Of a stretch of DNA of 64,000 nt, positions 1 to 64,000 are shown piece after piece. Positions within the stretch are counted from its first letter, which is position 1. Each line of letters starts with the position of its first letter. The notes beneath the pieces are model-generated. The model saw only the letters and a list, made by a program, of their open reading frames with translations. It made no database searches and was not told the DNA's origin. The stretch spans positions 1,242,501-1,306,500 of the forward strand of contig NZ_CP054394.1 of assembly GCF_022539405.1 (NCBI RefSeq), in the 5' to 3' direction. The translations under genes and the position numbers were made by a program. Source of the DNA: Natranaerofaba carboxydovora. Lineage in GTDB: Bacteria > Bacillota > Natranaerobiia > Natranaerobiales > Natranaerofabaceae.

Positions 1-251
1 TCAGTAATATTTTTTGCAAGTTCACTGTAAAATGGGTTTGTTATATCTGAAACTATTAGTCCGATGGTATTTGTTTTTTGTAAAGCAAAATTTCTTGCCA
101 TTTCATTTGGCTTATATCCTAATTCTGTCATTGCTTTAACTACTTTTTCTTTAGTATCTTCATTAACGTAATTATAATTGTTTAATACCCTGGAAACAGT
201 TGCTGGAGAAACACCTGCTTTTTTGGCGACATCTTTTATAGTAATATTCAT
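1..251 (-). CDS. LacI-family transcriptional regulator, N-terminal part
   Basis: Partial gene: only the first 83 codons lie in the window and the rest runs off the left edge. The N-terminus is a typical LacI helix-turn-helix (IKDVAKKAGVSPATVSRVLN, residues 4-23), then the hinge region and the start of the periplasmic-binding-like domain (TIGLIVSDITNPFY). It should bind a short palindrome and a small-molecule effector. It is the last gene in the direction of the operon that starts near 6.0 kb. Two LacI-type palindromes (6067-6080, 6181-6194) sit before that operon, so it is the obvious candidate regulator. The family is clear from the HTH; the effector cannot be read. Confidence 0.93.
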   Translation of the reverse strand, partial: MNITIKDVAKKAGVSPATVSRVLNNYNYVNEDTKEKVVKAMTELGYKPNEMARNFALQKTNTIGLIVSDITNPFYSELAKNIT

Positions 252-350
252 TATTATCACATCCGGTAAAAATATTATTTGATTATAAAACTGCTTTATA
301 ATGTTGTACTAAATGTACTATATATTACTCTATATATTATTCTAACATAA

Positions 351-389
351 TTAAGTTTGTCCCCGTATAGGTAACGGGGACAAACTTAA
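351..389. repeat. 16-bp perfect inverted repeat, REP-like or terminator
   Basis: The arms TTAAGTTTGTCCCCGT (351-366) and its exact complement (374-389) flank a 7-nt loop. A T-rich run follows on the plus strand (391-403) but no gene reads into it from that side; on the minus strand it lies just after the fatty acid carrier gene without a good U-tract. The GGGGACA core resembles palindromes associated with REP/RAYT elements, so it could be a solitary repeat instead of, or as well as, a terminator. Confidence 0.6.
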
Positions 390-405
390 GTTTTTTGTTT
401 TTTAG

Positions 406-1725
406 TTACATGAACATTAAGCCAATTGGAATTACAATACCAGAAAGAATCAGAGCCATTATGCAATAACCCATAATATCTTTGGCGCCAAGCCCGGCAA
501 TTGCAAGTGCTGGTAGTGCCCAGAAAGGCTGAATCATGTTTGTCCAAGCATCACCCCATGCTACAGCCATAGCAGCTTGTGCATAGTCGACATTTAAGGC
601 TTCTGCTGCTGGCATAACTATAGGAGCCTGTACAGCCCACTGTCCTCCACCTGATGGAACGAAGAAGTTTAGGATACCTGCACTTAAGAAAGTAAAGATT
701 GGGAATGTTGTTTCATTAGCAAACCCAATAATAGATTCTGACATAATAGCCGCTAGACCAGAAGCTGTCATCATGCCCATTATACCTGCATAGAATGGGA
801 ACTGTACGATAATTGGCCCTGCTGCTACAGAAGCATTTGGTAGTGCATTCAAAAATCTTTGTGGAGTACCATGAAGTAATATTCCAAGGAACAAGAATAT
901 AAAGTTAACTATATTAAGATTTAGATCAAAGCCCTGATTAGCAAAGTAATATACTACATAAATCATTCCAAGGCCACCGATTATCATTGAGATAGCTCTG
1001 CTGTTGTTGATATAATCAGATACTGTTTCAAGCTTTGCATTTTCGGTGTCATCTACTTCGTCTTCCAACACTGCAGGATCAACTTCAATAATATCTTCTT
1101 CTTTTGGTATCATTGCCCGGTTTAATATTGGTAGCAAAATTATTAGTGCAAGTACAGTGAGAAGGTTGGCAGGATTAAAAATTGTTTGTGAAGTAGGGAT
1201 TACTCCCATAATATCAGCAAAATCGTGTCCCTCTCCTGCAATTGCAAGAGTTACTGAACCTGCAAGCCCTGCGTGCCATACTAAATAACCAGAATAAGCA
1301 CTTGCTATTAGAAGCCTGTAATCTACCCCTTTAACAACTCTTGCCACTTCTTTTGAAAATAGCGCAAGAACAACTAGTCCAAAGCCCCACTGTATCCAGG
1401 AAGCTATTGCACCTACAATTGTAACCATTACAATTGCCTGGGGCATATTCTTTGGTACAGAAGCCCCTGCTCTTAAAATACTTTTGATTGGCCTACTGTT
1501 TGCAAGGATGTGACCGGTAACAAGGATCAGAGACATCTGCATAGCAAATTCTAATAGGTCCCAAAATCCTTCTCCCCAGTACCTTGTCATGTCAATAAAG
1601 CCGGCATCTGTCATACTCCATCCCATTAAAAACACAACAAAAGTCAATATAATAGCAAATAGGAATGGAGCAGGTAAATATTTTTGCATTAAGTTAACAA
1701 AAAACCTACTGGTTGCTTGTAACAA
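406..1725 (-). CDS. atoE: Short-chain fatty acid transporter, AtoE family
   Basis: A 439-residue integral membrane protein of the AtoE short-chain fatty acid transporter family. It starts in hydrophobic segments (LPAPFLFAIILTFVVFLMGW), has about ten to twelve membrane spans, the GGGQWAVQAPI stretch typical of the family, and a hydrophilic acidic loop near residues 205-235. It probably imports or exports C2-C6 carboxylates. It starts with TTG, 8 nt after GGAGG in a strong ribosome site. It is the last enzyme/transport gene of the operon that encodes AOR and an alcohol dehydrogenase, so its substrate is plausibly the acid reduced by, or made by, those enzymes. Family certain; exact substrate inferred. 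Confidence 0.88.
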   Translation of the reverse strand: MLQATSRFFVNLMQKYLPAPFLFAIILTFVVFLMGWSMTDAGFIDMTRYWGEGFWDLLEFAMQMSLILVTGHILANSRPIKSILRAGASVPKNMPQAIVMVTIVGAIASWIQWGFGLVVLALFSKEVARVVKGVDYRLLIASAYSGYLVWHAGLAGSVTLAIAGEGHDFADIMGVIPTSQTIFNPANLLTVLALIILLPILNRAMIPKEEDIIEVDPAVLEDEVDDTENAKLETVSDYINNSRAISMIIGGLGMIYVVYYFANQGFDLNLNIVNFIFLFLGILLHGTPQRFLNALPNASVAAGPIIVQFPFYAGIMGMMTASGLAAIMSESIIGFANETTFPIFTFLSAGILNFFVPSGGGQWAVQAPIVMPAAEALNVDYAQAAMAVAWGDAWTNMIQPFWALPALAIAGLGAKDIMGYCIMALILSGIVIPIGLMFM

Positions 1726-1815
1726 TTGATCTCCCTCCTTAAAATTTAGTAAAATTTAATTTAAAGTTAATATTCTGTATTTTTATTAATTTTTGATAAA
1801 TTTTTTCAAAAATTA

Positions 1816-2586
1816 TTACCAGGCAATCCAACCGCCATCTACGACTACTGAACTCCCGGTTACTAGATTGGCTGAATCTGAAGCAAGAAATAGTACTGCA
1901 CCAGTTACATCTTGAGGTTCTCCTACTTTTCCTAGTGGAATCCTGTTTTTAACTTCTTCTAAGAAATCCTTATCTTCAAACATTGGTTCAGTAAGAGGAG
2001 TCTTTATAAAAGTTGGTGCTACACAATTAACCTTAATGTTGTATGGGGCTAACTCAACTGCCATTGCTTTAGTTGCCTGGGTAAGACCACCTTTGCTAGC
2101 GCAATAGCCTACGCGCTTGTAATAACCAACAAAAGCCATCTGAGAAGTAATGTTAATTATTTTACCTTCTTCATGTTCTTTCATGATTTTGGCAGCTTCC
2201 CTGGACATGAAAAATGCGCCTTTTAGGTTAGTGTTCATCATTGTATCCCAGTCCTCTTCTGTGACATCAAAAACGTGATTTTGGATGTTAAGACCTGCAG
2301 AGTTTATTAGGATATCAATTTTGTTCACAGAACTTCTTAACCTTGTAAAAAGATCTTTTATCTCGCTTACTTTGCTAATGTCGCAAGCCTCAGTGATACA
2401 TTCACCGCCCATATCACTGATTACTTCTTGTAATTCTTGTAAATCTTTTTCGGTCCTACTGACAGCAATAACTTTGGCTCCGGACTTTATTAACGAAAGT
2501 ACTATTGCTCGTCCAATACCTTTGGTGGCACCTGTAACTATAGCATTTTTACCTTTAAGATTAACATTAACTTCACTGCTTTTCAT
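1816..2586 (-). CDS. Short-chain dehydrogenase/reductase (classical SDR)
   Basis: A 256-residue NAD(P)-dependent oxidoreductase. The cofactor loop TGATKGIG is at residues 18-25, NSAG at 95-98, and the catalytic set is N120, S148, Y161 and K165 (YCASK). The C-terminus VTGSSVVVDGGW is typical of FabG, gluconate-5-dehydrogenase and glucose dehydrogenase-like members. Substrate is not readable. The gene is 109 nt downstream of the alcohol dehydrogenase, across a long intercistronic stem-loop, and before the fatty acid carrier. The start is supported by AAAGGGGGTG 5-7 nt upstream. Confidence 0.88.
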   Translation of the reverse strand: MKSSEVNVNLKGKNAIVTGATKGIGRAIVLSLIKSGAKVIAVSRTEKDLQELQEVISDMGGECITEACDISKVSEIKDLFTRLRSSVNKIDILINSAGLNIQNHVFDVTEEDWDTMMNTNLKGAFFMSREAAKIMKEHEEGKIINITSQMAFVGYYKRVGYCASKGGLTQATKAMAVELAPYNIKVNCVAPTFIKTPLTEPMFEDKDFLEEVKNRIPLGKVGEPQDVTGAVLFLASDSANLVTGSSVVVDGGWIAW

Positions 2587-2627
2587 ATTTTCACCCCCTT
2601 TGCATATAAAGTCTTTCTAAATCTATT

Positions 2628-2691
2628 TTTTTACCTGCATACTATAAAATATAATTATTGGAGTGTGGATGGATTAGTATGCAGGTAAAAA
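2628..2691. repeat. Intercistronic 17-bp perfect stem-loop
   Basis: TTTTTACCTGCATACTA (2628-2644) and its perfect complement (2675-2691) enclose a 30-nt loop. It lies between the alcohol dehydrogenase stop and the SDR gene, inside the operon. On the transcribed minus strand an A-run, not a U-run, follows, so it does not look like an intrinsic terminator. A role in mRNA processing or stability is the likelier reading. Confidence 0.6.
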
Positions 2692-2695
2692 CTGG

Positions 2696-3850
2696 CTAAA
2701 GAGCGTTACTTAAAATGTTATAAGCATCTTCTTCTGTTATCCTTCTTGGATTGTTATCTAATAGTCTTGTAACACCCATGGTTGCACTAGCAAGATCTTT
2801 AATGTTATCTTTATTAACACCAACATCGGCAAGGTTTTGTGGTATTTTAACATCTTTAGACAAATCTTTGACAGCTTTAACTGATAGCTCTGCCTGTTCT
2901 TTTAATGATTTGCCTTCTGTAGCTTCTCCCATGGCAGATGCTATTTTTGAAAACTTCTCTAAGTCGGCTGCAATATTAAACTCTAAAACATAGGGTAAGA
3001 GCAGTGCGTTAGCTATACCATGACTAACATCAAATTGTCCTCCTAGTGGATAGGCAAGAGCATGTACACCTCCAACTCCTGCATTAGCCAGCGATATACC
3101 GGCAAAAACACTACCTAGTGCCATCTGTTCTCTAGCATATTGATTTTTGCCATTTGAGACTGCTGATCTTAAGTTTTTGCTGATCAATTCGATAGCTTTT
3201 AAAGCATATAGATCAGTATGAATGGTTGCTTTTGGAGCTGTATAAGATTCTATAGCATGTGTTAGGGCATCCATCCCTGTTGCAGCTGTCATAGCAGGTG
3301 GTACAGACAGAGTCAGATCTGAATCAACTATAGCTACCTCTGGCAAGAGATACTTACTAACTATGCCCTTCTTTAATTTTTGCTTCTTATCAGTAAATAT
3401 GGCATTTTTTGTGACTTCTGCCCCTGTTCCTGAAGTTGTAGGGATCAAAACTTTTGGGATACCTGCTTTAGGTATTAAATCAACCCCTGCATAGTCTAGA
3501 ATGCTTCCACCGTTTGAAGCTAATACGGAGATACCTTTTGCCACATCTAAAACACTACCACCACCTAATGCGACGATCATATCAGATTTTGCTTTATTAA
3601 ATTCAATGGCTGCTTTGTCAACATTTTCTACACTTGGTTCCTGTTCTACATCTAAATATTTTACAATTTCAACGTTCATTGGTTTTAATATCTGGGTCAA
3701 TTCCCCAACGAGTCCTGCATTATCTAGACCTTTATCAGAGACTAGAAAAATACTTTTTGCGTTTCTATCTTTAACTTCATCTTTTAGATTTTCTAATGCT
3801 CCTTTGCCAAAATAATTTACTTCCGGTAACATAAATGGTGTGACACTCAT
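2696..3850 (-). CDS. Iron-containing alcohol dehydrogenase
   Basis: A 384-residue group III (Fe-dependent) alcohol dehydrogenase, of the usual family length. It shows the nucleotide-binding GGGSVLD (residues 96-102), the PTTSGTGAEVT motif, and the four metal ligands D194, H198, H263 and H277. It interconverts an aldehyde and an alcohol with NAD(P)H in the cytosol. Its start lies 2 nt after the AOR stop, so the two are translationally coupled. This fits a two-step route acid > aldehyde (AOR, ferredoxin) > alcohol, or the reverse. Substrate chain length unknown. Confidence 0.92.
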   Translation of the reverse strand: MSVTPFMLPEVNYFGKGALENLKDEVKDRNAKSIFLVSDKGLDNAGLVGELTQILKPMNVEIVKYLDVEQEPSVENVDKAAIEFNKAKSDMIVALGGGSVLDVAKGISVLASNGGSILDYAGVDLIPKAGIPKVLIPTTSGTGAEVTKNAIFTDKKQKLKKGIVSKYLLPEVAIVDSDLTLSVPPAMTAATGMDALTHAIESYTAPKATIHTDLYALKAIELISKNLRSAVSNGKNQYAREQMALGSVFAGISLANAGVGGVHALAYPLGGQFDVSHGIANALLLPYVLEFNIAADLEKFSKIASAMGEATEGKSLKEQAELSVKAVKDLSKDVKIPQNLADVGVNKDNIKDLASATMGVTRLLDNNPRRITEEDAYNILSNAL

Positions 3851-3852
3851 AG

Positions 3853-5751
3853 TTATTGCCCCCCTTCATCAAATTGTTCAAGTGATAGTTCATTTAACTT
3901 AGCTTTTGTTGGTGCGCCGTCATCATCTAACCCTGCCATTTTGTAATAACTAGTTAGAGCTTTTTCAAATTCATTCTCTTCTACTTTGTTTTTGTCTTTT
4001 AGTGGGCCAGAGGATATAGTTTCAAATAGTCTCTTTGGCAGCTTGTCATCTTTTTTGGTAAAGCCTTCTCTTTGGTTGAATACTTTCATCATTACTGAGG
4101 CTCTTTCTCCTGCTTTCATAAGTTCAAAGTAACTGCTATCCCAGCCGGTTACAGCACTAAATACTTTGTACAATTGCGGTAGTGAGACGATACTTCTTGA
4201 AATGTAGCCAAATACACAAATACCAAGACAATCATACATCATGGTTAACATGTGGGTGTAATAGACAATTTTGGCTTTTCTTTCAGATAGCTCATCTGCA
4301 GGAACAGGCTCGTTAATGCCGATTGGTTTAACTGAATTTAGACCTAAAGAATCTTTTTCCTGGTAAAATGGATCATGTTGTGCTACCCAGTGATCTGCAC
4401 CGTGAGAAGATATAACGTATTGTAGTCCAAGTCCAGCTTTTGCTCTTGGGTCATGGGCAGGTAGTTCTTGACCTTTAACTTCAAGGAGAAAGTCTTCTGC
4501 ATTATTTCCAATATCTTCTGCTAGCTTTTTAGAGCCAAGGGCTAATTTTTTGCCAAAGCCTTCTTTGTTAGCTGTTTTTTCGATTAGATCAAACAGAATT
4601 TCTTTGTTGCCAAAAGTTAGCTCATATCCATCAGTATCTTCTTTTGTTATTAGTCCTTTTTCATAACATTCCATAGCAAAGGAAATAGTCATTCCAAGGC
4701 TCATGGTATCAAGAGTGTATCTATTGCAAAGTTCATTTGCTTTTGATATTAGTTCGATGTCATCTATGCCAAGATTAGAACCAAGACATACAAGAGTTTC
4801 ATATTCAGGCCCTCCAAGGGCTGGATCTATTTTGTAGTCATAATCTTCTCTATCTAGCTCTACAACTCTTTTACATCTAATTGGACACGAATAACAACCT
4901 TTTCTTTTGATAAGAATGTTTTCTAAACTCTCAGCGCCAATTTTTTCAGCGTTTTCAAATACGCTATCCTGCCAGTTATTTGTTGGTAGTGTGCCACCTG
5001 CGTTAACTGCAGTGATTCCTCCGGCAGTTCCATTTTTGTATAACCCATAAGCTAAGGGATGGTCTTTCATATTTTTTGCTACCCATCTGGTGATTTCTTT
5101 TGGGGTGTCATAATCATAGCATCCAACTTCATTGTCACCTTTTACAACAACGGCTTTTAGATTTTTTGACCCCATTACTGCGCCCATGCCATTTCTACCA
5201 TTAAAGTGAGCAAGTTCGTTTGCGATGTTAGAGAATAATACTTGATTTTCTGCCCCCGGGCCAATACTAGCTATCTTTACTTTCTCTTCTTCATTATTTT
5301 TTATTACTTTTTCAGTTTCTAGAGTATCTTTGCCCCAAAGTTTAGAAGCATCCTTAATTTCTATTTGATTGTTATCAATATTTATATATACTGGGTTCTT
5401 GGCTTTACCTTTAACGATTAACGCGTCAAACCCGGCTTTTTTTAGCTCTGGTCCGAAGAACCCTCCTGCTTCTGACTTGCCAAAAGCACCGGTAAGAGGA
5501 GATTTAGCGCAGACAGTATATCTTGGTACTGCAGGGGCTTTTGATCCTGTTAATAGCCCAGGTGCAAAAACCAATACATTATCTGGACCTAGTGGGTCAA
5601 TTCCTGGCTTGACGTGCTTCAACAGAAAATATGCTCCGAGGCCAAGGCCCCCCATGTATTTTCTGTAAAAGTTCTCGCCGTAACTTTCTATTTCATAGGT
5701 TTTTGTTTCTAAATCTACAAACAATACATTTCCCATAAATCCGTAGCTCAT
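3853..5751 (-). CDS. aor: Aldehyde:ferredoxin oxidoreductase (tungsten, AOR family)
   Basis: A 632-residue AOR of full length. The [4Fe-4S] ligands are C286, C289 and C293 (GCYSCPIRC), with the distal Cys512 in DCLGIC. The PAHDPR motif (residues 431-436) and GPEYET, both typical around the tungstopterin site, are present. It oxidises aldehydes to carboxylates with ferredoxin or, with low-potential ferredoxin, reduces acids to aldehydes. It is preceded by a MoaD-like gene (33 nt gap) and followed 2 nt later by an alcohol dehydrogenase. The direction of the pathway in vivo cannot be decided from sequence. Confidence 0.95.
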   Translation of the reverse strand: MSYGFMGNVLFVDLETKTYEIESYGENFYRKYMGGLGLGAYFLLKHVKPGIDPLGPDNVLVFAPGLLTGSKAPAVPRYTVCAKSPLTGAFGKSEAGGFFGPELKKAGFDALIVKGKAKNPVYINIDNNQIEIKDASKLWGKDTLETEKVIKNNEEEKVKIASIGPGAENQVLFSNIANELAHFNGRNGMGAVMGSKNLKAVVVKGDNEVGCYDYDTPKEITRWVAKNMKDHPLAYGLYKNGTAGGITAVNAGGTLPTNNWQDSVFENAEKIGAESLENILIKRKGCYSCPIRCKRVVELDREDYDYKIDPALGGPEYETLVCLGSNLGIDDIELISKANELCNRYTLDTMSLGMTISFAMECYEKGLITKEDTDGYELTFGNKEILFDLIEKTANKEGFGKKLALGSKKLAEDIGNNAEDFLLEVKGQELPAHDPRAKAGLGLQYVISSHGADHWVAQHDPFYQEKDSLGLNSVKPIGINEPVPADELSERKAKIVYYTHMLTMMYDCLGICVFGYISRSIVSLPQLYKVFSAVTGWDSSYFELMKAGERASVMMKVFNQREGFTKKDDKLPKRLFETISSGPLKDKNKVEENEFEKALTSYYKMAGLDDDGAPTKAKLNELSLEQFDEGGQ

Positions 5752-5784
5752 TTGATAACACCTCCTGTTAAAAATTTATTTAAA

Positions 5785-6036
5785 TTAGCCGCCGCCAAAA
5801 ATGGGAAAAAGCTTCACTTCATCACCGTCATTTAGTTTAATACTTTCTAAAGTTTCATAATTAGTTACAAGTTTGTCGTTTATTAAAATTACTCCTAGCT
5901 CTCCTTTAATAAAGCCGTAAAATTCAATTAAATCTTTAAGTGTGCTGCTTTCTTTGATAGTAACCTTATTAACTTTAGTTTCACTTTCTACTGAATACCT
6001 TTCGAGAGGACCGTTCAAAACAACTGTTATAGTTAT
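5785..6036 (-). CDS. MoaD/ThiS-like sulfur carrier, probable ATA start
   Basis: A small beta-grasp protein ending in PIFGGG, the Gly-Gly tail that is thiocarboxylated to give sulfur to molybdopterin/tungstopterin. The first common start codon is TTG at 6018, but GGGGGAGG (6042-6049) is 24 nt away from it. The frame continues upstream as ITITVVLNGPLER, which matches the first beta strand of MoaD (compare KLFGPLREY-type starts). A start at ATA 6034-6036, 5 nt after the ribosome site, gives 83 residues. A TAG stop lies just upstream. It is the first gene of the AOR operon, so it probably serves the AOR cofactor. Family 0.85; the ATA start is my inference. Confidence 0.82.
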   Translation of the reverse strand: MTITVVLNGPLERYSVESETKVNKVTIKESSTLKDLIEFYGFIKGELGVILINDKLVTNYETLESIKLNDGDEVKLFPIFGGG

Positions 6037-6066
6037 ATTATCCTCCCCCTACAATTTTCTAATAAA

Positions 6067-6080
6067 TGAAAACGGTTTCA
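6067..6080. promoter_or_regulatory. LacI-family operator, proximal
   Basis: The sequence TGAAAACGGTTTCA is a near-perfect palindrome with central CG, as in LacI/CcpA-type operators. It lies about 30 nt upstream of the MoaD-like start, inside the probable leader. It differs from the distal copy at only two inner positions. The likely ligand is the LacI-family protein encoded at the far end of the operon; CcpA is the alternative. Confidence 0.72.
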
Positions 6081-6180
6081 TGGCCTCTTGATGCTTATTT
6101 CTAGGGAGAAACAAAAATTCCTCTATTTTCTCAAAAAAAAATTAATTTTTTCTAATTTTCGTTACTACACATTCTTTAAA

Positions 6181-6194
6181 TGAAAGCGATTTCA
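6181..6194. promoter_or_regulatory. LacI-family operator, distal
   Basis: The sequence TGAAAGCGATTTCA lies 114 bp upstream (centre to centre) of the proximal copy. It falls between a possible minus-strand -35 (TTGTTA) and -10 (TTTAAA), which would let a bound repressor block the promoter. Two copies about 11 helical turns apart could support looping. Confidence 0.72.
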
Positions 6195-6219
6195 ATATTA
6201 ACAAAAAAATAAAAGCCAT

Positions 6220-6244
6220 AAAAAAAGCAAGCTTAAAGCTTGCT
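6220..6244 (-). terminator. Intrinsic terminator after the ProX gene
   Basis: The hairpin AGCAAGCTTTAAGCTTGCT is followed by seven T on the minus strand, 19 nt after the stop of the tRNA deacylase gene. It separates that gene from the AOR operon promoter. Confidence 0.85.
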
Positions 6245-6262
6245 AAAAACTCTCGTTAAATA

Positions 6263-6757
6263 TTAATTAAGATCGATATAGCTGAATTTATTCCCACTCC
6301 ACTCAAGGAAACTAATTAAATCTTTAGAATTCAACACGATACTAGCTGTATTAACATTTGGATGTAGCACTATATTCTTATCGTCACTTATATCTTTATC
6401 AATGATGATTTCAACGTGATTTTCTTCATCATTAATTGCTCCGAAAGGAGAAACTGCTCCTTTGTCAAGCTTTAGATATTTATGTAACCTTCTTTCTGAA
6501 GCAAAACTAAGCCTAGAACTTTCTATTTTGGATGCTAATTGTTTAAGATCTACGTTTTTTTCTCCAGTTAATACAACAAGATAATGCTTGTTTCCTTTAT
6601 TATTACGTAAAAATAAATTTTTACATATGCTTGCATTTACCCCTTCTACCTCTTCTTCTAACTCTTCAACAGTGTATACCGGCTCATGAGAGTATTTATC
6701 ATAGTTTATGCTCAAACTATCTAAAACCTGATATACTTTTTGTTCATTGCCTTCCAT
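6263..6757 (-). CDS. Prolyl-tRNA deacylase, YbaK/ProX family
   Basis: A 164-residue protein with the YbaK/aminoacyl-tRNA-associated domain over most of its length. It has an N-terminal VYTVEE segment, LFLRNNKGNKHYLVVL (residues 48-63), the GAVSPFGAIND motif and HPNVNTASIVLNSKDLISFL near the end. ProX/ProXp-ala proteins hydrolyse mischarged Ala-tRNA(Pro). A strong ribosome site precedes the ATG. It is probably a single-gene unit with its own terminator. The editing substrate (Ala or Cys on tRNA-Pro) is inferred from the ProX-like length. Confidence 0.86.
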   Translation of the reverse strand: MEGNEQKVYQVLDSLSINYDKYSHEPVYTVEELEEEVEGVNASICKNLFLRNNKGNKHYLVVLTGEKNVDLKQLASKIESSRLSFASERRLHKYLKLDKGAVSPFGAINDEENHVEIIIDKDISDDKNIVLHPNVNTASIVLNSKDLISFLEWSGNKFSYIDLN

Positions 6758-6782
6758 TTTGATTGCCCCTCCCTTATATTGT

Positions 6783-7874
6783 TTATTCGCTAATATTTTC
6801 CTCGATCCTTTCTTTATATATATCAGCCTGTTTCAAAACAGTATTAGAAAAGTCGCTTTCAGCAGTACCATGTGTTTGAATATAACTTTCAAGATTTTCC
6901 GATCCCATATTATATGCACTTAAAACCCTATGGAGGTCTCCATCATATTTTTCATATCGTTCCTTAAGGTAAGTCGTGCCTATTTTAATATTGTATTTTG
7001 CGTCAAAAAGTAACTCACTATTGAATTCATATCCGTGACTATTTGCCACTCTCTCAGCTGTACTAGGCATAACTTGTAATAAACCTCTTGCGCCAGCCAC
7101 ACTACCAACATTTTCCGGGTCAAAATTACTTTCTACCTGTATCAATCCTAAAACAACATGGATATCTATACCATATTCTTTTGTCTTTGTTACTAGCTTT
7201 TCAACTTCATCCATATTAAGGGTGTTATATTCTGAAACTACTTCATAGACTGCATTAACTTTATCAGAGATTCTGTCTTCCTTAGATTTATTTTGAGATT
7301 CATTTTGATCTTCCTTATTTTTTTCATTAATTTTTTCATTTTCATCAACATCCAGGTTGTTATCTTTAATATATTCTTCGCTTACTGTAATTTCCTCGTT
7401 TACAATTTGAACGTATTTATAATCATTTGACCAGTTAATTTCTAGATTAAAGGCATCCTTTAAAGCTCTTAGGGGTATCACTGTTCTATCTTTTTCAGTA
7501 ATCTTTGCTTTTGCATCAAGCTCCAAAACTTCACCATTATGTACAAAGCTTGAATCATTAATGTTAAACTGTAACTTTAAATTATCTTTAACGATCTCTA
7601 CCTCACCGTTATCACCGTTATCACCATTCCAGTTAACTTCAGCATCTAAAGCTCTACTAACGAACCTTAACGGGACTTGGGTTCTATCGTTTTCATCAAT
7701 AAAAGGTTTTTGATCTGGGAAATATATTAAATGTTCATTAACAAATAGTGAAACTTTTTCATTGTTATCCATGTTATCCTCTTGACCATACGTAACGTTG
7801 GTATTTACAATACCACTTACCACGGTGATAGTTACTAATGTGCAAACTGCTAAAAGTGCTGCTTTTTTTAGCAT
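6783..7874 (-). CDS. Secreted lytic transglycosylase with copper-amine-oxidase-N stalk
   Basis: A 363-residue exported protein. It has a signal peptide (residues 1-30), two copper-amine-oxidase-N-type repeats (about 40-160, with VPLRFVSRAL and IPLRALKDAF), a charged Asn/Lys/Glu linker (about 165-205), then a C-terminal SLT domain. The catalytic Glu is E248 in GLIQVESNFD, followed by GARGLLQVMP and the NIKIGTTYL and SAYNMG motifs. It cleaves peptidoglycan glycan strands outside the membrane. The stalk probably anchors it to the wall. The same stalk type occurs in the CAP-domain protein at 40-41.4 kb. Confidence 0.92.
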   Translation of the reverse strand: MLKKAALLAVCTLVTITVVSGIVNTNVTYGQEDNMDNNEKVSLFVNEHLIYFPDQKPFIDENDRTQVPLRFVSRALDAEVNWNGDNGDNGEVEIVKDNLKLQFNINDSSFVHNGEVLELDAKAKITEKDRTVIPLRALKDAFNLEINWSNDYKYVQIVNEEITVSEEYIKDNNLDVDENEKINEKNKEDQNESQNKSKEDRISDKVNAVYEVVSEYNTLNMDEVEKLVTKTKEYGIDIHVVLGLIQVESNFDPENVGSVAGARGLLQVMPSTAERVANSHGYEFNSELLFDAKYNIKIGTTYLKERYEKYDGDLHRVLSAYNMGSENLESYIQTHGTAESDFSNTVLKQADIYKERIEENISE

Positions 7875-8068
7875 AACTTAACATCTCCTTTGGTTAATTT
7901 AAATAATTGTTTTAAATTTTGTCTTTCAATTAGATATTATATACTCTATACTAAAATAAGAAAAGGATTTAACAAAAAAGGATTATTTTAAAAGGATTTG
8001 GTAAAATTTCATAGAACTAATAACTAGTGTTAAAATAATAATATACCAAAAATAAAGAGGTGATATGC

Positions 8069-8566
8069 ATGAAAACAAATGAAAACTTAATGAAAGCTTT
8101 TGCAGGGGAATCTCAAGCAAATCGTATGTATTTGGCTTTTGCTATGCAGGCAGAAAATGAAGGCTATGAAAACGTAGCTCGTGTATTTAGAGCTATTGCT
8201 GAAGGAGAAACAATTCATGCTTTAAAACACTTTGAGGTAGCTGGCAAAATTGGCAGTACTGTAGAAAACTTAGAAGAAGCTGCAAAAGGAGAAGAATACG
8301 AATATACCGATATGTATCCAGAGTTCATTGAGAAAGCTAAAGAAGAAGATCATGGCAAAGCAGTTAAGAGTTTTGAAAGGGCTAATGAAGCTGAAAAAGT
8401 TCATGGTAAAACCTACACAGAGCTGAAAAAGATTGTAGAAGAAGGTAAAGATTTAGAAGATAAAGAGATAAAGCTATGCCCTGTTTGCGGGTGGGTAGGC
8501 ATCGATGATATTCCTGAGAGATGTCCTATCTGTAGCACTCCATCTAATAGATTTGAAGATTATTAA
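8069..8566 (+). CDS. rbr: Rubrerythrin
   Basis: A 165-residue protein. It has an N-terminal ferritin-like diiron domain with repeated E-x-x-H motifs (AEGETIHALKHFE; EAEKVHGK) and a C-terminal rubredoxin-type iron site with two C-x-x-C pairs (CPVCGW, CPICST). It reduces hydrogen peroxide in anaerobes. I chose the ATG at 8069 because AGAGGTGAT is placed just before it; a GTG three codons upstream overlaps that ribosome site. A terminator follows directly. Confidence 0.96.
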   Translation: MKTNENLMKAFAGESQANRMYLAFAMQAENEGYENVARVFRAIAEGETIHALKHFEVAGKIGSTVENLEEAAKGEEYEYTDMYPEFIEKAKEEDHGKAVKSFERANEAEKVHGKTYTELKKIVEEGKDLEDKEIKLCPVCGWVGIDDIPERCPICSTPSNRFEDY

Positions 8567-8583
8567 GAGAATTACTAATGAAC

Positions 8584-8623
8584 TAAAAAAGACACAGCCT
8601 TTTGAAAGGTTGTGTCTTTTTTA
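8584..8623. terminator. Bidirectional terminator
   Basis: The hairpin GACACAGCC / GGTTGTGTC is flanked by A and T runs on both sides, so it can end the rubrerythrin transcript (plus) and the MscS transcript (minus). Confidence 0.9.
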
Positions 8624-8626
8624 GTT

Positions 8627-9424
8627 TTATTTTTGTAGATGTACGTCCATTTGGGGGTAGGGGATATTGATTCCTTCTTTATCAAAGGCTATTTTAGTAG
8701 TTTCATTTAATTCAAAAAGTAAAGGCCAGTAATTTTCAGCCTTACACCATACCCTATAATAAAAGACAAGAGCGCTATCCCCATGTTCACCGAGGACTAT
8801 TTGTGGAGGAGGATCATCAAATATAAGTTCATGTTTATCTGCTATATCTTTAAGTATTTCTCTTACTTTCTCTATATCTGTATCATAACCTACACTTAGC
8901 GTTAGATCTAATCTTCTGGTATCATAGGCTGAATAGTTAATAGCGCTATTGTTAGATAGACTTGCGTTTGGAATGATTATTTTTTTGTTGTCTGGAGTGT
9001 TTAATATTGTATAAAATACTTGAATATCATGAACTGTACCAGCATAGCCAGCTGACTCAATATAATCTCCGACTTTAAAAGGTTTTAAAGTCAAAATAAG
9101 TACTCCCCCTGCAAAATTAGCAAGACTACCCTGAAGGGCTAGTCCAATTGCAAACCCAATTGAAGCAATTAATGCTACAAAAGTAGTGACCTCGACTCCT
9201 AACATTGAAGCAACTGTAATTAGCAATACAATTTTTAATAGAACACTTATTACAGAGGTCAAAAAAGAACTTAAAGATTCTTCAATCGATGACTTGACAA
9301 GCCTTGCTGAAGCTACTGTTGTAATTTTTTTAATTACTTTTAAACCTACAATTAAGACTATAAGAGCTAATAATACCTGACTTCCATAAGAAATTGACAT
9401 TTCAAAAAGTGAATCTAAATCCAT
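8627..9424 (-). CDS. mscS: Small mechanosensitive channel, MscS family
   Basis: A 265-residue membrane protein with three N-terminal membrane segments (about residues 15-110). The pore-lining glycine/alanine-rich helix contains GFAIGLALQGSLANFAGGV, followed by FKVGDYIE at the start of the cytosolic beta domain. It releases solutes on hypo-osmotic shock, which suits a salt-adapted cell. GGAGGTAATAAA precedes the ATG. Confidence 0.94.
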   Translation of the reverse strand: MDLDSLFEMSISYGSQVLLALIVLIVGLKVIKKITTVASARLVKSSIEESLSSFLTSVISVLLKIVLLITVASMLGVEVTTFVALIASIGFAIGLALQGSLANFAGGVLILTLKPFKVGDYIESAGYAGTVHDIQVFYTILNTPDNKKIIIPNASLSNNSAINYSAYDTRRLDLTLSVGYDTDIEKVREILKDIADKHELIFDDPPPQIVLGEHGDSALVFYYRVWCKAENYWPLLFELNETTKIAFDKEGINIPYPQMDVHLQK

Positions 9425-9534
9425 TTTATTACCTCCAGTCAGTGGCGTTTATAATATGATTTTAGCTTTTCATATCAAAATTCGTTACATTTATTTAGTA
9501 TCCTGCAATTTAATTTATTATGTTACTCTTTATG

Positions 9535-11937
9535 TTACTCTGTAATATCAGTTTCATCTTGTTCTTCTTCATAATCGTCATTATTAATTTCAATATTTTC
9601 TTCCTCGTCCTCTTCTTCTAGTTCCTCTTTCTCTTCTTCTGCTTCAGGCTTGTCTTCTTCAGACCCATCATGATTGTTATTACAAATATTGGTGGGTGGC
9701 ATAAGAGACTTATCTTGTGTAGTTCTACCTGCGCCTCCATTCCACCTATTATCAGTTACTCTAGGTGGATCTCTATCCAAAAAAGTTTTTGTAGTTGTTA
9801 ATTCAGAAGGACAGTTATCTGAGGCAATAATTGCTGACTCATGTTCAGTACAAACTTCTAACTGAACAAATGCATCACATCTTTGTGTAGGGACACTACC
9901 TTTAACAAAATAATCCTCTGTTATAAAAGAATTTGGTGTAATACTAGAAGGTCTTAGCCCGGACTTTGTACTTACCGAGATAGGGCCTTCAATATTATCA
10001 GGTTTTTTAAAATCAGTATTACTTTTATCTTTGAGGGCAAAAGACATTATATCTTCTATAACCTTTGTTGTATAGTTGGTTCTGTTTTCTACCTTAATGT
10101 TATCCCTGTCATAACCTAGCCAAAATGTTGCAACTATATTTGGCGTATAACCTACAAGCCAGGCATCTCTGTAATTATGAGAAGTGCCTGTTTTGGCTGC
10201 TGCGTGAAAATCTAAATTAAGAGAGGATGCTGTACCCTCTGTTATAACATCTTTTAACATATCATTAATAAGCCAGGCAGTTTCGCTGGATATAACTTGG
10301 ATTGGTTCTGGATTATTTTCATATATAATATTACCATGTCTATCTTTTATTTTTGTAATTGCATGCTGGTTCATTTTCTTTCCTTCATTGGCCAAAGCCC
10401 CGTAGGCCTTTGATAGGTCAATTGGCTTAACCCCTCTTTCTAACCCGCCAATCGCACCTGCCAAATTATTTCTGTCAGCTTCAGCAAAAGTAGTTATTCC
10501 AAAACTTTCTGCATACTCTATTCCAGTCTTGATACTTAATTTATCATAAACTTTTACAGCCGGAACATTTAGAGAACGTACAAGAGAGTCCCGTACAGTT
10601 GTCAAACCGGTAAAAGTCTGGTCAAAATTTTCTGGAGTATAATATTCACCATAGATTTCAAAGGCTGTAGGTGAATCATCAATAGCCGAAGAAGGGTTGA
10701 TTAAACCTTCTTCAATTGCAGGTGAATAAACATTAATAGGTTTCATCGCTGAACCGGGAGACCTAGTACTTACTACACGATTCAACATGTTGTGATAATT
10801 ATAATCACGTCCACCTACTAGAGCTTTTAGTTCGCCTGAATTTGGGTCAGATAGAACTAAAGCTCCCTGGGGTTGTATAATCCCGTTTTCATCTTCCCAG
10901 TTTTCTGGATAATTACCTGGATCATTTATAATGTTTTCTGCTTGACTTTGGAGTTCTCTGTCCATTGTAGTATGTATGGTAAGTCCATTGTGGTAAAGCA
11001 CTTCTTCATGGTCTTCTTTTTCAAGTTTATTTTCGATTATATGTTTAGCCTCTTCATTAATAATATAATTTACAAAATGAGGGTAAGGAAACTTTCTTTC
11101 AGGTGGAGGCTCTAACATGTCATCTAAATCACGGTCTAAGGCCTCTCTGTATTCATTTGCTGAGATAAATCCCTGGTTATTCATAGCTTGAAGTACTGTT
11201 CGCTGTCTGCTTATGGCTCCTTCGGGATTTTCGTGTGGAGATAATCTACTGGGCTTTCTAATCATGCCTGCTAAAAGAGCTGCTTCTTCAATCTTTAACT
11301 CGTCGACATCTTTATCAAAATAAAACTTGCTAGCAGCCTGTATGCCATAATTGTTATGATTAAAATAAGTTGCGTAGTTTAAGTAAAATTCTAATATTTG
11401 ATCTTTTGAGTAATGATTTTCAACCTGAAAAGCGAGTTTAGCTTCTTGAATTTTGCGCTCTAACTGATGTTCTGATGATAAAAATGCATTCTTTACAAGC
11501 TGTTGTGTTATGGTACTGCCACCCTGATTGCCTCTGAAAGGATTTCTTGTTTGGGAGAAATTATTTCTAGCCGCTCTAAGTATACCTTTTATATCTATTC
11601 CTGAATGTTCATAGAACCTTGAATCTTCAATGGCAATAAAAGCATTTACAACATGGTTAGGGACCTCATCGATTGAAACTTCTTCGCGTCTATGGTCTCT
11701 ATCTAAAGTTACAATTCTTTTTCCTTCCCTATCTTTGATTATTGATGGAAGGCCTGCTTCTAATCCATCAGGGTTAAAATCAGGTGCCCCTTGGGAGTAT
11801 GCAACTAAAATACCTGACATAGTGCCTATGCCAACTGCTAGAAAAAAATAAAAAGTTATAATTTTAATTAGAAATATAGTAGTTAACTTATTTTTAAAAT
11901 TTGGCCCTAATTTAGAAGGTTTGGCTTCTTCTGTCAT
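9535..11937 (-). CDS. Penicillin-binding protein 1A-like bifunctional enzyme
   Basis: An 800-residue class A PBP, numbered here from the ATG three codons further upstream. It has an N-terminal membrane anchor (about 24-50) and a GT51 transglycosylase domain with E107 in AIEDSRFYEHSG, GGSTITQQLVKN, and RKIQEAKLAFQVE. The transpeptidase domain has S399-x-x-K402 (SPGSAMK), an SLN motif and KTGT. The C-terminal about 60 residues are almost all Glu/Asp, an acidic tail that fits a saline outer environment. I moved the start to 11937 because AAGGGAG touches the first ATG but is 9 nt from the second. Synthesises and cross-links peptidoglycan. Confidence 0.93.
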   Translation of the reverse strand: MTEEAKPSKLGPNFKNKLTTIFLIKIITFYFFLAVGIGTMSGILVAYSQGAPDFNPDGLEAGLPSIIKDREGKRIVTLDRDHRREEVSIDEVPNHVVNAFIAIEDSRFYEHSGIDIKGILRAARNNFSQTRNPFRGNQGGSTITQQLVKNAFLSSEHQLERKIQEAKLAFQVENHYSKDQILEFYLNYATYFNHNNYGIQAASKFYFDKDVDELKIEEAALLAGMIRKPSRLSPHENPEGAISRQRTVLQAMNNQGFISANEYREALDRDLDDMLEPPPERKFPYPHFVNYIINEEAKHIIENKLEKEDHEEVLYHNGLTIHTTMDRELQSQAENIINDPGNYPENWEDENGIIQPQGALVLSDPNSGELKALVGGRDYNYHNMLNRVVSTRSPGSAMKPINVYSPAIEEGLINPSSAIDDSPTAFEIYGEYYTPENFDQTFTGLTTVRDSLVRSLNVPAVKVYDKLSIKTGIEYAESFGITTFAEADRNNLAGAIGGLERGVKPIDLSKAYGALANEGKKMNQHAITKIKDRHGNIIYENNPEPIQVISSETAWLINDMLKDVITEGTASSLNLDFHAAAKTGTSHNYRDAWLVGYTPNIVATFWLGYDRDNIKVENRTNYTTKVIEDIMSFALKDKSNTDFKKPDNIEGPISVSTKSGLRPSSITPNSFITEDYFVKGSVPTQRCDAFVQLEVCTEHESAIIASDNCPSELTTTKTFLDRDPPRVTDNRWNGGAGRTTQDKSLMPPTNICNNNHDGSEEDKPEAEEEKEELEEEDEEENIEINNDDYEEEQDETDITE

Positions 11938-11957
11938 AATACTCATCTCCCTTATAT

Positions 11958-13952
11958 CTATAAAGAGGGCGAAGGCTTACCAATAAAGTATCCTTGAGCG
12001 TAATCAACCCCAAGTTCCCTTAAAATTTCAATCGTTTTTTCCCTGTCAACGAACTCTGCTACCGTTTTTATATCAAGGCTTTTTGACATATCCAAGATAG
12101 TTTTTACTAAAACTTTATTTCTTTTACTTTCTGGTAAGTTTTTAATAAAAGTACCATCTATTTTTAAATAATCTACATTCATCTCTATTAAATGTACAAA
12201 TGAAGTATAACCAACACCGAAATCATCGAGAGAGAATTTACATCCCATATCCTTCAATTTTTTGACAAAGCTAACTGCATTGCTAAGATTACTAATTGCA
12301 GCAGTTTCTGTAATCTCGAAAATTATATGCTCTGGGTTTGCATCAAACTGATAAATTGTATCTTGGAGATAATTAAACATTTCTTCGTCTTCGAAATATT
12401 TGCCAGAGAGGTTCATGCTAAATGAAATTATCTTGCCTTCTTGCATCAGTTTTGACTGCATTTTAATTGCTTTTTTTGTTATGATTTTATCTACTTCAGA
12501 TATTAGGCCATGCCTTTCGGCAGTTGGAATAAAGGCTGCTGGAGACAAAACTTCGCCATCAGGCATTTTAAGCCTTGCTAATGCTTCTACATGACTAATT
12601 TCATTATTAGATAAATCAAGTATAGGTTGAAACCAGGGTACAAACCTTTCCTCTTCTATTGCTTTAATTATAAGCTGTTTTTCTTCCAAAACAGACTCCA
12701 CGTTCTCAAAATAAGCATCATCTTCACGATACATGAGATAACGATTTCTCCCTTGTTCTCTCGCGTGAGATATAGCTGCACTTGATTTTGACAAAAGTTC
12801 ATTACTGCTTGTGCCATGCTCCGGGAATAACGAAATTCCAATACTAACGGTAACTCTTAAAGCATTATTTAAAAAAGCATGCTCTTCAATATTTTTTCTT
12901 AAGTTTTCGGCTAATTTAATTGTTTCATTTTTGCCTTTTGAGACAATAAAAATTGCAAATTCATCGCTGCCAAGCCTTGAAGTCAAAGACCTCTTTGAAG
13001 GCTTTGTGATAATATCGAGCTCTTCTATTTGTTTTTCTAAATAGTCAGCGAAAGCTTTTAGGAATCTATCGCCAACGCTATGCCCAAAAGAGTCATTAAT
13101 TAATTTAAAACCATCTATATTAATTTGTAACAAGGCTGCTTCTTCATTTTTGAGATTATCATTATTTAAATAATCGTCCAACAGCTTTAAAAAGTGTTCC
13201 CGGTTAAACATACCTGTAATTGTATCAAACTCTGCTAGATAATTTAGCTGTTTTTCGACTGCTATTTTCTCTGTTATATCTTCTTGAATTGCCAAAAAAT
13301 TAGTAATGTTATCATTTTCATCGCGTATAGGGGATATAAAACCATTTACCCAATAATAAGTACCATCTTTCTTTTTGTTTTTCAATAGGCCTCGCCATGT
13401 ATTGCCTTTTTTTATTTCTTGCCACATGTATTTGTATTCGGAGAGCTTTGTTTCACCGGAAGCAAGTATTCTTGGGTTTTTCCCTAATGCTTCTTGTTTA
13501 GAATAACCGGTCACTTCTTCAAATTTTTTGTTTACATATTCAATTGTCCCCTCATAATCTGTAATATAGACAATATTAATAGTTTCATCAATTATTTTGT
13601 CTAGTTCTTTTAAATCCTTTTCAGCTCTGCGTTTTTCAGTAATGTCACTTCCATAGAAGAAAACTGCTTTTTCTTCTTTAATCCAAACAAGGCTAAAACT
13701 ATATAACTTTTCATTTAAATTAAGTTCTATCGGAGTATTATTAGATTTATCTTTCAACGCTTTTTTTATAGGATATGGTACTTTTTGTTCCGTATTTATT
13801 TTAAATTCATCAAATAACTTTTTGCCTATTCTATTAATATACAAAAGAACTCCTTCGGAATTAACATATAATATTGGTATTGACGCTTTGTCTAAGAATT
13901 TTAAAGAAGCCATTTTTAAATTATTTAAATAACTATCACTTTCGTAAGACAA
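11958..13952 (-). CDS. PAS-PAS-GGDEF-EAL cyclic-di-GMP protein
   Basis: About 664 residues. A first PAS-like segment (about 15-100) is followed by a second, typical PAS/PAC (TDYEGTIEYVNKKFEEVTGYS and FLAIQEDITEK), a GGDEF domain whose signature reads GSDEF, and a complete-looking EAL domain (VEALARL, EITETAA, DDFGVGYTSF, DYLKIDG). No membrane segment is visible, so it is a cytosolic sensor. The altered GGDEF site suggests phosphodiesterase activity may dominate, with the GGDEF domain possibly only binding GTP. Start chosen at TTG 13952, 9 nt after AAGGAGG; a TTG eight codons earlier lacks a ribosome site. The gene lies just upstream of PBP1A (20 nt) and may be co-transcribed. Confidence 0.9.
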   Translation of the reverse strand: MSYESDSYLNNLKMASLKFLDKASIPILYVNSEGVLLYINRIGKKLFDEFKINTEQKVPYPIKKALKDKSNNTPIELNLNEKLYSFSLVWIKEEKAVFFYGSDITEKRRAEKDLKELDKIIDETINIVYITDYEGTIEYVNKKFEEVTGYSKQEALGKNPRILASGETKLSEYKYMWQEIKKGNTWRGLLKNKKKDGTYYWVNGFISPIRDENDNITNFLAIQEDITEKIAVEKQLNYLAEFDTITGMFNREHFLKLLDDYLNNDNLKNEEAALLQINIDGFKLINDSFGHSVGDRFLKAFADYLEKQIEELDIITKPSKRSLTSRLGSDEFAIFIVSKGKNETIKLAENLRKNIEEHAFLNNALRVTVSIGISLFPEHGTSSNELLSKSSAAISHAREQGRNRYLMYREDDAYFENVESVLEEKQLIIKAIEEERFVPWFQPILDLSNNEISHVEALARLKMPDGEVLSPAAFIPTAERHGLISEVDKIITKKAIKMQSKLMQEGKIISFSMNLSGKYFEDEEMFNYLQDTIYQFDANPEHIIFEITETAAISNLSNAVSFVKKLKDMGCKFSLDDFGVGYTSFVHLIEMNVDYLKIDGTFIKNLPESKRNKVLVKTILDMSKSLDIKTVAEFVDREKTIEILRELGVDYAQGYFIGKPSPSL

Positions 13953-14213
13953 TTCTTTTTCCCTCCTTCTAATCAATTAATGTTCTACAATTTTCGCTTG
14001 CTTTCCTTTATTATTTGCAATATCTGTGAAATTGTAAAAATATTTAGAAAATTATTGACATTAAGAAAAACTAAACCCATAATAGCAATAAGAAGCATAA
14101 ATAAGTATGAGTTGTACAATTTATAATAACTAAGACTCATTGGGATATACAATCTCTCATAGTTAGTAATGCTTAATAATAAATAAGGAAATGCTTTAAG
14201 GGAGGGATTTATT

Positions 14214-14423
14214 ATGAAGTTCTGCAAAAAGTGTAAATCAACTAACCTGAAGTTTAAAGTTAAACTTGAAGCCGAACTTGATGTTATTGTTGATGAAGAA
14301 TGTAAAATTGTAAAAGAGTTAGAGCTTAAGAGAAAAGGTAAAAAATATGGCACTAAATATGTTTGTATCAATTGTGGTAAAGAATATGCCAAAATTAGCC
14401 CTTTGCTGGAACATGTATGGTGA
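14214..14423 (+). CDS. Small zinc-ribbon protein (69 aa)
   Basis: A 69-residue protein with two Cys pairs, CKKC near the N-terminus and CINC near residue 56, that should hold one zinc. The middle is charged and rich in Glu/Lys. GGGAGGGATTTATT just before ATG supports translation. It is followed 26 nt later by another tiny Cys protein, so the two look like a pair. I do not recognise a family with known function. A longer opposite-strand frame over the same DNA is a shadow. Confidence 0.72.
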   Translation: MKFCKKCKSTNLKFKVKLEAELDVIVDEECKIVKELELKRKGKKYGTKYVCINCGKEYAKISPLLEHVW

Positions 14424-14449
14424 GATGACAAAAGAAGGTGGTGAATTAA

Positions 14450-14641
14450 ATGATAACAAAGGTTATGAAAAATAAAAGGATAGAATTTAGGTGTGATGTA
14501 TGCGAAAAACCAATAATTACAAGATATAATAACTCTAAAGAACTAGTTTGTTCTTGTGGATTTTTGCATGATATAAGTAAATTAACCTGTAATAGTACAA
14601 ACGGACGTAATAAAAAGTTTAAAAATAATTATTTCAAATAG
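14450..14641 (+). CDS. Small Cys-rich protein (63 aa)
   Basis: A 63-residue basic protein with CDVC and CSC-G pairs, resembling a one-zinc ribbon. A ribosome site (GAAGGTGGTG) lies before the ATG. It probably forms an operon with the zinc-ribbon gene upstream. Function unknown; nucleic-acid binding would fit the charge, but that is a guess. Confidence 0.62.
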   Translation: MITKVMKNKRIEFRCDVCEKPIITRYNNSKELVCSCGFLHDISKLTCNSTNGRNKKFKNNYFK

Positions 14642-14650
14642 GGTAACTAA

Positions 14651-14694
14651 ATAAAACACCTGCCTGTGCGACACGTCTACAGCAGGCAGGTGTT
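14651..14694 (-). terminator. Terminator of the MFS gene
   Basis: A 12-bp perfect stem (AACACCTGCCTG at 14655-14666, complement at 14683-14694) with a 16-nt loop is followed on the minus strand by a T-rich stretch. It lies about 55 nt after the MFS stop. It may also stop the small plus-strand genes, though without a U-run in that direction. Confidence 0.8.
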
Positions 14695-14749
14695 CTGAGA
14701 TCACCGACAATAAACTATAACACCCTTTTTTAAAAGTAGTTTTTTTATG

Positions 14750-16075
14750 TTAAGACTTACTAGGAGAAGGTAATACTATGCAGAATACGCCTGCAATTAA
14801 AGGAAATAACATAGTTAATAGCAATATTTCGTTATAACTGCCGAATAAATCATAAGCCATACCAAAGGGTAGTGGGCCTAAAGCTGAACCAAGGACAACA
14901 GCTGTTGTTGCCATCCCCCTTATACTACCCAAATGTTCTCGACCAAAATAGTAGGGCCACAATACACCTATTCCTACAAGATTAAATGCATTAAAAAGAC
15001 CATGAAGAATAGAGTATATTATCAAAATATTATAAGAATCAAAGTATATCAAAATCAAAATAGTGATTAGGAAGATGAAAAAGTTCATTCCTTTAACATA
15101 ATTAGGGCTGATCCGGTCGTATACAAAACCGGCAAAGAAAGTAGAAATCAACTGTGAAATTGCAAAAATGCTTAAGATGTATGCAGCAAAACCAGTTGTG
15201 TGTCCTTTTAGCTGCATAATGGAAACCATATGAAATGTAATAGCTGTATTAACAAGTGCTGGAATTGCAGAAATAAATAATAGCACCCAAAAGGCCTTAG
15301 TTTTTCTAGCTTCTTTTAGAGTCATAGACTCTTCTTCTTTTAGGTTTTGTTTCTTTAAATTTGAAGATTTAATCGCCTTATCATGGCTACCTCTTTTATT
15401 ATGATTATTGTAATTATAACCTTGGCCATCTGGTTTTTCACCGATATCTTCAGGTTTATTTCTTACTAATAATAGTGCTACAGGTGCCATAAAGAATATT
15501 AATAATAATGCCCAAAACCTCCAGGCAAGCTCTACCCCATAACTTGAGATTAAAAAGTTGTTAACTGGTGGTATAGCCATAGCTCCTATTGATCCCCCAA
15601 GGGTCATAATGCTAAGTGCAATACCACGCTTCTTTTGAAACCATTGAGGGACTAATGTATCAGGTATTAATGTTAATGACCCCTGACCAAAGAACCTTAA
15701 AAATATAAAACCGATTCCAAGCATTATAGGAAATCTAACAAAGCTCATCCAAATACATGTTAACCCTAATAAAATCGGAACGACAGTAAATATTTTTCGA
15801 TGCCCCTTGCGGTCTATTATTTTACCCATAAAAGCGATATTAAGTCCTGATATCAATGTTGCTATAGAATATAGCCCAGATACAAGTGAATGACTCCAGC
15901 CAACTTCAGTAACATAATAATCTATAAAAATTGAGACTGAATAAGTCTGACCAGGCCCTGAGAAAAAAAGCCCAAGAGCCCCTATTAAAACCATAGTCCA
16001 ACCATAATAAAATGGGGATTTATTTGGTACTATTAAATTTTGTATTTTTGAGTTTTTTAACTGGTTTGATTTCAT
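14750..16075 (-). CDS. Major facilitator superfamily carrier (OxlT-like)
   Basis: A 441-residue, twelve-segment MFS protein with a central hydrophilic loop rich in Lys/Asn (about residues 210-255). The GKIIDRKGHRK loop after the second helix is the MFS signature. Sequence style (PFYYGWTMVLIG at the start, SIRGMATTAVVLGSALGP) resembles the oxalate/formate and monocarboxylate group. Substrate unknown. No Shine-Dalgarno precedes the ATG; instead an extended -10 box (TGTTATAAT) ends 7 nt before it, so the transcript may be leaderless. Confidence 0.85.
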   Translation of the reverse strand: MKSNQLKNSKIQNLIVPNKSPFYYGWTMVLIGALGLFFSGPGQTYSVSIFIDYYVTEVGWSHSLVSGLYSIATLISGLNIAFMGKIIDRKGHRKIFTVVPILLGLTCIWMSFVRFPIMLGIGFIFLRFFGQGSLTLIPDTLVPQWFQKKRGIALSIMTLGGSIGAMAIPPVNNFLISSYGVELAWRFWALLLIFFMAPVALLLVRNKPEDIGEKPDGQGYNYNNHNKRGSHDKAIKSSNLKKQNLKEEESMTLKEARKTKAFWVLLFISAIPALVNTAITFHMVSIMQLKGHTTGFAAYILSIFAISQLISTFFAGFVYDRISPNYVKGMNFFIFLITILILIYFDSYNILIIYSILHGLFNAFNLVGIGVLWPYYFGREHLGSIRGMATTAVVLGSALGPLPFGMAYDLFGSYNEILLLTMLFPLIAGVFCIVLPSPSKS

Positions 16076-16288
16076 AACAAAAATTATAACATTGTTTTTT
16101 TCTTATAGAAAACATAACTGGTTTAATTAAAGTTAACCTTGACCCCTTGTCCTTCCTCATTCTATTGTAAAATACACCTGGCTACTTAATCTAAATTAAT
16201 ATGTTACTAAATCTAAATTAATATTTTATTATAGAACAGAAATATGATATTTTATAAATAACCATTTTTTAAATTGGGAGTGATTTGT

Positions 16289-16948
16289 ATTACAATTAAT
16301 GCTACTAAAATTATAATACTTGGCACTATTGTAACCTTGATGTTGGGTGGTGGTTTTTTTGCGTTAGGTTGTGAGTCTACTTCAGAATCTTCTCAAAAGC
16401 CTTCTCCTGAAGCTAAAGATGATATAGACAACTTTGATAATAATCTAAGAAATACACTGATGCGATTAGAAGATCTTGCAACTTATTGTAATGATGAACC
16501 CCAAACAAATGATACTGACAGAATAGAAACTCAATTAGAAAGCATAAAGTCCGATTTTAACCTTCTAAACGAAAAGATCCTTGAGATGTGTCCTGATAGC
16601 AATTCAAATAAATCTCCTACTTATTTTGAAGCATACGAAGAATATTTTATTTTACCAAGGCTTGACGATTTAGTTTTAGACGACAAAGCGGAAAAAGAAT
16701 TAGGAGTAATCGTGTATGATCTTCGACTTATTATTTCAATGATATATCCCCTTGAAGATGATACTTCAATATTTTTTGGTTTAGATGATTGGGAAAAAGA
16801 CAACCTTAAGTTAACTTCATATGAGGATTTCTGTCAAGCTGTAAGTGACCGAATGTTTGGAGAAATACCTCAGAAAATTTACGAAGGAAATAGAGAAATA
16901 GATGAAGATAAGGTTTATGATTTTGATGATTCACCTGCAGGCACCTGA
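16289..16948 (+). CDS. Predicted lipoprotein (~219 aa), probable ATT start
   Basis: It begins with a hydrophobic signal (TKIIILGTIVTLMLGGGFFA) ending in a lipobox-like ALGC, so it is probably lipid-anchored. The mature part is acidic and helical, with no family I recognise. The start is odd: the only Shine-Dalgarno, GGGAGTGAT, overlaps the upstream TTG (16274) and GTG (16280), and the codon 8 nt after it is ATT (16289). Starting there gives a clean signal peptide. It sits 53 nt upstream of a lipid-anchored aldo/keto reductase, with a short CCCCGA/TCGGGG hairpin (16964-16979) between them. Confidence 0.68.
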   Translation: MTINATKIIILGTIVTLMLGGGFFALGCESTSESSQKPSPEAKDDIDNFDNNLRNTLMRLEDLATYCNDEPQTNDTDRIETQLESIKSDFNLLNEKILEMCPDSNSNKSPTYFEAYEEYFILPRLDDLVLDDKAEKELGVIVYDLRLIISMIYPLEDDTSIFFGLDDWEKDNLKLTSYEDFCQAVSDRMFGEIPQKIYEGNREIDEDKVYDFDDSPAGT

Positions 16949-17001
16949 CCAATTTAAATAATATCCCCGAGTTTCGGGGTTGAATTGGAGGTTATTTTAA
17001 G

Positions 17002-17994
17002 ATGAAGAGAAGAAAATTTTTTAAATTTTTTGGTGGTACTCTGGTAGCTGCTGGCTTATTAGGTTTTGGAGGTTGTGACTTCGAAGATATTGAAGATATT
17101 ATTGATGAAGACAATAGTGTGAAAGATAATAACGATACTGATTTAGATGTTAAAAATAACATACCAAAAAGAAAACTAGGAAATACAGGGTATGATGTAA
17201 GCATTTTTAGTTTAGGTGGAGAAGCTGCTTTATTAACCCCAGATAAAGAAGAAGAAGCCCAAAATATAATCAAAGAAGCTCTAGAATATGGAGTTAACTA
17301 TATTGATACAGCTCCACGATATGGGAATGGTTTAAGCGAACAAAATATTGGAAAGGTAATTAGTGAAATTAATTTTAGAGATAATATAGTTATTGCTACA
17401 AAAACTCATGATAGAAGTTATGATGGTACAATGCGTTTATTTGAAGAAAGTTTAAACAGACTTCAAACAGATTATTTGGATATATATCAGCTTCATAACA
17501 TTACTGATACGGACAATTTGCTTAAAGCTTTTGACGATAACGGAGCTATAAAGGCTTTAGAGGAATTAAAGGCAAATGGAGATATTAAGAATATTGGAAT
17601 AACAAGTCATAATGCACCGGAGGTACTTTTAACAGGTATCAATGAATATGAATTTGATACTTGCTTGATTAATTTAAATGCTGCAGATATTCATGAAAAA
17701 CCATTCCAAACTGACTTTTTAGAAGCGGCGAATGAAAAAGAAATGGGAATTACAGCCATGAAAATACTTGCAAAAGGTAATATGTTCCGTGAAGACGGTA
17801 TATCTAAGATGAAAGAAGCTTTTTATTATAGCTTATCATTTTCAGTTTCTAATGCTATTGTAGGAATTTCTAATATTGAACAGCTAAGAGAAAATATAAA
17901 GCTAGCTAAAGAATTCGAGCCTTTAAGCGAGGATAAACTTACAGAAATTGAATACTTGACTGCACACTACTATGATGAAGTTAACTATAGATAG
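17002..17994 (+). CDS. Exported, lipid-anchored aldo/keto reductase
   Basis: A 330-residue protein. The N-terminus has a twin-arginine motif (RRKFFKFFGG) leading to a lipobox (FGGC near residue 25), then an acidic linker, then an aldo/keto reductase barrel from about residue 52. Catalytic residues are visible: Asp and Tyr in YIDTAPRYG, Lys in IATKTHD, His in IYQLHN. Tat export fits a protein that folds with its nucleotide cofactor. An NAD(P)-dependent enzyme outside the membrane is unusual, so its electron source is unclear. Probably co-transcribed with the upstream lipoprotein. Confidence 0.86.
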   Translation: MKRRKFFKFFGGTLVAAGLLGFGGCDFEDIEDIIDEDNSVKDNNDTDLDVKNNIPKRKLGNTGYDVSIFSLGGEAALLTPDKEEEAQNIIKEALEYGVNYIDTAPRYGNGLSEQNIGKVISEINFRDNIVIATKTHDRSYDGTMRLFEESLNRLQTDYLDIYQLHNITDTDNLLKAFDDNGAIKALEELKANGDIKNIGITSHNAPEVLLTGINEYEFDTCLINLNAADIHEKPFQTDFLEAANEKEMGITAMKILAKGNMFREDGISKMKEAFYYSLSFSVSNAIVGISNIEQLRENIKLAKEFEPLSEDKLTEIEYLTAHYYDEVNYR

Positions 17995-18056
17995 AGATAA
18001 TTGTAAGATAGAGTTGATTATAGATTAACAAAAAGCAAAAATACAGCAGAAAGTGT

Positions 18057-18086
18057 TTGCTAGTTTGTGTTAATTCATGGTATAAT
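18057..18086 (+). promoter_or_regulatory. Promoter of the DEAD-box helicase gene
   Basis: TTGCTA (18057-18062), an 18-nt spacer, and a perfect TATAAT (18081-18086). Transcription would start near 18093, just before a terminator-like hairpin. Confidence 0.75.
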
Positions 18087-18099
18087 AACTTGATCGCAG

Positions 18100-18146
18100 G
18101 GCTTTACATTGTTAGCTTTGCAAGACAAATGTAAAGTCTTTTTTTT
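18100..18146 (+). terminator. Leader terminator/attenuator upstream of the helicase gene
   Basis: GGCTTTACATT (18100-18110) pairs with AATGTAAAGTC (18128-18138), with one G-U pair, and is followed by eight T. It lies between the promoter and the start codon, so it would stop transcription unless something prevents hairpin formation. A second short palindrome (ATGCA...TGCAT) follows. Confidence 0.75.
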
Positions 18147-18215
18147 ATGCATGTTTTTGTGCATAATAAAAATAAACACATAATATCAAAAAGTTTTGAA
18201 AGGATGAACAGATTA

Positions 18216-19649
18216 ATGGTTAAGTTTAACGAATTAGGATTAAGTGAGCCGACTTTAAAAGCTATTTCTGAGATGGGCTTTGAAGAAACAACCCCAATCC
18301 AAGAAAAGACAATCCCTCTTGTTATAAATGGGCAAGATATAATAGGTCAGGCTCAGACAGGTACTGGAAAGACTGCTGCTTTTGGCATACCTTATATCGA
18401 AAGAATACCTGCAGAAAGATCAAAAAATATCAAAGGTTTAGTAGTTGCTCCTACTAGAGAACTTGCAATTCAGGTGGCTGAAGAGATAAACAAACTATCT
18501 CAATACAAAGGAGTTAGAGCCCTTCCTATATATGGCGGTCAGAGTATAGATCGTCAGATTAAGGCGCTAAAAAAGAATCCACAAATTATTGTAGGTACAC
18601 CAGGACGGCTAATGGATCACATGAGAAGAAGGACTATAAGGCTAAATGAAGTGGAAATGGTTACCCTTGATGAAGCTGATGAAATGTTAAATATGGGTTT
18701 TATTGATGATATCAAAGTGATATTGAATGAAACTCCAGAGAATAGGCAAACGCTTTTGTTTTCGGCTACGATGCCGCCACCTATTAAAGAGCTTGGCGAA
18801 AAATTCATGACAGAGCCTGAATTAATCAGGACCAAAACAAAGGAAATAACCCTCCCGGGTATAACTCAACAATATGTTGAAGTAAAAGAAAGAGATAAAT
18901 TCAATGTATTTTGTAGATTGATTGATTCTGAACTGACCGAAAAAGCTATCGTATTCGGCAGAACAAAAAGACGAGTTGATGAGCTTTATAAAGCTCTAAA
19001 CAGGCGAGGCTATTCTGCGGAAGGTATTCATGGTGACATGACTCAAGGTAAACGTGATAGTGTAATAAAAAGCTTTCGCAGTGGAGATGTAGAAATTTTA
19101 GTTGCAACAGATGTGGCATCAAGGGGTTTAGATGTTTCCGGAATAAGTCACATATTTAATTTTGATATTCCTCAAGATGCTGACAGCTATGTACACAGAA
19201 TTGGAAGAACTGGAAGGGCCGGCGAATCTGGTGTTGCTATTACTTTTGTAACTCCTAGAGAAAAAGGACATCTAAATCTTATAGAAAAATCTATTAAGAA
19301 AAACATACCGAAAAGACCAACTCCATCTATTGACGAAGCTATTGAGGGAAAACAAAAAATAGCTGTAGAACAAATTCTTAATGCTGCTAAAGGTAAAGAT
19401 GTACAAAAACATTACAAACTAGCAGAAGAACTGCTTGAAGAAAATGATTCTGTTGAGTTAATTGCTGGTGCTTTAAGTTTAATTATTAATGAAAATAAAT
19501 CAGATGCTCCTGTAAAATTAACTGAAGAAGAACCTGTTGTTAAGGGAAAGTCGAAAAAAAGAAAACCTCACTCAAAAAAGCCATATCACAATAAATCAAG
19601 AAATAAATCAAGAAGATATAAAGGTGATAGAGTAAAAAGTAAGCATTAA
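18216..19649 (+). CDS. DEAD-box ATP-dependent RNA helicase (CshA-like)
   Basis: About 477 residues with all helicase motifs in order: Q motif (GFEETTPIQ), AQTGTGKT, PTRELAIQ, GTPGR, DEAD (LDEADEML), SAT, then in domain 2 VATDVASRGLDV and HRIGRTGRAG. The C-terminal about 35 residues are a basic RNA-binding tail rich in Lys, Arg and Ser. Remodels RNA, e.g. ribosome assembly or cold-stressed mRNA. ATG 18216 matches the usual N-terminus (VKFNELGLSEPTLKA); AAAGG lies 12 nt upstream. Expression is likely controlled by the leader hairpin. Confidence 0.94.
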   Translation: MVKFNELGLSEPTLKAISEMGFEETTPIQEKTIPLVINGQDIIGQAQTGTGKTAAFGIPYIERIPAERSKNIKGLVVAPTRELAIQVAEEINKLSQYKGVRALPIYGGQSIDRQIKALKKNPQIIVGTPGRLMDHMRRRTIRLNEVEMVTLDEADEMLNMGFIDDIKVILNETPENRQTLLFSATMPPPIKELGEKFMTEPELIRTKTKEITLPGITQQYVEVKERDKFNVFCRLIDSELTEKAIVFGRTKRRVDELYKALNRRGYSAEGIHGDMTQGKRDSVIKSFRSGDVEILVATDVASRGLDVSGISHIFNFDIPQDADSYVHRIGRTGRAGESGVAITFVTPREKGHLNLIEKSIKKNIPKRPTPSIDEAIEGKQKIAVEQILNAAKGKDVQKHYKLAEELLEENDSVELIAGALSLIINENKSDAPVKLTEEEPVVKGKSKKRKPHSKKPYHNKSRNKSRRYKGDRVKSKH

Positions 19650-19650
19650 C

Positions 19651-19677
19651 AAAAACCGGGGAATCCCGGTTTTTTTA
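19651..19677 (+). terminator. Terminator of the helicase gene
   Basis: ACCGGG-GAAT-CCCGGT hairpin followed by seven T, 5 nt after the stop codon. Confidence 0.9.
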
Positions 19678-19832
19678 TTTTATTAAGCTGTGAATCTCAA
19701 AGTTATCGAACTATACTAAATTATTCTAAAATTTAAGCTTTTTATAAAAACAAGGGATTTTAAGTTTGTTAAGAGAATGATTTCACAGGCATTAATAAAT
19801 ATAGCAAAATTGTTTTTACGGGAGGTGAAAAA

Positions 19833-20411
19833 ATGAGTGATAAAGTTAAAATAGCAGATCCAGGTCCTTTAGGTTTAAATTGTTTTGCCCTTACTACTTT
19901 TTTATTAAGCTTAGTTAATGCTGGATTAATTGACATGGAAGCCGCAGGGCATGTATGGCTTACATCTGGTCTTGTTTTTGGAGGTATAGTACAAATAATG
20001 GCCGGTATGTGGGAATTCAAAACTGGGAATCTATTTGGTGCTACGGCCTTTTCATCATATGGTAGTTTTTGGGTATCTTTGAGTTTGATAACTATCTTTT
20101 CAAACCAAGGTTATATTCCTGATACAGAAGTAAATACTACCTTGACAGGCTGGTTTTTAGTTGCCTGGACGATATTTACTTTTTATATGTGGATAGGCAG
20201 TTTTAAGGTTAACACAGCGTTAAATGTAACCTTCACCTTATTACTTATAACTTTTATCCTGCTTGATATTGGTCATTTTGGCTATCCGATTTTCAATGTT
20301 ATAGGTGGATATGTTGGAATATTGACAGCACTGGCAGCCTGGTATACTTCTGCTGCAGGTGTTTTAAATATGGTCTTTAAAGAGACTGTAGTACCAGTTA
20401 ATAAAAGTTAA
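19833..20411 (+). CDS. Acetate/succinate permease, AceTr (GPR1/FUN34/YaaH) family
   Basis: A 192-residue membrane protein with six predicted spans. The family's signature N-terminal motif appears as DPGPLGL (NPAPLGL in SatP). GIVQIMAGMWEFKTGNLFG follows, as in YaaH/SatP. It carries acetate or related monocarboxylates across the membrane. GGGAGGTG lies just before the ATG. It is alone between two terminators. Confidence 0.9.
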   Translation: MSDKVKIADPGPLGLNCFALTTFLLSLVNAGLIDMEAAGHVWLTSGLVFGGIVQIMAGMWEFKTGNLFGATAFSSYGSFWVSLSLITIFSNQGYIPDTEVNTTLTGWFLVAWTIFTFYMWIGSFKVNTALNVTFTLLLITFILLDIGHFGYPIFNVIGGYVGILTALAAWYTSAAGVLNMVFKETVVPVNKS

Positions 20412-20441
20412 ATTTAATTTGTATCTTTGAATTTTTATTAG

Positions 20442-20489
20442 AAAAAACACCAGGGTTATTGATCAAATTCTATTCCCTGGTGTTTTTTT
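20442..20489. terminator. Bidirectional terminator
   Basis: CACCAGGG / CCCTGGTG stem with A-run upstream and T-run downstream, between the convergent acetate carrier and DMT genes. Confidence 0.9.
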
Positions 20490-21366
20490 AACTTATTCTA
20501 GTTGAAATTATTCCGGATAAAACCATAGTTATTCCTAAAACTCTAGCTAAATTAAAGCTTTCTCCCAAAAAATAATAAGCTAGTATAGCAGCAGCTACTA
20601 CCTCAACAGTTACTATTATACTTGCTTTGCTAGAATCAACTCTTTTTAGGCCTGCAGTGTAACAAACAAAAGCTAAAAAAGTAGCTACAAATCCAAGCCC
20701 TAAGAGGCTAGACCACATATATATATCCATCTTAGTCAATACATTTCCTACAGGAGGATAAGGTATTGCCAGTAACAAAGCACCAAAAATAAGTGAATAT
20801 GTTGCCACAGTAAAAGGAGAGTAATTTTCCATTCCAATCTTACCCATAATTGTGTACGAAGCGTATGTTATTGCTGCCAAAAGACCATATAAAACTCCTA
20901 AAAGGCTAAAATTATCATAACTATTAATATTAAAGCCTCCAACTGCAAGAAAGCAGCCAACTAATGTTAAAATCAAACCCATGATTTTACCTTTTGTCAA
21001 TTCTTCCTTAAAAAAAAATAAAGAGTAAAACAAAACATAAATGGGAGCTGTGTATAGTAAGATAACAGCGACGGTTGCTCCACTATACCTGATGGCATTA
21101 TAATAACCTAAACCAAAAATAAATTGGGCTAATAAGCCGGACAAAATAAAGAAGGGAATGTGCTTAATATTTATTTTCAATAAATTTGGCTGCCATAATA
21201 AGGAGACAAACAACATTATTAAGGCAGCAAGACTAGTTTTCATACTAACTATTTTAAGTGTAGGCAAATCACTTTCAAATAATGGATTGCCAAGTATACC
21301 AGTAGATCCCCAGAATATACCTCCCAAAATAATTAAAAGATAGCCTGCCTTTTGATATTGCTGCAT
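20488..21366 (-). CDS. DMT/EamA-family transporter
   Basis: A 292-residue, ten-span protein made of two EamA repeats (GGIFWGSTGILGNPLF... and GLLAAITYASYTIMGKIGM...). Such proteins usually export metabolites or amino acids. The substrate cannot be read. AAGGGGAG precedes the ATG. Confidence 0.88.
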   Translation of the reverse strand: MQQYQKAGYLLIILGGIFWGSTGILGNPLFESDLPTLKIVSMKTSLAALIMLFVSLLWQPNLLKINIKHIPFFILSGLLAQFIFGLGYYNAIRYSGATVAVILLYTAPIYVLFYSLFFFKEELTKGKIMGLILTLVGCFLAVGGFNINSYDNFSLLGVLYGLLAAITYASYTIMGKIGMENYSPFTVATYSLIFGALLLAIPYPPVGNVLTKMDIYMWSSLLGLGFVATFLAFVCYTAGLKRVDSSKASIIVTVEVVAAAILAYYFLGESFNLARVLGITMVLSGIISTRIS

Positions 21367-21549
21367 CTTATATAGCTCCCCTTTTTACCCTTTTTAATTG
21401 ATAAGTTTTGCTCAAATTATCTCACAGCTTCTATGGTAACACAATTATTTTCGAATATTTACTATTATTTTGATTATATAGCGAAAATAGAGACTGTTAT
21501 GGTAAAATGAAATTGCAAATATTTCAATATTTTAGAGGGAGGTTATTAA

Positions 21550-22725
21550 ATGCGGTTAAATGGATTAACTGTGGGAATCCCACGGGAGATAATGCCGGGA
21601 GAAAAAAGGGTGGCTGCAACACCTGAAACCGTACAGAAAATGAAAGAAGCAGGAGCAAAAGTTCTAGTTGAAACAGGTGCTGGTGAGAACAGTTTTTTTA
21701 ATGATGAAGATTATATTGATAGAGATGCTGAAATCGTTAAGGAACCAAGTGAACTTTTTGGACATTCCGATATTGTACTAAAAGTAAAAGAACCAAGCAT
21801 CAATGATAGTATAAATAAGCATGAAGTTGAATTGATGAAAGAAAACAGCCACTTAATCTGTTTTCTACACCCTGCTAATCCCTCTAATCATGAAACCGTT
21901 AAGTTATTAGCTGACAGAAATATTACAAGCTTTACATTAGACAGTATTCCTCGCATTTCCCGTGCTCAACAGATGGATGCTTTGACTTCGATGAGTACTG
22001 CAGCAGGATATAAAACTGTTATTTTGGCAGCGTATCATCTTGCGCGTTTTATTCCGATGATGCCGACTGCCACAGGGGTAATTCCTCCAGCAGAGTTTTT
22101 AGTTGTTGGTACTGGAGTTGTAGGTTTGCAGGCTATTGGAATGGCGAAGCGTCTTGGCGCCAAAGTCAAAGCTGTGGATATAAGAAATGAAGCTAACGAA
22201 CAGGCCAAGAGCCTGGGAGCAGAGATCATTCCTTTTGAAGTTCCCCAGGAGCTTGCTACAGGAGAAGGTGGATATGCCAAACGCTTGCCTGATGAATGGT
22301 ATGAAAAAGAACGCGAACTTTTAGCACCATATATAAAAGAAAGTGATGCAATTATTCTTTCTGCTTTGATCCCAGGAGAAATATCACCTCAACTTGTAAA
22401 AAAAGATTCAGTTGTTCAAATGAAAAAAGGTTCTGTTATTGTTGATATAGCTGTAGACCAAGGTGGTAACTGTGAACTAACAAAACCAGGAGAAGAATAT
22501 GAATATAATGGTGTTACTATTAGTGGACTAAAAAACTTGCCAGCTGATCTTGCAGTAGATGCAACATCCATGTTCTCACAAAACGTGTGGCAGTTTTTAT
22601 CATATATTTCAGAAGACGGCAAAATAAAAACCGACAAAGATGACGAAGTTATTAAAAATCCATTAGTAACAATAAATGGAGAAATTGTACATGAAGGTAC
22701 TTTGAATGCTATGAAAAATTCATAG
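21550..22725 (+). CDS. pntAA: NAD(P) transhydrogenase subunit alpha part 1 (dI domain)
   Basis: A 391-residue NAD-binding domain: GIPREIMPGEKRVAATPETV at residues 8-27, the GTGVVGLQAI Rossmann loop, and the mobile loop before the KRLPDEWYEKE segment. It is the dI part of the split, three-gene proton-translocating transhydrogenase. First gene of an operon with the two genes below. The complex couples hydride transfer between NADH and NADP to ion movement, supplying NADPH. Confidence 0.95.
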   Translation: MRLNGLTVGIPREIMPGEKRVAATPETVQKMKEAGAKVLVETGAGENSFFNDEDYIDRDAEIVKEPSELFGHSDIVLKVKEPSINDSINKHEVELMKENSHLICFLHPANPSNHETVKLLADRNITSFTLDSIPRISRAQQMDALTSMSTAAGYKTVILAAYHLARFIPMMPTATGVIPPAEFLVVGTGVVGLQAIGMAKRLGAKVKAVDIRNEANEQAKSLGAEIIPFEVPQELATGEGGYAKRLPDEWYEKERELLAPYIKESDAIILSALIPGEISPQLVKKDSVVQMKKGSVIVDIAVDQGGNCELTKPGEEYEYNGVTISGLKNLPADLAVDATSMFSQNVWQFLSYISEDGKIKTDKDDEVIKNPLVTINGEIVHEGTLNAMKNS

Positions 22726-22751
22726 AATCAAATTTAAAGGAGGAAAAAAGT

Positions 22752-23060
22752 TTGTTTGCTTTATTAATTCTTATTTTAGCAGTAGCGTCTATCTTGGGAT
22801 ACTTGACAATTTCTAAAGTGCCTCCTCTTCTTCATACTCCTTTGATGTCGGGGATGAATGCTCTTTCCGGAGTTACTCTCATAGGAGCAGTAGCCATATA
22901 CGCTACTGCTCCTCCAGAATACTTGTCTTTGGCAGGTCTTGCTTTAATTTTGGCGATGATTAATGTGGTTGGGGGTTTTTATGTTACTGAAAGGATGCTT
23001 AAAATGTTCAATAAAAAAGACCCACAAACAATTGATAAGGAGCAGATTCCATGGCAATAA
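22752..23060 (+). CDS. pntAB: NAD(P) transhydrogenase subunit alpha part 2
   Basis: A 102-residue membrane subunit with three spans, including the conserved VPPLLHTPLMSGMNALSG stretch. Start is TTG at 22752, with AAAGGAGG 9 nt upstream. It overlaps the beta subunit gene by 10 nt. Confidence 0.93.
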   Translation: MFALLILILAVASILGYLTISKVPPLLHTPLMSGMNALSGVTLIGAVAIYATAPPEYLSLAGLALILAMINVVGGFYVTERMLKMFNKKDPQTIDKEQIPWQ

Positions 23061-24490
23061 ATATTATTTTTGGAGCAATTGTTATAGTAGGTTTTATTAT
23101 AGGAATAAAGCTTATGCAGTCCCCAGGTACTGCCGTATGGGGTAATCGAATTGGTGCATTGTCAATGGTAGCTGGCTTTGTATTTGCTATTATCCAATTC
23201 GGGGTAGCTGATGAAATTATATTTTGGCTTTTTATTTTAATTGGTGTACTTCTAGGAGCTATATTAGCTGGAAAAGTACAGATGATACAAATGCCACAAA
23301 CTGTTGCGCTTTTTAATGGTTCAGGTGGAGGGGCTTCTGCTGCCGTAGCTACTGTTTCAGCTTTATTGTATTCTACTGAGGGAGATTGGATTTTCTTTTT
23401 TACTTCTGCCCTGGCATTAGCTATAGGGAGTTTGACTCTTTTTGGCAGCATAATAGCAGCAGGTAAGCTTCAGGGATGGTTTTCTCAGGAGTCGTTAAAC
23501 ATTAACGGTCATAATAATTTGTTAGTAGCGTTATTAATAATTGGGGCCTTGCTGGTGATTATTAGCCCGGCTTATAATGGTATGTTTTTTGTTATGCTTT
23601 GGCCATTTTTGCTAATTATATCTGCGTTATATGGTTTTTTCATGGCTATTAGAATCGGTGGAGCAGATATGCCAGTTTTGATTTCTTTTTTGAATTCTTT
23701 GTCAGGAATAGCTGCTGCTGTATGTGGTCTTGCTATAGAACATATAATTCTTGTTGGGGCAGGAGCTCTTGTCGGCATGGCAGGATTAATTCTTACTATC
23801 ATAATGTGTAAAGCTATGAACAGAAGCTTGAAACAGGTTTTTAGCGGAATAAAACCCTCTGAAAAAGAACAACCTGATCAGATAGGAGTAGATCAAGAAG
23901 ATTATGACGCGGTAAAACATCACGAAACAACCGATGAACCAGCAGAAAAAGAAATTGAACTTACTCCACTAGATAGTGCAAAAACTATATTAGATGAAGC
24001 CAATAAAGTTATAATTGTTCCAGGATATGGTTTAGCAGTTGCTCAGGCTCAACAGGAGCTAAAACAGTTAATTGACTTACTAGAGGCTGAAGAAACAGAG
24101 GTCAAGTTGGCAATTCATCCTGTTGCAGGAAGGATGCCAGGACATATGAATGTACTACTAGCAGAAATTGGTATTGATTATGACAAACTTTCTGAAATGG
24201 ATACTATAAACCCTGAATTTCCAGAAACTGATGCTGTGATTGTTATTGGAGCATGCGACGTTGTAAACCCTGCAGCTAGTACTTCCGAGGGAACTCCAAT
24301 TTCGGGGATGCCTATATTAGAAGCCCATAATGCCAAAAATGTTATTGTTTGTAACTTAGATGATTCACCAGGTTACTCAGGTGTTCCTAACACTTTATAT
24401 GGAAAAGATAATGTTATATTAGTTTGGGGAGATGCTAAAGAGAACATAAATAATTTGTATAGTATATTAAAAAATGATAAAGATGGCTAA
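23051..24490 (+). CDS. pntB: NAD(P) transhydrogenase subunit beta
   Basis: A 479-residue subunit: about nine membrane spans in the first 270 residues, an acidic linker, then the NADP-binding dIII domain with VPGYGLAVAQAQ, HPVAGRMPGHMNVLLAE, VIGACDVVNPAA and GMPILEA. Translationally coupled to the alpha-2 gene. A terminator follows. Confidence 0.96.
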   Translation: MAINIIFGAIVIVGFIIGIKLMQSPGTAVWGNRIGALSMVAGFVFAIIQFGVADEIIFWLFILIGVLLGAILAGKVQMIQMPQTVALFNGSGGGASAAVATVSALLYSTEGDWIFFFTSALALAIGSLTLFGSIIAAGKLQGWFSQESLNINGHNNLLVALLIIGALLVIISPAYNGMFFVMLWPFLLIISALYGFFMAIRIGGADMPVLISFLNSLSGIAAAVCGLAIEHIILVGAGALVGMAGLILTIIMCKAMNRSLKQVFSGIKPSEKEQPDQIGVDQEDYDAVKHHETTDEPAEKEIELTPLDSAKTILDEANKVIIVPGYGLAVAQAQQELKQLIDLLEAEETEVKLAIHPVAGRMPGHMNVLLAEIGIDYDKLSEMDTINPEFPETDAVIVIGACDVVNPAASTSEGTPISGMPILEAHNAKNVIVCNLDDSPGYSGVPNTLYGKDNVILVWGDAKENINNLYSILKNDKDG

Positions 24491-24497
24491 ATAAAAA

Positions 24498-24534
24498 AAG
24501 AGCTCAGCAAAATATTTATGCTGAGTTCTTTTTT
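24498..24534 (+). terminator. Terminator of the pnt operon
   Basis: GAGCTCAGCA / TGCTGAGTTC hairpin (one G-U pair) followed by seven T. Confidence 0.9.
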
Positions 24535-24583
24535 TATATTTATATGCTTTTTATTTTAATTATAATTAATTGTTGCTTACTAG

Positions 24584-26404
24584 TTAATTTGAATTTTTAT
24601 TTGTAACCTGGCTATCATCTAAGGCATCATCTAGAGCATCATCTACGGCATCGGCTACAGTTTCTTGTAAAATATGTTTTTCTTCAACTTCTTCGAGTTT
24701 TTTCTTTACAGCTTCTTCAACTTCGTATTCTTCTAAGAGTCCAACATATAGTGAATAAATAATTAATATCAGAATTAATGAAAAAGGAAGCCCTGTCATA
24801 ACCGATGCAGTTTGTAATGCTGTAAGTCCTCCTCCTAACAATAAAGTACCTGCAACTACCCCCTCCATAACTGCCCAAAAAACTCTTTGAGTAGTAGGTG
24901 AATCTAATTTTCCACCTGAAGTCAGGTGATCTACTACCAGCGAACCTGAGTCAGACGAAGTGACAAAAAATACTGTAACAAGAATAATGCCTACAAGAGA
25001 TAAGAGTCCTGTCATAGGAAAACTTTCAAGCATGGCAAATAATGCTACAGCTTCATCCACTTCAACAACTGAAACCAGGTCTGCAATATTATTCAGTTCT
25101 AAATATAATGCGCTGCTTCCAAATACAGATATCCATAAGAATGAAATTAAAGTTGGAAAAAGCATTACTCCAAGAATAAATTCTCGGACAGTACGACCTT
25201 TAGATATTCTTGCTATAAACATACCCACAAAAGGTGACCATGATATCCACCAGGCCCAGTAGAATATTGTCCAATCCCCCTGCCAGTTTGTTGCTTCAAA
25301 GGTCTCAGTCCAAAGACTCATGGCCGGAAGATGAGAAACGTAGTTACCTAAGTTTTGCGTAAAACCACCCATGATATAAATTGTTGGACCAAGGAAGAGT
25401 ATTAATAGCATAAAAACGCCTGCAAGTACCATGTTTATTTCACTAAGTTTTTTTACTCCACCATCTAGCCCCTTGACAACAGAAATGACAGCAAGGGCAG
25501 TAATTGATGCAATAAGTATAATTTGTATTGTTACGCTTATTTGTATCCCAAACAGATAATTGAGACCTGCATTAACCTGAGCAACTCCTAAGCCAAGTGA
25601 AGTTGCTAGTCCTGTTAAGGTAGCTAAAACTGATAGAATATCGATCAGGTTACCCCAACCACCATATATTTTATTTCCGATTAAAGGGTAGAATATAGAG
25701 CGAATTGTTAAAGGGAGTCCTCTGTTAAAAGCAAAGAATGCAAGCCCAAGTGCAACTATAGAATAAATAGCCCAGGGATGAATTCCCCAGTGAAAAAAAG
25801 TAGTTATCATTGAAGACTGAGCAGCTTCGGAAGATCCAGATGCAACATCTCCAAACATAGGAGAAGGTGTGTTTAGGTGCAAAATTGGCTCGCCAACACT
25901 CCAAAATAATAAACCAATCCCCATACCCGCACTTAGAAGCATTGCATACCAACCAAAAGTAGTAAATTCTGGTTGAGCATCATTGCCCCCAATTTTGATA
26001 TTACCAAACTTACCTAATGCAAAGTATAAAGAGGCCACTATAAAAAGGTTAGCTGTTAGGATAAAAAACCAGCCTGTGTTTCTCGTGACAAAATCCAAAG
26101 CTATCTCAAAAATAGATTCAGCTTGAGAAGGATTGAATAATGTTAGTGCTATAAAAACTATTAATAAAAATCCAGATACTAATGTGACATGAGGATGGAT
26201 ATCAAAACCATAAGCTTCCCAGTTTCTTGCTCCAGGTTCTTCTTTGCCTGCTTCATCAAACAAAGATGCTGTTGGTCTAATTTGTAGGCCTTTAAAAGGG
26301 TTCCTTTCTCTAATAGCTTTTTTTCTTTCCTCAGCTTCAGCTTTTTTCAGCTTTTTTGCCAAGGCTCTTTTAGAGACTAGCCTCTTTCGCCTTTCTTCAT
26401 CCAT
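24584..26404 (-). CDS. BCCT-family betaine/choline/carnitine transporter
   Basis: A 606-residue protein with twelve spans. The SAGMGIGLLFWSVGEPI stretch carries the GMGIG motif of sodium-coupled BetP-like members, and the tryptophan-rich WAWWISWSPFVGMFIARIS segment is the family signature. Long charged N-terminal (Lys/Arg/Glu, about 60 residues) and C-terminal acidic tails could sense osmotic state, as in BetP. Imports glycine betaine or a similar osmolyte, consistent with a saline habitat. Confidence 0.94.
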   Translation of the reverse strand: MDEERRKRLVSKRALAKKLKKAEAEERKKAIRERNPFKGLQIRPTASLFDEAGKEEPGARNWEAYGFDIHPHVTLVSGFLLIVFIALTLFNPSQAESIFEIALDFVTRNTGWFFILTANLFIVASLYFALGKFGNIKIGGNDAQPEFTTFGWYAMLLSAGMGIGLLFWSVGEPILHLNTPSPMFGDVASGSSEAAQSSMITTFFHWGIHPWAIYSIVALGLAFFAFNRGLPLTIRSIFYPLIGNKIYGGWGNLIDILSVLATLTGLATSLGLGVAQVNAGLNYLFGIQISVTIQIILIASITALAVISVVKGLDGGVKKLSEINMVLAGVFMLLILFLGPTIYIMGGFTQNLGNYVSHLPAMSLWTETFEATNWQGDWTIFYWAWWISWSPFVGMFIARISKGRTVREFILGVMLFPTLISFLWISVFGSSALYLELNNIADLVSVVEVDEAVALFAMLESFPMTGLLSLVGIILVTVFFVTSSDSGSLVVDHLTSGGKLDSPTTQRVFWAVMEGVVAGTLLLGGGLTALQTASVMTGLPFSLILILIIYSLYVGLLEEYEVEEAVKKKLEEVEEKHILQETVADAVDDALDDALDDSQVTNKNSN

Positions 26405-26552
26405 CTTAATTCTGCCTCCTTAACAGTGTCATTTTTTGGTATTAAAAACGTAGGTGATATCACAATTCTACATAAAAATGTTGTATCCTTTAACCTTATT
26501 TATTAATTTTAAAAATTAGGAATTTGTAGTAAACATGTTTATATTATTGTTT

Positions 26553-26927
26553 TTATTTAGATATCAATATTTTCCAAAGTTTTAAACTTCCTTCTTTTTT
26601 TCTTTTTTCTAGTGATTCAAGTTTTTCTTCTGAAAGATATAGCCTCTGATCAAAAGTTAATCTAATAACATCCAAATCAATTAATAATTCCATTGCATTT
26701 AATTTATAATTTGGAGCTTTAACTAGTCGTTCTGTTGCGCTTTGTTGTATTAACCCCAACTCTTCTCTTGTTTTTGCATTTCGTTTTTCTAGAGCATTGT
26801 TTTTTCTAAAAGAATTAATTACAGACTTAGTTGCTCGTCTTAATAAAATAACAGAAAATAAAAAAATTAGGCCAAAAATCAGTAAAAGAGCGCCTATCGC
26901 TAAAATAAATATCCATATATTTTGCAA
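26553..26927 (-). CDS. Membrane-anchored coiled-coil protein, unknown
   Basis: About 124 residues. One strong N-terminal membrane segment is followed by a basic cytosolic part rich in Lys, Arg, Glu and Leu with coiled-coil character. No family recognised. I favour TTG 26927, 8 nt after GAGG; a GTG three codons upstream overlaps the ribosome site. Confidence 0.6.
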   Translation of the reverse strand: MQNIWIFILAIGALLLIFGLIFLFSVILLRRATKSVINSFRKNNALEKRNAKTREELGLIQQSATERLVKAPNYKLNAMELLIDLDVIRLTFDQRLYLSEEKLESLEKRKKEGSLKLWKILISK

Positions 26928-27098
26928 AGTTATCACCTCGTGTAGTTAATAGTTATCTTAGTAATCTCCCATGATTATATTCTATAAACTCATTTTTTCA
27001 CCTGCCGTGAAGGCATTTTATAAGTGAACTTTAATGTATTTTTAAGATTTATTTTTTAAGATATAATAATAAATGCTATATTCTATTTTGGAGGTCAA

Positions 27099-28364
27099 AT
27101 GATGATAACTGTTGCATTAATTGGTGCAGGACGTCGTGGGAGAGAAGTATATGGGCGCTATATTAAAAATCATTGTCTTAATACGAGAATAATTGCCGTT
27201 GCAGAGCCAAATTTTTTTAAAAGAAAACAAGCTTCTATTGAACATAATATTTCAATTCGAAAACAATTTAAATCATACGAAAAATTGCTTGATAAAAACA
27301 GGTTAGCTGATGCTATTATGATAACTACTTCTGACCATCATCACTATTATCCCACAATAAAAGGGATCGAGAAAGGTTATAAAATAATACTAGAAAAACC
27401 AATTGCGCCTGATTTTAAGCAATTTAAAGATATAGTAATTAAAGCTAGAGAACATAATAATCAAATATTAGTGACACATCCCCTTCGTTATACCCCTTTT
27501 TATAGAACTATAGTAGATGTTATTAATAAAGGAATAATTGGAGAGATAAAAGCAATTGACCATAATGAACATATAGGCTATTATCACTTCGTACACAGCT
27601 ATGTCAGAGGAAACTGGAGAAATGACTGCATCTCAGCTCCTTTATTTTTGGCAAAAAGCTCTCATGATTTTGACTTACTTTATTGGTTCCTAAATAGGAA
27701 ATGCCTTGAAGTTTTTGCAGGTGGCAGAAAAACGTACTTTAATAAAGAGAATCACCCTGATGATGCGGGAGAAAACTGCCTTGATTGTAAAGCTGAGCCG
27801 AACTGTCCTTACTCAGCACGACATATCTACCTTACTGATGATCTTCCGTGGCCTAAAGATATAATTGAAGAAATGCCATCGAAGTATTTTAGAAAAGTAG
27901 GCGTTAGATTTACTGGCCTTGGCAAATGTGTTTATCTGTGTGATAATACAATGCCAGAATTTTTAACAGCTTCACTTCTTTTTGAAGATGATATAAGAGT
28001 AAACTTTACGATCACAGGTCTATCAAAAGAGATGACGAGAATAACAAATATTTTTGGAACAAAAGGTGAAATAAGAGCAGATTTTGCCCGTAATAAAATT
28101 TGGATTAACCCTTATAGGGGCAAAGAAAACATTATATCCCCCTCAGTAGAAAGAGGAGGACATGGTGGTGGGGATTTTATTATGATAAAAGAATTTGATA
28201 AATTTTTGGGTGAACTAGAAAGTGATAAAAATAAAAATCTAACAACATTGGAATTATCAATTGAAAGTCATTTAGCAGCTTTTGCTGCAGAAAAGTCAAG
28301 AAAAGAGAACAGGCCTGTTTCCCTTTCTAGCTTAAGAAATGAATTGTCTTTAAGCCCGCATTAG
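27099..28364 (+). CDS. Gfo/Idh/MocA-family oxidoreductase
   Basis: A 421-residue NAD(P)-dependent enzyme. The Rossmann motif is GAGRRGREVYG (residues 7-17), then EKPIA (about 104) with the catalytic Lys, and the mid-protein dehydrogenase domain with SSHDFDLLYWFL. An inserted Cys-containing segment (ENCLDCKAEPNCPYSARHIY) is present in a subset of putative dehydrogenases. Substrate unknown, possibly a sugar or inositol derivative. Confidence 0.87.
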   Translation: MMITVALIGAGRRGREVYGRYIKNHCLNTRIIAVAEPNFFKRKQASIEHNISIRKQFKSYEKLLDKNRLADAIMITTSDHHHYYPTIKGIEKGYKIILEKPIAPDFKQFKDIVIKAREHNNQILVTHPLRYTPFYRTIVDVINKGIIGEIKAIDHNEHIGYYHFVHSYVRGNWRNDCISAPLFLAKSSHDFDLLYWFLNRKCLEVFAGGRKTYFNKENHPDDAGENCLDCKAEPNCPYSARHIYLTDDLPWPKDIIEEMPSKYFRKVGVRFTGLGKCVYLCDNTMPEFLTASLLFEDDIRVNFTITGLSKEMTRITNIFGTKGEIRADFARNKIWINPYRGKENIISPSVERGGHGGGDFIMIKEFDKFLGELESDKNKNLTTLELSIESHLAAFAAEKSRKENRPVSLSSLRNELSLSPH

Positions 28365-28525
28365 CCATATGGCTTTAATAACCATGAGATGTAGGTAATA
28401 TATTTAAAAAAACATTTCTTTGTGATATTATACTAGTATAATTTATCATTAAGATTATTTATCAATTAATATTTGATATTTTAATGATAATTTTTATAAC
28501 TTACCACTACGTTAGGAGGAAGAAA

Positions 28526-29524
28526 ATGGCAGACGACAAGCATTCGCCAGATTTATCGTGTGAAATTAATGAGGAAGACCTAGTAGCGAAATACAGAAAA
28601 AAGCTTCCCCAGGTAACTCAAAATATTATCGAGAGTTATAATGAGCAAAGATTTGGTAGCCATGTAGATTTTGAGCCAATACCATCTAGAGAATCTGTTA
28701 TAGAGATTATTGATAAATTTTTTGAAGTTCTATATCCTGGTTATTTTAACTCTGATAAACTTGATCCTGTTAATTTAAATTTTCATATTGGCCAAATTGT
28801 AACAAGGCTTTATAGTATGTTAGCTGACCAAATAATCAGTACCATTCGTCATGACTGTGATCGTTACAATTTAACGTGTCAGGAGTGTAATGAGCAGGGG
28901 TACGATATTGCACTTAGGGTATTAAAGGAAATCCCTAATATTAGAAAACTTTTGGCTACTGATGTTCAAGCAGCTTTTGATGGAGACCCTGCCGCGAAAA
29001 GTTATGACGAAATAATTTTTAGCTATCCTGGTATTTATGCTATTACTGTTTATAGGGTAGCGCATGTTTTGTACGAAAATGATGTTCCATTATTACCTCG
29101 GATAATGACAGAACATGCACATAGTAAAACTGGTATCGATATACATCCCGGAGCGAAGATTAATGAAAGGTTTGCAATAGACCATGGAACTGGAATCGTT
29201 ATTGGTGAAACTACTACAATTGGCAAAAATGTAAGGATATATCAAGGTGTTACCCTTGGAGCATTATCCCTCCCTAAAGATGCTGGAGAACAGCTTAGAG
29301 GTAGAAAGAGACATCCTAATATAGAAGATGATGTTATAATCTATTCTGGTACTACTATTCTTGGAGGAGATACTACTATAGGTGCGAGATCTGTAATAGG
29401 TGGTAATGTTTGGTTGACAGAATCTGTACCTCCTGATACCCAGGTAATAATGGAAAAACCCCAACTTCTCTATAAAAATGATAAATATAAGTCAACGGAG
29501 GAAGAACTTTTTGACGAAGGTTAA
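28526..29524 (+). CDS. cysE: Serine O-acetyltransferase (long form)
   Basis: A 332-residue protein. An N-terminal helical region precedes the SAT core (YPGIYAITVYRVAHVLY), and a left-handed beta-helix of hexapeptide repeats carries GIDIHPGAKIN, IDHGTGIVIGETT and IYQGVTLGA. It acetylates serine for cysteine synthesis. The His/Asp pair needed for catalysis is present (DHGTG). ATG 28526 follows GGAGGAAGAAA; an ATG further up has no ribosome site. It is longer than enterobacterial CysE because of the N-terminal extension, a form found in many bacteria. Confidence 0.9.
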   Translation: MADDKHSPDLSCEINEEDLVAKYRKKLPQVTQNIIESYNEQRFGSHVDFEPIPSRESVIEIIDKFFEVLYPGYFNSDKLDPVNLNFHIGQIVTRLYSMLADQIISTIRHDCDRYNLTCQECNEQGYDIALRVLKEIPNIRKLLATDVQAAFDGDPAAKSYDEIIFSYPGIYAITVYRVAHVLYENDVPLLPRIMTEHAHSKTGIDIHPGAKINERFAIDHGTGIVIGETTTIGKNVRIYQGVTLGALSLPKDAGEQLRGRKRHPNIEDDVIIYSGTTILGGDTTIGARSVIGGNVWLTESVPPDTQVIMEKPQLLYKNDKYKSTEEELFDEG

Positions 29525-29527
29525 ATA

Positions 29528-29553
29528 ATTAAGAGGGCAAAAGCCCTCTTTTA
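29528..29553 (+). terminator. Terminator of the serine acetyltransferase gene
   Basis: AAGAGGGC-AAAA-GCCCTCTT hairpin followed by a T-rich run. Confidence 0.87.
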
Positions 29554-29556
29554 ATT

Positions 29557-30567
29557 TTATATATTTCTATCAACCGCTTCGGCTATTGGTTTTAAGCTCT
29601 CCATAAGATTAGCAAATTTATCTGGTTTCAAACTCTGGGTACCGTCACACATAGCCGTGGCTGGGTCGTTATGAACTTCAATAATTAACCCATCTGCCCC
29701 TGCAGCTACTGCTGCTTTTGATAAACCGCTTACATACTTCCACGAACCAGAAGCATGGCTTGGATCAGCAACAACAGGAAGATGAGACAGTTCTCTAGCT
29801 ACTAGAATTGCGCTAATGTCCATTGTGTTTCTAGTTTCTGTCTCGAAAGTTCTAATACCCCGTTCGCACAATATAATGTCGGAGTTCCCCTCAGACATTA
29901 CATATTCTGCAGCCATAAGCCATTCTTCTATTGTGGCGGCAAGACCTCTTTTTAGTAAAACTGGTTTCTCTGTCATACCTGCTTCCTGTAATAATCTGAA
30001 GTTTTGCATATTCCTGGCTCCTATCTGCAACACATCAGAATATTTTGCAACAGTTTCAACATCTCTTGTGTCAATAACCTCCGTAACTATTTTTAAACCT
30101 GTTTCCTTTCTAGCTGTATCTAGCATTTTTAGCCCTTCTTCTTGAAGTCCCTGGAAAGAGTAAGGAGAAGTTCTAGGTTTAAAAGCACCACCGCGCAATA
30201 TTTTAGCCCCTGCATCCTTAACTTTATGCGCTGTTACGAAGAAGTCATCTTTATCTTCTACAGCACATGGACCTGCCATAACTACTAACTCGTCTCCGCC
30301 TATTTTAACATCTCCTACTTTAACAATGCTTTTTTCTTGTATCTCTTTACTTGCTAATTTGTATGGTTTCATAATTGGCACAATGTTTTCCACACCGGGA
30401 TACATCATTAGTTGATCATTGTCCAAATGTCTTTTGTCACCTATAACTCCGATTACCGTTTTCACCTCACCATAAATTGGATGTGTTTTACACCCTAGTT
30501 CTTCTAACCTATTTTCTACTTTTTCAATTTGTTCTTTTGTTGCTGATGGTTCCATAATAATAATCAT
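29557..30567 (-). CDS. aroF: 3-deoxy-7-phosphoheptulonate (DAHP) synthase
   Basis: A 336-residue type I-beta DAHP synthase: a ferredoxin-like N-terminal regulatory domain (about 1-65) and a TIM barrel with VMAGPCAVED, GGAFKPRTSPYSFQG, the IGARNMQN motif, KRGL, and DPSHASG. It condenses phosphoenolpyruvate and erythrose-4-phosphate, the first step toward aromatic amino acids. AGGGGG precedes the ATG. A T-box leader lies directly upstream, so expression responds to tRNA charging. Confidence 0.96.
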   Translation of the reverse strand: MIIIMEPSATKEQIEKVENRLEELGCKTHPIYGEVKTVIGVIGDKRHLDNDQLMMYPGVENIVPIMKPYKLASKEIQEKSIVKVGDVKIGGDELVVMAGPCAVEDKDDFFVTAHKVKDAGAKILRGGAFKPRTSPYSFQGLQEEGLKMLDTARKETGLKIVTEVIDTRDVETVAKYSDVLQIGARNMQNFRLLQEAGMTEKPVLLKRGLAATIEEWLMAAEYVMSEGNSDIILCERGIRTFETETRNTMDISAILVARELSHLPVVADPSHASGSWKYVSGLSKAAVAAGADGLIIEVHNDPATAMCDGTQSLKPDKFANLMESLKPIAEAVDRNI

Positions 30568-30603
30568 ATTATTACCCCCTAATATAATTTTTATAAGTAA
30601 TAC

Positions 30604-30930
30604 AAAAACTCCTCATCCCAAAAAAGGGACGAGGAGTATTACATACACCACGCGGTACCACCCAGATTGATTCCATAAAGGAACCCGCTCATAAAGCATA
30701 CGGGAAATTAGAATATTATAGTAACATAATAATATAATTCATAATTTCCGATATACCCTCCAGGTTAACGTCAGGAGTTAACGGCTCGGCCTATTAGCAT
30801 TACGCATTCAGCCTGCAGCTCCGAGGTGAACTTCAATTTAAAATAACTTACCGGGCTTTCACCATCTCCGGCTCGCTGTAAAGAAGTGATTTTAAATCTA
30901 CTTTACCTCTTCATAGCTTTTAATTTAATA
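30604..30930 (-). ncRNA. T-box leader of the DAHP synthase gene (Phe-type specifier)
   Basis: On the minus strand this leader has a Stem I with GATGGTGAAAGCCCGG, a specifier region reading AAG-TTC-ACCTCGGAG, a Stem III, the universal T-box GGGTGGTACCGCG (30648-30660 region), and a terminator ACTCCTCGTCCC / GGGATGAGGAGT followed by T-run. The specifier codon in the usual place is TTC, i.e. phenylalanine. Uncharged tRNA-Phe should stabilise the antiterminator and turn on DAHP synthase. Confidence 0.94.
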
Positions 30931-30974
30931 TTATAGTTTCTTTAAAAATTAGAATTTTTCCTAGTTTTAGATAA

Positions 30975-31002
30975 GTTATCATAAGTTCACACAGAATGTC
31001 AA
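30975..31002 (-). promoter_or_regulatory. Promoter of the T-box/DAHP synthase transcript
   Basis: A perfect TTGACA (30997-31002) is followed 16 nt later by GATAAC (30975-30980). The transcript would begin about 40 nt before T-box Stem I. Confidence 0.65.
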
Positions 31003-31126
31003 GGTGATTTTCTAAAATTATTTTTGAAGCATCCTTAGAAAAAAATACAAATCAGGTACAAATAACTATTAAAATGATATAATATGACTATATGGCAGAT
31101 AATAGATAATTTTTGGAGGCTTGAAC

Positions 31127-32557
31127 ATGAATGAGTATAAATACCAGAGTGCGATAATATTATCTCTTGCTTTTCATTTTGGGTGGTTACTTTCCTTTCC
31201 TTTCTATGGTCCGGTACTTCAAGTATTTACAGTTAAAAACTCTGTAGATGGTTTAAGTAATCTACCTCTAATTTTTGTCTTTTGTCATGCTGTTTTTTTT
31301 ATTTTTGGTGGAATTTTTCTAAGAGATATTTATATATGGAAAAAAGTTATGTTAACAAGTCTTACGGTCATTATTTTATTTAATATAGTTTTTATATTTT
31401 TGGACTCTACTATACTATTAATATTTATGGGGATAATGGGGGCTTTATCTTCTGTTTATATATTAGGCTGGAGTTGTTTGTATTCAATGTGTATCCCCTT
31501 TAACAATAAAATTAAAACTATGGCTGCAATAATAATTATATCTAATGCTGTATTTGTTTTAATTAATTGGCTATCAACTTATTTATCATCAATTCAGCTT
31601 TTGACTGTAGCTATATTACCTTTGATTGCTTCTATGGTTATTCTGGTCAAAATACCAGAATTGTTAAAGTTAGAAATAAAGCCGGCAAAAAATACTAAAA
31701 AAGATGACTCCCCACTCCCCCTGCCAAAAACTTTAATAATATTTTGTATATTTGTTGCGGGATTATTTTTGAACGGTGGATTTATGTATAATATAATGCT
31801 TCCTTCATTTGAAGGAGAGTTACCTTTTTTTAAGAATTATACATACTTACCCTACATTTTAGTATTACTTATAATTTTTAAATTAAGCAGTAAAATAAAA
31901 TATTACCTGCTAGTTTATATGGGGGTTACCCTTTTGGGAATGTCTTTTGTCTCCTTTGCTCTTTTAGGAGATAATATAGTAGGGTTATTTTTAACTCATA
32001 CCTTAGTAGAATCATCCTTTGCTTTTTTAGATTTATTTGTATGGGTTGCTCTGGGTAATTTAGCTTTTATTTATGGTGCACCTTATCAATTGTTTGGTTA
32101 TGTGTTGGGTGTGATGGTGTCAAGCATATTTGCAGGTAATATAATAGGTAGTCAAATATTTCAGATTGGTGAAACTCATAGATTGATAATGGCTGTATTT
32201 GCTGCGACAGCTATTTTTTTAACTCACTTGGTTATACCTTGGTTAAATAAAAGAATAAATAGTGATTTTACTACTATGGTGGCAGTTACCATGGAAGATG
32301 AAACTCTTGCTGAAGAAAAAGATATTTTTGATATTTTACTTGGTCAGCTACTCCCTGGAGAAAATCTAACACCACGAGAAAAAGAAGTTACAAAACTAAT
32401 TTTAAAAGGCTTAAAAAACAAAGAAATTGCTGAACAACTTTTTATAAGTGATAACACATTAAAATCTCACCTTAGAAATATTTACCCTAAATTTGGAGTA
32501 ACACAAAAACGTGAACTTTTATCTATAGCATTAAATATCAAGAAATATAAAAATTAA
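31127..32557 (+). CDS. Membrane-embedded LuxR-type regulator with MFS-like sensor
   Basis: About 476 residues. The first about 375 residues form some twelve hydrophobic segments in an MFS-like arrangement. The C-terminus is a LuxR/GerE helix-turn-helix (LTPREKEVTKLILKGLKNKE, then IAEQLFISDNTLKSHLRNIY). This architecture suggests a one-component sensor that stays in the membrane while binding DNA. Similar proteins occur in some anaerobic Actinobacteria and Firmicutes. The signal is unknown. ATG 31127 is 7 nt after GGAGG. Confidence 0.88.
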   Translation: MNEYKYQSAIILSLAFHFGWLLSFPFYGPVLQVFTVKNSVDGLSNLPLIFVFCHAVFFIFGGIFLRDIYIWKKVMLTSLTVIILFNIVFIFLDSTILLIFMGIMGALSSVYILGWSCLYSMCIPFNNKIKTMAAIIIISNAVFVLINWLSTYLSSIQLLTVAILPLIASMVILVKIPELLKLEIKPAKNTKKDDSPLPLPKTLIIFCIFVAGLFLNGGFMYNIMLPSFEGELPFFKNYTYLPYILVLLIIFKLSSKIKYYLLVYMGVTLLGMSFVSFALLGDNIVGLFLTHTLVESSFAFLDLFVWVALGNLAFIYGAPYQLFGYVLGVMVSSIFAGNIIGSQIFQIGETHRLIMAVFAATAIFLTHLVIPWLNKRINSDFTTMVAVTMEDETLAEEKDIFDILLGQLLPGENLTPREKEVTKLILKGLKNKEIAEQLFISDNTLKSHLRNIYPKFGVTQKRELLSIALNIKKYKN

Positions 32558-32605
32558 CGCTGATTCTGGTGCAAAAAGTCTATTCACGCATGTAAAGTGT
32601 TTTTA

Positions 32606-33406
32606 TTAGTTTTTTATTTTTTTGATTAAAAAATAGGCAAAGACTCCAAGCAGGATAATAAAAGGCCAAATCATAAAAATGCCATTTAGTAAAGTTACCA
32701 TAGCAACTACAAATGTATTCCAGCCATTTTGAAAGCTATATAAAAACCCAGTGATTATATTATCAGGTGTGGTTGTTATAGTAATCTTATGTTGTAAATA
32801 AACTGTAATTTTTGAATAGTCAATTGCCCTTTCCAAATAATTCATTCTACCCTGGCTACTTTCAATGTTTTCCCTTAGGCGGGTTAATTCCTTTTCGATA
32901 TTTATAATCTCTTCAATATTATCAGCTTGGTCTAGGAGTTGAATGAGCCGCTGTTCTTGTGCCTCTAGGACATCAATGCGAGCTCTTAAATCAATATATT
33001 TTTCAGTTACATCTAAAGTTGAGCTTTCCATTCTTGTAACATCTGCAATATTTGAGAGTTCATCCATTAATGAGTCAAACTCAGCGCTATCTATCCTAAG
33101 AATCATTGTGGCGTAATGAATGTCATTTTGTTGTTGAAATGTTGATTTTTCTACAAATCCTTCCGATTTTTCTAATAGTTTAGTAATTTTTTCAGAAGCA
33201 TCTTTTACATCTTTAGTATCAAGATAAATAATGCCTTCTTTTATTATTTTTTCTATCCCACTTTCACTTAGTTGATTGTCTTCTGCTAAATCTCTTGCCA
33301 AATCGTGTGTTGTAATTTCTTCAGCCATTTCATTTGCACAACCATTAATGAAAAACAAAACAAGTAATATTATAGTTACTTTCAAAAAAACACTTTTATT
33401 TTTCAT
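32606..33406 (-). CDS. DUF4349 lipoprotein
   Basis: About 266 residues: a lipoprotein signal (VTIILLVLFFINGC), a globular part with STFQQQNDIHYATMILRI, a coiled coil (about 140-195) and a C-terminal membrane helix. This matches the DUF4349 layout: lipid anchor outside, helical stalk, then membrane. Function of the family is unknown; an envelope role is likely. I chose ATG 33406, since the ATG at 33433 lies in front of the purine-rich ribosome site. Divergent from the RDD gene across a 40-bp palindrome. Confidence 0.82.
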   Translation of the reverse strand: MKNKSVFLKVTIILLVLFFINGCANEMAEEITTHDLARDLAEDNQLSESGIEKIIKEGIIYLDTKDVKDASEKITKLLEKSEGFVEKSTFQQQNDIHYATMILRIDSAEFDSLMDELSNIADVTRMESSTLDVTEKYIDLRARIDVLEAQEQRLIQLLDQADNIEEIINIEKELTRLRENIESSQGRMNYLERAIDYSKITVYLQHKITITTTPDNIITGFLYSFQNGWNTFVVAMVTLLNGIFMIWPFIILLGVFAYFLIKKIKN

Positions 33407-33490
33407 TTTTGTTTTCTCTTCTCTCCCCTCCATTACAAAAGTATTCTATAATATATGAGTTAATTGATAATTTAATCATAATGTTTCTTT

Positions 33491-33530
33491 ATCATAAAAA
33501 CATCACCCTTAAGGGTGATGTTTTTATGAT
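33491..33530. promoter_or_regulatory. 40-bp perfect palindrome, operator copy 1
   Basis: A perfect palindrome with no spacer whose centre is ATCACCCTTAAGGGTGAT (33502-33519). It lies in the divergent promoter region, so it is not a terminator. A TATAAA -10 box (33539-33544) for the RDD gene starts 20 nt after the core, which places the core centre near -40. Confidence 0.75.
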
Positions 33531-33600
33531 TGTTTCACTATAAACTAAAGTTAATCAATTAAATTGATATTTGTATTAACTTTGATAGGAGGAGATTTTA

Positions 33601-34455
33601 ATGTCTAATTACAAAGAATGTCCATTTTGTGGAGAAGAGATTCTATCAAAAGCAGTAAAATGTAAACATTGCTATTCGATGCTAGAGAACGATTCAGAAA
33701 TGCCACCAAAGCCTCCAACATCTCCAATACCAGCTAAACCACCAACGCTGTCCAAATCATCTTTTTCTTCACATGCTAGTTCATCTTCTGCTGCATCAAC
33801 TACTGATCAAAAATCTTCTAGTCCACCTCCGCCACCGCCACCACCTTCTAATGCTGTAATGTCAAACCCAACTCCATCTATGCCACCATCTCCGCCACCG
33901 TTAGCACCAAACCCTCCTGGTTTTGGTGGAGATGTTATGTCAGGCTCGGGTGACTTTGCTTATGACTACCCTAAAGCAAGCATGGGAAAACGAATTTTAG
34001 GATATATCGTAGACGGGATTGTCGCCATGGTACCTTTAATTATTTTAATTCCTATAGCATTAATGCCAATTTATAGGTATATTGCTTCTGATGGATGGAT
34101 TACTCCTAGTGGCTTTGAATGGGCTCTTGGGATAATCGGCATTATTATAGGTTTTGGATGGAGTATAGTTTATTCATTTGTTCGTGACGGGCTTAAAAAT
34201 GGTCAAAGCTATGGGAAAAGAGCTGCAGGGTTGATGGTAGTCCGTTTGACTGACAACAAACCTTGTAATAAAGTAGACTCTTTTAAAAGGAACGTTGTTG
34301 CAGCAGTGATAGGTGCAGTTTTAAGTTGGATACCAGGGTTAAATATGATTGCTAGTTTTGCTGAACCATTAGTTGCAGCTATTGATAAAAAAGGTTTAAG
34401 ACTTGGGGATAGATTTGCTAAGACCCAAGTTATATTAAAAGAAGATTACAGGTAG
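33601..34455 (+). CDS. Zinc-ribbon, proline-rich, RDD-family membrane protein
   Basis: A 284-residue protein with three parts: an N-terminal zinc ribbon (CPFCGEEILSKAVKCKHC), a long linker rich in Pro and Ser including runs of eight prolines (about 35-115), and a C-terminal RDD domain with three membrane segments (MGKRILGYIVDGIVAMVPL). RDD proteins are linked to ion or stress tolerance, but this one has no assigned activity. The upstream palindrome suggests shared control with the lipoprotein gene and the TIGR00266 gene. Confidence 0.85.
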   Translation: MSNYKECPFCGEEILSKAVKCKHCYSMLENDSEMPPKPPTSPIPAKPPTLSKSSFSSHASSSSAASTTDQKSSSPPPPPPPPSNAVMSNPTPSMPPSPPPLAPNPPGFGGDVMSGSGDFAYDYPKASMGKRILGYIVDGIVAMVPLIILIPIALMPIYRYIASDGWITPSGFEWALGIIGIIIGFGWSIVYSFVRDGLKNGQSYGKRAAGLMVVRLTDNKPCNKVDSFKRNVVAAVIGAVLSWIPGLNMIASFAEPLVAAIDKKGLRLGDRFAKTQVILKEDYR

Positions 34456-34547
34456 CATTAGATAAACTAGATATATATAAAGTAGAGTGACTTTTTTTGC
34501 TCTGCTTTATATACCTTATTTCAGTGTAAAAAATTTTGATTCTTAAT

Positions 34548-34565
34548 ATCACCTTAAAGGGTGAT
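34548..34565. promoter_or_regulatory. Operator copy 2
   Basis: ATCACCTTAAAGGGTGAT, 16 of 18 positions identical to copy 1. A TACAAT -10 box (34587-34592) starts 22 nt after it and no convincing -35 is seen, matching the geometry of copy 1. Confidence 0.72.
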
Positions 34566-34626
34566 GGCAGGGTTGATTAAATTGAGTACAATAAAAGTAA
34601 TAAATCCAGGATTAGGAGGGATATGA

Positions 34627-35265
34627 ATGAACAAAAATTCAACTAATCATTTTCGATACATCACCTTGCTTTTTGTTTTGTTTTTATTTGCAATTACTAC
34701 ATTTGGATGTAATCAGAATAGCGAAGAAGTAGAAGCAAAAGAAAGTCTAAATGATTCTAGCTCAGAAGGGAATGTAACCAAAAGTATAAGCCAGCTTACT
34801 GAAGAGGGGAAATCACCTGTAGAAATTTCTAAATTAATAAGAAAGGATATGTTTTATCCTCTACCAACTACTTATGATTTTAGCATAACCAATGTATCGA
34901 ATGCACAAATACGTACTATTAAAGGAGTTGTTGTTTTTATAGATTCGGATGGCAATTATGTACCAGGGCAAATCGCAGAGACAGGTGTTGCGGAATTTAT
35001 TTCTCCAGGCCAAACTGTTGAGTTTCAACTGTATGGCAGTGAAGATGAATCAATACATTCAGGAATAATTGTTGTAGAAAACATGACCTATAGCAGTGGA
35101 AACTTTATGCAAAGGTGGGAGAATCCTAACTTCGCTGCCGAAATTGAAGAACTAACTGGGCTAGCTGAAATTTGGGATATAGAAACTTTAAATGAGATAC
35201 TTGATGTTGATGAAACTGAAGTAGAAGAGGAAGAAATAACAGATGATGATATTATAAACGAATAA
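34627..35265 (+). CDS. Lipoprotein, FxLYD-like beta domain (unknown)
   Basis: A 212-residue protein with signal and lipobox (FGC near residue 28), a central beta-rich domain (YDFSITNVSNAQIRTIKGVV, residues about 79-98) resembling domains that regulate or stabilise other envelope proteins, and an acidic C-terminal tail (ETEVEEEEITDDD). No definite family. GGAGGGAT precedes the ATG. Followed by two small membrane proteins, probably one transcript. Confidence 0.72.
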   Translation: MNKNSTNHFRYITLLFVLFLFAITTFGCNQNSEEVEAKESLNDSSSEGNVTKSISQLTEEGKSPVEISKLIRKDMFYPLPTTYDFSITNVSNAQIRTIKGVVVFIDSDGNYVPGQIAETGVAEFISPGQTVEFQLYGSEDESIHSGIIVVENMTYSSGNFMQRWENPNFAAEIEELTGLAEIWDIETLNEILDVDETEVEEEEITDDDIINE

Positions 35266-35294
35266 ATTATTTCATTTAACAGGCGGTGGTCTAC

Positions 35295-35387
35295 GTGGAT
35301 AAGGAGTCAAGGGTAATTCTCACAACTACTGTGTCAGTTTTACTAGGAGTGATTCTGTTGGTTTATTTGTATAAAATAATAATTTGA
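35295..35387 (+). CDS. 30-residue single-span membrane peptide
   Basis: A GTG-started frame of 30 codons: a short charged N-terminus (DKESR), then one hydrophobic segment VILTTTVSVLLGVILLVYLY, ending KIII. GGCGGTGG lies upstream. It sits between the lipoprotein and the next small membrane protein in the same direction. Small and without known homology, but the composition is typical of a real single-span peptide. Confidence 0.45.
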   Translation: MDKESRVILTTTVSVLLGVILLVYLYKIII

Positions 35388-35403
35388 GAATGGAGTGAAT
35401 AAA

Positions 35404-35619
35404 ATGGATTTTATTTCGGTAATATTTATTCTTATATTTGTCTATCTTGTTATAATTCGTCCATTGTTAAAAGGCGGTAAACGAAGACGTGGAATAGGTG
35501 CAGGTGGAGGGGCAGTACCTTTCTACCTTAATGATCAAAATAGGCTTGATGGTAATGAATCAGATAATGATAATGACAGCTGTGATGACTATGATGATGG
35601 CGGCTGTGATGACCAATAA
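35404..35619 (+). CDS. Small membrane protein with Gly and Asp-rich tail
   Basis: About 71 residues: an N-terminal membrane segment (FISVIFILIFVYLVIIRPLL), a Lys/Arg stretch, a glycine-rich turn, then an Asp/Asn/Cys-rich tail ending DDYDDGGCDDQ. Unknown function; the tail could bind cations. ATG 35404 follows GGAGTGAATAAA. Last gene of the operator-2 unit, followed by a terminator. Confidence 0.6.
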   Translation: MDFISVIFILIFVYLVIIRPLLKGGKRRRGIGAGGGAVPFYLNDQNRLDGNESDNDNDSCDDYDDGGCDDQ

Positions 35620-35670
35620 CCTATTATAACTAAAAAAAATTATAAAATAACAAATCAAACAAAAAATAGA

Positions 35671-35710
35671 GTGAGTCAGGATTGTTATTTTCCTAACTCA
35701 CTTATTTTTG
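35671..35710. terminator. Bidirectional terminator
   Basis: GTGAGTCAGGA pairs with TCCTAACTCAC (one mismatch), with a T-rich stretch after it and an A-run before it. It lies between convergent genes. Confidence 0.75.
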
Positions 35711-35723
35711 TTAAAGTGTATAT

Positions 35724-36662
35724 TTAATTATTGCTTAGAGGTAGATAATGATAAAGTTCTCCTGCCATACTCTGTATAGGCATTGTTTGAAGCCACACTT
35801 TCCCTGGACCTTCCAAAGTGGTTAAAAACATCCCTTCGCCGCCAAGAAACATATTTTTTATTCCTTTTACTCTTTCAATACTAAAGCTAACCCCTTCTTC
35901 AAATGCTCCTACTGAACCTGTTTCTACTCTGATTTTTTCTCCCTGAGCCAAATCCTTCACAATACACTCTCCGTCTATTTCGATGAAAGCTAGCCCCTGT
36001 CCTGATAACTTTTGCATAATAAAACCTTCCCCGCCAAAGAATCCAGAACCAAGCCGTCTTTGAATATGGATGTCATAATCTACAGACTCATAAGCACACA
36101 AAAAAGAACGTCTTTGACAAATAACTGTTCCTTTGGAAATATCTAAAGGAAGGATATTTCCAGGATAAGTATGACCAAAAGCAACTATTGCACCATCATC
36201 TAATCCAGTAAAATATTGCACAAACATATCTTCCCCGGACATTTTTCTTTTGAATGCTCCAAAAACACCACCTTTCATTTCAGTATCCATTTTGATGTTC
36301 TGATCCATCCACTGCATAGCGCCACTTTGAGCGTATAGTCTTTCATCTTTATCTAGCATTATCTCCACCATGGGCATAACTGAACCTAAGATTTGATATT
36401 TCAATCCCTTCAGCTCCTTTTTAGAATTATTAATATTATTATTAGACCTTACGCTTAACCCACTTACATTATTAGCATTTGAGATGTTTTCTTGGTTGAC
36501 AAACAAATCTTTTATTTGGCTTGCAGGTGTCCAATTATTTAGCTTTTCTGACCAAACTAAGTCATTTTTGTTTAAATAATTATCACCTTTAAGTTGTAGA
36601 AGTTGATTCCAATCATAAGGTCCATACTGCTTACCTTCTTTTGTTATATACCAATTTGACAT
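35724..36662 (-). CDS. GYF_2 domain plus TIGR00266 (AIM24) protein
   Basis: About 312 residues. The N-terminus is a GYF_2-type domain (WYITKEGKQYGPYDWNQLL, with WTPASQIKDL). From residue about 85 it is the TIGR00266/AIM24 beta fold (GSVMPMVEIMLDKDERLYAQ, SGEDMFVQYFTG, FFGGEGFIMQKLSG, FLGGEGMFLTTLEGPG). The family is often encoded near stress and envelope genes but has no proven biochemical activity. The ATG at 36662 is better placed relative to GGATGGTG than the one four codons upstream. Its promoter region carries operator copy 3. Confidence 0.86.
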   Translation of the reverse strand: MSNWYITKEGKQYGPYDWNQLLQLKGDNYLNKNDLVWSEKLNNWTPASQIKDLFVNQENISNANNVSGLSVRSNNNINNSKKELKGLKYQILGSVMPMVEIMLDKDERLYAQSGAMQWMDQNIKMDTEMKGGVFGAFKRKMSGEDMFVQYFTGLDDGAIVAFGHTYPGNILPLDISKGTVICQRRSFLCAYESVDYDIHIQRRLGSGFFGGEGFIMQKLSGQGLAFIEIDGECIVKDLAQGEKIRVETGSVGAFEEGVSFSIERVKGIKNMFLGGEGMFLTTLEGPGKVWLQTMPIQSMAGELYHYLPLSNN

Positions 36663-36815
36663 TTTTTTCACCATCCTTTTTCTTTTATTTTTTTGAGTTT
36701 ATTAGCTAACTTTGACCATTGTAGCCAAAAGCTATTTTGACATCTTTTATCAGACTTATATTAAGTGAATATACAAATTTATTAATATAATTTTAGGTTA
36801 ATTTTACAAATAAAA

Positions 36816-36835
36816 AATCACCCTTAAGGGTGATT
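36816..36835. promoter_or_regulatory. Operator copy 3
   Basis: AATCACCCTTAAGGGTGATT, identical in its 18-bp core to copy 1. Reading on the minus strand toward the TIGR00266 gene, TAAAAT lies 21 nt after the core, again the geometry of copies 1 and 2. Confidence 0.75.
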
Positions 36836-36952
36836 GTGAAATAATAATTAGTAAATGGTTTAAATTAGTAATAATAAATTAGCTTATTTAACCAAAAAAT
36901 AATTATGAAACTAATAATTTGATTTTACTTTAACCAAATTGAGGTGATCATA

Positions 36953-37096
36953 ATTAAAATAAAGGATAGGTTTACAGGTGGAGTCATTGCGGGTATAGGA
37001 GCAAATTTGGTAAAAATGGGAATTGGACAAACAGCTAATGTAGAACCAAGCACAAGCTTCAAAGAGACAATTATGAACCGTGTTCTTCCCAAGTAG
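36953..37096 (+). CDS. 47-residue small protein or remnant, ATT start
   Basis: The frame begins KIKDRFTGGVIAGIGANLVK and runs for 47 codons. A full anti-SD match GAGGTGAT (36941-36948) precedes it, but the codon 8 nt after GAGG is ATT (36953); a GTG in frame overlaps the ribosome site itself. The start resembles the N-terminus of small multi-span membrane proteins in Firmicutes (KIKDR, then a Gly-rich hydrophobic segment). It may be a truncated relic. It overlaps the end of the nitroreductase gene by 26 nt, convergently. Confidence 0.4.
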   Translation: MKIKDRFTGGVIAGIGANLVKMGIGQTANVEPSTSFKETIMNRVLPK

Positions 37097-37946
37097 CTAT
37101 ATATTGCAGGTTATTTATTCCTTCAAAACATGTAATGTCTAATTTATCGTTAATAATCCATTGTCCATTTAGTCCTTTTTCTAGTGCTGATAGTTCAAAG
37201 TGACACATTGCTATCCCCATATCTATCTTTTGAATATCAAATCCTATAGCTTTGTTTACAACTTTTGAATATTCCATGAAAAAATGCCAGTTATTATTTT
37301 CTTTAATAATACGCCATGGTTGAAAATTTGAGGCTGAAGGCGCTAATCTTACCATTTCAAGTGGTGTTTCATAGTAGCCGGCCTTTTCTTTAGTGATTGG
37401 CGAATTAATGGAATTATTAAAAAATAGTTTTTCCCATGATTTTCGTTTTTTAGAGCCTGCAGCAGTTTTCATTATTTTGTCAATCATGCTTTTTTTGGTG
37501 TCAGGATAGCCAATTGGGGTTATAATAGGTAGGAATTCATTTTCTTTTAGACCTGTGAGTTTATCTAAGCCTTTAATATTAAAAGTACCACCAAGCCAAC
37601 AGGTTCCAAGTCCTAGAGAAGTTGCATAAAGAATTAATTTTTCTAAAGTGTATCCAAGATTCAAAAGACTATAGGCTTCATCCTCTTTTACTACCCCGGT
37701 AACAAAGTTTTTGGCACCTTTGATAACTCCATATGTACCAATTTTGCCACCGGTTTCTTTTACAAAAGAATCATCGTTTAAAAAAACAAAACGTACTTCT
37801 GAGGAAAAGGGGCTTTCTATAGAATTAGAGTAGTTTTTAAGGTCAGACTCAACTTCTTCTGACAAAGCCACTGGCTTATAAGTTCTAATAGAGCTTCGTT
37901 TTTTTATAACTTCTGTTATATCTTTATTAAAAAATTTGATATCCAT
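37071..37946 (-). CDS. Nitroreductase family protein (TM-nitroreductase type)
   Basis: A 291-residue FMN-binding fold of the duplicated TM1586-like group. KRSSIRTYKP at residues 16-25, LGTCWLGGTFN and the second-half RLAPSASNFQPWRI support this. No sign of a membrane segment. Substrate unknown. AAAGGAGC precedes the ATG. Confidence 0.85.
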   Translation of the reverse strand: MDIKFFNKDITEVIKKRSSIRTYKPVALSEEVESDLKNYSNSIESPFSSEVRFVFLNDDSFVKETGGKIGTYGVIKGAKNFVTGVVKEDEAYSLLNLGYTLEKLILYATSLGLGTCWLGGTFNIKGLDKLTGLKENEFLPIITPIGYPDTKKSMIDKIMKTAAGSKKRKSWEKLFFNNSINSPITKEKAGYYETPLEMVRLAPSASNFQPWRIIKENNNWHFFMEYSKVVNKAIGFDIQKIDMGIAMCHFELSALEKGLNGQWIINDKLDITCFEGINNLQYIATWEEHGS

Positions 37947-37981
37947 ATATGATCAAGCTCCTTTTTTACTATTTTGCCTTC

Positions 37982-38830
37982 TTACTTCTTTAATTTATTA
38001 AGTTCAGAGATAAAAGAATTTATACTTTTCCAAAAGTCTTCACTCATATCAATGGTGTTATGGTCTTTATCTTTGATAACTTTTAATTCATACTCTCCTC
38101 CCCACTCTTTGGCTAATTTTTTGCCATGTTCAGGAGGAACAAGATTGTCATTCTCTGCAATTAAGGCTAGCATTGGAGTTTTGATATTGGGTGCTTTGTT
38201 CACAGAGTCAAAATTATGTTTTAAAAGATAGGAAACAGGCAAAAAAGGTAATTTATTTTTAGCCACATTAGTGATACTATCATAGGGAGTTACTAATATT
38301 AAACCTTTTACTTCTCGTTTACTTGCCAGATGAACCACAACGCCAGAACCAAGGCTTCTACCCATTAGTACGATATTATTTTCGTCAATATCTTCCCTAC
38401 TAGCCATATAATCATATATTGTTAACGCATCAGAAAACAATTTTTCTTCTGTAGGTGTGCCTTCACTTAAACCATAGCCTCTGTAATTAAAAGGAGCTAA
38501 TGAATATCCTGGAAATTTGTCCTTAACTTCTACCATGTGAGAAACTTCTTCGGCATTACCACCAAAATATAATACCAGGGGAGATTTTTCTTGTTTATTA
38601 TTACTATTGTCTTCTTTTGCAAGCCATCCATGTAACTTTGTACTATCATTTGATTTAATATTTATACTTTCAATGTTTTTGAGTTCTTTTTCTTTTTCGC
38701 TAAAAGGTTCTTTTGGTAATGATACAGGGTGAAATAATAATTTTTCTTGTAAAATATAAGTAAGAACAACTATTACTAGATAAATTATTAATAAAATTAT
38801 AAATACATTTAATATAGATTTTATTGGCAA
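37982..38830 (-). CDS. Membrane-anchored alpha/beta hydrolase
   Basis: About 282 residues: one N-terminal membrane helix, then an alpha/beta hydrolase fold with the oxyanion loop LYFGGNAEE, the PFNYRGYGLSEG strand, the nucleophile elbow GRSLGSG, the acid in ALIAENDNLVPP and the catalytic His in KDHNTIDMS. Probably a serine esterase of the BEM46-type. I prefer TTG 38830 because AGGTGAT is 8 nt before it, while the GTG at 38839 overlaps that site. Confidence 0.86.
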   Translation of the reverse strand: MPIKSILNVFIILLIIYLVIVVLTYILQEKLLFHPVSLPKEPFSEKEKELKNIESINIKSNDSTKLHGWLAKEDNSNNKQEKSPLVLYFGGNAEEVSHMVEVKDKFPGYSLAPFNYRGYGLSEGTPTEEKLFSDALTIYDYMASREDIDENNIVLMGRSLGSGVVVHLASKREVKGLILVTPYDSITNVAKNKLPFLPVSYLLKHNFDSVNKAPNIKTPMLALIAENDNLVPPEHGKKLAKEWGGEYELKVIKDKDHNTIDMSEDFWKSINSFISELNKLKK

Positions 38831-38853
38831 TAATATCACCTGCCTAGCTTGTT

Positions 38854-39753
38854 TTATGGATAAATATTTAGATAATAAGTTTCACTTGGCCATAATTCAC
38901 CTTCGTGAATAAGACCGTTTTTATAAATAGCTCTTATTGATATTCTTTTTACTTCTTTATCAAAATCTTTACTAGCTGAGAATATCTGACCTTCTCCAAA
39001 ATCTGAGATACTTTTTTCGCCAACCTCTGTTCTATGACTAAAGTCATGTTGATTTGAATCTATTTTATCACTTAACTTTCCTTTATCTAATTTAATGGTT
39101 TCATCGTTATTTTCCTGATATTCTATGTCCATGTATATATCCTTAACTTCAAAAAAGTCAAAGATAGGCTTGTCTTGAAACAACTCAATTCCATAATTAC
39201 TAGGTCCGGCCATACTTCTACTGCTTCCATGGTATATATTCGTAATCCTTGCCAGGGCTGGTTTGTAATAATGGTTTGGGATTATATTCTCGTCACTACT
39301 TTTGTATACCTCCCCAGAAGCTACAAACCTATACTTATATGTTTTTTCAGGCTCTAAATTTAAAGTAGCGAGATAACTGGTGTCAGAGATTTTGTCTGCT
39401 TCTTGCCTAGTCCAATCTTTACCATTACTGCTGTATTCAACTAATACAGAAGCATCTTTTTCTAACTCTCTAAAGCTCCAGGCAAGATCTAAAATAATTT
39501 CATCTTGAGTAGAGTTTTCTGTATTAGGGTGAAAGTCTTTAGACACTATCCATTTTTCTGCTTCTTTTAGTTGTCTCAAACTGTTATTTAGTGAGCTTAT
39601 TCGTGATGATAAACTATTATATTCATTTCTATTAAGCCCTTCAATATTGTTGATGGCTCTTTCAAGTTCATTAGTCTTGTTAAAGGCAGACATACTTGTA
39701 CCAATGCTAATAACGAGTAGTAAAATTAATATTAAATATTTTATATTTTCCAA
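38854..39753 (-). CDS. Exported or membrane-anchored protein with coiled coil, unknown
   Basis: A 299-residue protein. The N-terminal hydrophobic segment (LILILLLVISIGTSMSAF) is followed by a coiled coil (about 25-70) and a beta-rich region with a fibronectin-like motif (LNLEPEKTYKYRFVAS). The rest has no recognised family. Start is TTG after AGGAGGAGAACACTT. Immediately upstream of the hydrolase gene (14 nt apart or so), probably one transcript. It likely works at the cell surface. Confidence 0.62.
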   Translation of the reverse strand: MENIKYLILILLLVISIGTSMSAFNKTNELERAINNIEGLNRNEYNSLSSRISSLNNSLRQLKEAEKWIVSKDFHPNTENSTQDEIILDLAWSFRELEKDASVLVEYSSNGKDWTRQEADKISDTSYLATLNLEPEKTYKYRFVASGEVYKSSDENIIPNHYYKPALARITNIYHGSSRSMAGPSNYGIELFQDKPIFDFFEVKDIYMDIEYQENNDETIKLDKGKLSDKIDSNQHDFSHRTEVGEKSISDFGEGQIFSASKDFDKEVKRISIRAIYKNGLIHEGELWPSETYYLNIYP

Positions 39754-39857
39754 AAGTGTTCTCCTCCTAATTTTAGTAAGAATTAAGTCTATATTAGTAC
39801 TGTATTATTTAAGACGTATTGTTTTTGAATATGTTATTTATAACTATCGAATTAATT

Positions 39858-39889
39858 TAAAAATCCTGACCACATATCAATGGCCAGGA
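39858..39889 (-). terminator. Terminator of the CAP-domain gene
   Basis: On the minus strand TCCTGGCC pairs with GGTCAGGA (one G-U), followed by TTTTTAA. Confidence 0.7.
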
Positions 39890-39967
39890 CTGAATACATA
39901 CCAAAACTATCGAACAAATTTTATTAATATATGGTAATTTAATTATATACCGAAAGAGCCTAAAAGT

Positions 39968-41365
39968 CTATCTAGGGGTAATAAATTTTTGTGTATAATA
40001 TTTATTATAAGCGCCTGTACCTAAAGCTTGAAATACCGGGTTTAATATAGCTTCACGGTGTCCAAGACTGTTCATTAAATTTTCGTGAGCTTCTATAGCA
40101 TCCGACTGTCCAAATGCTATATTTTCGCCAACTGACGAATATAATATATTTGCTTTAGTCACCCTATCTCCAGGACCGCCAGTAGTTGGAGAAGTATGAC
40201 TGAAAAAATTGTTTTCATACATATCTATTGAATGCTCTTTAGCAACTACAGCTATTTCCTCATGAAAATCTAGTGGATCGATTCCCATTCTAACTCTTAT
40301 AGAATTAACTAAATCAAATAATTGAAGTTCATTAGCACGGTTAACCTCTTCTTGTTCTTGTTCAGATAGGTCTTGTGCTTGATGTTCTGGGGAATCACCA
40401 CTAAAAGTCCAACTGATTGAGTAATTGCCAGAAGCGAGTACAAACTCAGGTTCACTAAGTCTGACAGAAGTAATATAGTTATTGTTATGTATATCAATAA
40501 ATATCTCTAAGGCGATATCATCTTCTGTAATTACCAGGTATTTTTCCATTGGACTTTTATCACTTTGGTTAATAGTATAATCGGCTGATTCATTTGAATA
40601 TTCAACTGTTTCTTCATAAGGAAATAATTTTTTTGCTTCTTTCTCACTTAAACCTACTTTAAGGCCTTTGAAATTTAAGTTATTTGAATTACTATACAAA
40701 TTAACAACTTTATTATTACCATTAATACCTACTTGTAGATAATTTTCATAATCATGATTATAGATCCACCACTCAAAACCATAAGCACTTGGGTCTTTTC
40801 TATCAGGTTTGTCTAATAATTCTATAACTGAGTCTTTACTATCTCCGATAGATAAACCATAAAATTCTTTGCCTTTATCATTATTATCATCAACTTTATC
40901 TGTTATAGATATTGTTATTACAGAGTTGTCTCTATTCCAATCTACGCTTGAACCAAGATTTTCTGACACAAAGCGCAAAGGAACATAGTTTCTGTTATAT
41001 TCTTCATTGAATACCATTTTGGTATCCATTTCTTCCTCAATGCCATTAACAGAGATTATGTCACTATCTATTTGTAATTCAATATGAAGTTCATCTTTAG
41101 ATACTGTTACTGTCTCTGTTTGTGGGTCCCATTCAACCTCTGCACCAAGATTTTCAGAGATAAACCGGATAGGTACCATTGTTCTATTATTTGAATCAAT
41201 ATATGGTGTAGCATCTGTGAATACAGCTGGTTTATCGTTTATCATAACTTCTATTTCTTGTTTTGAATGAACAAGTTCGATATTAAACATCATTAATAAA
41301 AATATAGTTAAAGATATAACTAAAACAAAATAACCACGATATAAAGTTTTTTGACTAATAGACAT
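39968..41365 (-). CDS. Secreted CAP-domain protein with copper-amine-oxidase-N stalk
   Basis: A 465-residue exported protein: signal/membrane segment (about 10-30), two copper-amine-oxidase-N-type repeats (VPIRFISENLGAEVEW, VPLRFVSENLGSSVDW), a CAP-associated domain (about 165-310), then a C-terminal CAP/SCP domain (LVNSIRVRMGIDPL, HSIDMYENNFFSHTSP, GENIAFG). CAP proteins of this type are common in spore-forming Firmicutes; the activity is unknown. AGGAGATGC precedes the ATG at a spacing of about 12 nt. Confidence 0.88.
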   Translation of the reverse strand: MSISQKTLYRGYFVLVISLTIFLLMMFNIELVHSKQEIEVMINDKPAVFTDATPYIDSNNRTMVPIRFISENLGAEVEWDPQTETVTVSKDELHIELQIDSDIISVNGIEEEMDTKMVFNEEYNRNYVPLRFVSENLGSSVDWNRDNSVITISITDKVDDNNDKGKEFYGLSIGDSKDSVIELLDKPDRKDPSAYGFEWWIYNHDYENYLQVGINGNNKVVNLYSNSNNLNFKGLKVGLSEKEAKKLFPYEETVEYSNESADYTINQSDKSPMEKYLVITEDDIALEIFIDIHNNNYITSVRLSEPEFVLASGNYSISWTFSGDSPEHQAQDLSEQEQEEVNRANELQLFDLVNSIRVRMGIDPLDFHEEIAVVAKEHSIDMYENNFFSHTSPTTGGPGDRVTKANILYSSVGENIAFGQSDAIEAHENLMNSLGHREAILNPVFQALGTGAYNKYYTQKFITPR

Positions 41366-41470
41366 TTTTGTATACGCATCTCCTCTCTACGTCTTTTCTG
41401 GCACAAATATCCTAACTTTCTTAATTATATCATAAAGTTATTACCTATTTGCTCGGTTTCGACAATTTAT

Positions 41471-44392
41471 TCATCTTCTATTTAAATTTGTTATTAACTC
41501 CTCTCCTTTTGTAGGAGAAAACACTCCATTTTTCAGGCTAAAAAACTGAGCGCTCTGACTGTAATCTAAAATAGCTTTAACTAACTCGGGATGACAGGTA
41601 AGTATAAAAATTTGATGTGTTTTGGATAACTCTGTTAGAAGAGAAACTGTTCTACCTAAATGGTACATATCAAAATTTGTCAGTGTATCATCTAAAATAA
41701 CCGGAAGGGGTGGTGTTATTTCTTTTATTCTACTAAGTCTCACTGACAAAAAAAGCTGTTCTTTAGTACCTCTGCTTAAAACATCAGTTGTTTGAACGAT
41801 CTCTCCATTTTTACTTTCTATATGAAAATCTGAGTTCATTAGGTCAGGAACGGGCATAATCCCTTTATAATCACCATCAGTTATTTTCTCAAAATAAACA
41901 TTAGCTTCTTTTAATAAGTCTTCTTTAGCTTTCTTTAAAAATTTTGACTTAGCTTCTTTAAGTAGAAATGCTGCTACTTTATTAACCGCATATTTTTCAG
42001 CTAGGGGTCTTAAATCTTTTCTAGCAGAATCTATTTTAGCCTGTGATTTTTGTATATTTTCATCTGTTGCTAGATCTTTTAGTTCTAGCTCTAGTTGTTT
42101 AGTATTGTCTTTAGCTTTGTCTAATCGTTCTTTTAACTCTGCAATTTTTCTTTCATTTTCTTTCTTTGACTCTTTTATTTCTTTGACAATAGCATACTCC
42201 TTCCAATAATTGCGAAACCTTTTTATGAGTTCTTCATTTTGGACTAGATGGTCTTCTTCTATTCCAAAAGCTTCTTTTACCCTATCCATTTTTAAAAAAG
42301 AAACCAGCTGACTTTTTAATATACTTAACTCTTCTTCTAGCTGTCTATATTTTTCCTGCTTTGTTATCCTGTCTTTTAACGTTTTTAACGTAGACAATAT
42401 GCTTTTAGTTCCACTAATTTCATTTAAATTAAGTTCACTTATCATCTTTTCTTCTAAATCTTTTTTTCTTTGCTCAAGCCTTTTAATTTCTAGTGCTTCT
42501 TTTGATAATTCTAAAAGCTGTTCTAACTTAATAAGTAAATTTTCGCCTTTAGTAAGTACTTCTTCTTTAGAGATTTCATTTTGCAAGCTAGTTGTTTGGT
42601 ACATCTTAGTGTAAATTTCATCAATTAATGTATAAAGTTTTTCAAATTCATTTACTAAATTTATTTTCTTTTGTTCAAAGTTAATTTTTAAGGATTTCAA
42701 GTTTTCAACTTTTTCATTTAAAGTGATAACCTGATGTAAATGTTCTTTGATCATCTCAACAGCAATATTTTTATTAAGACCTATATTTTGTTTATACCAT
42801 TCAATCTTGTTTTCTAAGTCTTTAATCTCCTCTACCAATTCCTTTTCTTTTTCTATTTCTATTTCTAGCTGTTTTTGTGTTTTATCAATCTGAAACATCA
42901 AATCATCTTTGCGTAATCTTTCATGGCTGGTATTTTGATGTTTGATCAATATATATAAGCCGGCACCTATTATTCCAGCACTACCGATTAGAGTTCCAAG
43001 CAAAATGTTAACTAAGCCTGTTATACCTCCGACTATCACAAATATTAAAGAAAACATAAAGTATTTATTTAAATAACTTATGCTTTCAGGAGTTCTAATT
43101 TTTGCTAACTGCGAATTTAAATGATTTAATTCTTCCTCGAAACTCTTTTTGTCCTCTAAAACTTGATTTTTTTGTCTCGATAATTCTAGATATTCTTCTA
43201 TACATCTAATAAGTGCATCTTTATTCAAATTATCTAGTTTCATATTTGTAATTTTGTCCAAACTATCTCCTAGTCCGTCTGAAACCTTGTTAGCTTCAAT
43301 CTTTAAGTTATATTCAGTATTCTGTATTTCTGCTTTTTCTTCTCTATATCTTTGGAGTCTTTCTCTTAAGCCAGATGCCTGCCTATAATACATATCTATC
43401 TGATTATAATTGGTTATTAAAGATTTCTTTACTGCTGAAACAATTTTTTCTTTTTCTAATTTTCCTTTATCTAAATAATTTTGAGTAATTTTGTTAACAA
43501 AAGCTTCATAAGCAGTTTCAATATCATTACTTAAGTTTTGATATTCTTCTATAAACTGATCAATTTTTTCCAGGGATATATAGCACTCTTCTTGTAAAAG
43601 GTTTTTTATATCAGGGGCATTTAAAGAATTTTCTAGATCAGTTAATTTTTGATAATCTGTATACCAGTGTTCTAACACTTCTAGTCTTGTAGATATTAAA
43701 GATTGATCATCTAACCGGTCCTGGATTTCTTTTATTTGGTCATCTAACTCTTTTTTTTCATTTAATTTTTGATAATACATATTTACTTGTGATTTGGCTC
43801 TATCTCTTAACTCGAGCCCTGCTTTTATTTGATTATAAAATGGCTTAAATTCTTTAACATTAGGACTTCCATTTTTGCCTCCAATTTTTTCTGCTTCTTT
43901 TCTAAGTTTTTTCTCGACGGGCGAAATTTGAATAATATCTTTTAATCCAGCCCCTAACAAGACTGATTGAAGTTTGTCTTCTTCTTTTTTATCTAGATTA
44001 TCAGGTAGGCGCTTCAATTCTTCCAGACTAATGGTAAATAACTGCTGATATGTGAACATATCAAGGTTATTGTAAAGACAAGTAGATCCTTTCACTCTAC
44101 TAAAATCACCTTGTAAACAGCTAACCTTAGGCTCAGAATGTCCTTCGATTAATAACTGAAACTTATCCCCTGTTTCTAACATAAAATCTCCCTCTACCCT
44201 ATATTTGTTATTAGGCGAAGGAAGATTAGATTGACCCTTAAAACCATAACCAAGACATTTTAGCAATTTCTTAAAAGTTGTTTTACCAGATCTATTTGGC
44301 CCACCTATAACGACCATATTAGAGGATATATCTTCAATTGTCTGATTTCTAATAATTCCAAAATCGTCTATCCTGAGTCTTTTAATTTTCAA
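41471..44392 (-). CDS. yhaN: YhaN-type SMC-like ATPase (SbcC-related)
   Basis: A 973-residue protein with a P-loop near the N-terminus (GGPNRSGKTTFKKLLKCLGYGF), a very long coiled-coil middle interrupted by a hydrophobic hairpin (about 452-488, two membrane-like helices, also known for YhaN), and a C-terminal ABC signature (LSRGTKEQLFLSVRL) plus Walker B (LPVILDDTLTNFD). It partners a YhaO-type nuclease, encoded just upstream with a 4-nt overlap (TTGA). Together they resemble SbcCD/Rad50-Mre11 and probably process DNA ends. Confidence 0.9.
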   Translation of the reverse strand: MKIKRLRIDDFGIIRNQTIEDISSNMVVIGGPNRSGKTTFKKLLKCLGYGFKGQSNLPSPNNKYRVEGDFMLETGDKFQLLIEGHSEPKVSCLQGDFSRVKGSTCLYNNLDMFTYQQLFTISLEELKRLPDNLDKKEEDKLQSVLLGAGLKDIIQISPVEKKLRKEAEKIGGKNGSPNVKEFKPFYNQIKAGLELRDRAKSQVNMYYQKLNEKKELDDQIKEIQDRLDDQSLISTRLEVLEHWYTDYQKLTDLENSLNAPDIKNLLQEECYISLEKIDQFIEEYQNLSNDIETAYEAFVNKITQNYLDKGKLEKEKIVSAVKKSLITNYNQIDMYYRQASGLRERLQRYREEKAEIQNTEYNLKIEANKVSDGLGDSLDKITNMKLDNLNKDALIRCIEEYLELSRQKNQVLEDKKSFEEELNHLNSQLAKIRTPESISYLNKYFMFSLIFVIVGGITGLVNILLGTLIGSAGIIGAGLYILIKHQNTSHERLRKDDLMFQIDKTQKQLEIEIEKEKELVEEIKDLENKIEWYKQNIGLNKNIAVEMIKEHLHQVITLNEKVENLKSLKINFEQKKINLVNEFEKLYTLIDEIYTKMYQTTSLQNEISKEEVLTKGENLLIKLEQLLELSKEALEIKRLEQRKKDLEEKMISELNLNEISGTKSILSTLKTLKDRITKQEKYRQLEEELSILKSQLVSFLKMDRVKEAFGIEEDHLVQNEELIKRFRNYWKEYAIVKEIKESKKENERKIAELKERLDKAKDNTKQLELELKDLATDENIQKSQAKIDSARKDLRPLAEKYAVNKVAAFLLKEAKSKFLKKAKEDLLKEANVYFEKITDGDYKGIMPVPDLMNSDFHIESKNGEIVQTTDVLSRGTKEQLFLSVRLSRIKEITPPLPVILDDTLTNFDMYHLGRTVSLLTELSKTHQIFILTCHPELVKAILDYSQSAQFFSLKNGVFSPTKGEELITNLNRR

Positions 44393-45702
44393 TTTTTTTC
44401 TCTCCTTTCAAGGAGACTTTCTATAGAATGTTCTTTAGCTTGTTCAATTAGAGCTGATAGAATTTCTTCATTAAGTTGAAGCCTATCTTCATTATAATTT
44501 TCGTGATCTGATTCCCACTCCCAAACTTCTCCAAGTTCTTTTATTATTTCATTTTTCAAACTGTTGTCAGTAAGGCATTCTCTAGCTAACTCATCTAAGT
44601 ATCCAAAGATTTCACTTTGTTTTTTTAATTTTTCAACTGAAGGTAATGGTTTATTCGTTCTAAATAAAATAGAATCGCTCCATACAAAACTATCTTCACT
44701 AAGAAATTTTCTTCTTAAAGTATCAAGAATTTTTTCTTTAACTTCGTCTTGCTGTTCCTCTAGCTGTTCGTGCAAAGAAGTTTTTCCTGTAATAACCCAT
44801 CTGATCATGTGCCCTTTTATATTTTTTTTATTAATGTCATTAATCTCTTCTATTTTGGAAATAAGTAGCTCTTCTAGCTCTACAATATTTTTTGGAGCTA
44901 GCTTATAAGATTCATCAATTGATACTTCTATCTCATACCAAATAACAGGTGAAGTTAATAAAAAACTAATATCCTTTATATTTTTGTCTTCTGCTGTTAC
45001 TAAAACACAGTACCTGGGGCCCTCCTCTCCAACATGTCTTCCTTGAGGAGTTCCGGGATAAACTACCGTTGGCTTATTATCTGAAATAATCTTACCTTTA
45101 TGGATATGGCCTAATGCCCAGTAATCAATATCTTTTTTACTCTTTAGCTCCGTAAGTGAACAGGGAACGTAATTATTGTTATGAGGATCTAATTGAGTAT
45201 GAACTACCCCAATATTAAAGCTAAAATCATCCACAGGGTTAAAACAATTAGCCATCTTTCTAGAATCAGCTCTACTTCTATATGACTGTCCAATTACTCT
45301 AACCAATAGATTATCTTTGGTTAAAAAGTCTTTTTCTTCAGCTTTATCACTTCCAAATATCCAAAGGTTTTCACAATCTTTGAAAAATGATATAGTTTCT
45401 TTGTTTATTGGGTCGTGGTTGCCACCTATCATGTAAACAAAAATTTTATTTTCTTTTAATTTATTTATTTGCTTTTTAAAAAACTCCAAAGCCCTTATAG
45501 AACGCGCTTCCTGATCGAATACATCACCAGAAAATATGATGAAATCTACATCATGATAGATTGCTAAATCACATATTCCTTCCAGGGCATCATATGTAGC
45601 CTCCTGAAGTATTTTGGATAATTCTTCAGGAAGATTATAAGAGCTTTGTAAAGGTGTCCCTAGATGTAGGTCTGCAGCATGAATGAACTTACATTTACGC
45701 AT
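44389..45702 (-). CDS. yhaO: YhaO-type DNA repair exonuclease (SbcD-related)
   Basis: A 437-residue calcineurin-like metallophosphoesterase. Motifs: HAADLHLGTP, SGDVFDQE, GGNHDPI, and GHIHKG with the two metal-binding His. Manganese-dependent nuclease activity on DNA ends is expected. The start ATG 45702 follows GGAGGATAATAAA; the longer alternative at 45726 lacks a ribosome site. Confidence 0.92.
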   Translation of the reverse strand: MRKCKFIHAADLHLGTPLQSSYNLPEELSKILQEATYDALEGICDLAIYHDVDFIIFSGDVFDQEARSIRALEFFKKQINKLKENKIFVYMIGGNHDPINKETISFFKDCENLWIFGSDKAEEKDFLTKDNLLVRVIGQSYRSRADSRKMANCFNPVDDFSFNIGVVHTQLDPHNNNYVPCSLTELKSKKDIDYWALGHIHKGKIISDNKPTVVYPGTPQGRHVGEEGPRYCVLVTAEDKNIKDISFLLTSPVIWYEIEVSIDESYKLAPKNIVELEELLISKIEEINDINKKNIKGHMIRWVITGKTSLHEQLEEQQDEVKEKILDTLRRKFLSEDSFVWSDSILFRTNKPLPSVEKLKKQSEIFGYLDELARECLTDNSLKNEIIKELGEVWEWESDHENYNEDRLQLNEEILSALIEQAKEHSIESLLERREKN

Positions 45703-45868
45703 TTTATTATCCTCCATAAAACCCATACTTATGATAAGTTAAACTTTATTATACCAAATATTAGTTCGACTGGAAAGATACAATTAGAAAGCTACATATT
45801 GATTAGATAGCTAAATAGTCATATAATTTAGGTACTGAAAAAATCAATTGGAATGGAGGGAGATACAA

Positions 45869-46228
45869 ATGAAGTTTTGCTGGTGTACAATCAGAGTTGG
45901 AAATATAAAAGAGTCTTTGGAGTTTTATCAAAAGGTTGTAGGTCTTGATATAAGTGATAACTTTAATGTGGGCAACGTTGAGGTTTACTTCTTGGGTAAA
46001 GGAGAAACAAAAGTAGAATTAATATACGATCCTGAACAAAAGCCTGCAGATAATCCTGGAGGAATTTTTCTTGGCTTTGAAGTAGAATCCCTTGATGATC
46101 AGCTTGAATTTGTGACAAGTCAAGGTTTAGAGATTTCAGGTCCTTTTCAACCTACTCCTAATATAAAGTTTTTCTTTGTGAAAGATCCTAATGGAGTTAA
46201 TATTCAATTTGTACAAAAAGCCCAGTGA
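45869..46228 (+). CDS. VOC/glyoxalase-family protein
   Basis: A 119-residue protein with two beta-alpha-beta-beta-beta modules: RVGNIKESLEFYQKVVGLDI at the start, KVELIY, then FFVKDPNGVNIQFVQ at the end. The typical metal-binding Glu/His positions are only partly clear. It may act as a lyase, dioxygenase or binding protein. ATG 45869 follows GGAGGGAGATACAA. Confidence 0.84.
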   Translation: MKFCWCTIRVGNIKESLEFYQKVVGLDISDNFNVGNVEVYFLGKGETKVELIYDPEQKPADNPGGIFLGFEVESLDDQLEFVTSQGLEISGPFQPTPNIKFFFVKDPNGVNIQFVQKAQ

Positions 46229-46257
46229 TTTTTAATTTTTTCACCGGGCTTTTCCTT
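46216..46257. terminator. Terminator between VOC and dicarboxylate carrier genes
   Basis: AAAAGCCCAGTGA pairs with TCACCGGGCTTTT (one mismatch), A- and T-rich on both sides; bidirectional. Confidence 0.85.
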
Positions 46258-46288
46258 GTTAAATATTTCTGTATAGAATTTTAAATTT

Positions 46289-48058
46289 TTACCACCCCGA
46301 TGGGAAATTAAACACATCAATATCCCAGACTACCGGTAAGTATAAATACACCATAATTGTAACTGCTATAATTGCAATAAGATTTAACCAAACACCTGCT
46401 TTGGCCATTTGTGGAATTGTAATGTAACCACTTCCAAAAACAACTGCATTTGGTGGTGTCGCCACCGGAAGCATGAATGCATATGATGCAGCAGTTGCAG
46501 CAGTTATCATTAGTGCATATGGATGAACTTCCATAGCTGCTGCCATAGAAGCCATAATAGGCATCATCATTGATGTCGTAGCAGTATTTGATGTGATCTC
46601 GGTTAAGAATATTACAAGAGCTACAACAGAAAGCATTATAAGAATCATAGAAGCGCCGTGCAAGAATCCTAGTCTCTCACCGATCCATTCTGCTAGACCA
46701 GTTTCTTGAAAACCTCTAGCGATAGAGAGTCCTCCACCAAATAGTAGCAAAATTCCCCAGGGAACTTTAACTGCTGTTTCCCAATTGTTAAGGAATTCTC
46801 CCCTTTTAATATCAATTGGAATCAAAAATGTAATTACAGCAAAGAATATTCCTATTGTGGCATCATGAATCATTGGAAAGATATCTTCCAAAATAAACGA
46901 ACGACTAATCCAAGCTACAGCCACACAAGCAAAAACAATAGCTATCTTTTTTTCAGGAGAAGTAATCGGACCCATATCTTTTAATTCAGTTTGGATTACT
47001 TCACGCCCACCGGGAAGTTCATCCATTTCAGGTGGATAAGCAACTTTGGTCATGTAAACCCAAGCGATGACCAAAAATACTGCAGACAAAGGTAGCCCAT
47101 AAAACATCCATTCAGCAAATCCAATCGTCTGCCCAAACATCTCATCTGCAACACCTGCAAAGATGATGTTTGGTGGAGTTCCAATAAGGGTTGCCACACC
47201 TCCAATCGAGGCAGCGTAACCAATGGAGAGCATTAATCCTGTGCCAAACTTAAAATTACCTTGTCTCACATCAATGTCCATATCTTGTTTTTGTACTATT
47301 TCGGCAACTTTAACAATGACTGCCAAAGCTATTGGCATCATCATCATCGTAGTAGCAGTGTTTGATATCCACATTGATAAAAATGCAGTTGCAACCATAA
47401 ATCCAAGAACTAACCGAACTGGACTAGTTCCAAGTATATTTATGATATTCAGTGCAATCCTTCTATGAAGATTCCATCTTTCCATACAAACTGCAATTGT
47501 AAAACCACCCAAAAATAGAAACACATTGGCATCGGCGTAAGGTTCCATCGATTCTCCTGCTTCTAAAGCCCCAGTCAAAGGGAACAATACTACAGGCAGC
47601 AACGATGTTGCAGGGATTGGTATAGCTTCAGTGATCCACCAACATGCTACCCAGGCAGTTGAGGCAAGAACTCTTTGGGCTTCAACTGACATTTCTGCAG
47701 GGGTAGGTATCAATAAGAAAAATATAAACAATGCTGGCCCTAAGAATAGTCCAACTTTTTGCCTGGTTCCGTAATTCTCACCAGGGTCCATGTTACTACC
47801 CCCGCCACCTCCTTCCGAATCTCCGCCTGGTATGATGTCTTCTGTGTCGAGTAATTCATCATCACTCTTTTCTTTGTCTTCAGCCTTTAACGTATTCTCT
47901 TTCATTTCTTTCCTGTCGTTTTTCTCGATTTCTTCTGCTATTTTTTCGTTGATGTAGGTTGGTCTAGCAAATTTTAATGTCATTATGTCTTTAGTCCTGT
48001 AGTGAAGTTGCCAGAGATAGTTCCAAAATTCTTTAAGTGAAGTGCTAGAAGAACTCAA
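46289..48058 (-). CDS. DASS/SLC13-family anion:sodium symporter
   Basis: A 589-residue protein with an unusually long, charged N-terminal extension (about 100 residues, with Asp/Glu/Lys stretch and a glycine run) and then eleven or so spans. The conserved SNTATTMMMMPIALA motif and its repeat SNTATTSMMMPIMAS mark the SLC13 substrate and sodium sites. Likely imports dicarboxylates or related anions with sodium. Start is TTG, with AAGGAGG 8 nt upstream. Confidence 0.92.
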   Translation of the reverse strand: MSSSSTSLKEFWNYLWQLHYRTKDIMTLKFARPTYINEKIAEEIEKNDRKEMKENTLKAEDKEKSDDELLDTEDIIPGGDSEGGGGGSNMDPGENYGTRQKVGLFLGPALFIFFLLIPTPAEMSVEAQRVLASTAWVACWWITEAIPIPATSLLPVVLFPLTGALEAGESMEPYADANVFLFLGGFTIAVCMERWNLHRRIALNIINILGTSPVRLVLGFMVATAFLSMWISNTATTMMMMPIALAVIVKVAEIVQKQDMDIDVRQGNFKFGTGLMLSIGYAASIGGVATLIGTPPNIIFAGVADEMFGQTIGFAEWMFYGLPLSAVFLVIAWVYMTKVAYPPEMDELPGGREVIQTELKDMGPITSPEKKIAIVFACVAVAWISRSFILEDIFPMIHDATIGIFFAVITFLIPIDIKRGEFLNNWETAVKVPWGILLLFGGGLSIARGFQETGLAEWIGERLGFLHGASMILIMLSVVALVIFLTEITSNTATTSMMMPIMASMAAAMEVHPYALMITAATAASYAFMLPVATPPNAVVFGSGYITIPQMAKAGVWLNLIAIIAVTIMVYLYLPVVWDIDVFNFPSGW

Positions 48059-48273
48059 AGAATAACCCTCCTTTATAATATTTATGTAATACTGCCCGTG
48101 GGCCAGTATTAATAACCAATAGAGTAATTACGCAATGTGTTTAAAAATTCATATATTTCACAATTATTCAAATATGTTATTCTTGTAACAAATCTGACTT
48201 TCCTCCCATATTTAAGTATTCTTAATTTTAAAAAATTTCAGAACTCAATAAAAAAGTTGTTTTACTGAGAAAA

Positions 48274-48305
48274 TAAAAAAACCTGGTTAATAGTAAAAAC
48301 CAGGT
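48274..48305 (-). terminator. Terminator of the D-amino acid transaminase gene
   Basis: On the minus strand the hairpin ACCTGGTT / AACCAGGT is followed by seven T. Confidence 0.88.
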
Positions 48306-48354
48306 CTCTAAGTATATACTTGTTTTAACAACCATCTACAAGGATAGTTTTCCT

Positions 48355-49203
48355 TTAATTACACTCGTCTTCGATATATTCTTCTAGCTTTTCTTGAAGT
48401 AAAAATGTTGTTTCATATTCATTGACAGAAAAACTTACCTCATCTACTTGCTTTACCGGAAGGAGTTTAATAGTAGTACTCGTAATGAAAACCTCATCAC
48501 AGTTTAAAAAGTTTTCTACAGTGATAAAATTTTCTTTAACCGTAATATTTTCTTGTTTTGCAAGTTTTAATATAGTTTCTCTGGTAATCCCACGAAGAAC
48601 CTTTGAACCATATGGTGCTGTATATATAATGCCGTCTTTTATCCCAAATACATTTGTACTAGTACCCTCAGTTATTTTGGAGTTATCTACTTGAATAGCT
48701 TCAAAATATCCCTCTTGTCTGGCTTTTTCTTTGTAGAAGCAATTAGGTAATAAGTTTATGCTCTTAACATGACATCTGTTCCAGCGTTCATCCGGCACTA
48801 AAGTTGTTTTAACACCGTCCTGTTTTTGGGTATCATTGGGGTCTGCTAATTCTTTAACAAACAAGAACACGTTGGGTTTTTGTGGTTTTGGGAAAGCATG
48901 AGCCCTTGGAGCAGTCCCCCGTGTTACCTGAAGATAAATCATTCCTTTGTTTATTTTACTTTTATCTATTAAATTTTGACTAATCTCTTTTAGGTTTGAA
49001 GAAGATGGATGGTTTTCATATAACATTTCTTTAGCACCTTGTTCGTAACGTTCTAAATGTTCATCAATTTGATATAGCTGTCCATTTTCTATAGCAATAA
49101 CTTCATAAAGACCATCACCATATATATGCCCCCTATCTAGAGCATCTACTTTTGCTTTCGATAGATCAACATAATTTCCATTTATATATGCTAAAGCACT
49201 CAA
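48355..49203 (-). CDS. dat: D-amino acid transaminase (class IV PLP)
   Basis: A 282-residue fold type IV aminotransferase. Motifs: DRGHIYGDGLYEVI near residue 23, the PLP Lys in HVKSINLLPN, then EGTSTNVF and GITRETIL. The KSINLLPN context is closest to D-alanine transaminase; a branched-chain or aminodeoxychorismate role is less likely. It may supply D-Glu or D-Ala for the wall. TTG start preceded by GGGGGAGGATAAATC. Confidence 0.85.
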   Translation of the reverse strand: MSALAYINGNYVDLSKAKVDALDRGHIYGDGLYEVIAIENGQLYQIDEHLERYEQGAKEMLYENHPSSSNLKEISQNLIDKSKINKGMIYLQVTRGTAPRAHAFPKPQKPNVFLFVKELADPNDTQKQDGVKTTLVPDERWNRCHVKSINLLPNCFYKEKARQEGYFEAIQVDNSKITEGTSTNVFGIKDGIIYTAPYGSKVLRGITRETILKLAKQENITVKENFITVENFLNCDEVFITSTTIKLLPVKQVDEVSFSVNEYETTFLLQEKLEEYIEDECN

Positions 49204-49309
49204 GATTTATCCTCCCCCTGATGTTAATAATACTTCACCCCTTATTCTACCTATATTAATTGTTTAGTCAAGACAAATGATACGGCAAAAGATATGAATA
49301 AATAGTAAA

Positions 49310-49537
49310 TTAACTAAATAAGCTTTTTTTGATCTTTTCGGCTGCTGTCATCTTTCTTACTTCGCTATTTCCTTTTGTAGGGGGCTTTTCATTCTTAATT
49401 TCGTTCCAAAAATCTTTTCTTAATTCTTCTTTGAGTTGTTCTTCTAAGCCTTTTAACTTTTCTTCCAACATTTCATCAATTAACTTGACTACTTCTTCTT
49501 TTGTAAGGTATTTGTTTTCATTATTTTTTTCTTCCAT
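49310..49537 (-). CDS. Small coiled-coil protein (75 aa), unknown
   Basis: A highly charged, Glu/Lys-rich helical protein (KLIDEMLEEKLKGLEEQL) with a coiled coil in the first 50 residues and a short basic tail. Ribosome site AAAAGGGG is 10 nt before the ATG at 49537. No family recognised. Confidence 0.6.
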   Translation of the reverse strand: MEEKNNENKYLTKEEVVKLIDEMLEEKLKGLEEQLKEELRKDFWNEIKNEKPPTKGNSEVRKMTAAEKIKKSLFS

Positions 49538-49622
49538 TAAAATCATACCCCTTTTTTCAAAGTTTCTTAATTCCATTATACATCTATACTCTAAACAATT
49601 CTATAATAACATATATTATAAT

Positions 49623-50111
49623 TCATTTTACCTTCCCTTTAGGGATATCTTTTTTCCATTGTTTAGTTTTGGGCTGGTTTTTATCTCTGACCATCATGTG
49701 AACTTCGCCATTTCTTTCGAAAATTTCAGTAATAGCCCTGAGCTTAAATTCAAAATAATACTTATTTTGTAAAAACTCATGATCAGTTATACCTTCTGGC
49801 ACTGCAATTCTCAAATAATAACCGTAATCCTTATCTTGACAGCTAATTATTTTTGGCCATTCATTTACTTCATCGTTATCGTCATCTTCATGATCAATAT
49901 AGATTTTTTTATTTTTTATTACTTTTTTTATTGTCTTTTGGGGATCTCTTGGAATATTGTAATATACTAATAACCCCCCAAGTATTCCTCCGCCGACTAT
50001 TTGACCAGAATACTTTATAAGCACATCATCAAAAAGGTATACAACTCCAGCCAACAATAAAGCAGAAGCAGCTAAAGCCCTGGCGAAACCTTCTTTTTTA
50101 TAAAATGTAAT
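49623..50111 (-). CDS. Membrane protein (~162 aa), unknown, ATT start
   Basis: A hydrophobic N-terminus (RALAASALLLAGVVYLF) and a second segment (YSGQIVGGGILGGLLVYY) are followed by an acidic cytosolic domain. The shortest TTG-started version (50057) cuts the first helix. The frame stays open upstream, and AAGGAG (50121-50126) lies 9 nt before ATT at 50109-50111, giving TFYKKEGFARALAAS as a natural membrane-protein N-terminus. I therefore favour the ATT start. Function unknown. Confidence 0.62.
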   Translation of the reverse strand: MTFYKKEGFARALAASALLLAGVVYLFDDVLIKYSGQIVGGGILGGLLVYYNIPRDPQKTIKKVIKNKKIYIDHEDDDNDEVNEWPKIISCQDKDYGYYLRIAVPEGITDHEFLQNKYYFEFKLRAITEIFERNGEVHMMVRDKNQPKTKQWKKDIPKGKVK

Positions 50112-50391
50112 GAAACATCACTCCTTGCATAGAGAATCTTTGAAGATTCTGTTAGTATAGACTAAAAATTTTTGTTTTCATTATATGTTCACAATAACAT
50201 TCTGCATTACTACGAAATTAATATAACAATTTAAATTAGCTATAATGCTATCTTTTAAAATTATTTTAAAAAAATACTTGTGAATAGTTGCACGAACACA
50301 AATAGTATGTTACAATCAGTTTTGGAATGAAATGCTAAAATCGAATTTTGATTAATGTTACATAATAAAATTATTTTAAGGAGGAATTTAT

Positions 50392-50553
50392 ATGGTTTAT
50401 AGTTGTGAATTATGCGGAAAAGAAGAAGTTGTTAAAGCGAATCACCCTTACAAGGTAATTATTCGTGGTGAGGATAGCGAAACTGAAATTGCTGTATGCT
50501 GCAGCTGTTTTGAGAAAGAAACAAAAAGTATAATGCCAGAAATTGTCGCCTAA
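50392..50553 (+). CDS. Small Cys-rich protein (53 aa)
   Basis: A 53-codon gene with AAGGAGG 8 nt before its ATG. The protein has CELCG near the start and CCSC in the middle, a likely single zinc ribbon, with an acidic region between. It is followed by a terminator (50624-50677), so it looks like an independent unit. No known family, but the ribosome site, the Cys pairs and codon use make it credible. Confidence 0.68.
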   Translation: MVYSCELCGKEEVVKANHPYKVIIRGEDSETEIAVCCSCFEKETKSIMPEIVA

Positions 50554-50623
50554 ATGGGTTTATAAAATACCAAAAAAGTGAAAAATATCACTATGTTTTA
50601 TTTTGTCCCTTTAGTAAATAATA

Positions 50624-50677
50624 GCAAGAAAGCTCCTCTTTTTTATAGATTCCTTAGGAGAATTCTTGCTTTTATTT
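50624..50677 (+). terminator. Terminator after the Cys-rich protein
   Basis: AGCAAGAA / TTCTTGCT outer stem with an inner CTCCT / AGGAG pair, followed by TTTATTT. Confidence 0.8.
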
Positions 50678-50821
50678 ATGTGGGAGATTTTTACCACAAG
50701 ATAATACAAATTTATAGATAGAATTTACAATACTATGTTCAGTAAAGTTGATATACTTAATAAGCAATCTTAATTATGAAAGATTAGTAAAGATGTTTAA
50801 GAAAAAAGGAGAGGTTTATTA

Positions 50822-51235
50822 ATGACTAAGAACCAAGTTTTCGAAACATTTGGAGAAAATTGTAAAGAGGGTATGAATGATTGTTTGAAGATGCAAAAAG
50901 AATTTTTATCATTACTTGAGGAAACAACTACTGAACTTAACTTAAATGATTTTGCTACAAAATTTGGCTCAAAAAGTTTGTCTGTTTGGCAGCAGCTAGC
51001 TCAGTCACAACAAGAGGTAATGAAAAAATGGACAAATAAAATTAATGAGAACAACATGGCTAATTTTGTTAATCCTTTTAATGTTATCAACACTATGCCA
51101 GATTCAGAAATAACTACAGCCCCTTTTAAAGCAGCAGAACAACAATTTGAAACCTGGATGAATTTGATGAATAAAACTTTTGAAACTATGTCAAATCAGG
51201 TACAAAGTTCAGCCAGCAAGAAAAAATCTGCCTAA
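50822..51235 (+). CDS. Phasin-like protein (137 aa)
   Basis: A helical, amphipathic protein with a Ser/Ala/Lys tail (SSASKKKSA). Repeated Phe/Trp/Gln-rich helices (SVWQQLAQSQQEVMKKW, AAEQQFETWMNLMNKTF) resemble phasins and PhaR/PhaE-type subunits that coat polyhydroxyalkanoate granules. No PHA synthase gene is in the window, so the assignment rests on sequence style only. GGAGAGGTTTATTA precedes the ATG. Confidence 0.5.
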   Translation: MTKNQVFETFGENCKEGMNDCLKMQKEFLSLLEETTTELNLNDFATKFGSKSLSVWQQLAQSQQEVMKKWTNKINENNMANFVNPFNVINTMPDSEITTAPFKAAEQQFETWMNLMNKTFETMSNQVQSSASKKKSA

Positions 51236-51280
51236 CTTCTGAGCATAACTAAAATAATAAAATAATAAGCTTTGAAATAA

Positions 51281-51323
51281 AAAAAGCTGTTATACTTTCT
51301 AAGTAGGTATAACAGCTTTTTTT
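51281..51323. terminator. Bidirectional terminator overlapping a coding end
   Basis: AAAAAGCTGTTATAC pairs perfectly with its complement at 51307-51321, with T-runs on either strand. The last codons of the minus-strand nucleotidyltransferase gene are encoded inside the hairpin. Confidence 0.9.
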
Positions 51324-51964
51324 GCTTTTAACTGTAAAAATTTGTCTAATATCAACAGCAGGTTATTAGTATCTGTTACCTCTAAAATAAATTTTATTCT
51401 TTTATAAGATGTAAATAAGGCATGTCCGGTAACATTTTGATCAAATAATGACATTCTTACAGATAATTCTTTGATAATGGTTTCCTTAGATTCATTAATC
51501 AGATTCTGGTCCGGGTTATCTTTAGTTAGCTCTTCAGTAATCATGTTTTTTATATCAGTCAATTTTTCATTACTTTCTTTGTATGCGCTTTCCCCTGGCA
51601 ATAGATAATACTTACTGTAATCTATATTTTTAACGCTAACTCCTATTTTGAAGAGAATGTTATATACAAGATAATTCTTAACAAATTGCCTGATATCACC
51701 TACATACAAATAACAAACATGAACCTCTTTATTAATATCCTCTTCAATATGTTTTTTGTGATACTCAATGTTTTGAATTAAATACTGGATATTAAAAAAA
51801 CTGTTAATAATTATACAAATATCAAAGTCATCGCCATCCGTTTCGTAAACAGATGAGCCAAATAATACCATGTCATTGCTGTTAGATTGAATCTCATACA
51901 AATGATCTATTATTTTTAGCCAGGTTTCTCTATTTTCTATGCTATCTGGGAGGATAATTGCCAA
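51299..51964 (-). CDS. Nucleotidyltransferase-fold protein (MNT-like)
   Basis: About 221 residues. The N-terminal part has the minimal nucleotidyltransferase signature (VLFGSSVYETDGDDFDICI: GS followed by DxD), the C-terminal part is helical. It could transfer a nucleotide or be part of a toxin-antitoxin-like pair, but no HEPN partner is adjacent. Start at TTG 51964 is favoured by the AAAGGTG site. The C-terminal codons lie in a terminator hairpin. Confidence 0.6.
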   Translation of the reverse strand: MAIILPDSIENRETWLKIIDHLYEIQSNSNDMVLFGSSVYETDGDDFDICIIINSFFNIQYLIQNIEYHKKHIEEDINKEVHVCYLYVGDIRQFVKNYLVYNILFKIGVSVKNIDYSKYYLLPGESAYKESNEKLTDIKNMITEELTKDNPDQNLINESKETIIKELSVRMSLFDQNVTGHALFTSYKRIKFILEVTDTNNLLLILDKFLQLKAKKAVIPT

Positions 51965-52077
51965 TAGTATCACACCTTTAACCTTTCAAGTTATAGTTTT
52001 TCTTTTGTTTCTTTAATTTGAATTATTATTTGTTATATTGTACCATAGAAGAGCGATTATCTAGAACTTCTATTACC

Positions 52078-53067
52078 TTAAAAAAGAATAGCTTCATTAT
52101 TTTTATTTGACTTTAGGTATTTTTTATAATTATCCAAAGCAACTTTGGGTGAAATGTTAGCATAGCAATAAATACATTGATGCTTACAAGTGTCATATTG
52201 ACCGATGTCTTTGCTTATTATGCAGCCACAAATATTCCTTTGTCCTTTATCTTTAAGCTTATGATAGCCCTTCCCCAAAAAGTCAAGCAACTCATTATCT
52301 TGGGCAAAATTTCTCATGATTAGTTCATCGTCAATACACTTATTTTTTTTAATCCCATACTCTGTTAAATCGACTTCTTCAGAACAAGTTGCTATTTCTA
52401 ATTTCCAGCCTTCATTAATTTTTTGTAACCCTTCTGCGATTTTATGTTTCTTCTCAGTTGCAAATTCTTCATAAAAAATATTATTAGCTCTAAAATTATT
52501 CCTAACCTTCCTATATTTTGTAATATCAACAAAACTTATCACAAGCTTATCGGTATAACTATTTAGTTCATCGCCAACTTCTTTTATTTTGTTCAAAAGA
52601 AGATCAACATCAATTTTATCCGTTAAAATTAAAGGATCAAATCTCCAAATTATATTTTCTTTGCCAATTTTTTTAGAAAGCAATTTAAACGTTTCAATTC
52701 TTTCCTTAAGGCTTCTTAGTCCAGGTTCAAACCCTTCATTCTCATAATCATTTAAAGTAAATGTAAAATAATAATTGATATTTCTTTCCTGCAATCTATC
52801 TAGATGTTTTATTATAGGACCTGCATCTTTTGTCCAAAATACAATCAATCGAGATTTGTCAAAGGATACATACTGAGGTTTTCCATTGAAGGGATTTATC
52901 CATTTAATATATCCTTCCTCTAACCTGTTAAAAAACCACTCAGAATAAAATGCCGGGATATCTGTAGAACGACTCGCTGTAATTATTACAGGGGCAACAC
53001 CTTCCACCTTCCCCTCTTTTGTCTGTATCTCTACCCTACTCCACTTGTTCGAACTCATTCTAACCAA
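52078..53067 (-). CDS. DUF1848 protein with C-terminal iron-sulfur motif
   Basis: A 329-residue protein. It opens with VIITASRSTDIPAFYSEWF, then WTKDAGPIIKHL, and ends with CGCIISKDIGQYDTCKHQC, then IYCYAN, a Cys cluster resembling the radical-SAM iron-sulfur site but placed at the C-terminus, as is known for this family. Activity unknown. Start is TTG 53067 or ATG 53058; spacing does not decide. Its upstream region carries two sequences also found in the cofG/regulator intergenic region. Confidence 0.82.
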   Translation of the reverse strand: MVRMSSNKWSRVEIQTKEGKVEGVAPVIITASRSTDIPAFYSEWFFNRLEEGYIKWINPFNGKPQYVSFDKSRLIVFWTKDAGPIIKHLDRLQERNINYYFTFTLNDYENEGFEPGLRSLKERIETFKLLSKKIGKENIIWRFDPLILTDKIDVDLLLNKIKEVGDELNSYTDKLVISFVDITKYRKVRNNFRANNIFYEEFATEKKHKIAEGLQKINEGWKLEIATCSEEVDLTEYGIKKNKCIDDELIMRNFAQDNELLDFLGKGYHKLKDKGQRNICGCIISKDIGQYDTCKHQCIYCYANISPKVALDNYKKYLKSNKNNEAILF

Positions 53068-53179
53068 TACACCTACCCTATATTTTTCCTATTTAGATAA
53101 CAAATTAAATTCTTTTATCCATTATATCTACTTTATATCTATAAGAAAACCTATAAACTTATATACTAACAAATGATAT

Positions 53180-53241
53180 GTATATCACTTTGATTTTAAG
53201 CGGCAAAATAAAGACTGTTAGAGGAAGTGATTGTGTGCGTT
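53180..53241. promoter_or_regulatory. Possible operator region upstream of the DUF1848 gene
   Basis: Contains TGTATATCAC (53180-53189) and ATTGTGTGCGTT (53230-53241). The first is identical to 56043-56052 and the second matches 11 of 12 bases of 56005-56016 in the cofG promoter repeats. Binding by the B12-type regulator is inferred, not shown. Confidence 0.4.
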
Positions 53242-53305
53242 CAATAATAAATTTAATTGTATTTTAGCTATTGTTTATTTAGTTCTAAATTATCTTTCTT
53301 TTTGT

Positions 53306-53346
53306 AATATATAGAGCTCTCACTTATAGTGAGAGCTCTATATATT
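53306..53346. repeat. 19-bp perfect inverted repeat after the DICT gene
   Basis: AATATATAGAGCTCTCACT and its exact complement are separated by three bases. It follows the DICT-like gene by 5 nt. No U-run follows on the minus strand, so it is a strong 3' hairpin rather than a textbook terminator. Confidence 0.7.
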
Positions 53347-53351
53347 TACTA

Positions 53352-53894
53352 TCACTTACAACTTGCTATAACATCATCTAAAAGCTCTTTTGCTTGTTTA
53401 ACCACATCGGGATTATTGCATTTTGCTCCTTTGAAATTTCGTTCTTTTTCTATCTCATGCGTTCCAAATCCGTCAAGATCATAGGCTACCATCATAGATT
53501 TAGCAAGGGGTTGATCAATTACCAAAAACCATTCTCTTTTTAACTTGTGGTTTTGAGGTAGGTAAATAAATTCAATGTTTGGGTGTTCTTTTAATTCATC
53601 ATCCTTCTCTCCAAAGATATATACCTTATCAACATTATCAGCTATTGTCAAAAAACGGTCCCATATATCCCTAGCTCTTGATACTTTCTGAAATCCTGCA
53701 TATACTACCGCTTCTGTTTTTTTCTTTAATAAAACTTGTTCCATGATGTAGCACATTTTCTCTAACTGCGGCACTTTAGTTTCATATTTTAGGGAGGTAG
53801 AATTCAACTTTTCTTCCCCTGCGTCTTTTCCTAACTTCTCTACCTCTCCATCTACCCTGGAAAAAATCTCTTCATACAATGAAACCTCTTTCAT
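53352..53894 (-). CDS. DICT-domain-like sensory protein
   Basis: A 180-residue protein. The core (YAGFQKVSRARDIWDRFLTI, then VDKVYIFGEKD, IEFIYLPQNHKLKREWFLVI and VAYDLDGF) resembles the DICT sensory domain found with diguanylate cyclases, two-component proteins and in light-related cyanobacterial and haloarchaeal regulators. No output domain is attached. It is the third gene of the cofG-cofH unit (14 nt after cofH), which makes a link to deazaflavin or light sensing plausible. AAAGGAGG precedes the ATG. The domain call is from pattern recognition only. Confidence 0.55.
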   Translation of the reverse strand: MKEVSLYEEIFSRVDGEVEKLGKDAGEEKLNSTSLKYETKVPQLEKMCYIMEQVLLKKKTEAVVYAGFQKVSRARDIWDRFLTIADNVDKVYIFGEKDDELKEHPNIEFIYLPQNHKLKREWFLVIDQPLAKSMMVAYDLDGFGTHEIEKERNFKGAKCNNPDVVKQAKELLDDVIASCK

Positions 53895-53908
53895 GGTCGC
53901 TACCTCCT

Positions 53909-55015
53909 TTAATAAATAGTTTTTCGTTCTCTTGGGGTACGCCCTAAATCCTTGATAATTCCTTCAATATGAACGGGAGTTAAAAATTCTCCGCTGGTAC
54001 CACCTGCCTCTCTTGTTATGCTCTCGCTGTAAAGAGTACCACCCAGGTCATTTGCGCCTGCCATTAAAGTCAACTGGGCAAACTTAGTCCCATATTTGAC
54101 CCAGGAGGTTTGAATATTATTGATATTATCTAGAAAAAGCCTGGCTATTGCTACCATCAACATATCCTCTCTGCCACTAGAAGGGCTTGTTACCAACCCT
54201 TCCTTATATAATTTTGTATTTTTAAAAACAAAAGAGAGGGGGATGAATTCTGTGAAAGTTTTATTTTCATCCTGTATATCTCTGATTATTTTTAAATGCT
54301 TGATTCGTTCTTCAATTGTTTCTATATGGCCGTACATAATTGTGGCTGAAGCTTTTAACCCAACACAACCTGCGGCTTTGATGGCTTCTATCCATTCGCG
54401 GGCACTAATTTTATCAGGGCAGATTTTGTCCCTTATATTATCATCAAGTATCTCTGCCGCTGTTCCTGGGATTGAATCCAGTCCCGCATCCTTTAGCATT
54501 TTGTATCCTTCTCTAAAGGTAAGTCTACTGTTACGTAATCCATGCTTTAACTCCTCCGGGGTTATACCGTGAATATGTAGTCCTGGTGCAGTCCTTTTGA
54601 TTTCCTCAATAACTTTTATATAATATTCAAGATCGAAATTAGGATGAAGCCCGCTGACAAGGCAAACTTCAGTTATCCCTTTGGAAAGGGATTTAATAAC
54701 AAGTCTTTTTATTTCGTCTATTGATAGTAAATAAGCATCTTTATCTTTACTTGAACGGCTATATCCACAAAATTTACAGCTGTTAACACACACATTGGTC
54801 AAATTAATATTGCGATTAACTACATATGTGACATCGTCCCCGGCTTTTTCTTGTCTTAAAAGGTCGGCCGCCTCTATTACTCGGTAGAAATTTTTGTCTT
54901 TTGCCCTGAAAAGTTTAGCTCCTTCTTCAATATTTAATCTTTCTTTTGCCATGGCTTTTTCAATAATCTCTTCAATCTCCTTGGTTTCAACTACCGGTTG
55001 AACAGCACTTTTCAT
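53909..55015 (-). CDS. cofH: F0 synthase subunit CofH (radical SAM)
   Basis: A 368-residue radical SAM enzyme. The 4Fe-4S motif is CVNSCKFCGY (C-x3-C-x2-C), preceded by VVNRNINLTN. The HGITPEELKHGL, DSIPGTAAEILDD, ICPDKISAREW and SATIMYGHIE segments are those of CofH, as opposed to MqnE/MqnC. With CofG it joins tyrosine and the diaminouracil intermediate to 7,8-didemethyl-8-hydroxy-5-deazariboflavin (F0), the chromophore of F420 and of some photolyases. It overlaps the end of cofG by 29 nt. Confidence 0.92.
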   Translation of the reverse strand: MKSAVQPVVETKEIEEIIEKAMAKERLNIEEGAKLFRAKDKNFYRVIEAADLLRQEKAGDDVTYVVNRNINLTNVCVNSCKFCGYSRSSKDKDAYLLSIDEIKRLVIKSLSKGITEVCLVSGLHPNFDLEYYIKVIEEIKRTAPGLHIHGITPEELKHGLRNSRLTFREGYKMLKDAGLDSIPGTAAEILDDNIRDKICPDKISAREWIEAIKAAGCVGLKASATIMYGHIETIEERIKHLKIIRDIQDENKTFTEFIPLSFVFKNTKLYKEGLVTSPSSGREDMLMVAIARLFLDNINNIQTSWVKYGTKFAQLTLMAGANDLGGTLYSESITREAGGTSGEFLTPVHIEGIIKDLGRTPRERKTIY

Positions 55016-55958
55016 CCAACCACCCCTCTCTTTCCATGCATTCCAAAACTTCTCTAGAAACCCACTTTTGGTTAATGTATCTTGGATAAACAGCTAATCT
55101 TTCTTTTAGCTTATTAGGAGCAAGCTCTTTTTCTAGCGACTTTATAGCAGGCCAGGCAAAATCAGGGTTAATATAGTCGTAGGTTATAGGTGATATTCCA
55201 CCAAGGTCCCTAACCCCACAGTCCAATAAATCCTTTATTTTCTCCAGGTTTGGGGGAACTTGGATCTTTATTTCTTCAGGCAGTATTTGTCGTGCTATAT
55301 GAACCGTCTGCTTTATTGTTTCATATTTAACCGGGGGCATCTTTTCACTTTTTATAGGCTGTATTATCACTTCTTGTATATGTGCATATTTCATGTGCAG
55401 CTTTTTGATGGCTAATAAACTATCTCTTCTATCCTTTTCTCTTTCGCCAATCCCGATTAGTAACCCGGTGGTAAAAGGAATTTTTAACTTGCCAGCGTTT
55501 TCAATAAATTTTAGCCGTTTTTGTGGAGACTTAGTAGGAGAGTATTTGTGAGCAGAAACCTCAGCCGTTGTTTCTAGCATAAGTCCCATGCTGGCATTAT
55601 ATCTAGCAATTGCACCAAGAGTATCTTTATCTATCAAACCTGGATTAGAGTGAGGGAGCAGACCAATCTTTAAAGCTTCTTTACAAATATCAAGGAGTAG
55701 CTCATAAATGCTTTCGTATCCCGTTTTTTGCCTTAGCTTTTCTTTAAAGCCATAAACACTATGAGGTTTTGAACCAAATGTAATAAGTACTTCTTTGCAA
55801 TCAGCTTTTTTTGCCTTTTGAAGAATTCTTTTAGCTTCTTTAAAATCCATAATATTTGCTTTTCTAATATCATCTTTAAAATTACAGTAATAACAGGTGT
55901 CACTGCAGGCAGTAGTCAAAGGCAAAAAAACGTTTTTTGAAAAAGTGATCTCAGGCAT
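54987..55958 (-). CDS. cofG: F0 synthase subunit CofG (radical SAM)
   Basis: About 323 residues. The radical SAM site is CSDTCYYC, followed by ADCKEVLITFGSKP, PHSNPGLI, GLMLETTAEVSAHKYSPTKS and LDCGVRDLGGISP, all typical of CofG. ATG 55958 is placed 9 nt after GGGAG; a TTG three codons upstream is too close to it. First gene of the unit, divergent from the B12-type regulator. No cofC, cofD, cofE or photolyase gene is visible in this window. Confidence 0.92.
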   Translation of the reverse strand: MPEITFSKNVFLPLTTACSDTCYYCNFKDDIRKANIMDFKEAKRILQKAKKADCKEVLITFGSKPHSVYGFKEKLRQKTGYESIYELLLDICKEALKIGLLPHSNPGLIDKDTLGAIARYNASMGLMLETTAEVSAHKYSPTKSPQKRLKFIENAGKLKIPFTTGLLIGIGEREKDRRDSLLAIKKLHMKYAHIQEVIIQPIKSEKMPPVKYETIKQTVHIARQILPEEIKIQVPPNLEKIKDLLDCGVRDLGGISPITYDYINPDFAWPAIKSLEKELAPNKLKERLAVYPRYINQKWVSREVLECMEREGWLDEKCCSTGS

Positions 55959-56000
55959 TAGGATCAACTCCCAATCAAACGGACTTAGTAAGTTTTGATA

Positions 56001-56054
56001 TTACATTGTGTGCATTGATTACATTATGTGCTTTGATTATATTGTATATCACGT
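56001..56054. promoter_or_regulatory. Three 18-bp direct repeats over the cofG promoter
   Basis: TTACATTGTGTGCATTGA (56001-56018) and TTACATTATGTGCTTTGA (56019-56036) match at 16 of 18 bases; a third, weaker copy runs 56037-56054. The third covers the -10 box, the second the probable start site and the first the early leader of the cofG transcript, so bound protein would repress cofG. Tandem direct repeats are also how CarH binds its operator. Confidence 0.7.
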
Positions 56055-56069
56055 ATTGTAATAATTCAA
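56041..56069 (-). promoter_or_regulatory. Promoter of the cofG-cofH-DICT unit
   Basis: On the minus strand TTGAAT (56064-56069), a 17-nt spacer, then TACAAT (56041-56046). Transcription would start near 56034, about 75 nt before the cofG start codon. Confidence 0.72.
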
Positions 56070-56089
56070 GAGTGAGATTTCATTTTGTT

Positions 56090-56118
56090 TAGATAAAATA
56101 TGCAAAATGTGATATAAT
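56090..56118 (+). promoter_or_regulatory. Promoter of the B12-type regulator gene
   Basis: A perfect TATAAT (56113-56118) with TG one base upstream (extended -10), and a weak -35, TAGATA, 17 nt before it. The box GTGATATA (56109-56116) overlaps this -10 and is the inverted form of the octamer in repeat 3. Confidence 0.65.
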
Positions 56119-56166
56119 TAAATAAAAGATAAACGAAAAAAGAAAGATAAACTGGAGGTATTAGTT

Positions 56167-57081
56167 TTGGCTGATTTTGCCACAAGACTAAAAAAGCTAA
56201 GGAAGGGTAATAACATTATGCAAAAAGAATTAGCCAAGGAATTAAATTTGGTCCAGACGACAATAGCCAATTATGAAAAAAATCTTAGATTTCCGAACCA
56301 GGAGAATTTAACCAAAATAGCAGATTATTTTAATGTTTCTTTAGATTATTTGCTAGGAAGAACAGACATAGCTGTAAATAGTTTAGAACTTCTAAAAGAA
56401 AACGAAAAAAAGATTAATGAATTAAATCTGGATAACCCCCACTCTTCTTTAATGGAGAGTTATTTGCAAGCATTACTAGAATGCAACAAAGAAAAAGCCA
56501 TCAATTTAATACACGAAGCTATAAAAGAGGGGATTTCTCTTGAAGATATTTATTTGTATGTTTTTGAGCCTGCCCTCAAAAAAATTGGTTATCTTTGGGA
56601 AAAGGCTGAAGTAACTGTAGATGAAGAGCATTATTGTACAGAACTAACAAAACAGCTCATGTCTAGGTTCTTTTCTTATATGAATAAGAATTCTACTAAA
56701 AATTATACTGTGGTTTCAGTTTCTGCCAGCGGAGAATCACATGATGTGGGCCTTAGGATGATAACAGATATTTTAGAGCTAGATGGTTGGAATGCATATT
56801 ACTTGGGGCCAAATACTCCAACAGAAAATATTATTAATGCAATTGCAAATAACAAGGCAGAAATTTTGGCTGTCTCTGTAACAATGCTTAACCATATAGA
56901 AACTGCTAAAAACTTGATAGAAGCTGTTCGAAATAATCCAAACAGTCAGGGGGTAAAAATACTGGTAGGTGGAAAAGCTTTTAACCAGAAACAAAATCTG
57001 TGGAAAAAAATTAGGGCCGATGGTTATTCTGACAGTCTAAAAAACGTGCGAAAAGTAGCTAATGAGTTAATTAACCAATGA
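56167..57081 (+). CDS. XRE-type regulator with CarH-like cobalamin light-sensor module
   Basis: A 304-residue protein. Residues 7-62 are an XRE/HTH_3 DNA-binding domain (MQKELAKELNLVQTTIANYE), not the MerR type of CarH/LitR. Residues about 95-170 form the four-helix B12 cap with W144-x9-E154-H155, the Wx9EH signature of CarH-type photoreceptors. From about 180 comes the B12-binding fold with E190-x-H192-x-x-G195, a later SxxL-like SVTML and the VGGKAF loop. In CarH, adenosylcobalamin gives dark tetramers on DNA, and light breaks them. The residue after Trp is Glu, where T. thermophilus CarH has the His that ligates cobalt after illumination. TTG start, GGAGG 8 nt upstream. Light sensing is inferred from motifs. 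Confidence 0.83.
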   Translation: MADFATRLKKLRKGNNIMQKELAKELNLVQTTIANYEKNLRFPNQENLTKIADYFNVSLDYLLGRTDIAVNSLELLKENEKKINELNLDNPHSSLMESYLQALLECNKEKAINLIHEAIKEGISLEDIYLYVFEPALKKIGYLWEKAEVTVDEEHYCTELTKQLMSRFFSYMNKNSTKNYTVVSVSASGESHDVGLRMITDILELDGWNAYYLGPNTPTENIINAIANNKAEILAVSVTMLNHIETAKNLIEAVRNNPNSQGVKILVGGKAFNQKQNLWKKIRADGYSDSLKNVRKVANELINQ

Positions 57082-57588
57082 TGTAAAAGTTTCTTGCAAA
57101 CTTAATAATTCTTGGAAAAATCCCATTATGACTATTCATCCTATTAAATTACTAATAATCAAATAAAGGCCAAATACCACTAACAGTGGTATTGCTACTT
57201 TGTAGTTTCAAAGCATAACTATTCCCTCCTTCCAATTTTAGATCCACTTATTATAATTCTATCTTATTATTCTCCAGTTTTCATGTTTAAAATTCCATTT
57301 CATTTCTTTTACTTATGCTGTAATTTTTTGCCTCCTATTCAAATTATAAGTAAAGTTATAAAACGGATAATAACCATTAAAATATTTACTTACATAATAA
57401 AATTATTAAAAAGGCTGAAAATTCACTACACCCTTTAACTTATTTTTGGGATCGATAGTTAGAGTAAATGTTTTGGGAATAAACCCCTGGTTGTACGGCA
57501 TAAGCATCTTTGCCTTTTTAAAACTGTGTGACACTCTCCGGCTTTTATAGATTTAGTCCCCGATGCTGTAAAATATATTTCTTCCTAT
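57082..57588. other. 507-bp intergenic region with hairpin and two tiny frames
   Basis: Between the B12-type regulator (plus) and addA (minus). A 9-bp hairpin AATACCACT / AGTGGTATT (57173-57193) is the only strong structure. Two tiny minus-strand frames exist: 57152-57247 (31 codons from GTG, ending SGIWPLFDY) and 57406-57507 (33 codons from ATG after AAAAGG, with GFIPKTFTLTIDPKNKLKG). Both read like plausible protein but may be decayed fragments. No convincing promoter. A lone CGGGGACTAAA near 57548-57558 resembles half of the palindrome at 351-389. Confidence 0.45.
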
Positions 57589-59271
57589 TCAACTTTCATC
57601 TATACTCACATATTCCCCTATTCTCGCAAAATATACCCCAAAGTCCCATACCTTTTCACCGGTTATAATTTCAAAAACTTCTTTATATACTTGAAGCTGT
57701 GGAAGATAAACCTCTGCATGCTGCGATAGCTCTTCTCCTGATTCTACTTCATCAACCCTATCAGTCTTATAATCAACAATAACCCATTTGCCCCTATCTT
57801 CTTCAGCCTGGGCTTTACCGTGTGAAGCCTCTGATGACTTATCCTTTTGATGAGATAAACTTGATTTTTGATACACAAGGTCCATGGTTCCAGAAAAGAG
57901 TATAGGAACATCTATGTTTTCACTATCTTTATCACCCAGGTTTTGACTGATATAATCATGCAGGTTTTCCTCTGGTTCTGTGCGAAGGTGAAATGGCACT
58001 TCTGTCTGAATGCCTGGTGAGTGATTAATTTGTGTAAATAGATCAGAAGATAAAAAAGTATCTATCATACTGTTAATAGTTTCTTTCTCCTGGGTAGTAT
58101 CTCTGTTTTCACCCAGGTGCTCTTTAAGAAGGCGCTTGACAAGCTCATGTTTTCTTTTTTCGCCAAATTTGTCTTTATCTTTTACGATAATTTCAAATGC
58201 CCTGTGAATGATATTTCCAAGAAGTGCTCCCTCTAGCTCATCTTGTGAACCAGCATCACTGGTAGAACTAACCTTTGTTTTTTTCTTTTGTAGATCAGTA
58301 GGAGCCTTGACCATGTAGGTGTTTTCTTTTAGTCTGGTAAGGTCATCTGAATTGAAGCTAGCATATAACTTTGTAAGATCTTCTGTTTGACCCTTTTCGC
58401 CTGACCCTATCCCGCTGCCGGCTTCTACCTCTCGGGTAGCTATTTCACCTTCTTTTTTATCTTTTTCCCCTTCATCCTTTGTTCCGGCCAATTCTTCTTT
58501 TGCAGGCAAAGACTCTATCTCTAGTTCTTTAATATCCTCATCGCTGTTTTCTATCAGGTCATGCCAGGGGTTTTTCTTTTTCACCTTGGGTTCTGCCACG
58601 TCACTAATTACTAATAGCTCCTCTGCCCTTGTTGCTGCTACGTATAGGAGTCTTGTTTCTTCACTTTGTTGATATTTTAGCTCTTCAGCTTTAATCTCTT
58701 CCCAATTCGGTGGGAAGGCTATCTCCTGGCGGCCAAAATTTCTTTGCCTAGAAAAGCTAAAGTACCCCCTTGGTTTATCCTCTAGTCTTTGGATATGTTT
58801 ACTCAAAAAATTCTTTGGGTCGACTTTCTTGCCAGGATTAGCTAGAAACACCACTCTTGCTTGAAGCCCTTTTGCCTTGTGGAGATTTAATAAACTGACA
58901 GAGCTTTCCTTTCTGGAGAATAGATCTAGCTCTTCTTCCGGGTTTTTTTCTAAAAGCTCTTTTAGCTTTTTCACCAGGGAAGGAAAATCAGTCTTCCCCT
59001 GGCTTTCAAGTTGTCTTGCGTACTCTAGCACCTGGTATAGATAAGCACACCTAGGCTCTTTCATCTCCTCTACAGTTAGCATCAGGGGATAGAGCCCAAG
59101 ATCATCAATTATCTTTTCTAGACATACCGCTGGTGAATAATTTAGTTTCCACTGGTGATATTTCCTGATTCTCTCAAAGGATTCTAAAAGACTATCAAGC
59201 CCTTTTATTTCGCCTCCCCCTTCTAGTTTCCTGGGTAGAAGATACTTAGCCTTCCTCCTTCCTCCTTGAAT
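57589..59271 (-). CDS. addA: AddA helicase-nuclease, C-terminal part (frameshifted)
   Basis: The second half of AddA in another frame. Open from 59271; the first ATG in it is 59082, so as a free-standing gene it would lack its beginning. It carries UvrD-type motifs (SLLNLHKAKGLQARVVFLAN, ETRLLYVAATRAEELLVI) and a RecB-type nuclease at the C-terminus (GTMDLVY, then WVIVDYKTDRVDE). A Lys/Glu-rich insert lies between. The frame joins the N-terminal part in the 59223-59271 overlap; a one-base loss near GGAAGGCTAAG, or loss of one unit of a GGAGGAA repeat, would explain it. Confidence 0.85.
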   Translation of the reverse strand: MQGGRRKAKYLLPRKLEGGGEIKGLDSLLESFERIRKYHQWKLNYSPAVCLEKIIDDLGLYPLMLTVEEMKEPRCAYLYQVLEYARQLESQGKTDFPSLVKKLKELLEKNPEEELDLFSRKESSVSLLNLHKAKGLQARVVFLANPGKKVDPKNFLSKHIQRLEDKPRGYFSFSRQRNFGRQEIAFPPNWEEIKAEELKYQQSEETRLLYVAATRAEELLVISDVAEPKVKKKNPWHDLIENSDEDIKELEIESLPAKEELAGTKDEGEKDKKEGEIATREVEAGSGIGSGEKGQTEDLTKLYASFNSDDLTRLKENTYMVKAPTDLQKKKTKVSSTSDAGSQDELEGALLGNIIHRAFEIIVKDKDKFGEKRKHELVKRLLKEHLGENRDTTQEKETINSMIDTFLSSDLFTQINHSPGIQTEVPFHLRTEPEENLHDYISQNLGDKDSENIDVPILFSGTMDLVYQKSSLSHQKDKSSEASHGKAQAEEDRGKWVIVDYKTDRVDEVESGEELSQHAEVYLPQLQVYKEVFEIITGEKVWDFGVYFARIGEYVSIDES

Positions 59272-61226
59272 CTATAAAGAGTGTTATCATCAATCCCGCA
59301 AAAAAGCCCCCGTAAAACTGCTGCCAGATAAACCTGGTTATCCGGCTCATTAAGTAAAGCTAGAAGCTTATATAACTCATGCAGTTCCTGGACTTCTCCC
59401 ATGGAGCTTCCCCCTGTCATGGCCACAGGTATTCCCTCGTCTTCTAGGGCTCTTGCGTACTTGTCCATCATAGCCCTGTACCTAAGTATGATCATGAAAT
59501 CTGCTGGTTGATAGCTTTCTTCTCCCCATGGGCACATGTCCAGCATTTTTCTAATAGACATTGCAATCTGGCGGGCGTTTTCCTCCACTACTTTTTCCTG
59601 ATTGGTAGCACCTGCCGGTACTTCAAGTTTTCTAACCCCAGTCATCCTAGCGTCTACACCTTCTGGATCTGTATTAGAGTCTGAGATAGGATCAGGAGTA
59701 ACAGTTTTGAGAGGAGTATGTTTTGCCTGGTATTTATTAAACTCTGGCGGCAGTAGCTTTTTGAAAACAGGGTCAAACCAGCTGCCAAGGCTATTAACCG
59801 AGCGAAAGTTAGTGGTAAGTTCTAGGACTTCCCCGCCTTTTTGTTCTAATAGATCTTTTACCAGATTATAGATATCTATATCAGCCCTACGAAAGCGATA
59901 GATGGACTGCTTGGGATCGCCCACTACAAATAATGAACCCGGATAGGGTGTTAGCTTTTGCCAGTCTTTTTCTTCTGTTTCCTTGCCCGTGAGATAAAAC
60001 ACGAGCTCTGACTGCAAAGGGTCAGTGTCTTGAAACTCATCTATCAATAAGGCCCTGTATCTCGTTTGAAAATATCGTCTAACTTCCGGGTAGTCTCTTA
60101 ACATATCCCGGGCCCTTAAAAGCAGGTCGTTGAAATTTAGATAAGAAGATTCTTCTCTTTTGGCACTGTAATATTTCACAGCAGGGATCAAAAACTGCAT
60201 AATCCGGTAGTGGCAGTATTCTTTCCATTTATTTAGCACAGGTACTATTATGTTTTCCCGAAGGTGGATGGCCTCGTCCCTTAGCTCTTTTGCCTTTTCT
60301 TTCTCTTGCCAGCGGTTAAGGGTAACGTCACTATTTTTCTTTACTCTATCGAACTGGCTAAGTAGGGCTACTATGTTCACCCCAGTGTTCATATCAAAGT
60401 AGCTAAAGTATCGTCTAGTCTTTAGTATCGCCTGTTGCAGTTTGTCATAGCCCTGTGATGGTTCTCTTTCTGGCATGTTTTTGGCCGCTTCTTCGATCAA
60501 AGGATTTAGCTTTTCTAGGGCAGCATTAAGATCCGGTGGTTCTAGCTCTTCATAATAAAAGTTTATATCGGGATAGCTAGAGAGCTCTTTAAAACTGTCT
60601 TTTAGCTTCTGGGGGTTAATTCCTATGCGGTCAAGACTATCTAAAAGCTCTATATTGTTAAGGCGCACATGAAATAAGAACTCTTCAAATATTTCGTCCT
60701 CAAGAGCTTCTTCTTCAAGCTCTTCTATCTCTTCAAAGTCAGGGTCTAGCCCGGTTTCAACCGGCCTTTCTTTTAATAAAGTTGAAGCAAAGGAATGAAT
60801 TGTCCCTATGAAGGCTTCGTCTAGCTCCTCAAGGGCCCTTTTTAGCCTGGCTTCTACTTGATATAGTTGATGGTCTTTTAATTCTGTTTTTGTCTGGTCT
60901 TCGGTGTCAAATTGCTCCCTGCTTCCGGCTTTTTCTTTGCTATCTGCCTGGTCCTCAGTTTTAGAGTTGTTACATGCTTTTGTATATGCTTTTTCTAGCT
61001 CGTTTTGAAACCTTTCTCTTAGCTCGGCGGCTGCTTTTCTTGTAAAGGTGATGGCGGCTATCTCGCCTGCCCTGTACTTTCCAGAGCTTATTAGTGAAGT
61101 CATCCTCTGTACCAGGCTTCTTGTCTTTCCTGAGCCTGCACCTGCTTCTACCAAGAAGTTACTGTCAACTTCTTTTTCAATTCTTTCCCTTACATTTTGG
61201 TCTGGCGGGGTTATTTTTTTATTCAT
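59223..61226 (-). CDS. addA: AddA helicase-nuclease, N-terminal part (frameshifted)
   Basis: A 667-residue stretch: Walker A EAGAGSGKTRSLVQRM, AITFTRKAAAELRERF, the Walker B LLIDEFQDTDPLQ and VVGDPKQSIYRFRRAD. It stops at TAG 59223 soon after DDNTLYRFKEEGGRL, well short of the usual about 1200 residues; the rest continues in another frame. AddAB degrades double-stranded ends and starts recombination repair. It overlaps the end of addB by 8 nt, with CAGGTGAG ahead of the ATG. Damage could be real or a sequencing artefact. Confidence 0.88.
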   Translation of the reverse strand: MNKKITPPDQNVRERIEKEVDSNFLVEAGAGSGKTRSLVQRMTSLISSGKYRAGEIAAITFTRKAAAELRERFQNELEKAYTKACNNSKTEDQADSKEKAGSREQFDTEDQTKTELKDHQLYQVEARLKRALEELDEAFIGTIHSFASTLLKERPVETGLDPDFEEIEELEEEALEDEIFEEFLFHVRLNNIELLDSLDRIGINPQKLKDSFKELSSYPDINFYYEELEPPDLNAALEKLNPLIEEAAKNMPEREPSQGYDKLQQAILKTRRYFSYFDMNTGVNIVALLSQFDRVKKNSDVTLNRWQEKEKAKELRDEAIHLRENIIVPVLNKWKEYCHYRIMQFLIPAVKYYSAKREESSYLNFNDLLLRARDMLRDYPEVRRYFQTRYRALLIDEFQDTDPLQSELVFYLTGKETEEKDWQKLTPYPGSLFVVGDPKQSIYRFRRADIDIYNLVKDLLEQKGGEVLELTTNFRSVNSLGSWFDPVFKKLLPPEFNKYQAKHTPLKTVTPDPISDSNTDPEGVDARMTGVRKLEVPAGATNQEKVVEENARQIAMSIRKMLDMCPWGEESYQPADFMIILRYRAMMDKYARALEDEGIPVAMTGGSSMGEVQELHELYKLLALLNEPDNQVYLAAVLRGLFCGIDDNTLYRFKEEGGRLSIFYPGN

Positions 61227-64000
61227 AATTTCTCACCTGCCGTAATAGTTCAAGTTCTGGCTCGCTTTCATGGAGCAAGGCCAGTACCTCACTGTAGCGT
61301 CCTCTTTCACACACCAGAGGATAGTCACAGAATTTACAGTCATTTTCATCGTCTGTCATGACAAAGTCCCCCTTGTTCATAATGCCCAAGAGGTTGTCAA
61401 GTAGAGCCAAAAAATCTTCCTTATCTTCAAGACAGTAGTAGCGGATATACCTGTCGCCCTCTCCTTTGACGGTGGGGAAAATATAGCCCCCACCCCTTAC
61501 TTCTATCTCCCTGTCCGGGTACAATTCTTTTAGCTTCTCTTCAAGGGCCAGGGCGTAGAGAGCGTGCTGAAGCTGCCTGCCGCCCTGGTAGTATTTTTGC
61601 TCGGAGTAGCTATAGGTGCTGCCTGTTTTGTAATCTAAGGCAAGGTATCTTCCTTCAGCATCTTCATCAACCCGATCGATTTTGCCCTGGATATAGATCT
61701 TTTTGCCCGAGGGAAGTACTAGAGGTACTTGGTCAAGATAAAACTCCAATAGCACCGGCCGTGAGATTTCTGCGTAATCTAATTCGCTTTGTAAAAAGAC
61801 TTTAACTGAATTAAGTAGCTCCGATCTTTCATAGGAATAAACTAGCTCGCTTGGAGGGGGGATCTCCTCTCTTTGGCTTTCGATCCACTGTTTTGCCATC
61901 TTAATAACCTCATCTATATGTTTTTCCTTTACAGGGAGATCAGACCTGTCTATAATCTCCCTGTAAAACTCCTCAAAGATACTGTGTAAAAGCTGTCCCC
62001 GACTTAAAGAATCCAGCCAAGCCGTGGGATCGTACTCCACATCTTCTGGAGGTTCTATCCTTAGAACATAGCGTAAAAAATAAGCAAAGGGACAGCTAGC
62101 TAAGAACTCAAGTCTCGTAGGAGAGATAACGGATTTTGTGTTTTTATCTTGCTTACCTTCTAGCTTACTTTTCAGATCGTTTCCCGGGGCTAAGGTTTCC
62201 TGTGAACTAATAATATTGCCATCATAAGGGGTGAAAGCCTCAGACAGTCTATTTTCTTCTGCTTTGATTCCCCTTTGCCAGTGGGGATAGTGATCCCAAA
62301 TACTTTGACTGGCTCTTTGACTGATACTTTGACTTGTCCTGTATAGATAAAGCCACAGGTCCTTTGCGGCAAATATTTCGCTTAGCTCCCCGGGGGAAGG
62401 GTCTTGTCTTTTGTTAGAGTTCAAATATTCTTCCAGGCGGCTATAGTCTGCCCAGGGCTCATCGAAGACCTCTCTATATATACTCAAGATTAGAGAAGAG
62501 GGAAATTTTTCCCTGTGCTCTATAGTATCAAATGAAGAATAACTTATATTGAGACTGGTGAAAGGATTTTGCAGTGTCAATAGCCTCTTCATCTCCAGGT
62601 GGTTTTTATCTATTATTTGCTTTTGCAGGGGTAACTTATCCGACAGGTTCTTTCGCTCTTCGTCTAGTAGTACAGGGTCTTCGCTCTTTTGGCCTGGGAA
62701 CCTGTCTCCGTCAAGGCCCATCAGGAATAGATGATCCCTTAGTTTATAGCGCCCGTTAAGGTAGTGGTCTATGTGTATATGCCCGGGTCTAGGGCTATCT
62801 TTATTTACTCTTGCGTTAGAGATATTTTCCTCGATTAAATCCAGGCCATCTCCGAGTTCTAGGTAGTTATCACCCACGCTTTGGGTAACTTCTAGTTCTT
62901 CTAAGAGTTTTTCTCTGGCTTCTTTGTCTGCCGGGGAGAATATCCTAGAATAGCTCTTTATAATTTCTTTTAGCCCTTGAGAGAGCTTTGAAAGCTTTAT
63001 TTTTTTTGTGTAGCCATCATCATCTACTTCAAATTCAGGCAGTAAAGATAACAACCCTTCAAGCCATTTATAAAGGACTTGGTAGCTTTTAAGCTCCTTT
63101 TTAATATATTTTGATTCTTGGTCCTTTTCTTTAAGGGAGTTTATCTTTGCTTCTAACATATCAAGATATCTCTCCTTGGACCAGCCTACTCCTGCTTCTC
63201 TTAGCATACGTCGCACCTTTAGTGGAGATAGCTCTTCTTTAGATAGTTCATCTTGCTTCAGGTCAAAGATACTTTCACTCATGATCCGGGCAAATTCTAA
63301 AACCTGAAAATCACTTCTGATCCATTCGATTAACATATAGGAGAGCTTGCCGGGCCTTGTGTGATATATGGATATTCCCTCACCAAAGGTACAGGGAAGG
63401 TCGTAGTTATCCATGAATTGATAAAAAAGTTCCACATAGGGAGATGAGGAGGTATATAGTACTGTTACCCTGTCAAAAGAAAGTTCTTCTTTTTTGATCT
63501 TGGAAAAGATCCATTTGATTTCTGCAGTATCCCCGTAGGCTTTGCAAAAATCGTAATCTAAATTTTTTTGCCGGTTAGATAAATAAAAGTCTATTTTCCG
63601 GGGGTTTATATGATAACCCCCTCCATACTCACCATGTTTTTCATAAGATCCTGGCTTTAAAGGATCTGATAAAAAGTATAAGTTTTCTTCTGGTAGGGTA
63701 TTTAAAAGTTCTTTCTCTAAATGTGTTAGGTCATTATAAAAGTCAGTGTTAATGAAATAAATCGGGTGAGTTATATTAGCCGTGGTGTTATTTGTAATAT
63801 TATTTATCTTTTCTTTGGCCAGGGAAAAAACAGATGGCTCATCTAGCCAATCATTTTCCTCTAGAAATTTACAATATTCGTGATATATTCTGGCTATGTC
63901 TTTTTCTTTGGCAGAAGAGACAAGCTTTATATTATTAATATCAATTTGTGCCATCCTAAGTTCATATATAGCGTTATAAATCATGCTGCTTATTGTTATA
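61219..64000 (-). CDS. addB: AddB helicase-nuclease subunit, partial
   Basis: About 927 codons are visible and the frame stays open to the right edge, so the N-terminus lies outside the window (AddB is usually near 1150 residues). Seen: PGHIHIDHYLNGRYKLRDHLFLMGLDGDRFPG-like helicase segment, then a RecB-type nuclease domain (LEFLASCPFAYFLRYVL, IYIQGKIDRVDEDAEG, ALDYKTGSTYSYS) and the terminal Cys of a 4Fe-4S clasp (CKFCDYPLVC, pairing with the Cys in ASCPF). It nicks and unwinds DNA with AddA to start double-strand break repair. Confidence 0.92.
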   Translation of the reverse strand, partial: ITISSMIYNAIYELRMAQIDINNIKLVSSAKEKDIARIYHEYCKFLEENDWLDEPSVFSLAKEKINNITNNTTANITHPIYFINTDFYNDLTHLEKELLNTLPEENLYFLSDPLKPGSYEKHGEYGGGYHINPRKIDFYLSNRQKNLDYDFCKAYGDTAEIKWIFSKIKKEELSFDRVTVLYTSSSPYVELFYQFMDNYDLPCTFGEGISIYHTRPGKLSYMLIEWIRSDFQVLEFARIMSESIFDLKQDELSKEELSPLKVRRMLREAGVGWSKERYLDMLEAKINSLKEKDQESKYIKKELKSYQVLYKWLEGLLSLLPEFEVDDDGYTKKIKLSKLSQGLKEIIKSYSRIFSPADKEAREKLLEELEVTQSVGDNYLELGDGLDLIEENISNARVNKDSPRPGHIHIDHYLNGRYKLRDHLFLMGLDGDRFPGQKSEDPVLLDEERKNLSDKLPLQKQIIDKNHLEMKRLLTLQNPFTSLNISYSSFDTIEHREKFPSSLILSIYREVFDEPWADYSRLEEYLNSNKRQDPSPGELSEIFAAKDLWLYLYRTSQSISQRASQSIWDHYPHWQRGIKAEENRLSEAFTPYDGNIISSQETLAPGNDLKSKLEGKQDKNTKSVISPTRLEFLASCPFAYFLRYVLRIEPPEDVEYDPTAWLDSLSRGQLLHSIFEEFYREIIDRSDLPVKEKHIDEVIKMAKQWIESQREEIPPPSELVYSYERSELLNSVKVFLQSELDYAEISRPVLLEFYLDQVPLVLPSGKKIYIQGKIDRVDEDAEGRYLALDYKTGSTYSYSEQKYYQGGRQLQHALYALALEEKLKELYPDREIEVRGGGYIFPTVKGEGDRYIRYYCLEDKEDFLALLDNLLGIMNKGDFVMTDDENDCKFCDYPLVCERGRYSEVLALLHESEPELELLRQVRNYE

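Follow-up and report, generated by a model that had tools for sequence, protein, structure and literature searches.

B12-dependent photoreceptors provide the closest described systems. CarH/LitR, represented by the photoreceptor-repressor of Thermus thermophilus (TtCarH), combines a MerR-type DNA-binding head with a B12 module (CBD), is encoded divergently from light-related genes and targets carotenoid genes and a photolyase. His132 of TtCarH is the second ligand of the light state. The residue is missing in the photocobilins (SasPcob and AbDPcob, PDB codes 8J2W-8J2Y), which carry bilin-binding or GGDEF partners, and in CtMerR, the light-responsive MerR-CBD regulator of Chloracidobacterium thermophilum (PDB codes 8JBS and 8JBT), where an arginine occupies the position and the tetramer nevertheless converts to monomer in light (PMC11796333). 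The light-responsive CBD class is defined and validated in the SignatureFinder study by four motifs, GxxW, EH, GxxH and GxxxP, and HTH-CBD light-receptor fusions as such are already listed there (PMC11796333). A negative control without the signature, HaAI-2E, failed to bind AdoCbl (PMC11796333). Effective monomerisation of TtCarH requires oxygen, and in CtMerR crystals illuminated under oxygen-free conditions the Co-C bond was broken but no monomers formed (PMC11796333).

We have analysed a window of 64,000 nucleotides from Natranaerofaba carboxydovora, in which a regulator with an XRE head on such a CBD is divergent from genes for synthesis of F0, a deazaflavin absorbing blue light, and for a short DICT protein (Table 1). 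Outside F420 synthesis F0 is known from photolyases, and the DICT domain was previously predicted to be light-linked.

Table 1. Features of the XRE-CBD/cofG-cofH-DICT locus (positions in the window)
Feature	Position	Strand	Evidence or description
XRE-CBD regulator, 304 aa	56167..57081	+	HTH_3, B12-binding_2, B12-binding domains; light motifs
cofG, F0 synthase subunit 1	54987..55967	-	TIGR03550 378 bits, cut-off 213
cofH, F0 synthase subunit 2	53909..55015	-	TIGR03551 447 bits, cut-off 374
Short stand-alone DICT protein, 180 aa	53352..53894	-	PF10069 57.9 bits, cut-off 23.8
Terminator-like hairpin closing the operon, directly after the DICT gene	53306..53347	-	-28.8 kcal/mol, z -7.9
cofG promoter TTGAAT-17-TACAAT, operator within the 17-bp spacer	56041..56069	-	Composite pattern
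Predicted operator 1, palindrome ATCACGTATTGTAAT, between cofG -35 and -10	56048..56062	.	Matrix scan
Predicted operator 2, ATTACATTATGTGCT, immediately downstream of cofG -10	56018..56032	.	Matrix scan
Weaker predicted operator 3, TATGCAAAATGTGAT, in the regulator's own promoter	56099..56113	.	9.0 bits; palindrome fit W19
Putative regulator promoter TAGATA-17-TATAAT	56090..56118	+	Sequence pattern

The regulator and its relatives

Pfam profile searches place HTH_3 at residues 8-62 (50.3 bits), the four-helix cap B12-binding_2 at 96-166 (58.7 bits) and the Rossmann domain B12-binding at 181-286 (66.6 bits), all above the Pfam cut-offs, and find no MerR match. The first-pass annotation had described an XRE head on a CarH-like B12 sensor, and the assignment of the head as HTH_3/HTH_19 (XRE), not the MerR type of CarH/LitR, agrees with it. 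The PADLOC and PHROG matches are to the generic XRE head only. All four light motifs are present (G141xxW144, E154-H155, G189xxH192 and G214xxxP218) and the protein is predicted from its sequence to bind AdoCbl. The signature residues singled out earlier, W144, E154-H155, E190, H192 and G195, lie where they had been placed and are unchanged in an alignment with the two homologues of matching gene arrangement. The Natroniella regulator, encoded beside cofGH, retains all four motifs, the sole motif change in the Thermohalobacter protein is Gly to Ser in GxxH, and two XRE-CBD paralogues that do not adjoin F0 genes have lost EH.

The residue following W144 is Glu145, as had been noted, not the second axial histidine of CarH/LitR. 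CtMerR likewise has no histidine after the tryptophan and, since with arginine it still monomerises in light, glutamate at the TtCarH His132 position is not fatal to the light-sensing interpretation. Several host species of these loci are anaerobes and, by analogy with CtMerR and TtCarH, the switch could require oxygen in addition to light.

The top PDB sequence match is CtMerR (8JBS, 1.4e-18, 70.3 bits) with photocobilins next; the highest-scoring corrinoid chain that is not a photoreceptor (4JGI) reaches 43 bits and the best methylamine corrinoid protein 42 bits. A fold search also returns 8JBS/8JBT at the top. In a phylogenetic tree the XRE-CBDs form a single clade (support 95/98) outside the methyltransferase-corrinoid clade (97/96), with CtMerR, SasPcob and Thermus CarH as long branches of no settled placement relative to the XRE clade. 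On these three analyses a methyltransferase-corrinoid origin of the CBD was rejected. They bear out the earlier suggestion that the module is nearer to the CarH type. In NCBIfam the model pyl_corrinoid (TIGR02370) does score slightly higher, at 71.3 bits (cut-off 215), than the CarH model TransRegCarH at 62.6 bits (equivalog cut-off 400); with both scores far below cut-off the regulator is assigned to neither family. The description as CarH-like needs adjustment in that the nearest relatives are CtMerR and the photocobilins, not CarH itself.

CtMerR shares the CBD fold and all four motifs, but its head is MerR, its target genes are different and its CBD is only about 23% identical to that of the regulator. 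The photocobilin CBD carries the same light motifs, with other partners where the regulator has its XRE head. CarH/LitR shares the divergent layout and presumably the repressor logic; it differs in its MerR head, its light-state histidine ligand and its targets. Given that HTH-CBD fusions have been catalogued, the surprise lies less in the exchanged head than in the target, F0-DICT.

The operon and its predicted operators

CofG and CofH exceed the NCBIfam cut-offs and DICT that of Pfam, upholding the earlier reading of a divergent F0 synthase and DICT unit. The likely cofG start, judged by start codon and SD sequence, is ATG 55958, not TTG 55967. The final 29 bp of cofG lie within cofH, and the DICT gene begins 14 bp after cofH. 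None of 200 shuffles was as stable as the closing hairpin, and no Rfam riboswitch was found at the locus.

A 15-bp palindrome is common to four XRE-CBD divergent intergenic regions and occurs in none of ten control regions; it scores 118, where 30 shuffles gave 77 +/- 3.1 and at most 84.5. Each target promoter has one such site, in identical register within the 17-bp spacer. With a matrix trained on the other three loci only, operators 1 and 2 rank first and second among the 64,000 positions, and the composite promoter-operator pattern has a single match in the 3.26-Mb home genome, at cofG. Operator 2 lies inside an 18-bp tandem direct repeat (56000-56035). A direct-repeat operator resembling that of CarH was considered and rejected, as the palindrome alone recurs at the other loci. 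The position of operator 3 suggests putative autoregulation. The shared operator and conserved gene order support the coherent control of the F0-DICT operon that had been proposed, and the regulator very likely controls cofG-cofH-DICT.

Conservation across genomes

The same XRE-CBD/cofGH-DICT arrangement is present in Natroniella sulfidigena, and in Thermohalobacter berrensis the regulator is divergent from a gene for a RibU-like importer plus DICT, in place of cofGH. Recurrence of the layout in these two species with a common operator means that it is no chance neighbourhood. In Fuchsiella, Halanaerobacter, the genome G177 and two Bacilli, the cofGH-DICT operon has no XRE-CBD gene beside it.

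In a sample of 399 genomes from the phylum, DICT was detected in six and CofG in three, with the caveat that divergent CofG proteins may escape such screens: S. elongatus, used as a control, has cofG but scored below cut-off. A short DICT gene adjoins cofH in all three CofG genomes (hypergeometric p ~1e-6). Twelve short-DICT loci were compared; seven adjoin cofGH, four a RibU-like gene and one neither, so that a RibU-like gene usually substitutes where cofGH is absent. The two RibU-like proteins tested match the solved RibU structure 3P5N at 8e-24 and 2e-22. No DICT relatives were found on plasmids, and no DICT gene is annotated beside the cofG carried by haloarchaeal and Thermomicrobium plasmids. 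DICT, handled as an add-on in the earlier account, is instead the conserved core of the module.

The fate of F0 and the DICT protein

For what purpose is F0 made? CofD is above cut-off in none of the 12 short-DICT genomes, the home genome scoring 26.8 bits against a cut-off of 257, and the home genome has no PF00875 or PF04244 photolyase. Photolyases of these families are absent from four of the seven cofGH genomes (home genome, G177, Fuchsiella and Natroniella) and from Thermohalobacter. The proposal that F0 here serves F420 or photolyase therefore fails in the home genome. F0 synthase operons for those purposes likewise have CofG and CofH above curated cut-offs; the home operon differs in its DICT partner and in a genome lacking CofD and photolyase.

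Short-DICT orthologues beside cofGH or RibU-like genes are 51-77% identical. The AF2 model (pLDDT 92) has PLD-like proteins as best fold matches, with TM values of 0.46-0.56; similarity to the deazaflavin antenna domain of photolyase was entertained and discarded on this result. The literature searched reports no DICT ligand. DICT-HD-GYP phosphodiesterases share the domain (e.g. in Microcystis, PMC7063779), whereas the short protein stands alone, with no output domain identified by Pfam. In Fuchsiella and in the genomes G002 and G227 the next gene codes for a long signalling protein with a DICT domain, called DICT-HD-GYP by Pfam in the first and by reading of the sequence in the other two. In two Bacilli, Salsuginibacillus among them, the operon opposite short DICT begins with an MCP-signal protein.

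Because CofD and photolyase are missing from the home genome, CofG and DICT genes adjoin and a RibU-like gene can take the place of cofGH, F0 is probably the ligand of short DICT, feeding c-di-GMP or chemotaxis signalling. Comparison of these salt-loving bacteria suggests a DICT sensor, and neither of the two known uses, as the purpose for which F0 is made or imported.

Alternative explanations

A photolyase-antenna role for F0 under CarH-type control would have precedent in CarH-linked photolyase clusters, the Thermus CarH gene being two genes away from a photolyase, and seven of the 12 short-DICT genomes do encode a photolyase. However, the five genomes without PF00875 or PF04244 named above, and the lack of any photolyase gene in the stretches examined around short DICT genes, make this highly improbable and for the home genome it is already largely refuted. 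DICT might instead bind riboflavin or FMN, with F0 destined for an unrecognised enzyme and the cofGH and RibU neighbours there for separate reasons. Flavins are common chromophores and the importer, a RibU homologue, could carry riboflavin instead of F0, but most cells make riboflavin and would not need cofGH beside DICT, a pairing seen in every CofG genome sampled, in a setting with no F420 pathway and, at home, no photolyase. We regard a flavin ligand as unlikely. Somewhat less so, though still doubtful, is a DICT protein that carries or stores F0 against leakage or acts as antenna for a partner. FO crosses membranes readily by diffusion (PMC8498797) and the missing output domain would suit a carrier; the adjacent long DICT and MCP-signal genes, and an earlier prediction, as cited in PMC8612252, that the domain is sensory, favour a sensor. 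That short DICT uses F0 in some way seems to us reasonably likely.

Is light the signal? The regulator might read cobalamin supply or redox and oxygen state, with AdoCbl or cob(II)alamin occupancy setting the oligomer and F0-DICT forming a redox or stress module. CBDs serve enzymes too, the loss of EH from two paralogues indicates a family not tied to one signal, and the TtCarH photo-response depends on redox and oxygen (PMC10442372; PMC11796333). Against this, the adenosyl-contacting W, EH, H and GxxxP set is retained beside F0 or RibU-DICT genes, bar the Thermohalobacter substitution, and the HaAI-2E control, which lacks the signature, showed no AdoCbl binding (PMC11796333). cofGH does not require B12 and the regulator's target produces a light-absorbing pigment. 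A cobalamin or redox sensor is thus improbable in our judgement, and we have good confidence in light as the signal.

A possible two-layer light response

On balance we lean slightly towards a light system with two layers in halophilic or alkaliphilic Firmicutes, in which an XRE-CBD photoswitch is set over an F0-DICT sensor. In the dark the AdoCbl-bound regulator, as a dimer or tetramer, would occupy palindromic operators that fill the cofG -35/-10 spacer and also overlap the regulator's promoter, and so would keep out RNA polymerase; we infer repression rather than activation. Light would cleave the Co-C bond and rearrange the oligomer as in CarH or CtMerR, derepressing the operon. CofG and CofH would then synthesise F0 (8-hydroxy-5-deazaflavin), which the co-translated short DICT may take as ligand or chromophore. 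F0-loaded DICT might relay a blue-light signal to DICT-HD-GYP phosphodiesterases acting on c-di-GMP or, in the Bacilli, to a chemotaxis-type MCP protein; both the ligand and these partners are deduced from gene context. Where cofGH is absent F0, or a flavin, would be imported by the RibU-like ECF S-component encoded beside the same DICT gene. We give even chances to the broader proposition that the DICT domain senses light through the deazaflavin F0, made or imported alongside and with its supply gated by a new XRE-CBD family of B12 photoreceptors, so that a repressor sensitive to green light turns on a blue-light sensor acting on c-di-GMP or chemotaxis.

The locus links the DICT domain with F0, and the regulator extends the B12 photoreceptors by a probable branch that has an XRE head and binds palindromes, useful for optogenetics. 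If DICT does bind F0, it would represent a photosensor of a new kind and F0 would have a use in signalling beyond photolyase and F420. A layer of light response is suggested in salt-lake Firmicutes, anaerobes included, that have so far been without known photobiology.

The putative cobalamin-binding sensor

The regulator divergent from cofG-cofH-DICT joins an XRE head to a cobalamin-binding domain (XRE-CBD). Four motifs, GxxW, EH, GxxH and GxxxP, mark light-responsive CBDs and were checked on purified proteins (SignatureFinder, PMC11796333). All four are present (G141-W144, E154-H155, G189-H192 and G214-P218); they include W144, E154-H155 and H192 of the first-pass annotation. The XRE head on a predicted B12 sensor is also borne out, a domain search of the 304-aa protein finding HTH_3, B12-binding_2 and B12-binding.

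The closest solved structure by sequence is CtMerR (PDB code 8JBS, 1.4e-18), the light-responsive MerR-CBD regulator of Chloracidobacterium thermophilum, with photocobilins next. In light CtMerR passes from tetramer to monomer (PMC11796333). A predicted XRE-CBD structure (mean pLDDT 80.8, from only three sequences) gives the same ranking in a fold search, with 8JBS and 8JBT at the top and TM values up to 0.76 on the target. The residue following the tryptophan, Glu, departs from that of Thermus thermophilus CarH; it likewise departs in CtMerR and the photocobilins (Arg, Gln, Tyr), and CtMerR is light-responsive all the same. A B12 module nearer to methyltransferase corrinoid proteins, the kinship that would have told against a light sensor, is opposed by both searches and by a tree of 49 CBDs, in which the XRE-CBDs form a single clade (support 95/98) outside the methyltransferase-corrinoid clade (97/96). 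This tree does not settle the placement of CtMerR, SasPcob and Thermus CarH.

The nearest kin of XRE-CBDs is a family of approximately 360-aa CBD proteins. These carry W/EH light motifs and an N-terminal half of no recognised kind (L133-L139, L141, L142, L117, L118, L126), and in Firmicutes the genes that come after them often look like PAS, histidine kinase or other signalling genes. In genome G089 an ORF resembling a mobile-intron reverse transcriptase splits a CBD gene in two.

The locus and its recurrence

The window occupies positions 1242501-1306500 of a single-contig genome of 3.26 Mb. cofG and cofH overlap, the 180-aa DICT gene lies 14 bp 3′ of cofH, every gene of the locus has a Shine-Dalgarno sequence and the divergent unit ends in a hairpin (-28.8 kcal/mol, z -7.9). 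Downstream is a DUF1848 gene; genome G002, which belongs to the same order, encodes a protein of similar appearance close to its RibU-DICT genes, and this may be chance.

The short DICT alignment, scanned against 84,980 named genomes, picked out eight loci. The arrangement proved to be conserved: Natroniella sulfidigena (L095) repeats it exactly, and in Thermohalobacter berrensis (L099) a RibU-like gene and DICT are divergent from XRE-CBD. A fourth XRE-CBD with the full light signature, in genome G342, faces what we read as cheY, cheX, cheA, cheW, MCP, cheR and cheB-like genes, possibly a light-controlled chemotaxis locus. Full-length XRE-CBDs are rare (four proteins in 3 of 399 phylum-sample genomes), and two of these four, a paralogue in the same genome as the window and a G001 protein, have lost EH. 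The paralogue is perhaps no longer light-responsive.

Features of the regulator, DICT and related loci
Feature	Position	Strand	Detail
XRE-CBD regulator	56167-57081	+	
Short DICT	53352-53894		
DUF1848 gene	52078-53067		
DUF1848-like protein, G002	L082:15986-16903		
Top operator-matrix matches	56048, 56018		
Window cofG promoter			TTGAAT-TATTACAATACGTGATA-TACAAT
Natroniella divergent-operon promoter			TTGACA-TATTTCGTAATGAGTAG-TATGAT
Thermohalobacter divergent-operon promoter			TTGAAT-TATTTCATTTTGTGTAT-TATAAT
G342 divergent-operon promoter			TTGCAT-TACTACAAAATGTGATA-TATAAT
G342 XRE-CBD	L132:7383-8279		
XRE-CBD paralogue, same genome	L039:6996-7877 = C1:1505998-1506852		SDVS replaces EH; GxxW, GxxH kept
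DICT-HD-GYP protein, same genome	L088:9563-10840 = C1:226595		Among sensor kinase, response regulator, GGDEF-like genes
CBD locus, same genome	L040:4288-8805		KatG-like catalase-peroxidase, 376-aa CBD protein (GxxW, EH), GGDEF protein
Bacilli MCP-signal/cofGH loci	L100:3346-7528; L101:895-5038		
Split CBD gene, G089	L140:3595-6543		

A predicted operator

All four XRE-CBD divergent regions, that of G342 included, share a palindrome, approximately ATNACANNNTGTNAT. The two-site search scored 118, against 77 +/- 3.1 (maximum 84.5) for 30 dinucleotide shuffles. At each locus one copy lies, in identical register, inside the 17-bp promoter spacer of the divergent operon. A matrix built without the window found its two top matches among 64,000 window positions at the sites tabulated. 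Ten regions served as controls, including eight promoters that belong to cofGH, RibU or DICT operons with no adjoining XRE-CBD, and none contains the palindrome. The promoter-operator composite, with one mismatch allowed, occurs once genome-wide, at cofG. The position of the palindrome between -35 and -10 points to repression by promoter occlusion. The regulator's own promoter has a weaker predicted site, which suggests autoregulation.

The use of F0

Two destinations are established for F0, namely F420 and photolyase (PMC8498797), and the first-pass annotation assigned it to one or other. This does not hold in N. carboxydovora, where no CofD exceeds the cut-off (the best match, only 26.8 bits, is probably YvcK-like) and no photolyase is found by PF00875 or PF04244. 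CofD over the cut-off is found in none of 12 short DICT genomes, completeness not being reported for those reached via named loci, and photolyase is absent, by the same two models, from four of the seven with cofGH.

In the phylum sample CofG exceeds the cut-off in 3 of 399 genomes, by a screen that may overlook divergent members (the Synechococcus elongatus control fell below, though cofG is reported in the species), and DICT in six. Short DICT lies directly 3′ of cofH in all three CofG genomes (p about 1e-6). Seven of 12 short DICT loci adjoin cofGH (window, G177, Fuchsiella, Natroniella, Halanaerobacter, Salsuginibacillus, Alkalicoccus) and four an ECF S-component (G002, G227, Clostridium frigoris, Thermohalobacter), two of these matching solved RibU (8e-24, 2e-22); the remaining locus, close to the end of its contig, has neither. 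Such alternation of synthesis and uptake of flavin-like molecules is a classic sign that the neighbouring protein uses the product. From neighbours and co-occurrence we consider it reasonably probable that short DICT uses F0, the molecule fitting both routes. The DICT model (pLDDT 92.3) resembles phospholipase-D-like folds (best E 6.8e-5, TM 0.46-0.56), those of NucT, PPK1 and the TrmB sugar-binding domain; the modelled fold speaks neither for nor against F0 binding.

Neighbouring genes suggest partners for short DICT. Long DICT-HD-GYP proteins adjoin it in Fuchsiella, G002 and G227, and the one elsewhere in the N. carboxydovora genome is a possible partner. In two Bacilli an MCP-signal protein is first in a cofGH operon divergent from short DICT, making these candidate loci for F0-based phototaxis. 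The KatG-CBD-GGDEF locus is another candidate for B12 light or oxidative-stress signalling; its c-di-GMP sense would be opposite to that of the DICT-HD-GYP protein.

A proposed light switch

Motifs, conservation and operator together indicate that XRE-CBD is probably the switch. In the dark the AdoCbl-loaded repressor would occupy the spacer operators, and light, cleaving the Co-C bond of AdoCbl, would free the cofG promoter. The derepressed operon would produce F0 and short DICT together and, as gene neighbourhood and co-occurrence suggest, F0-loaded DICT would then act on signalling partners.
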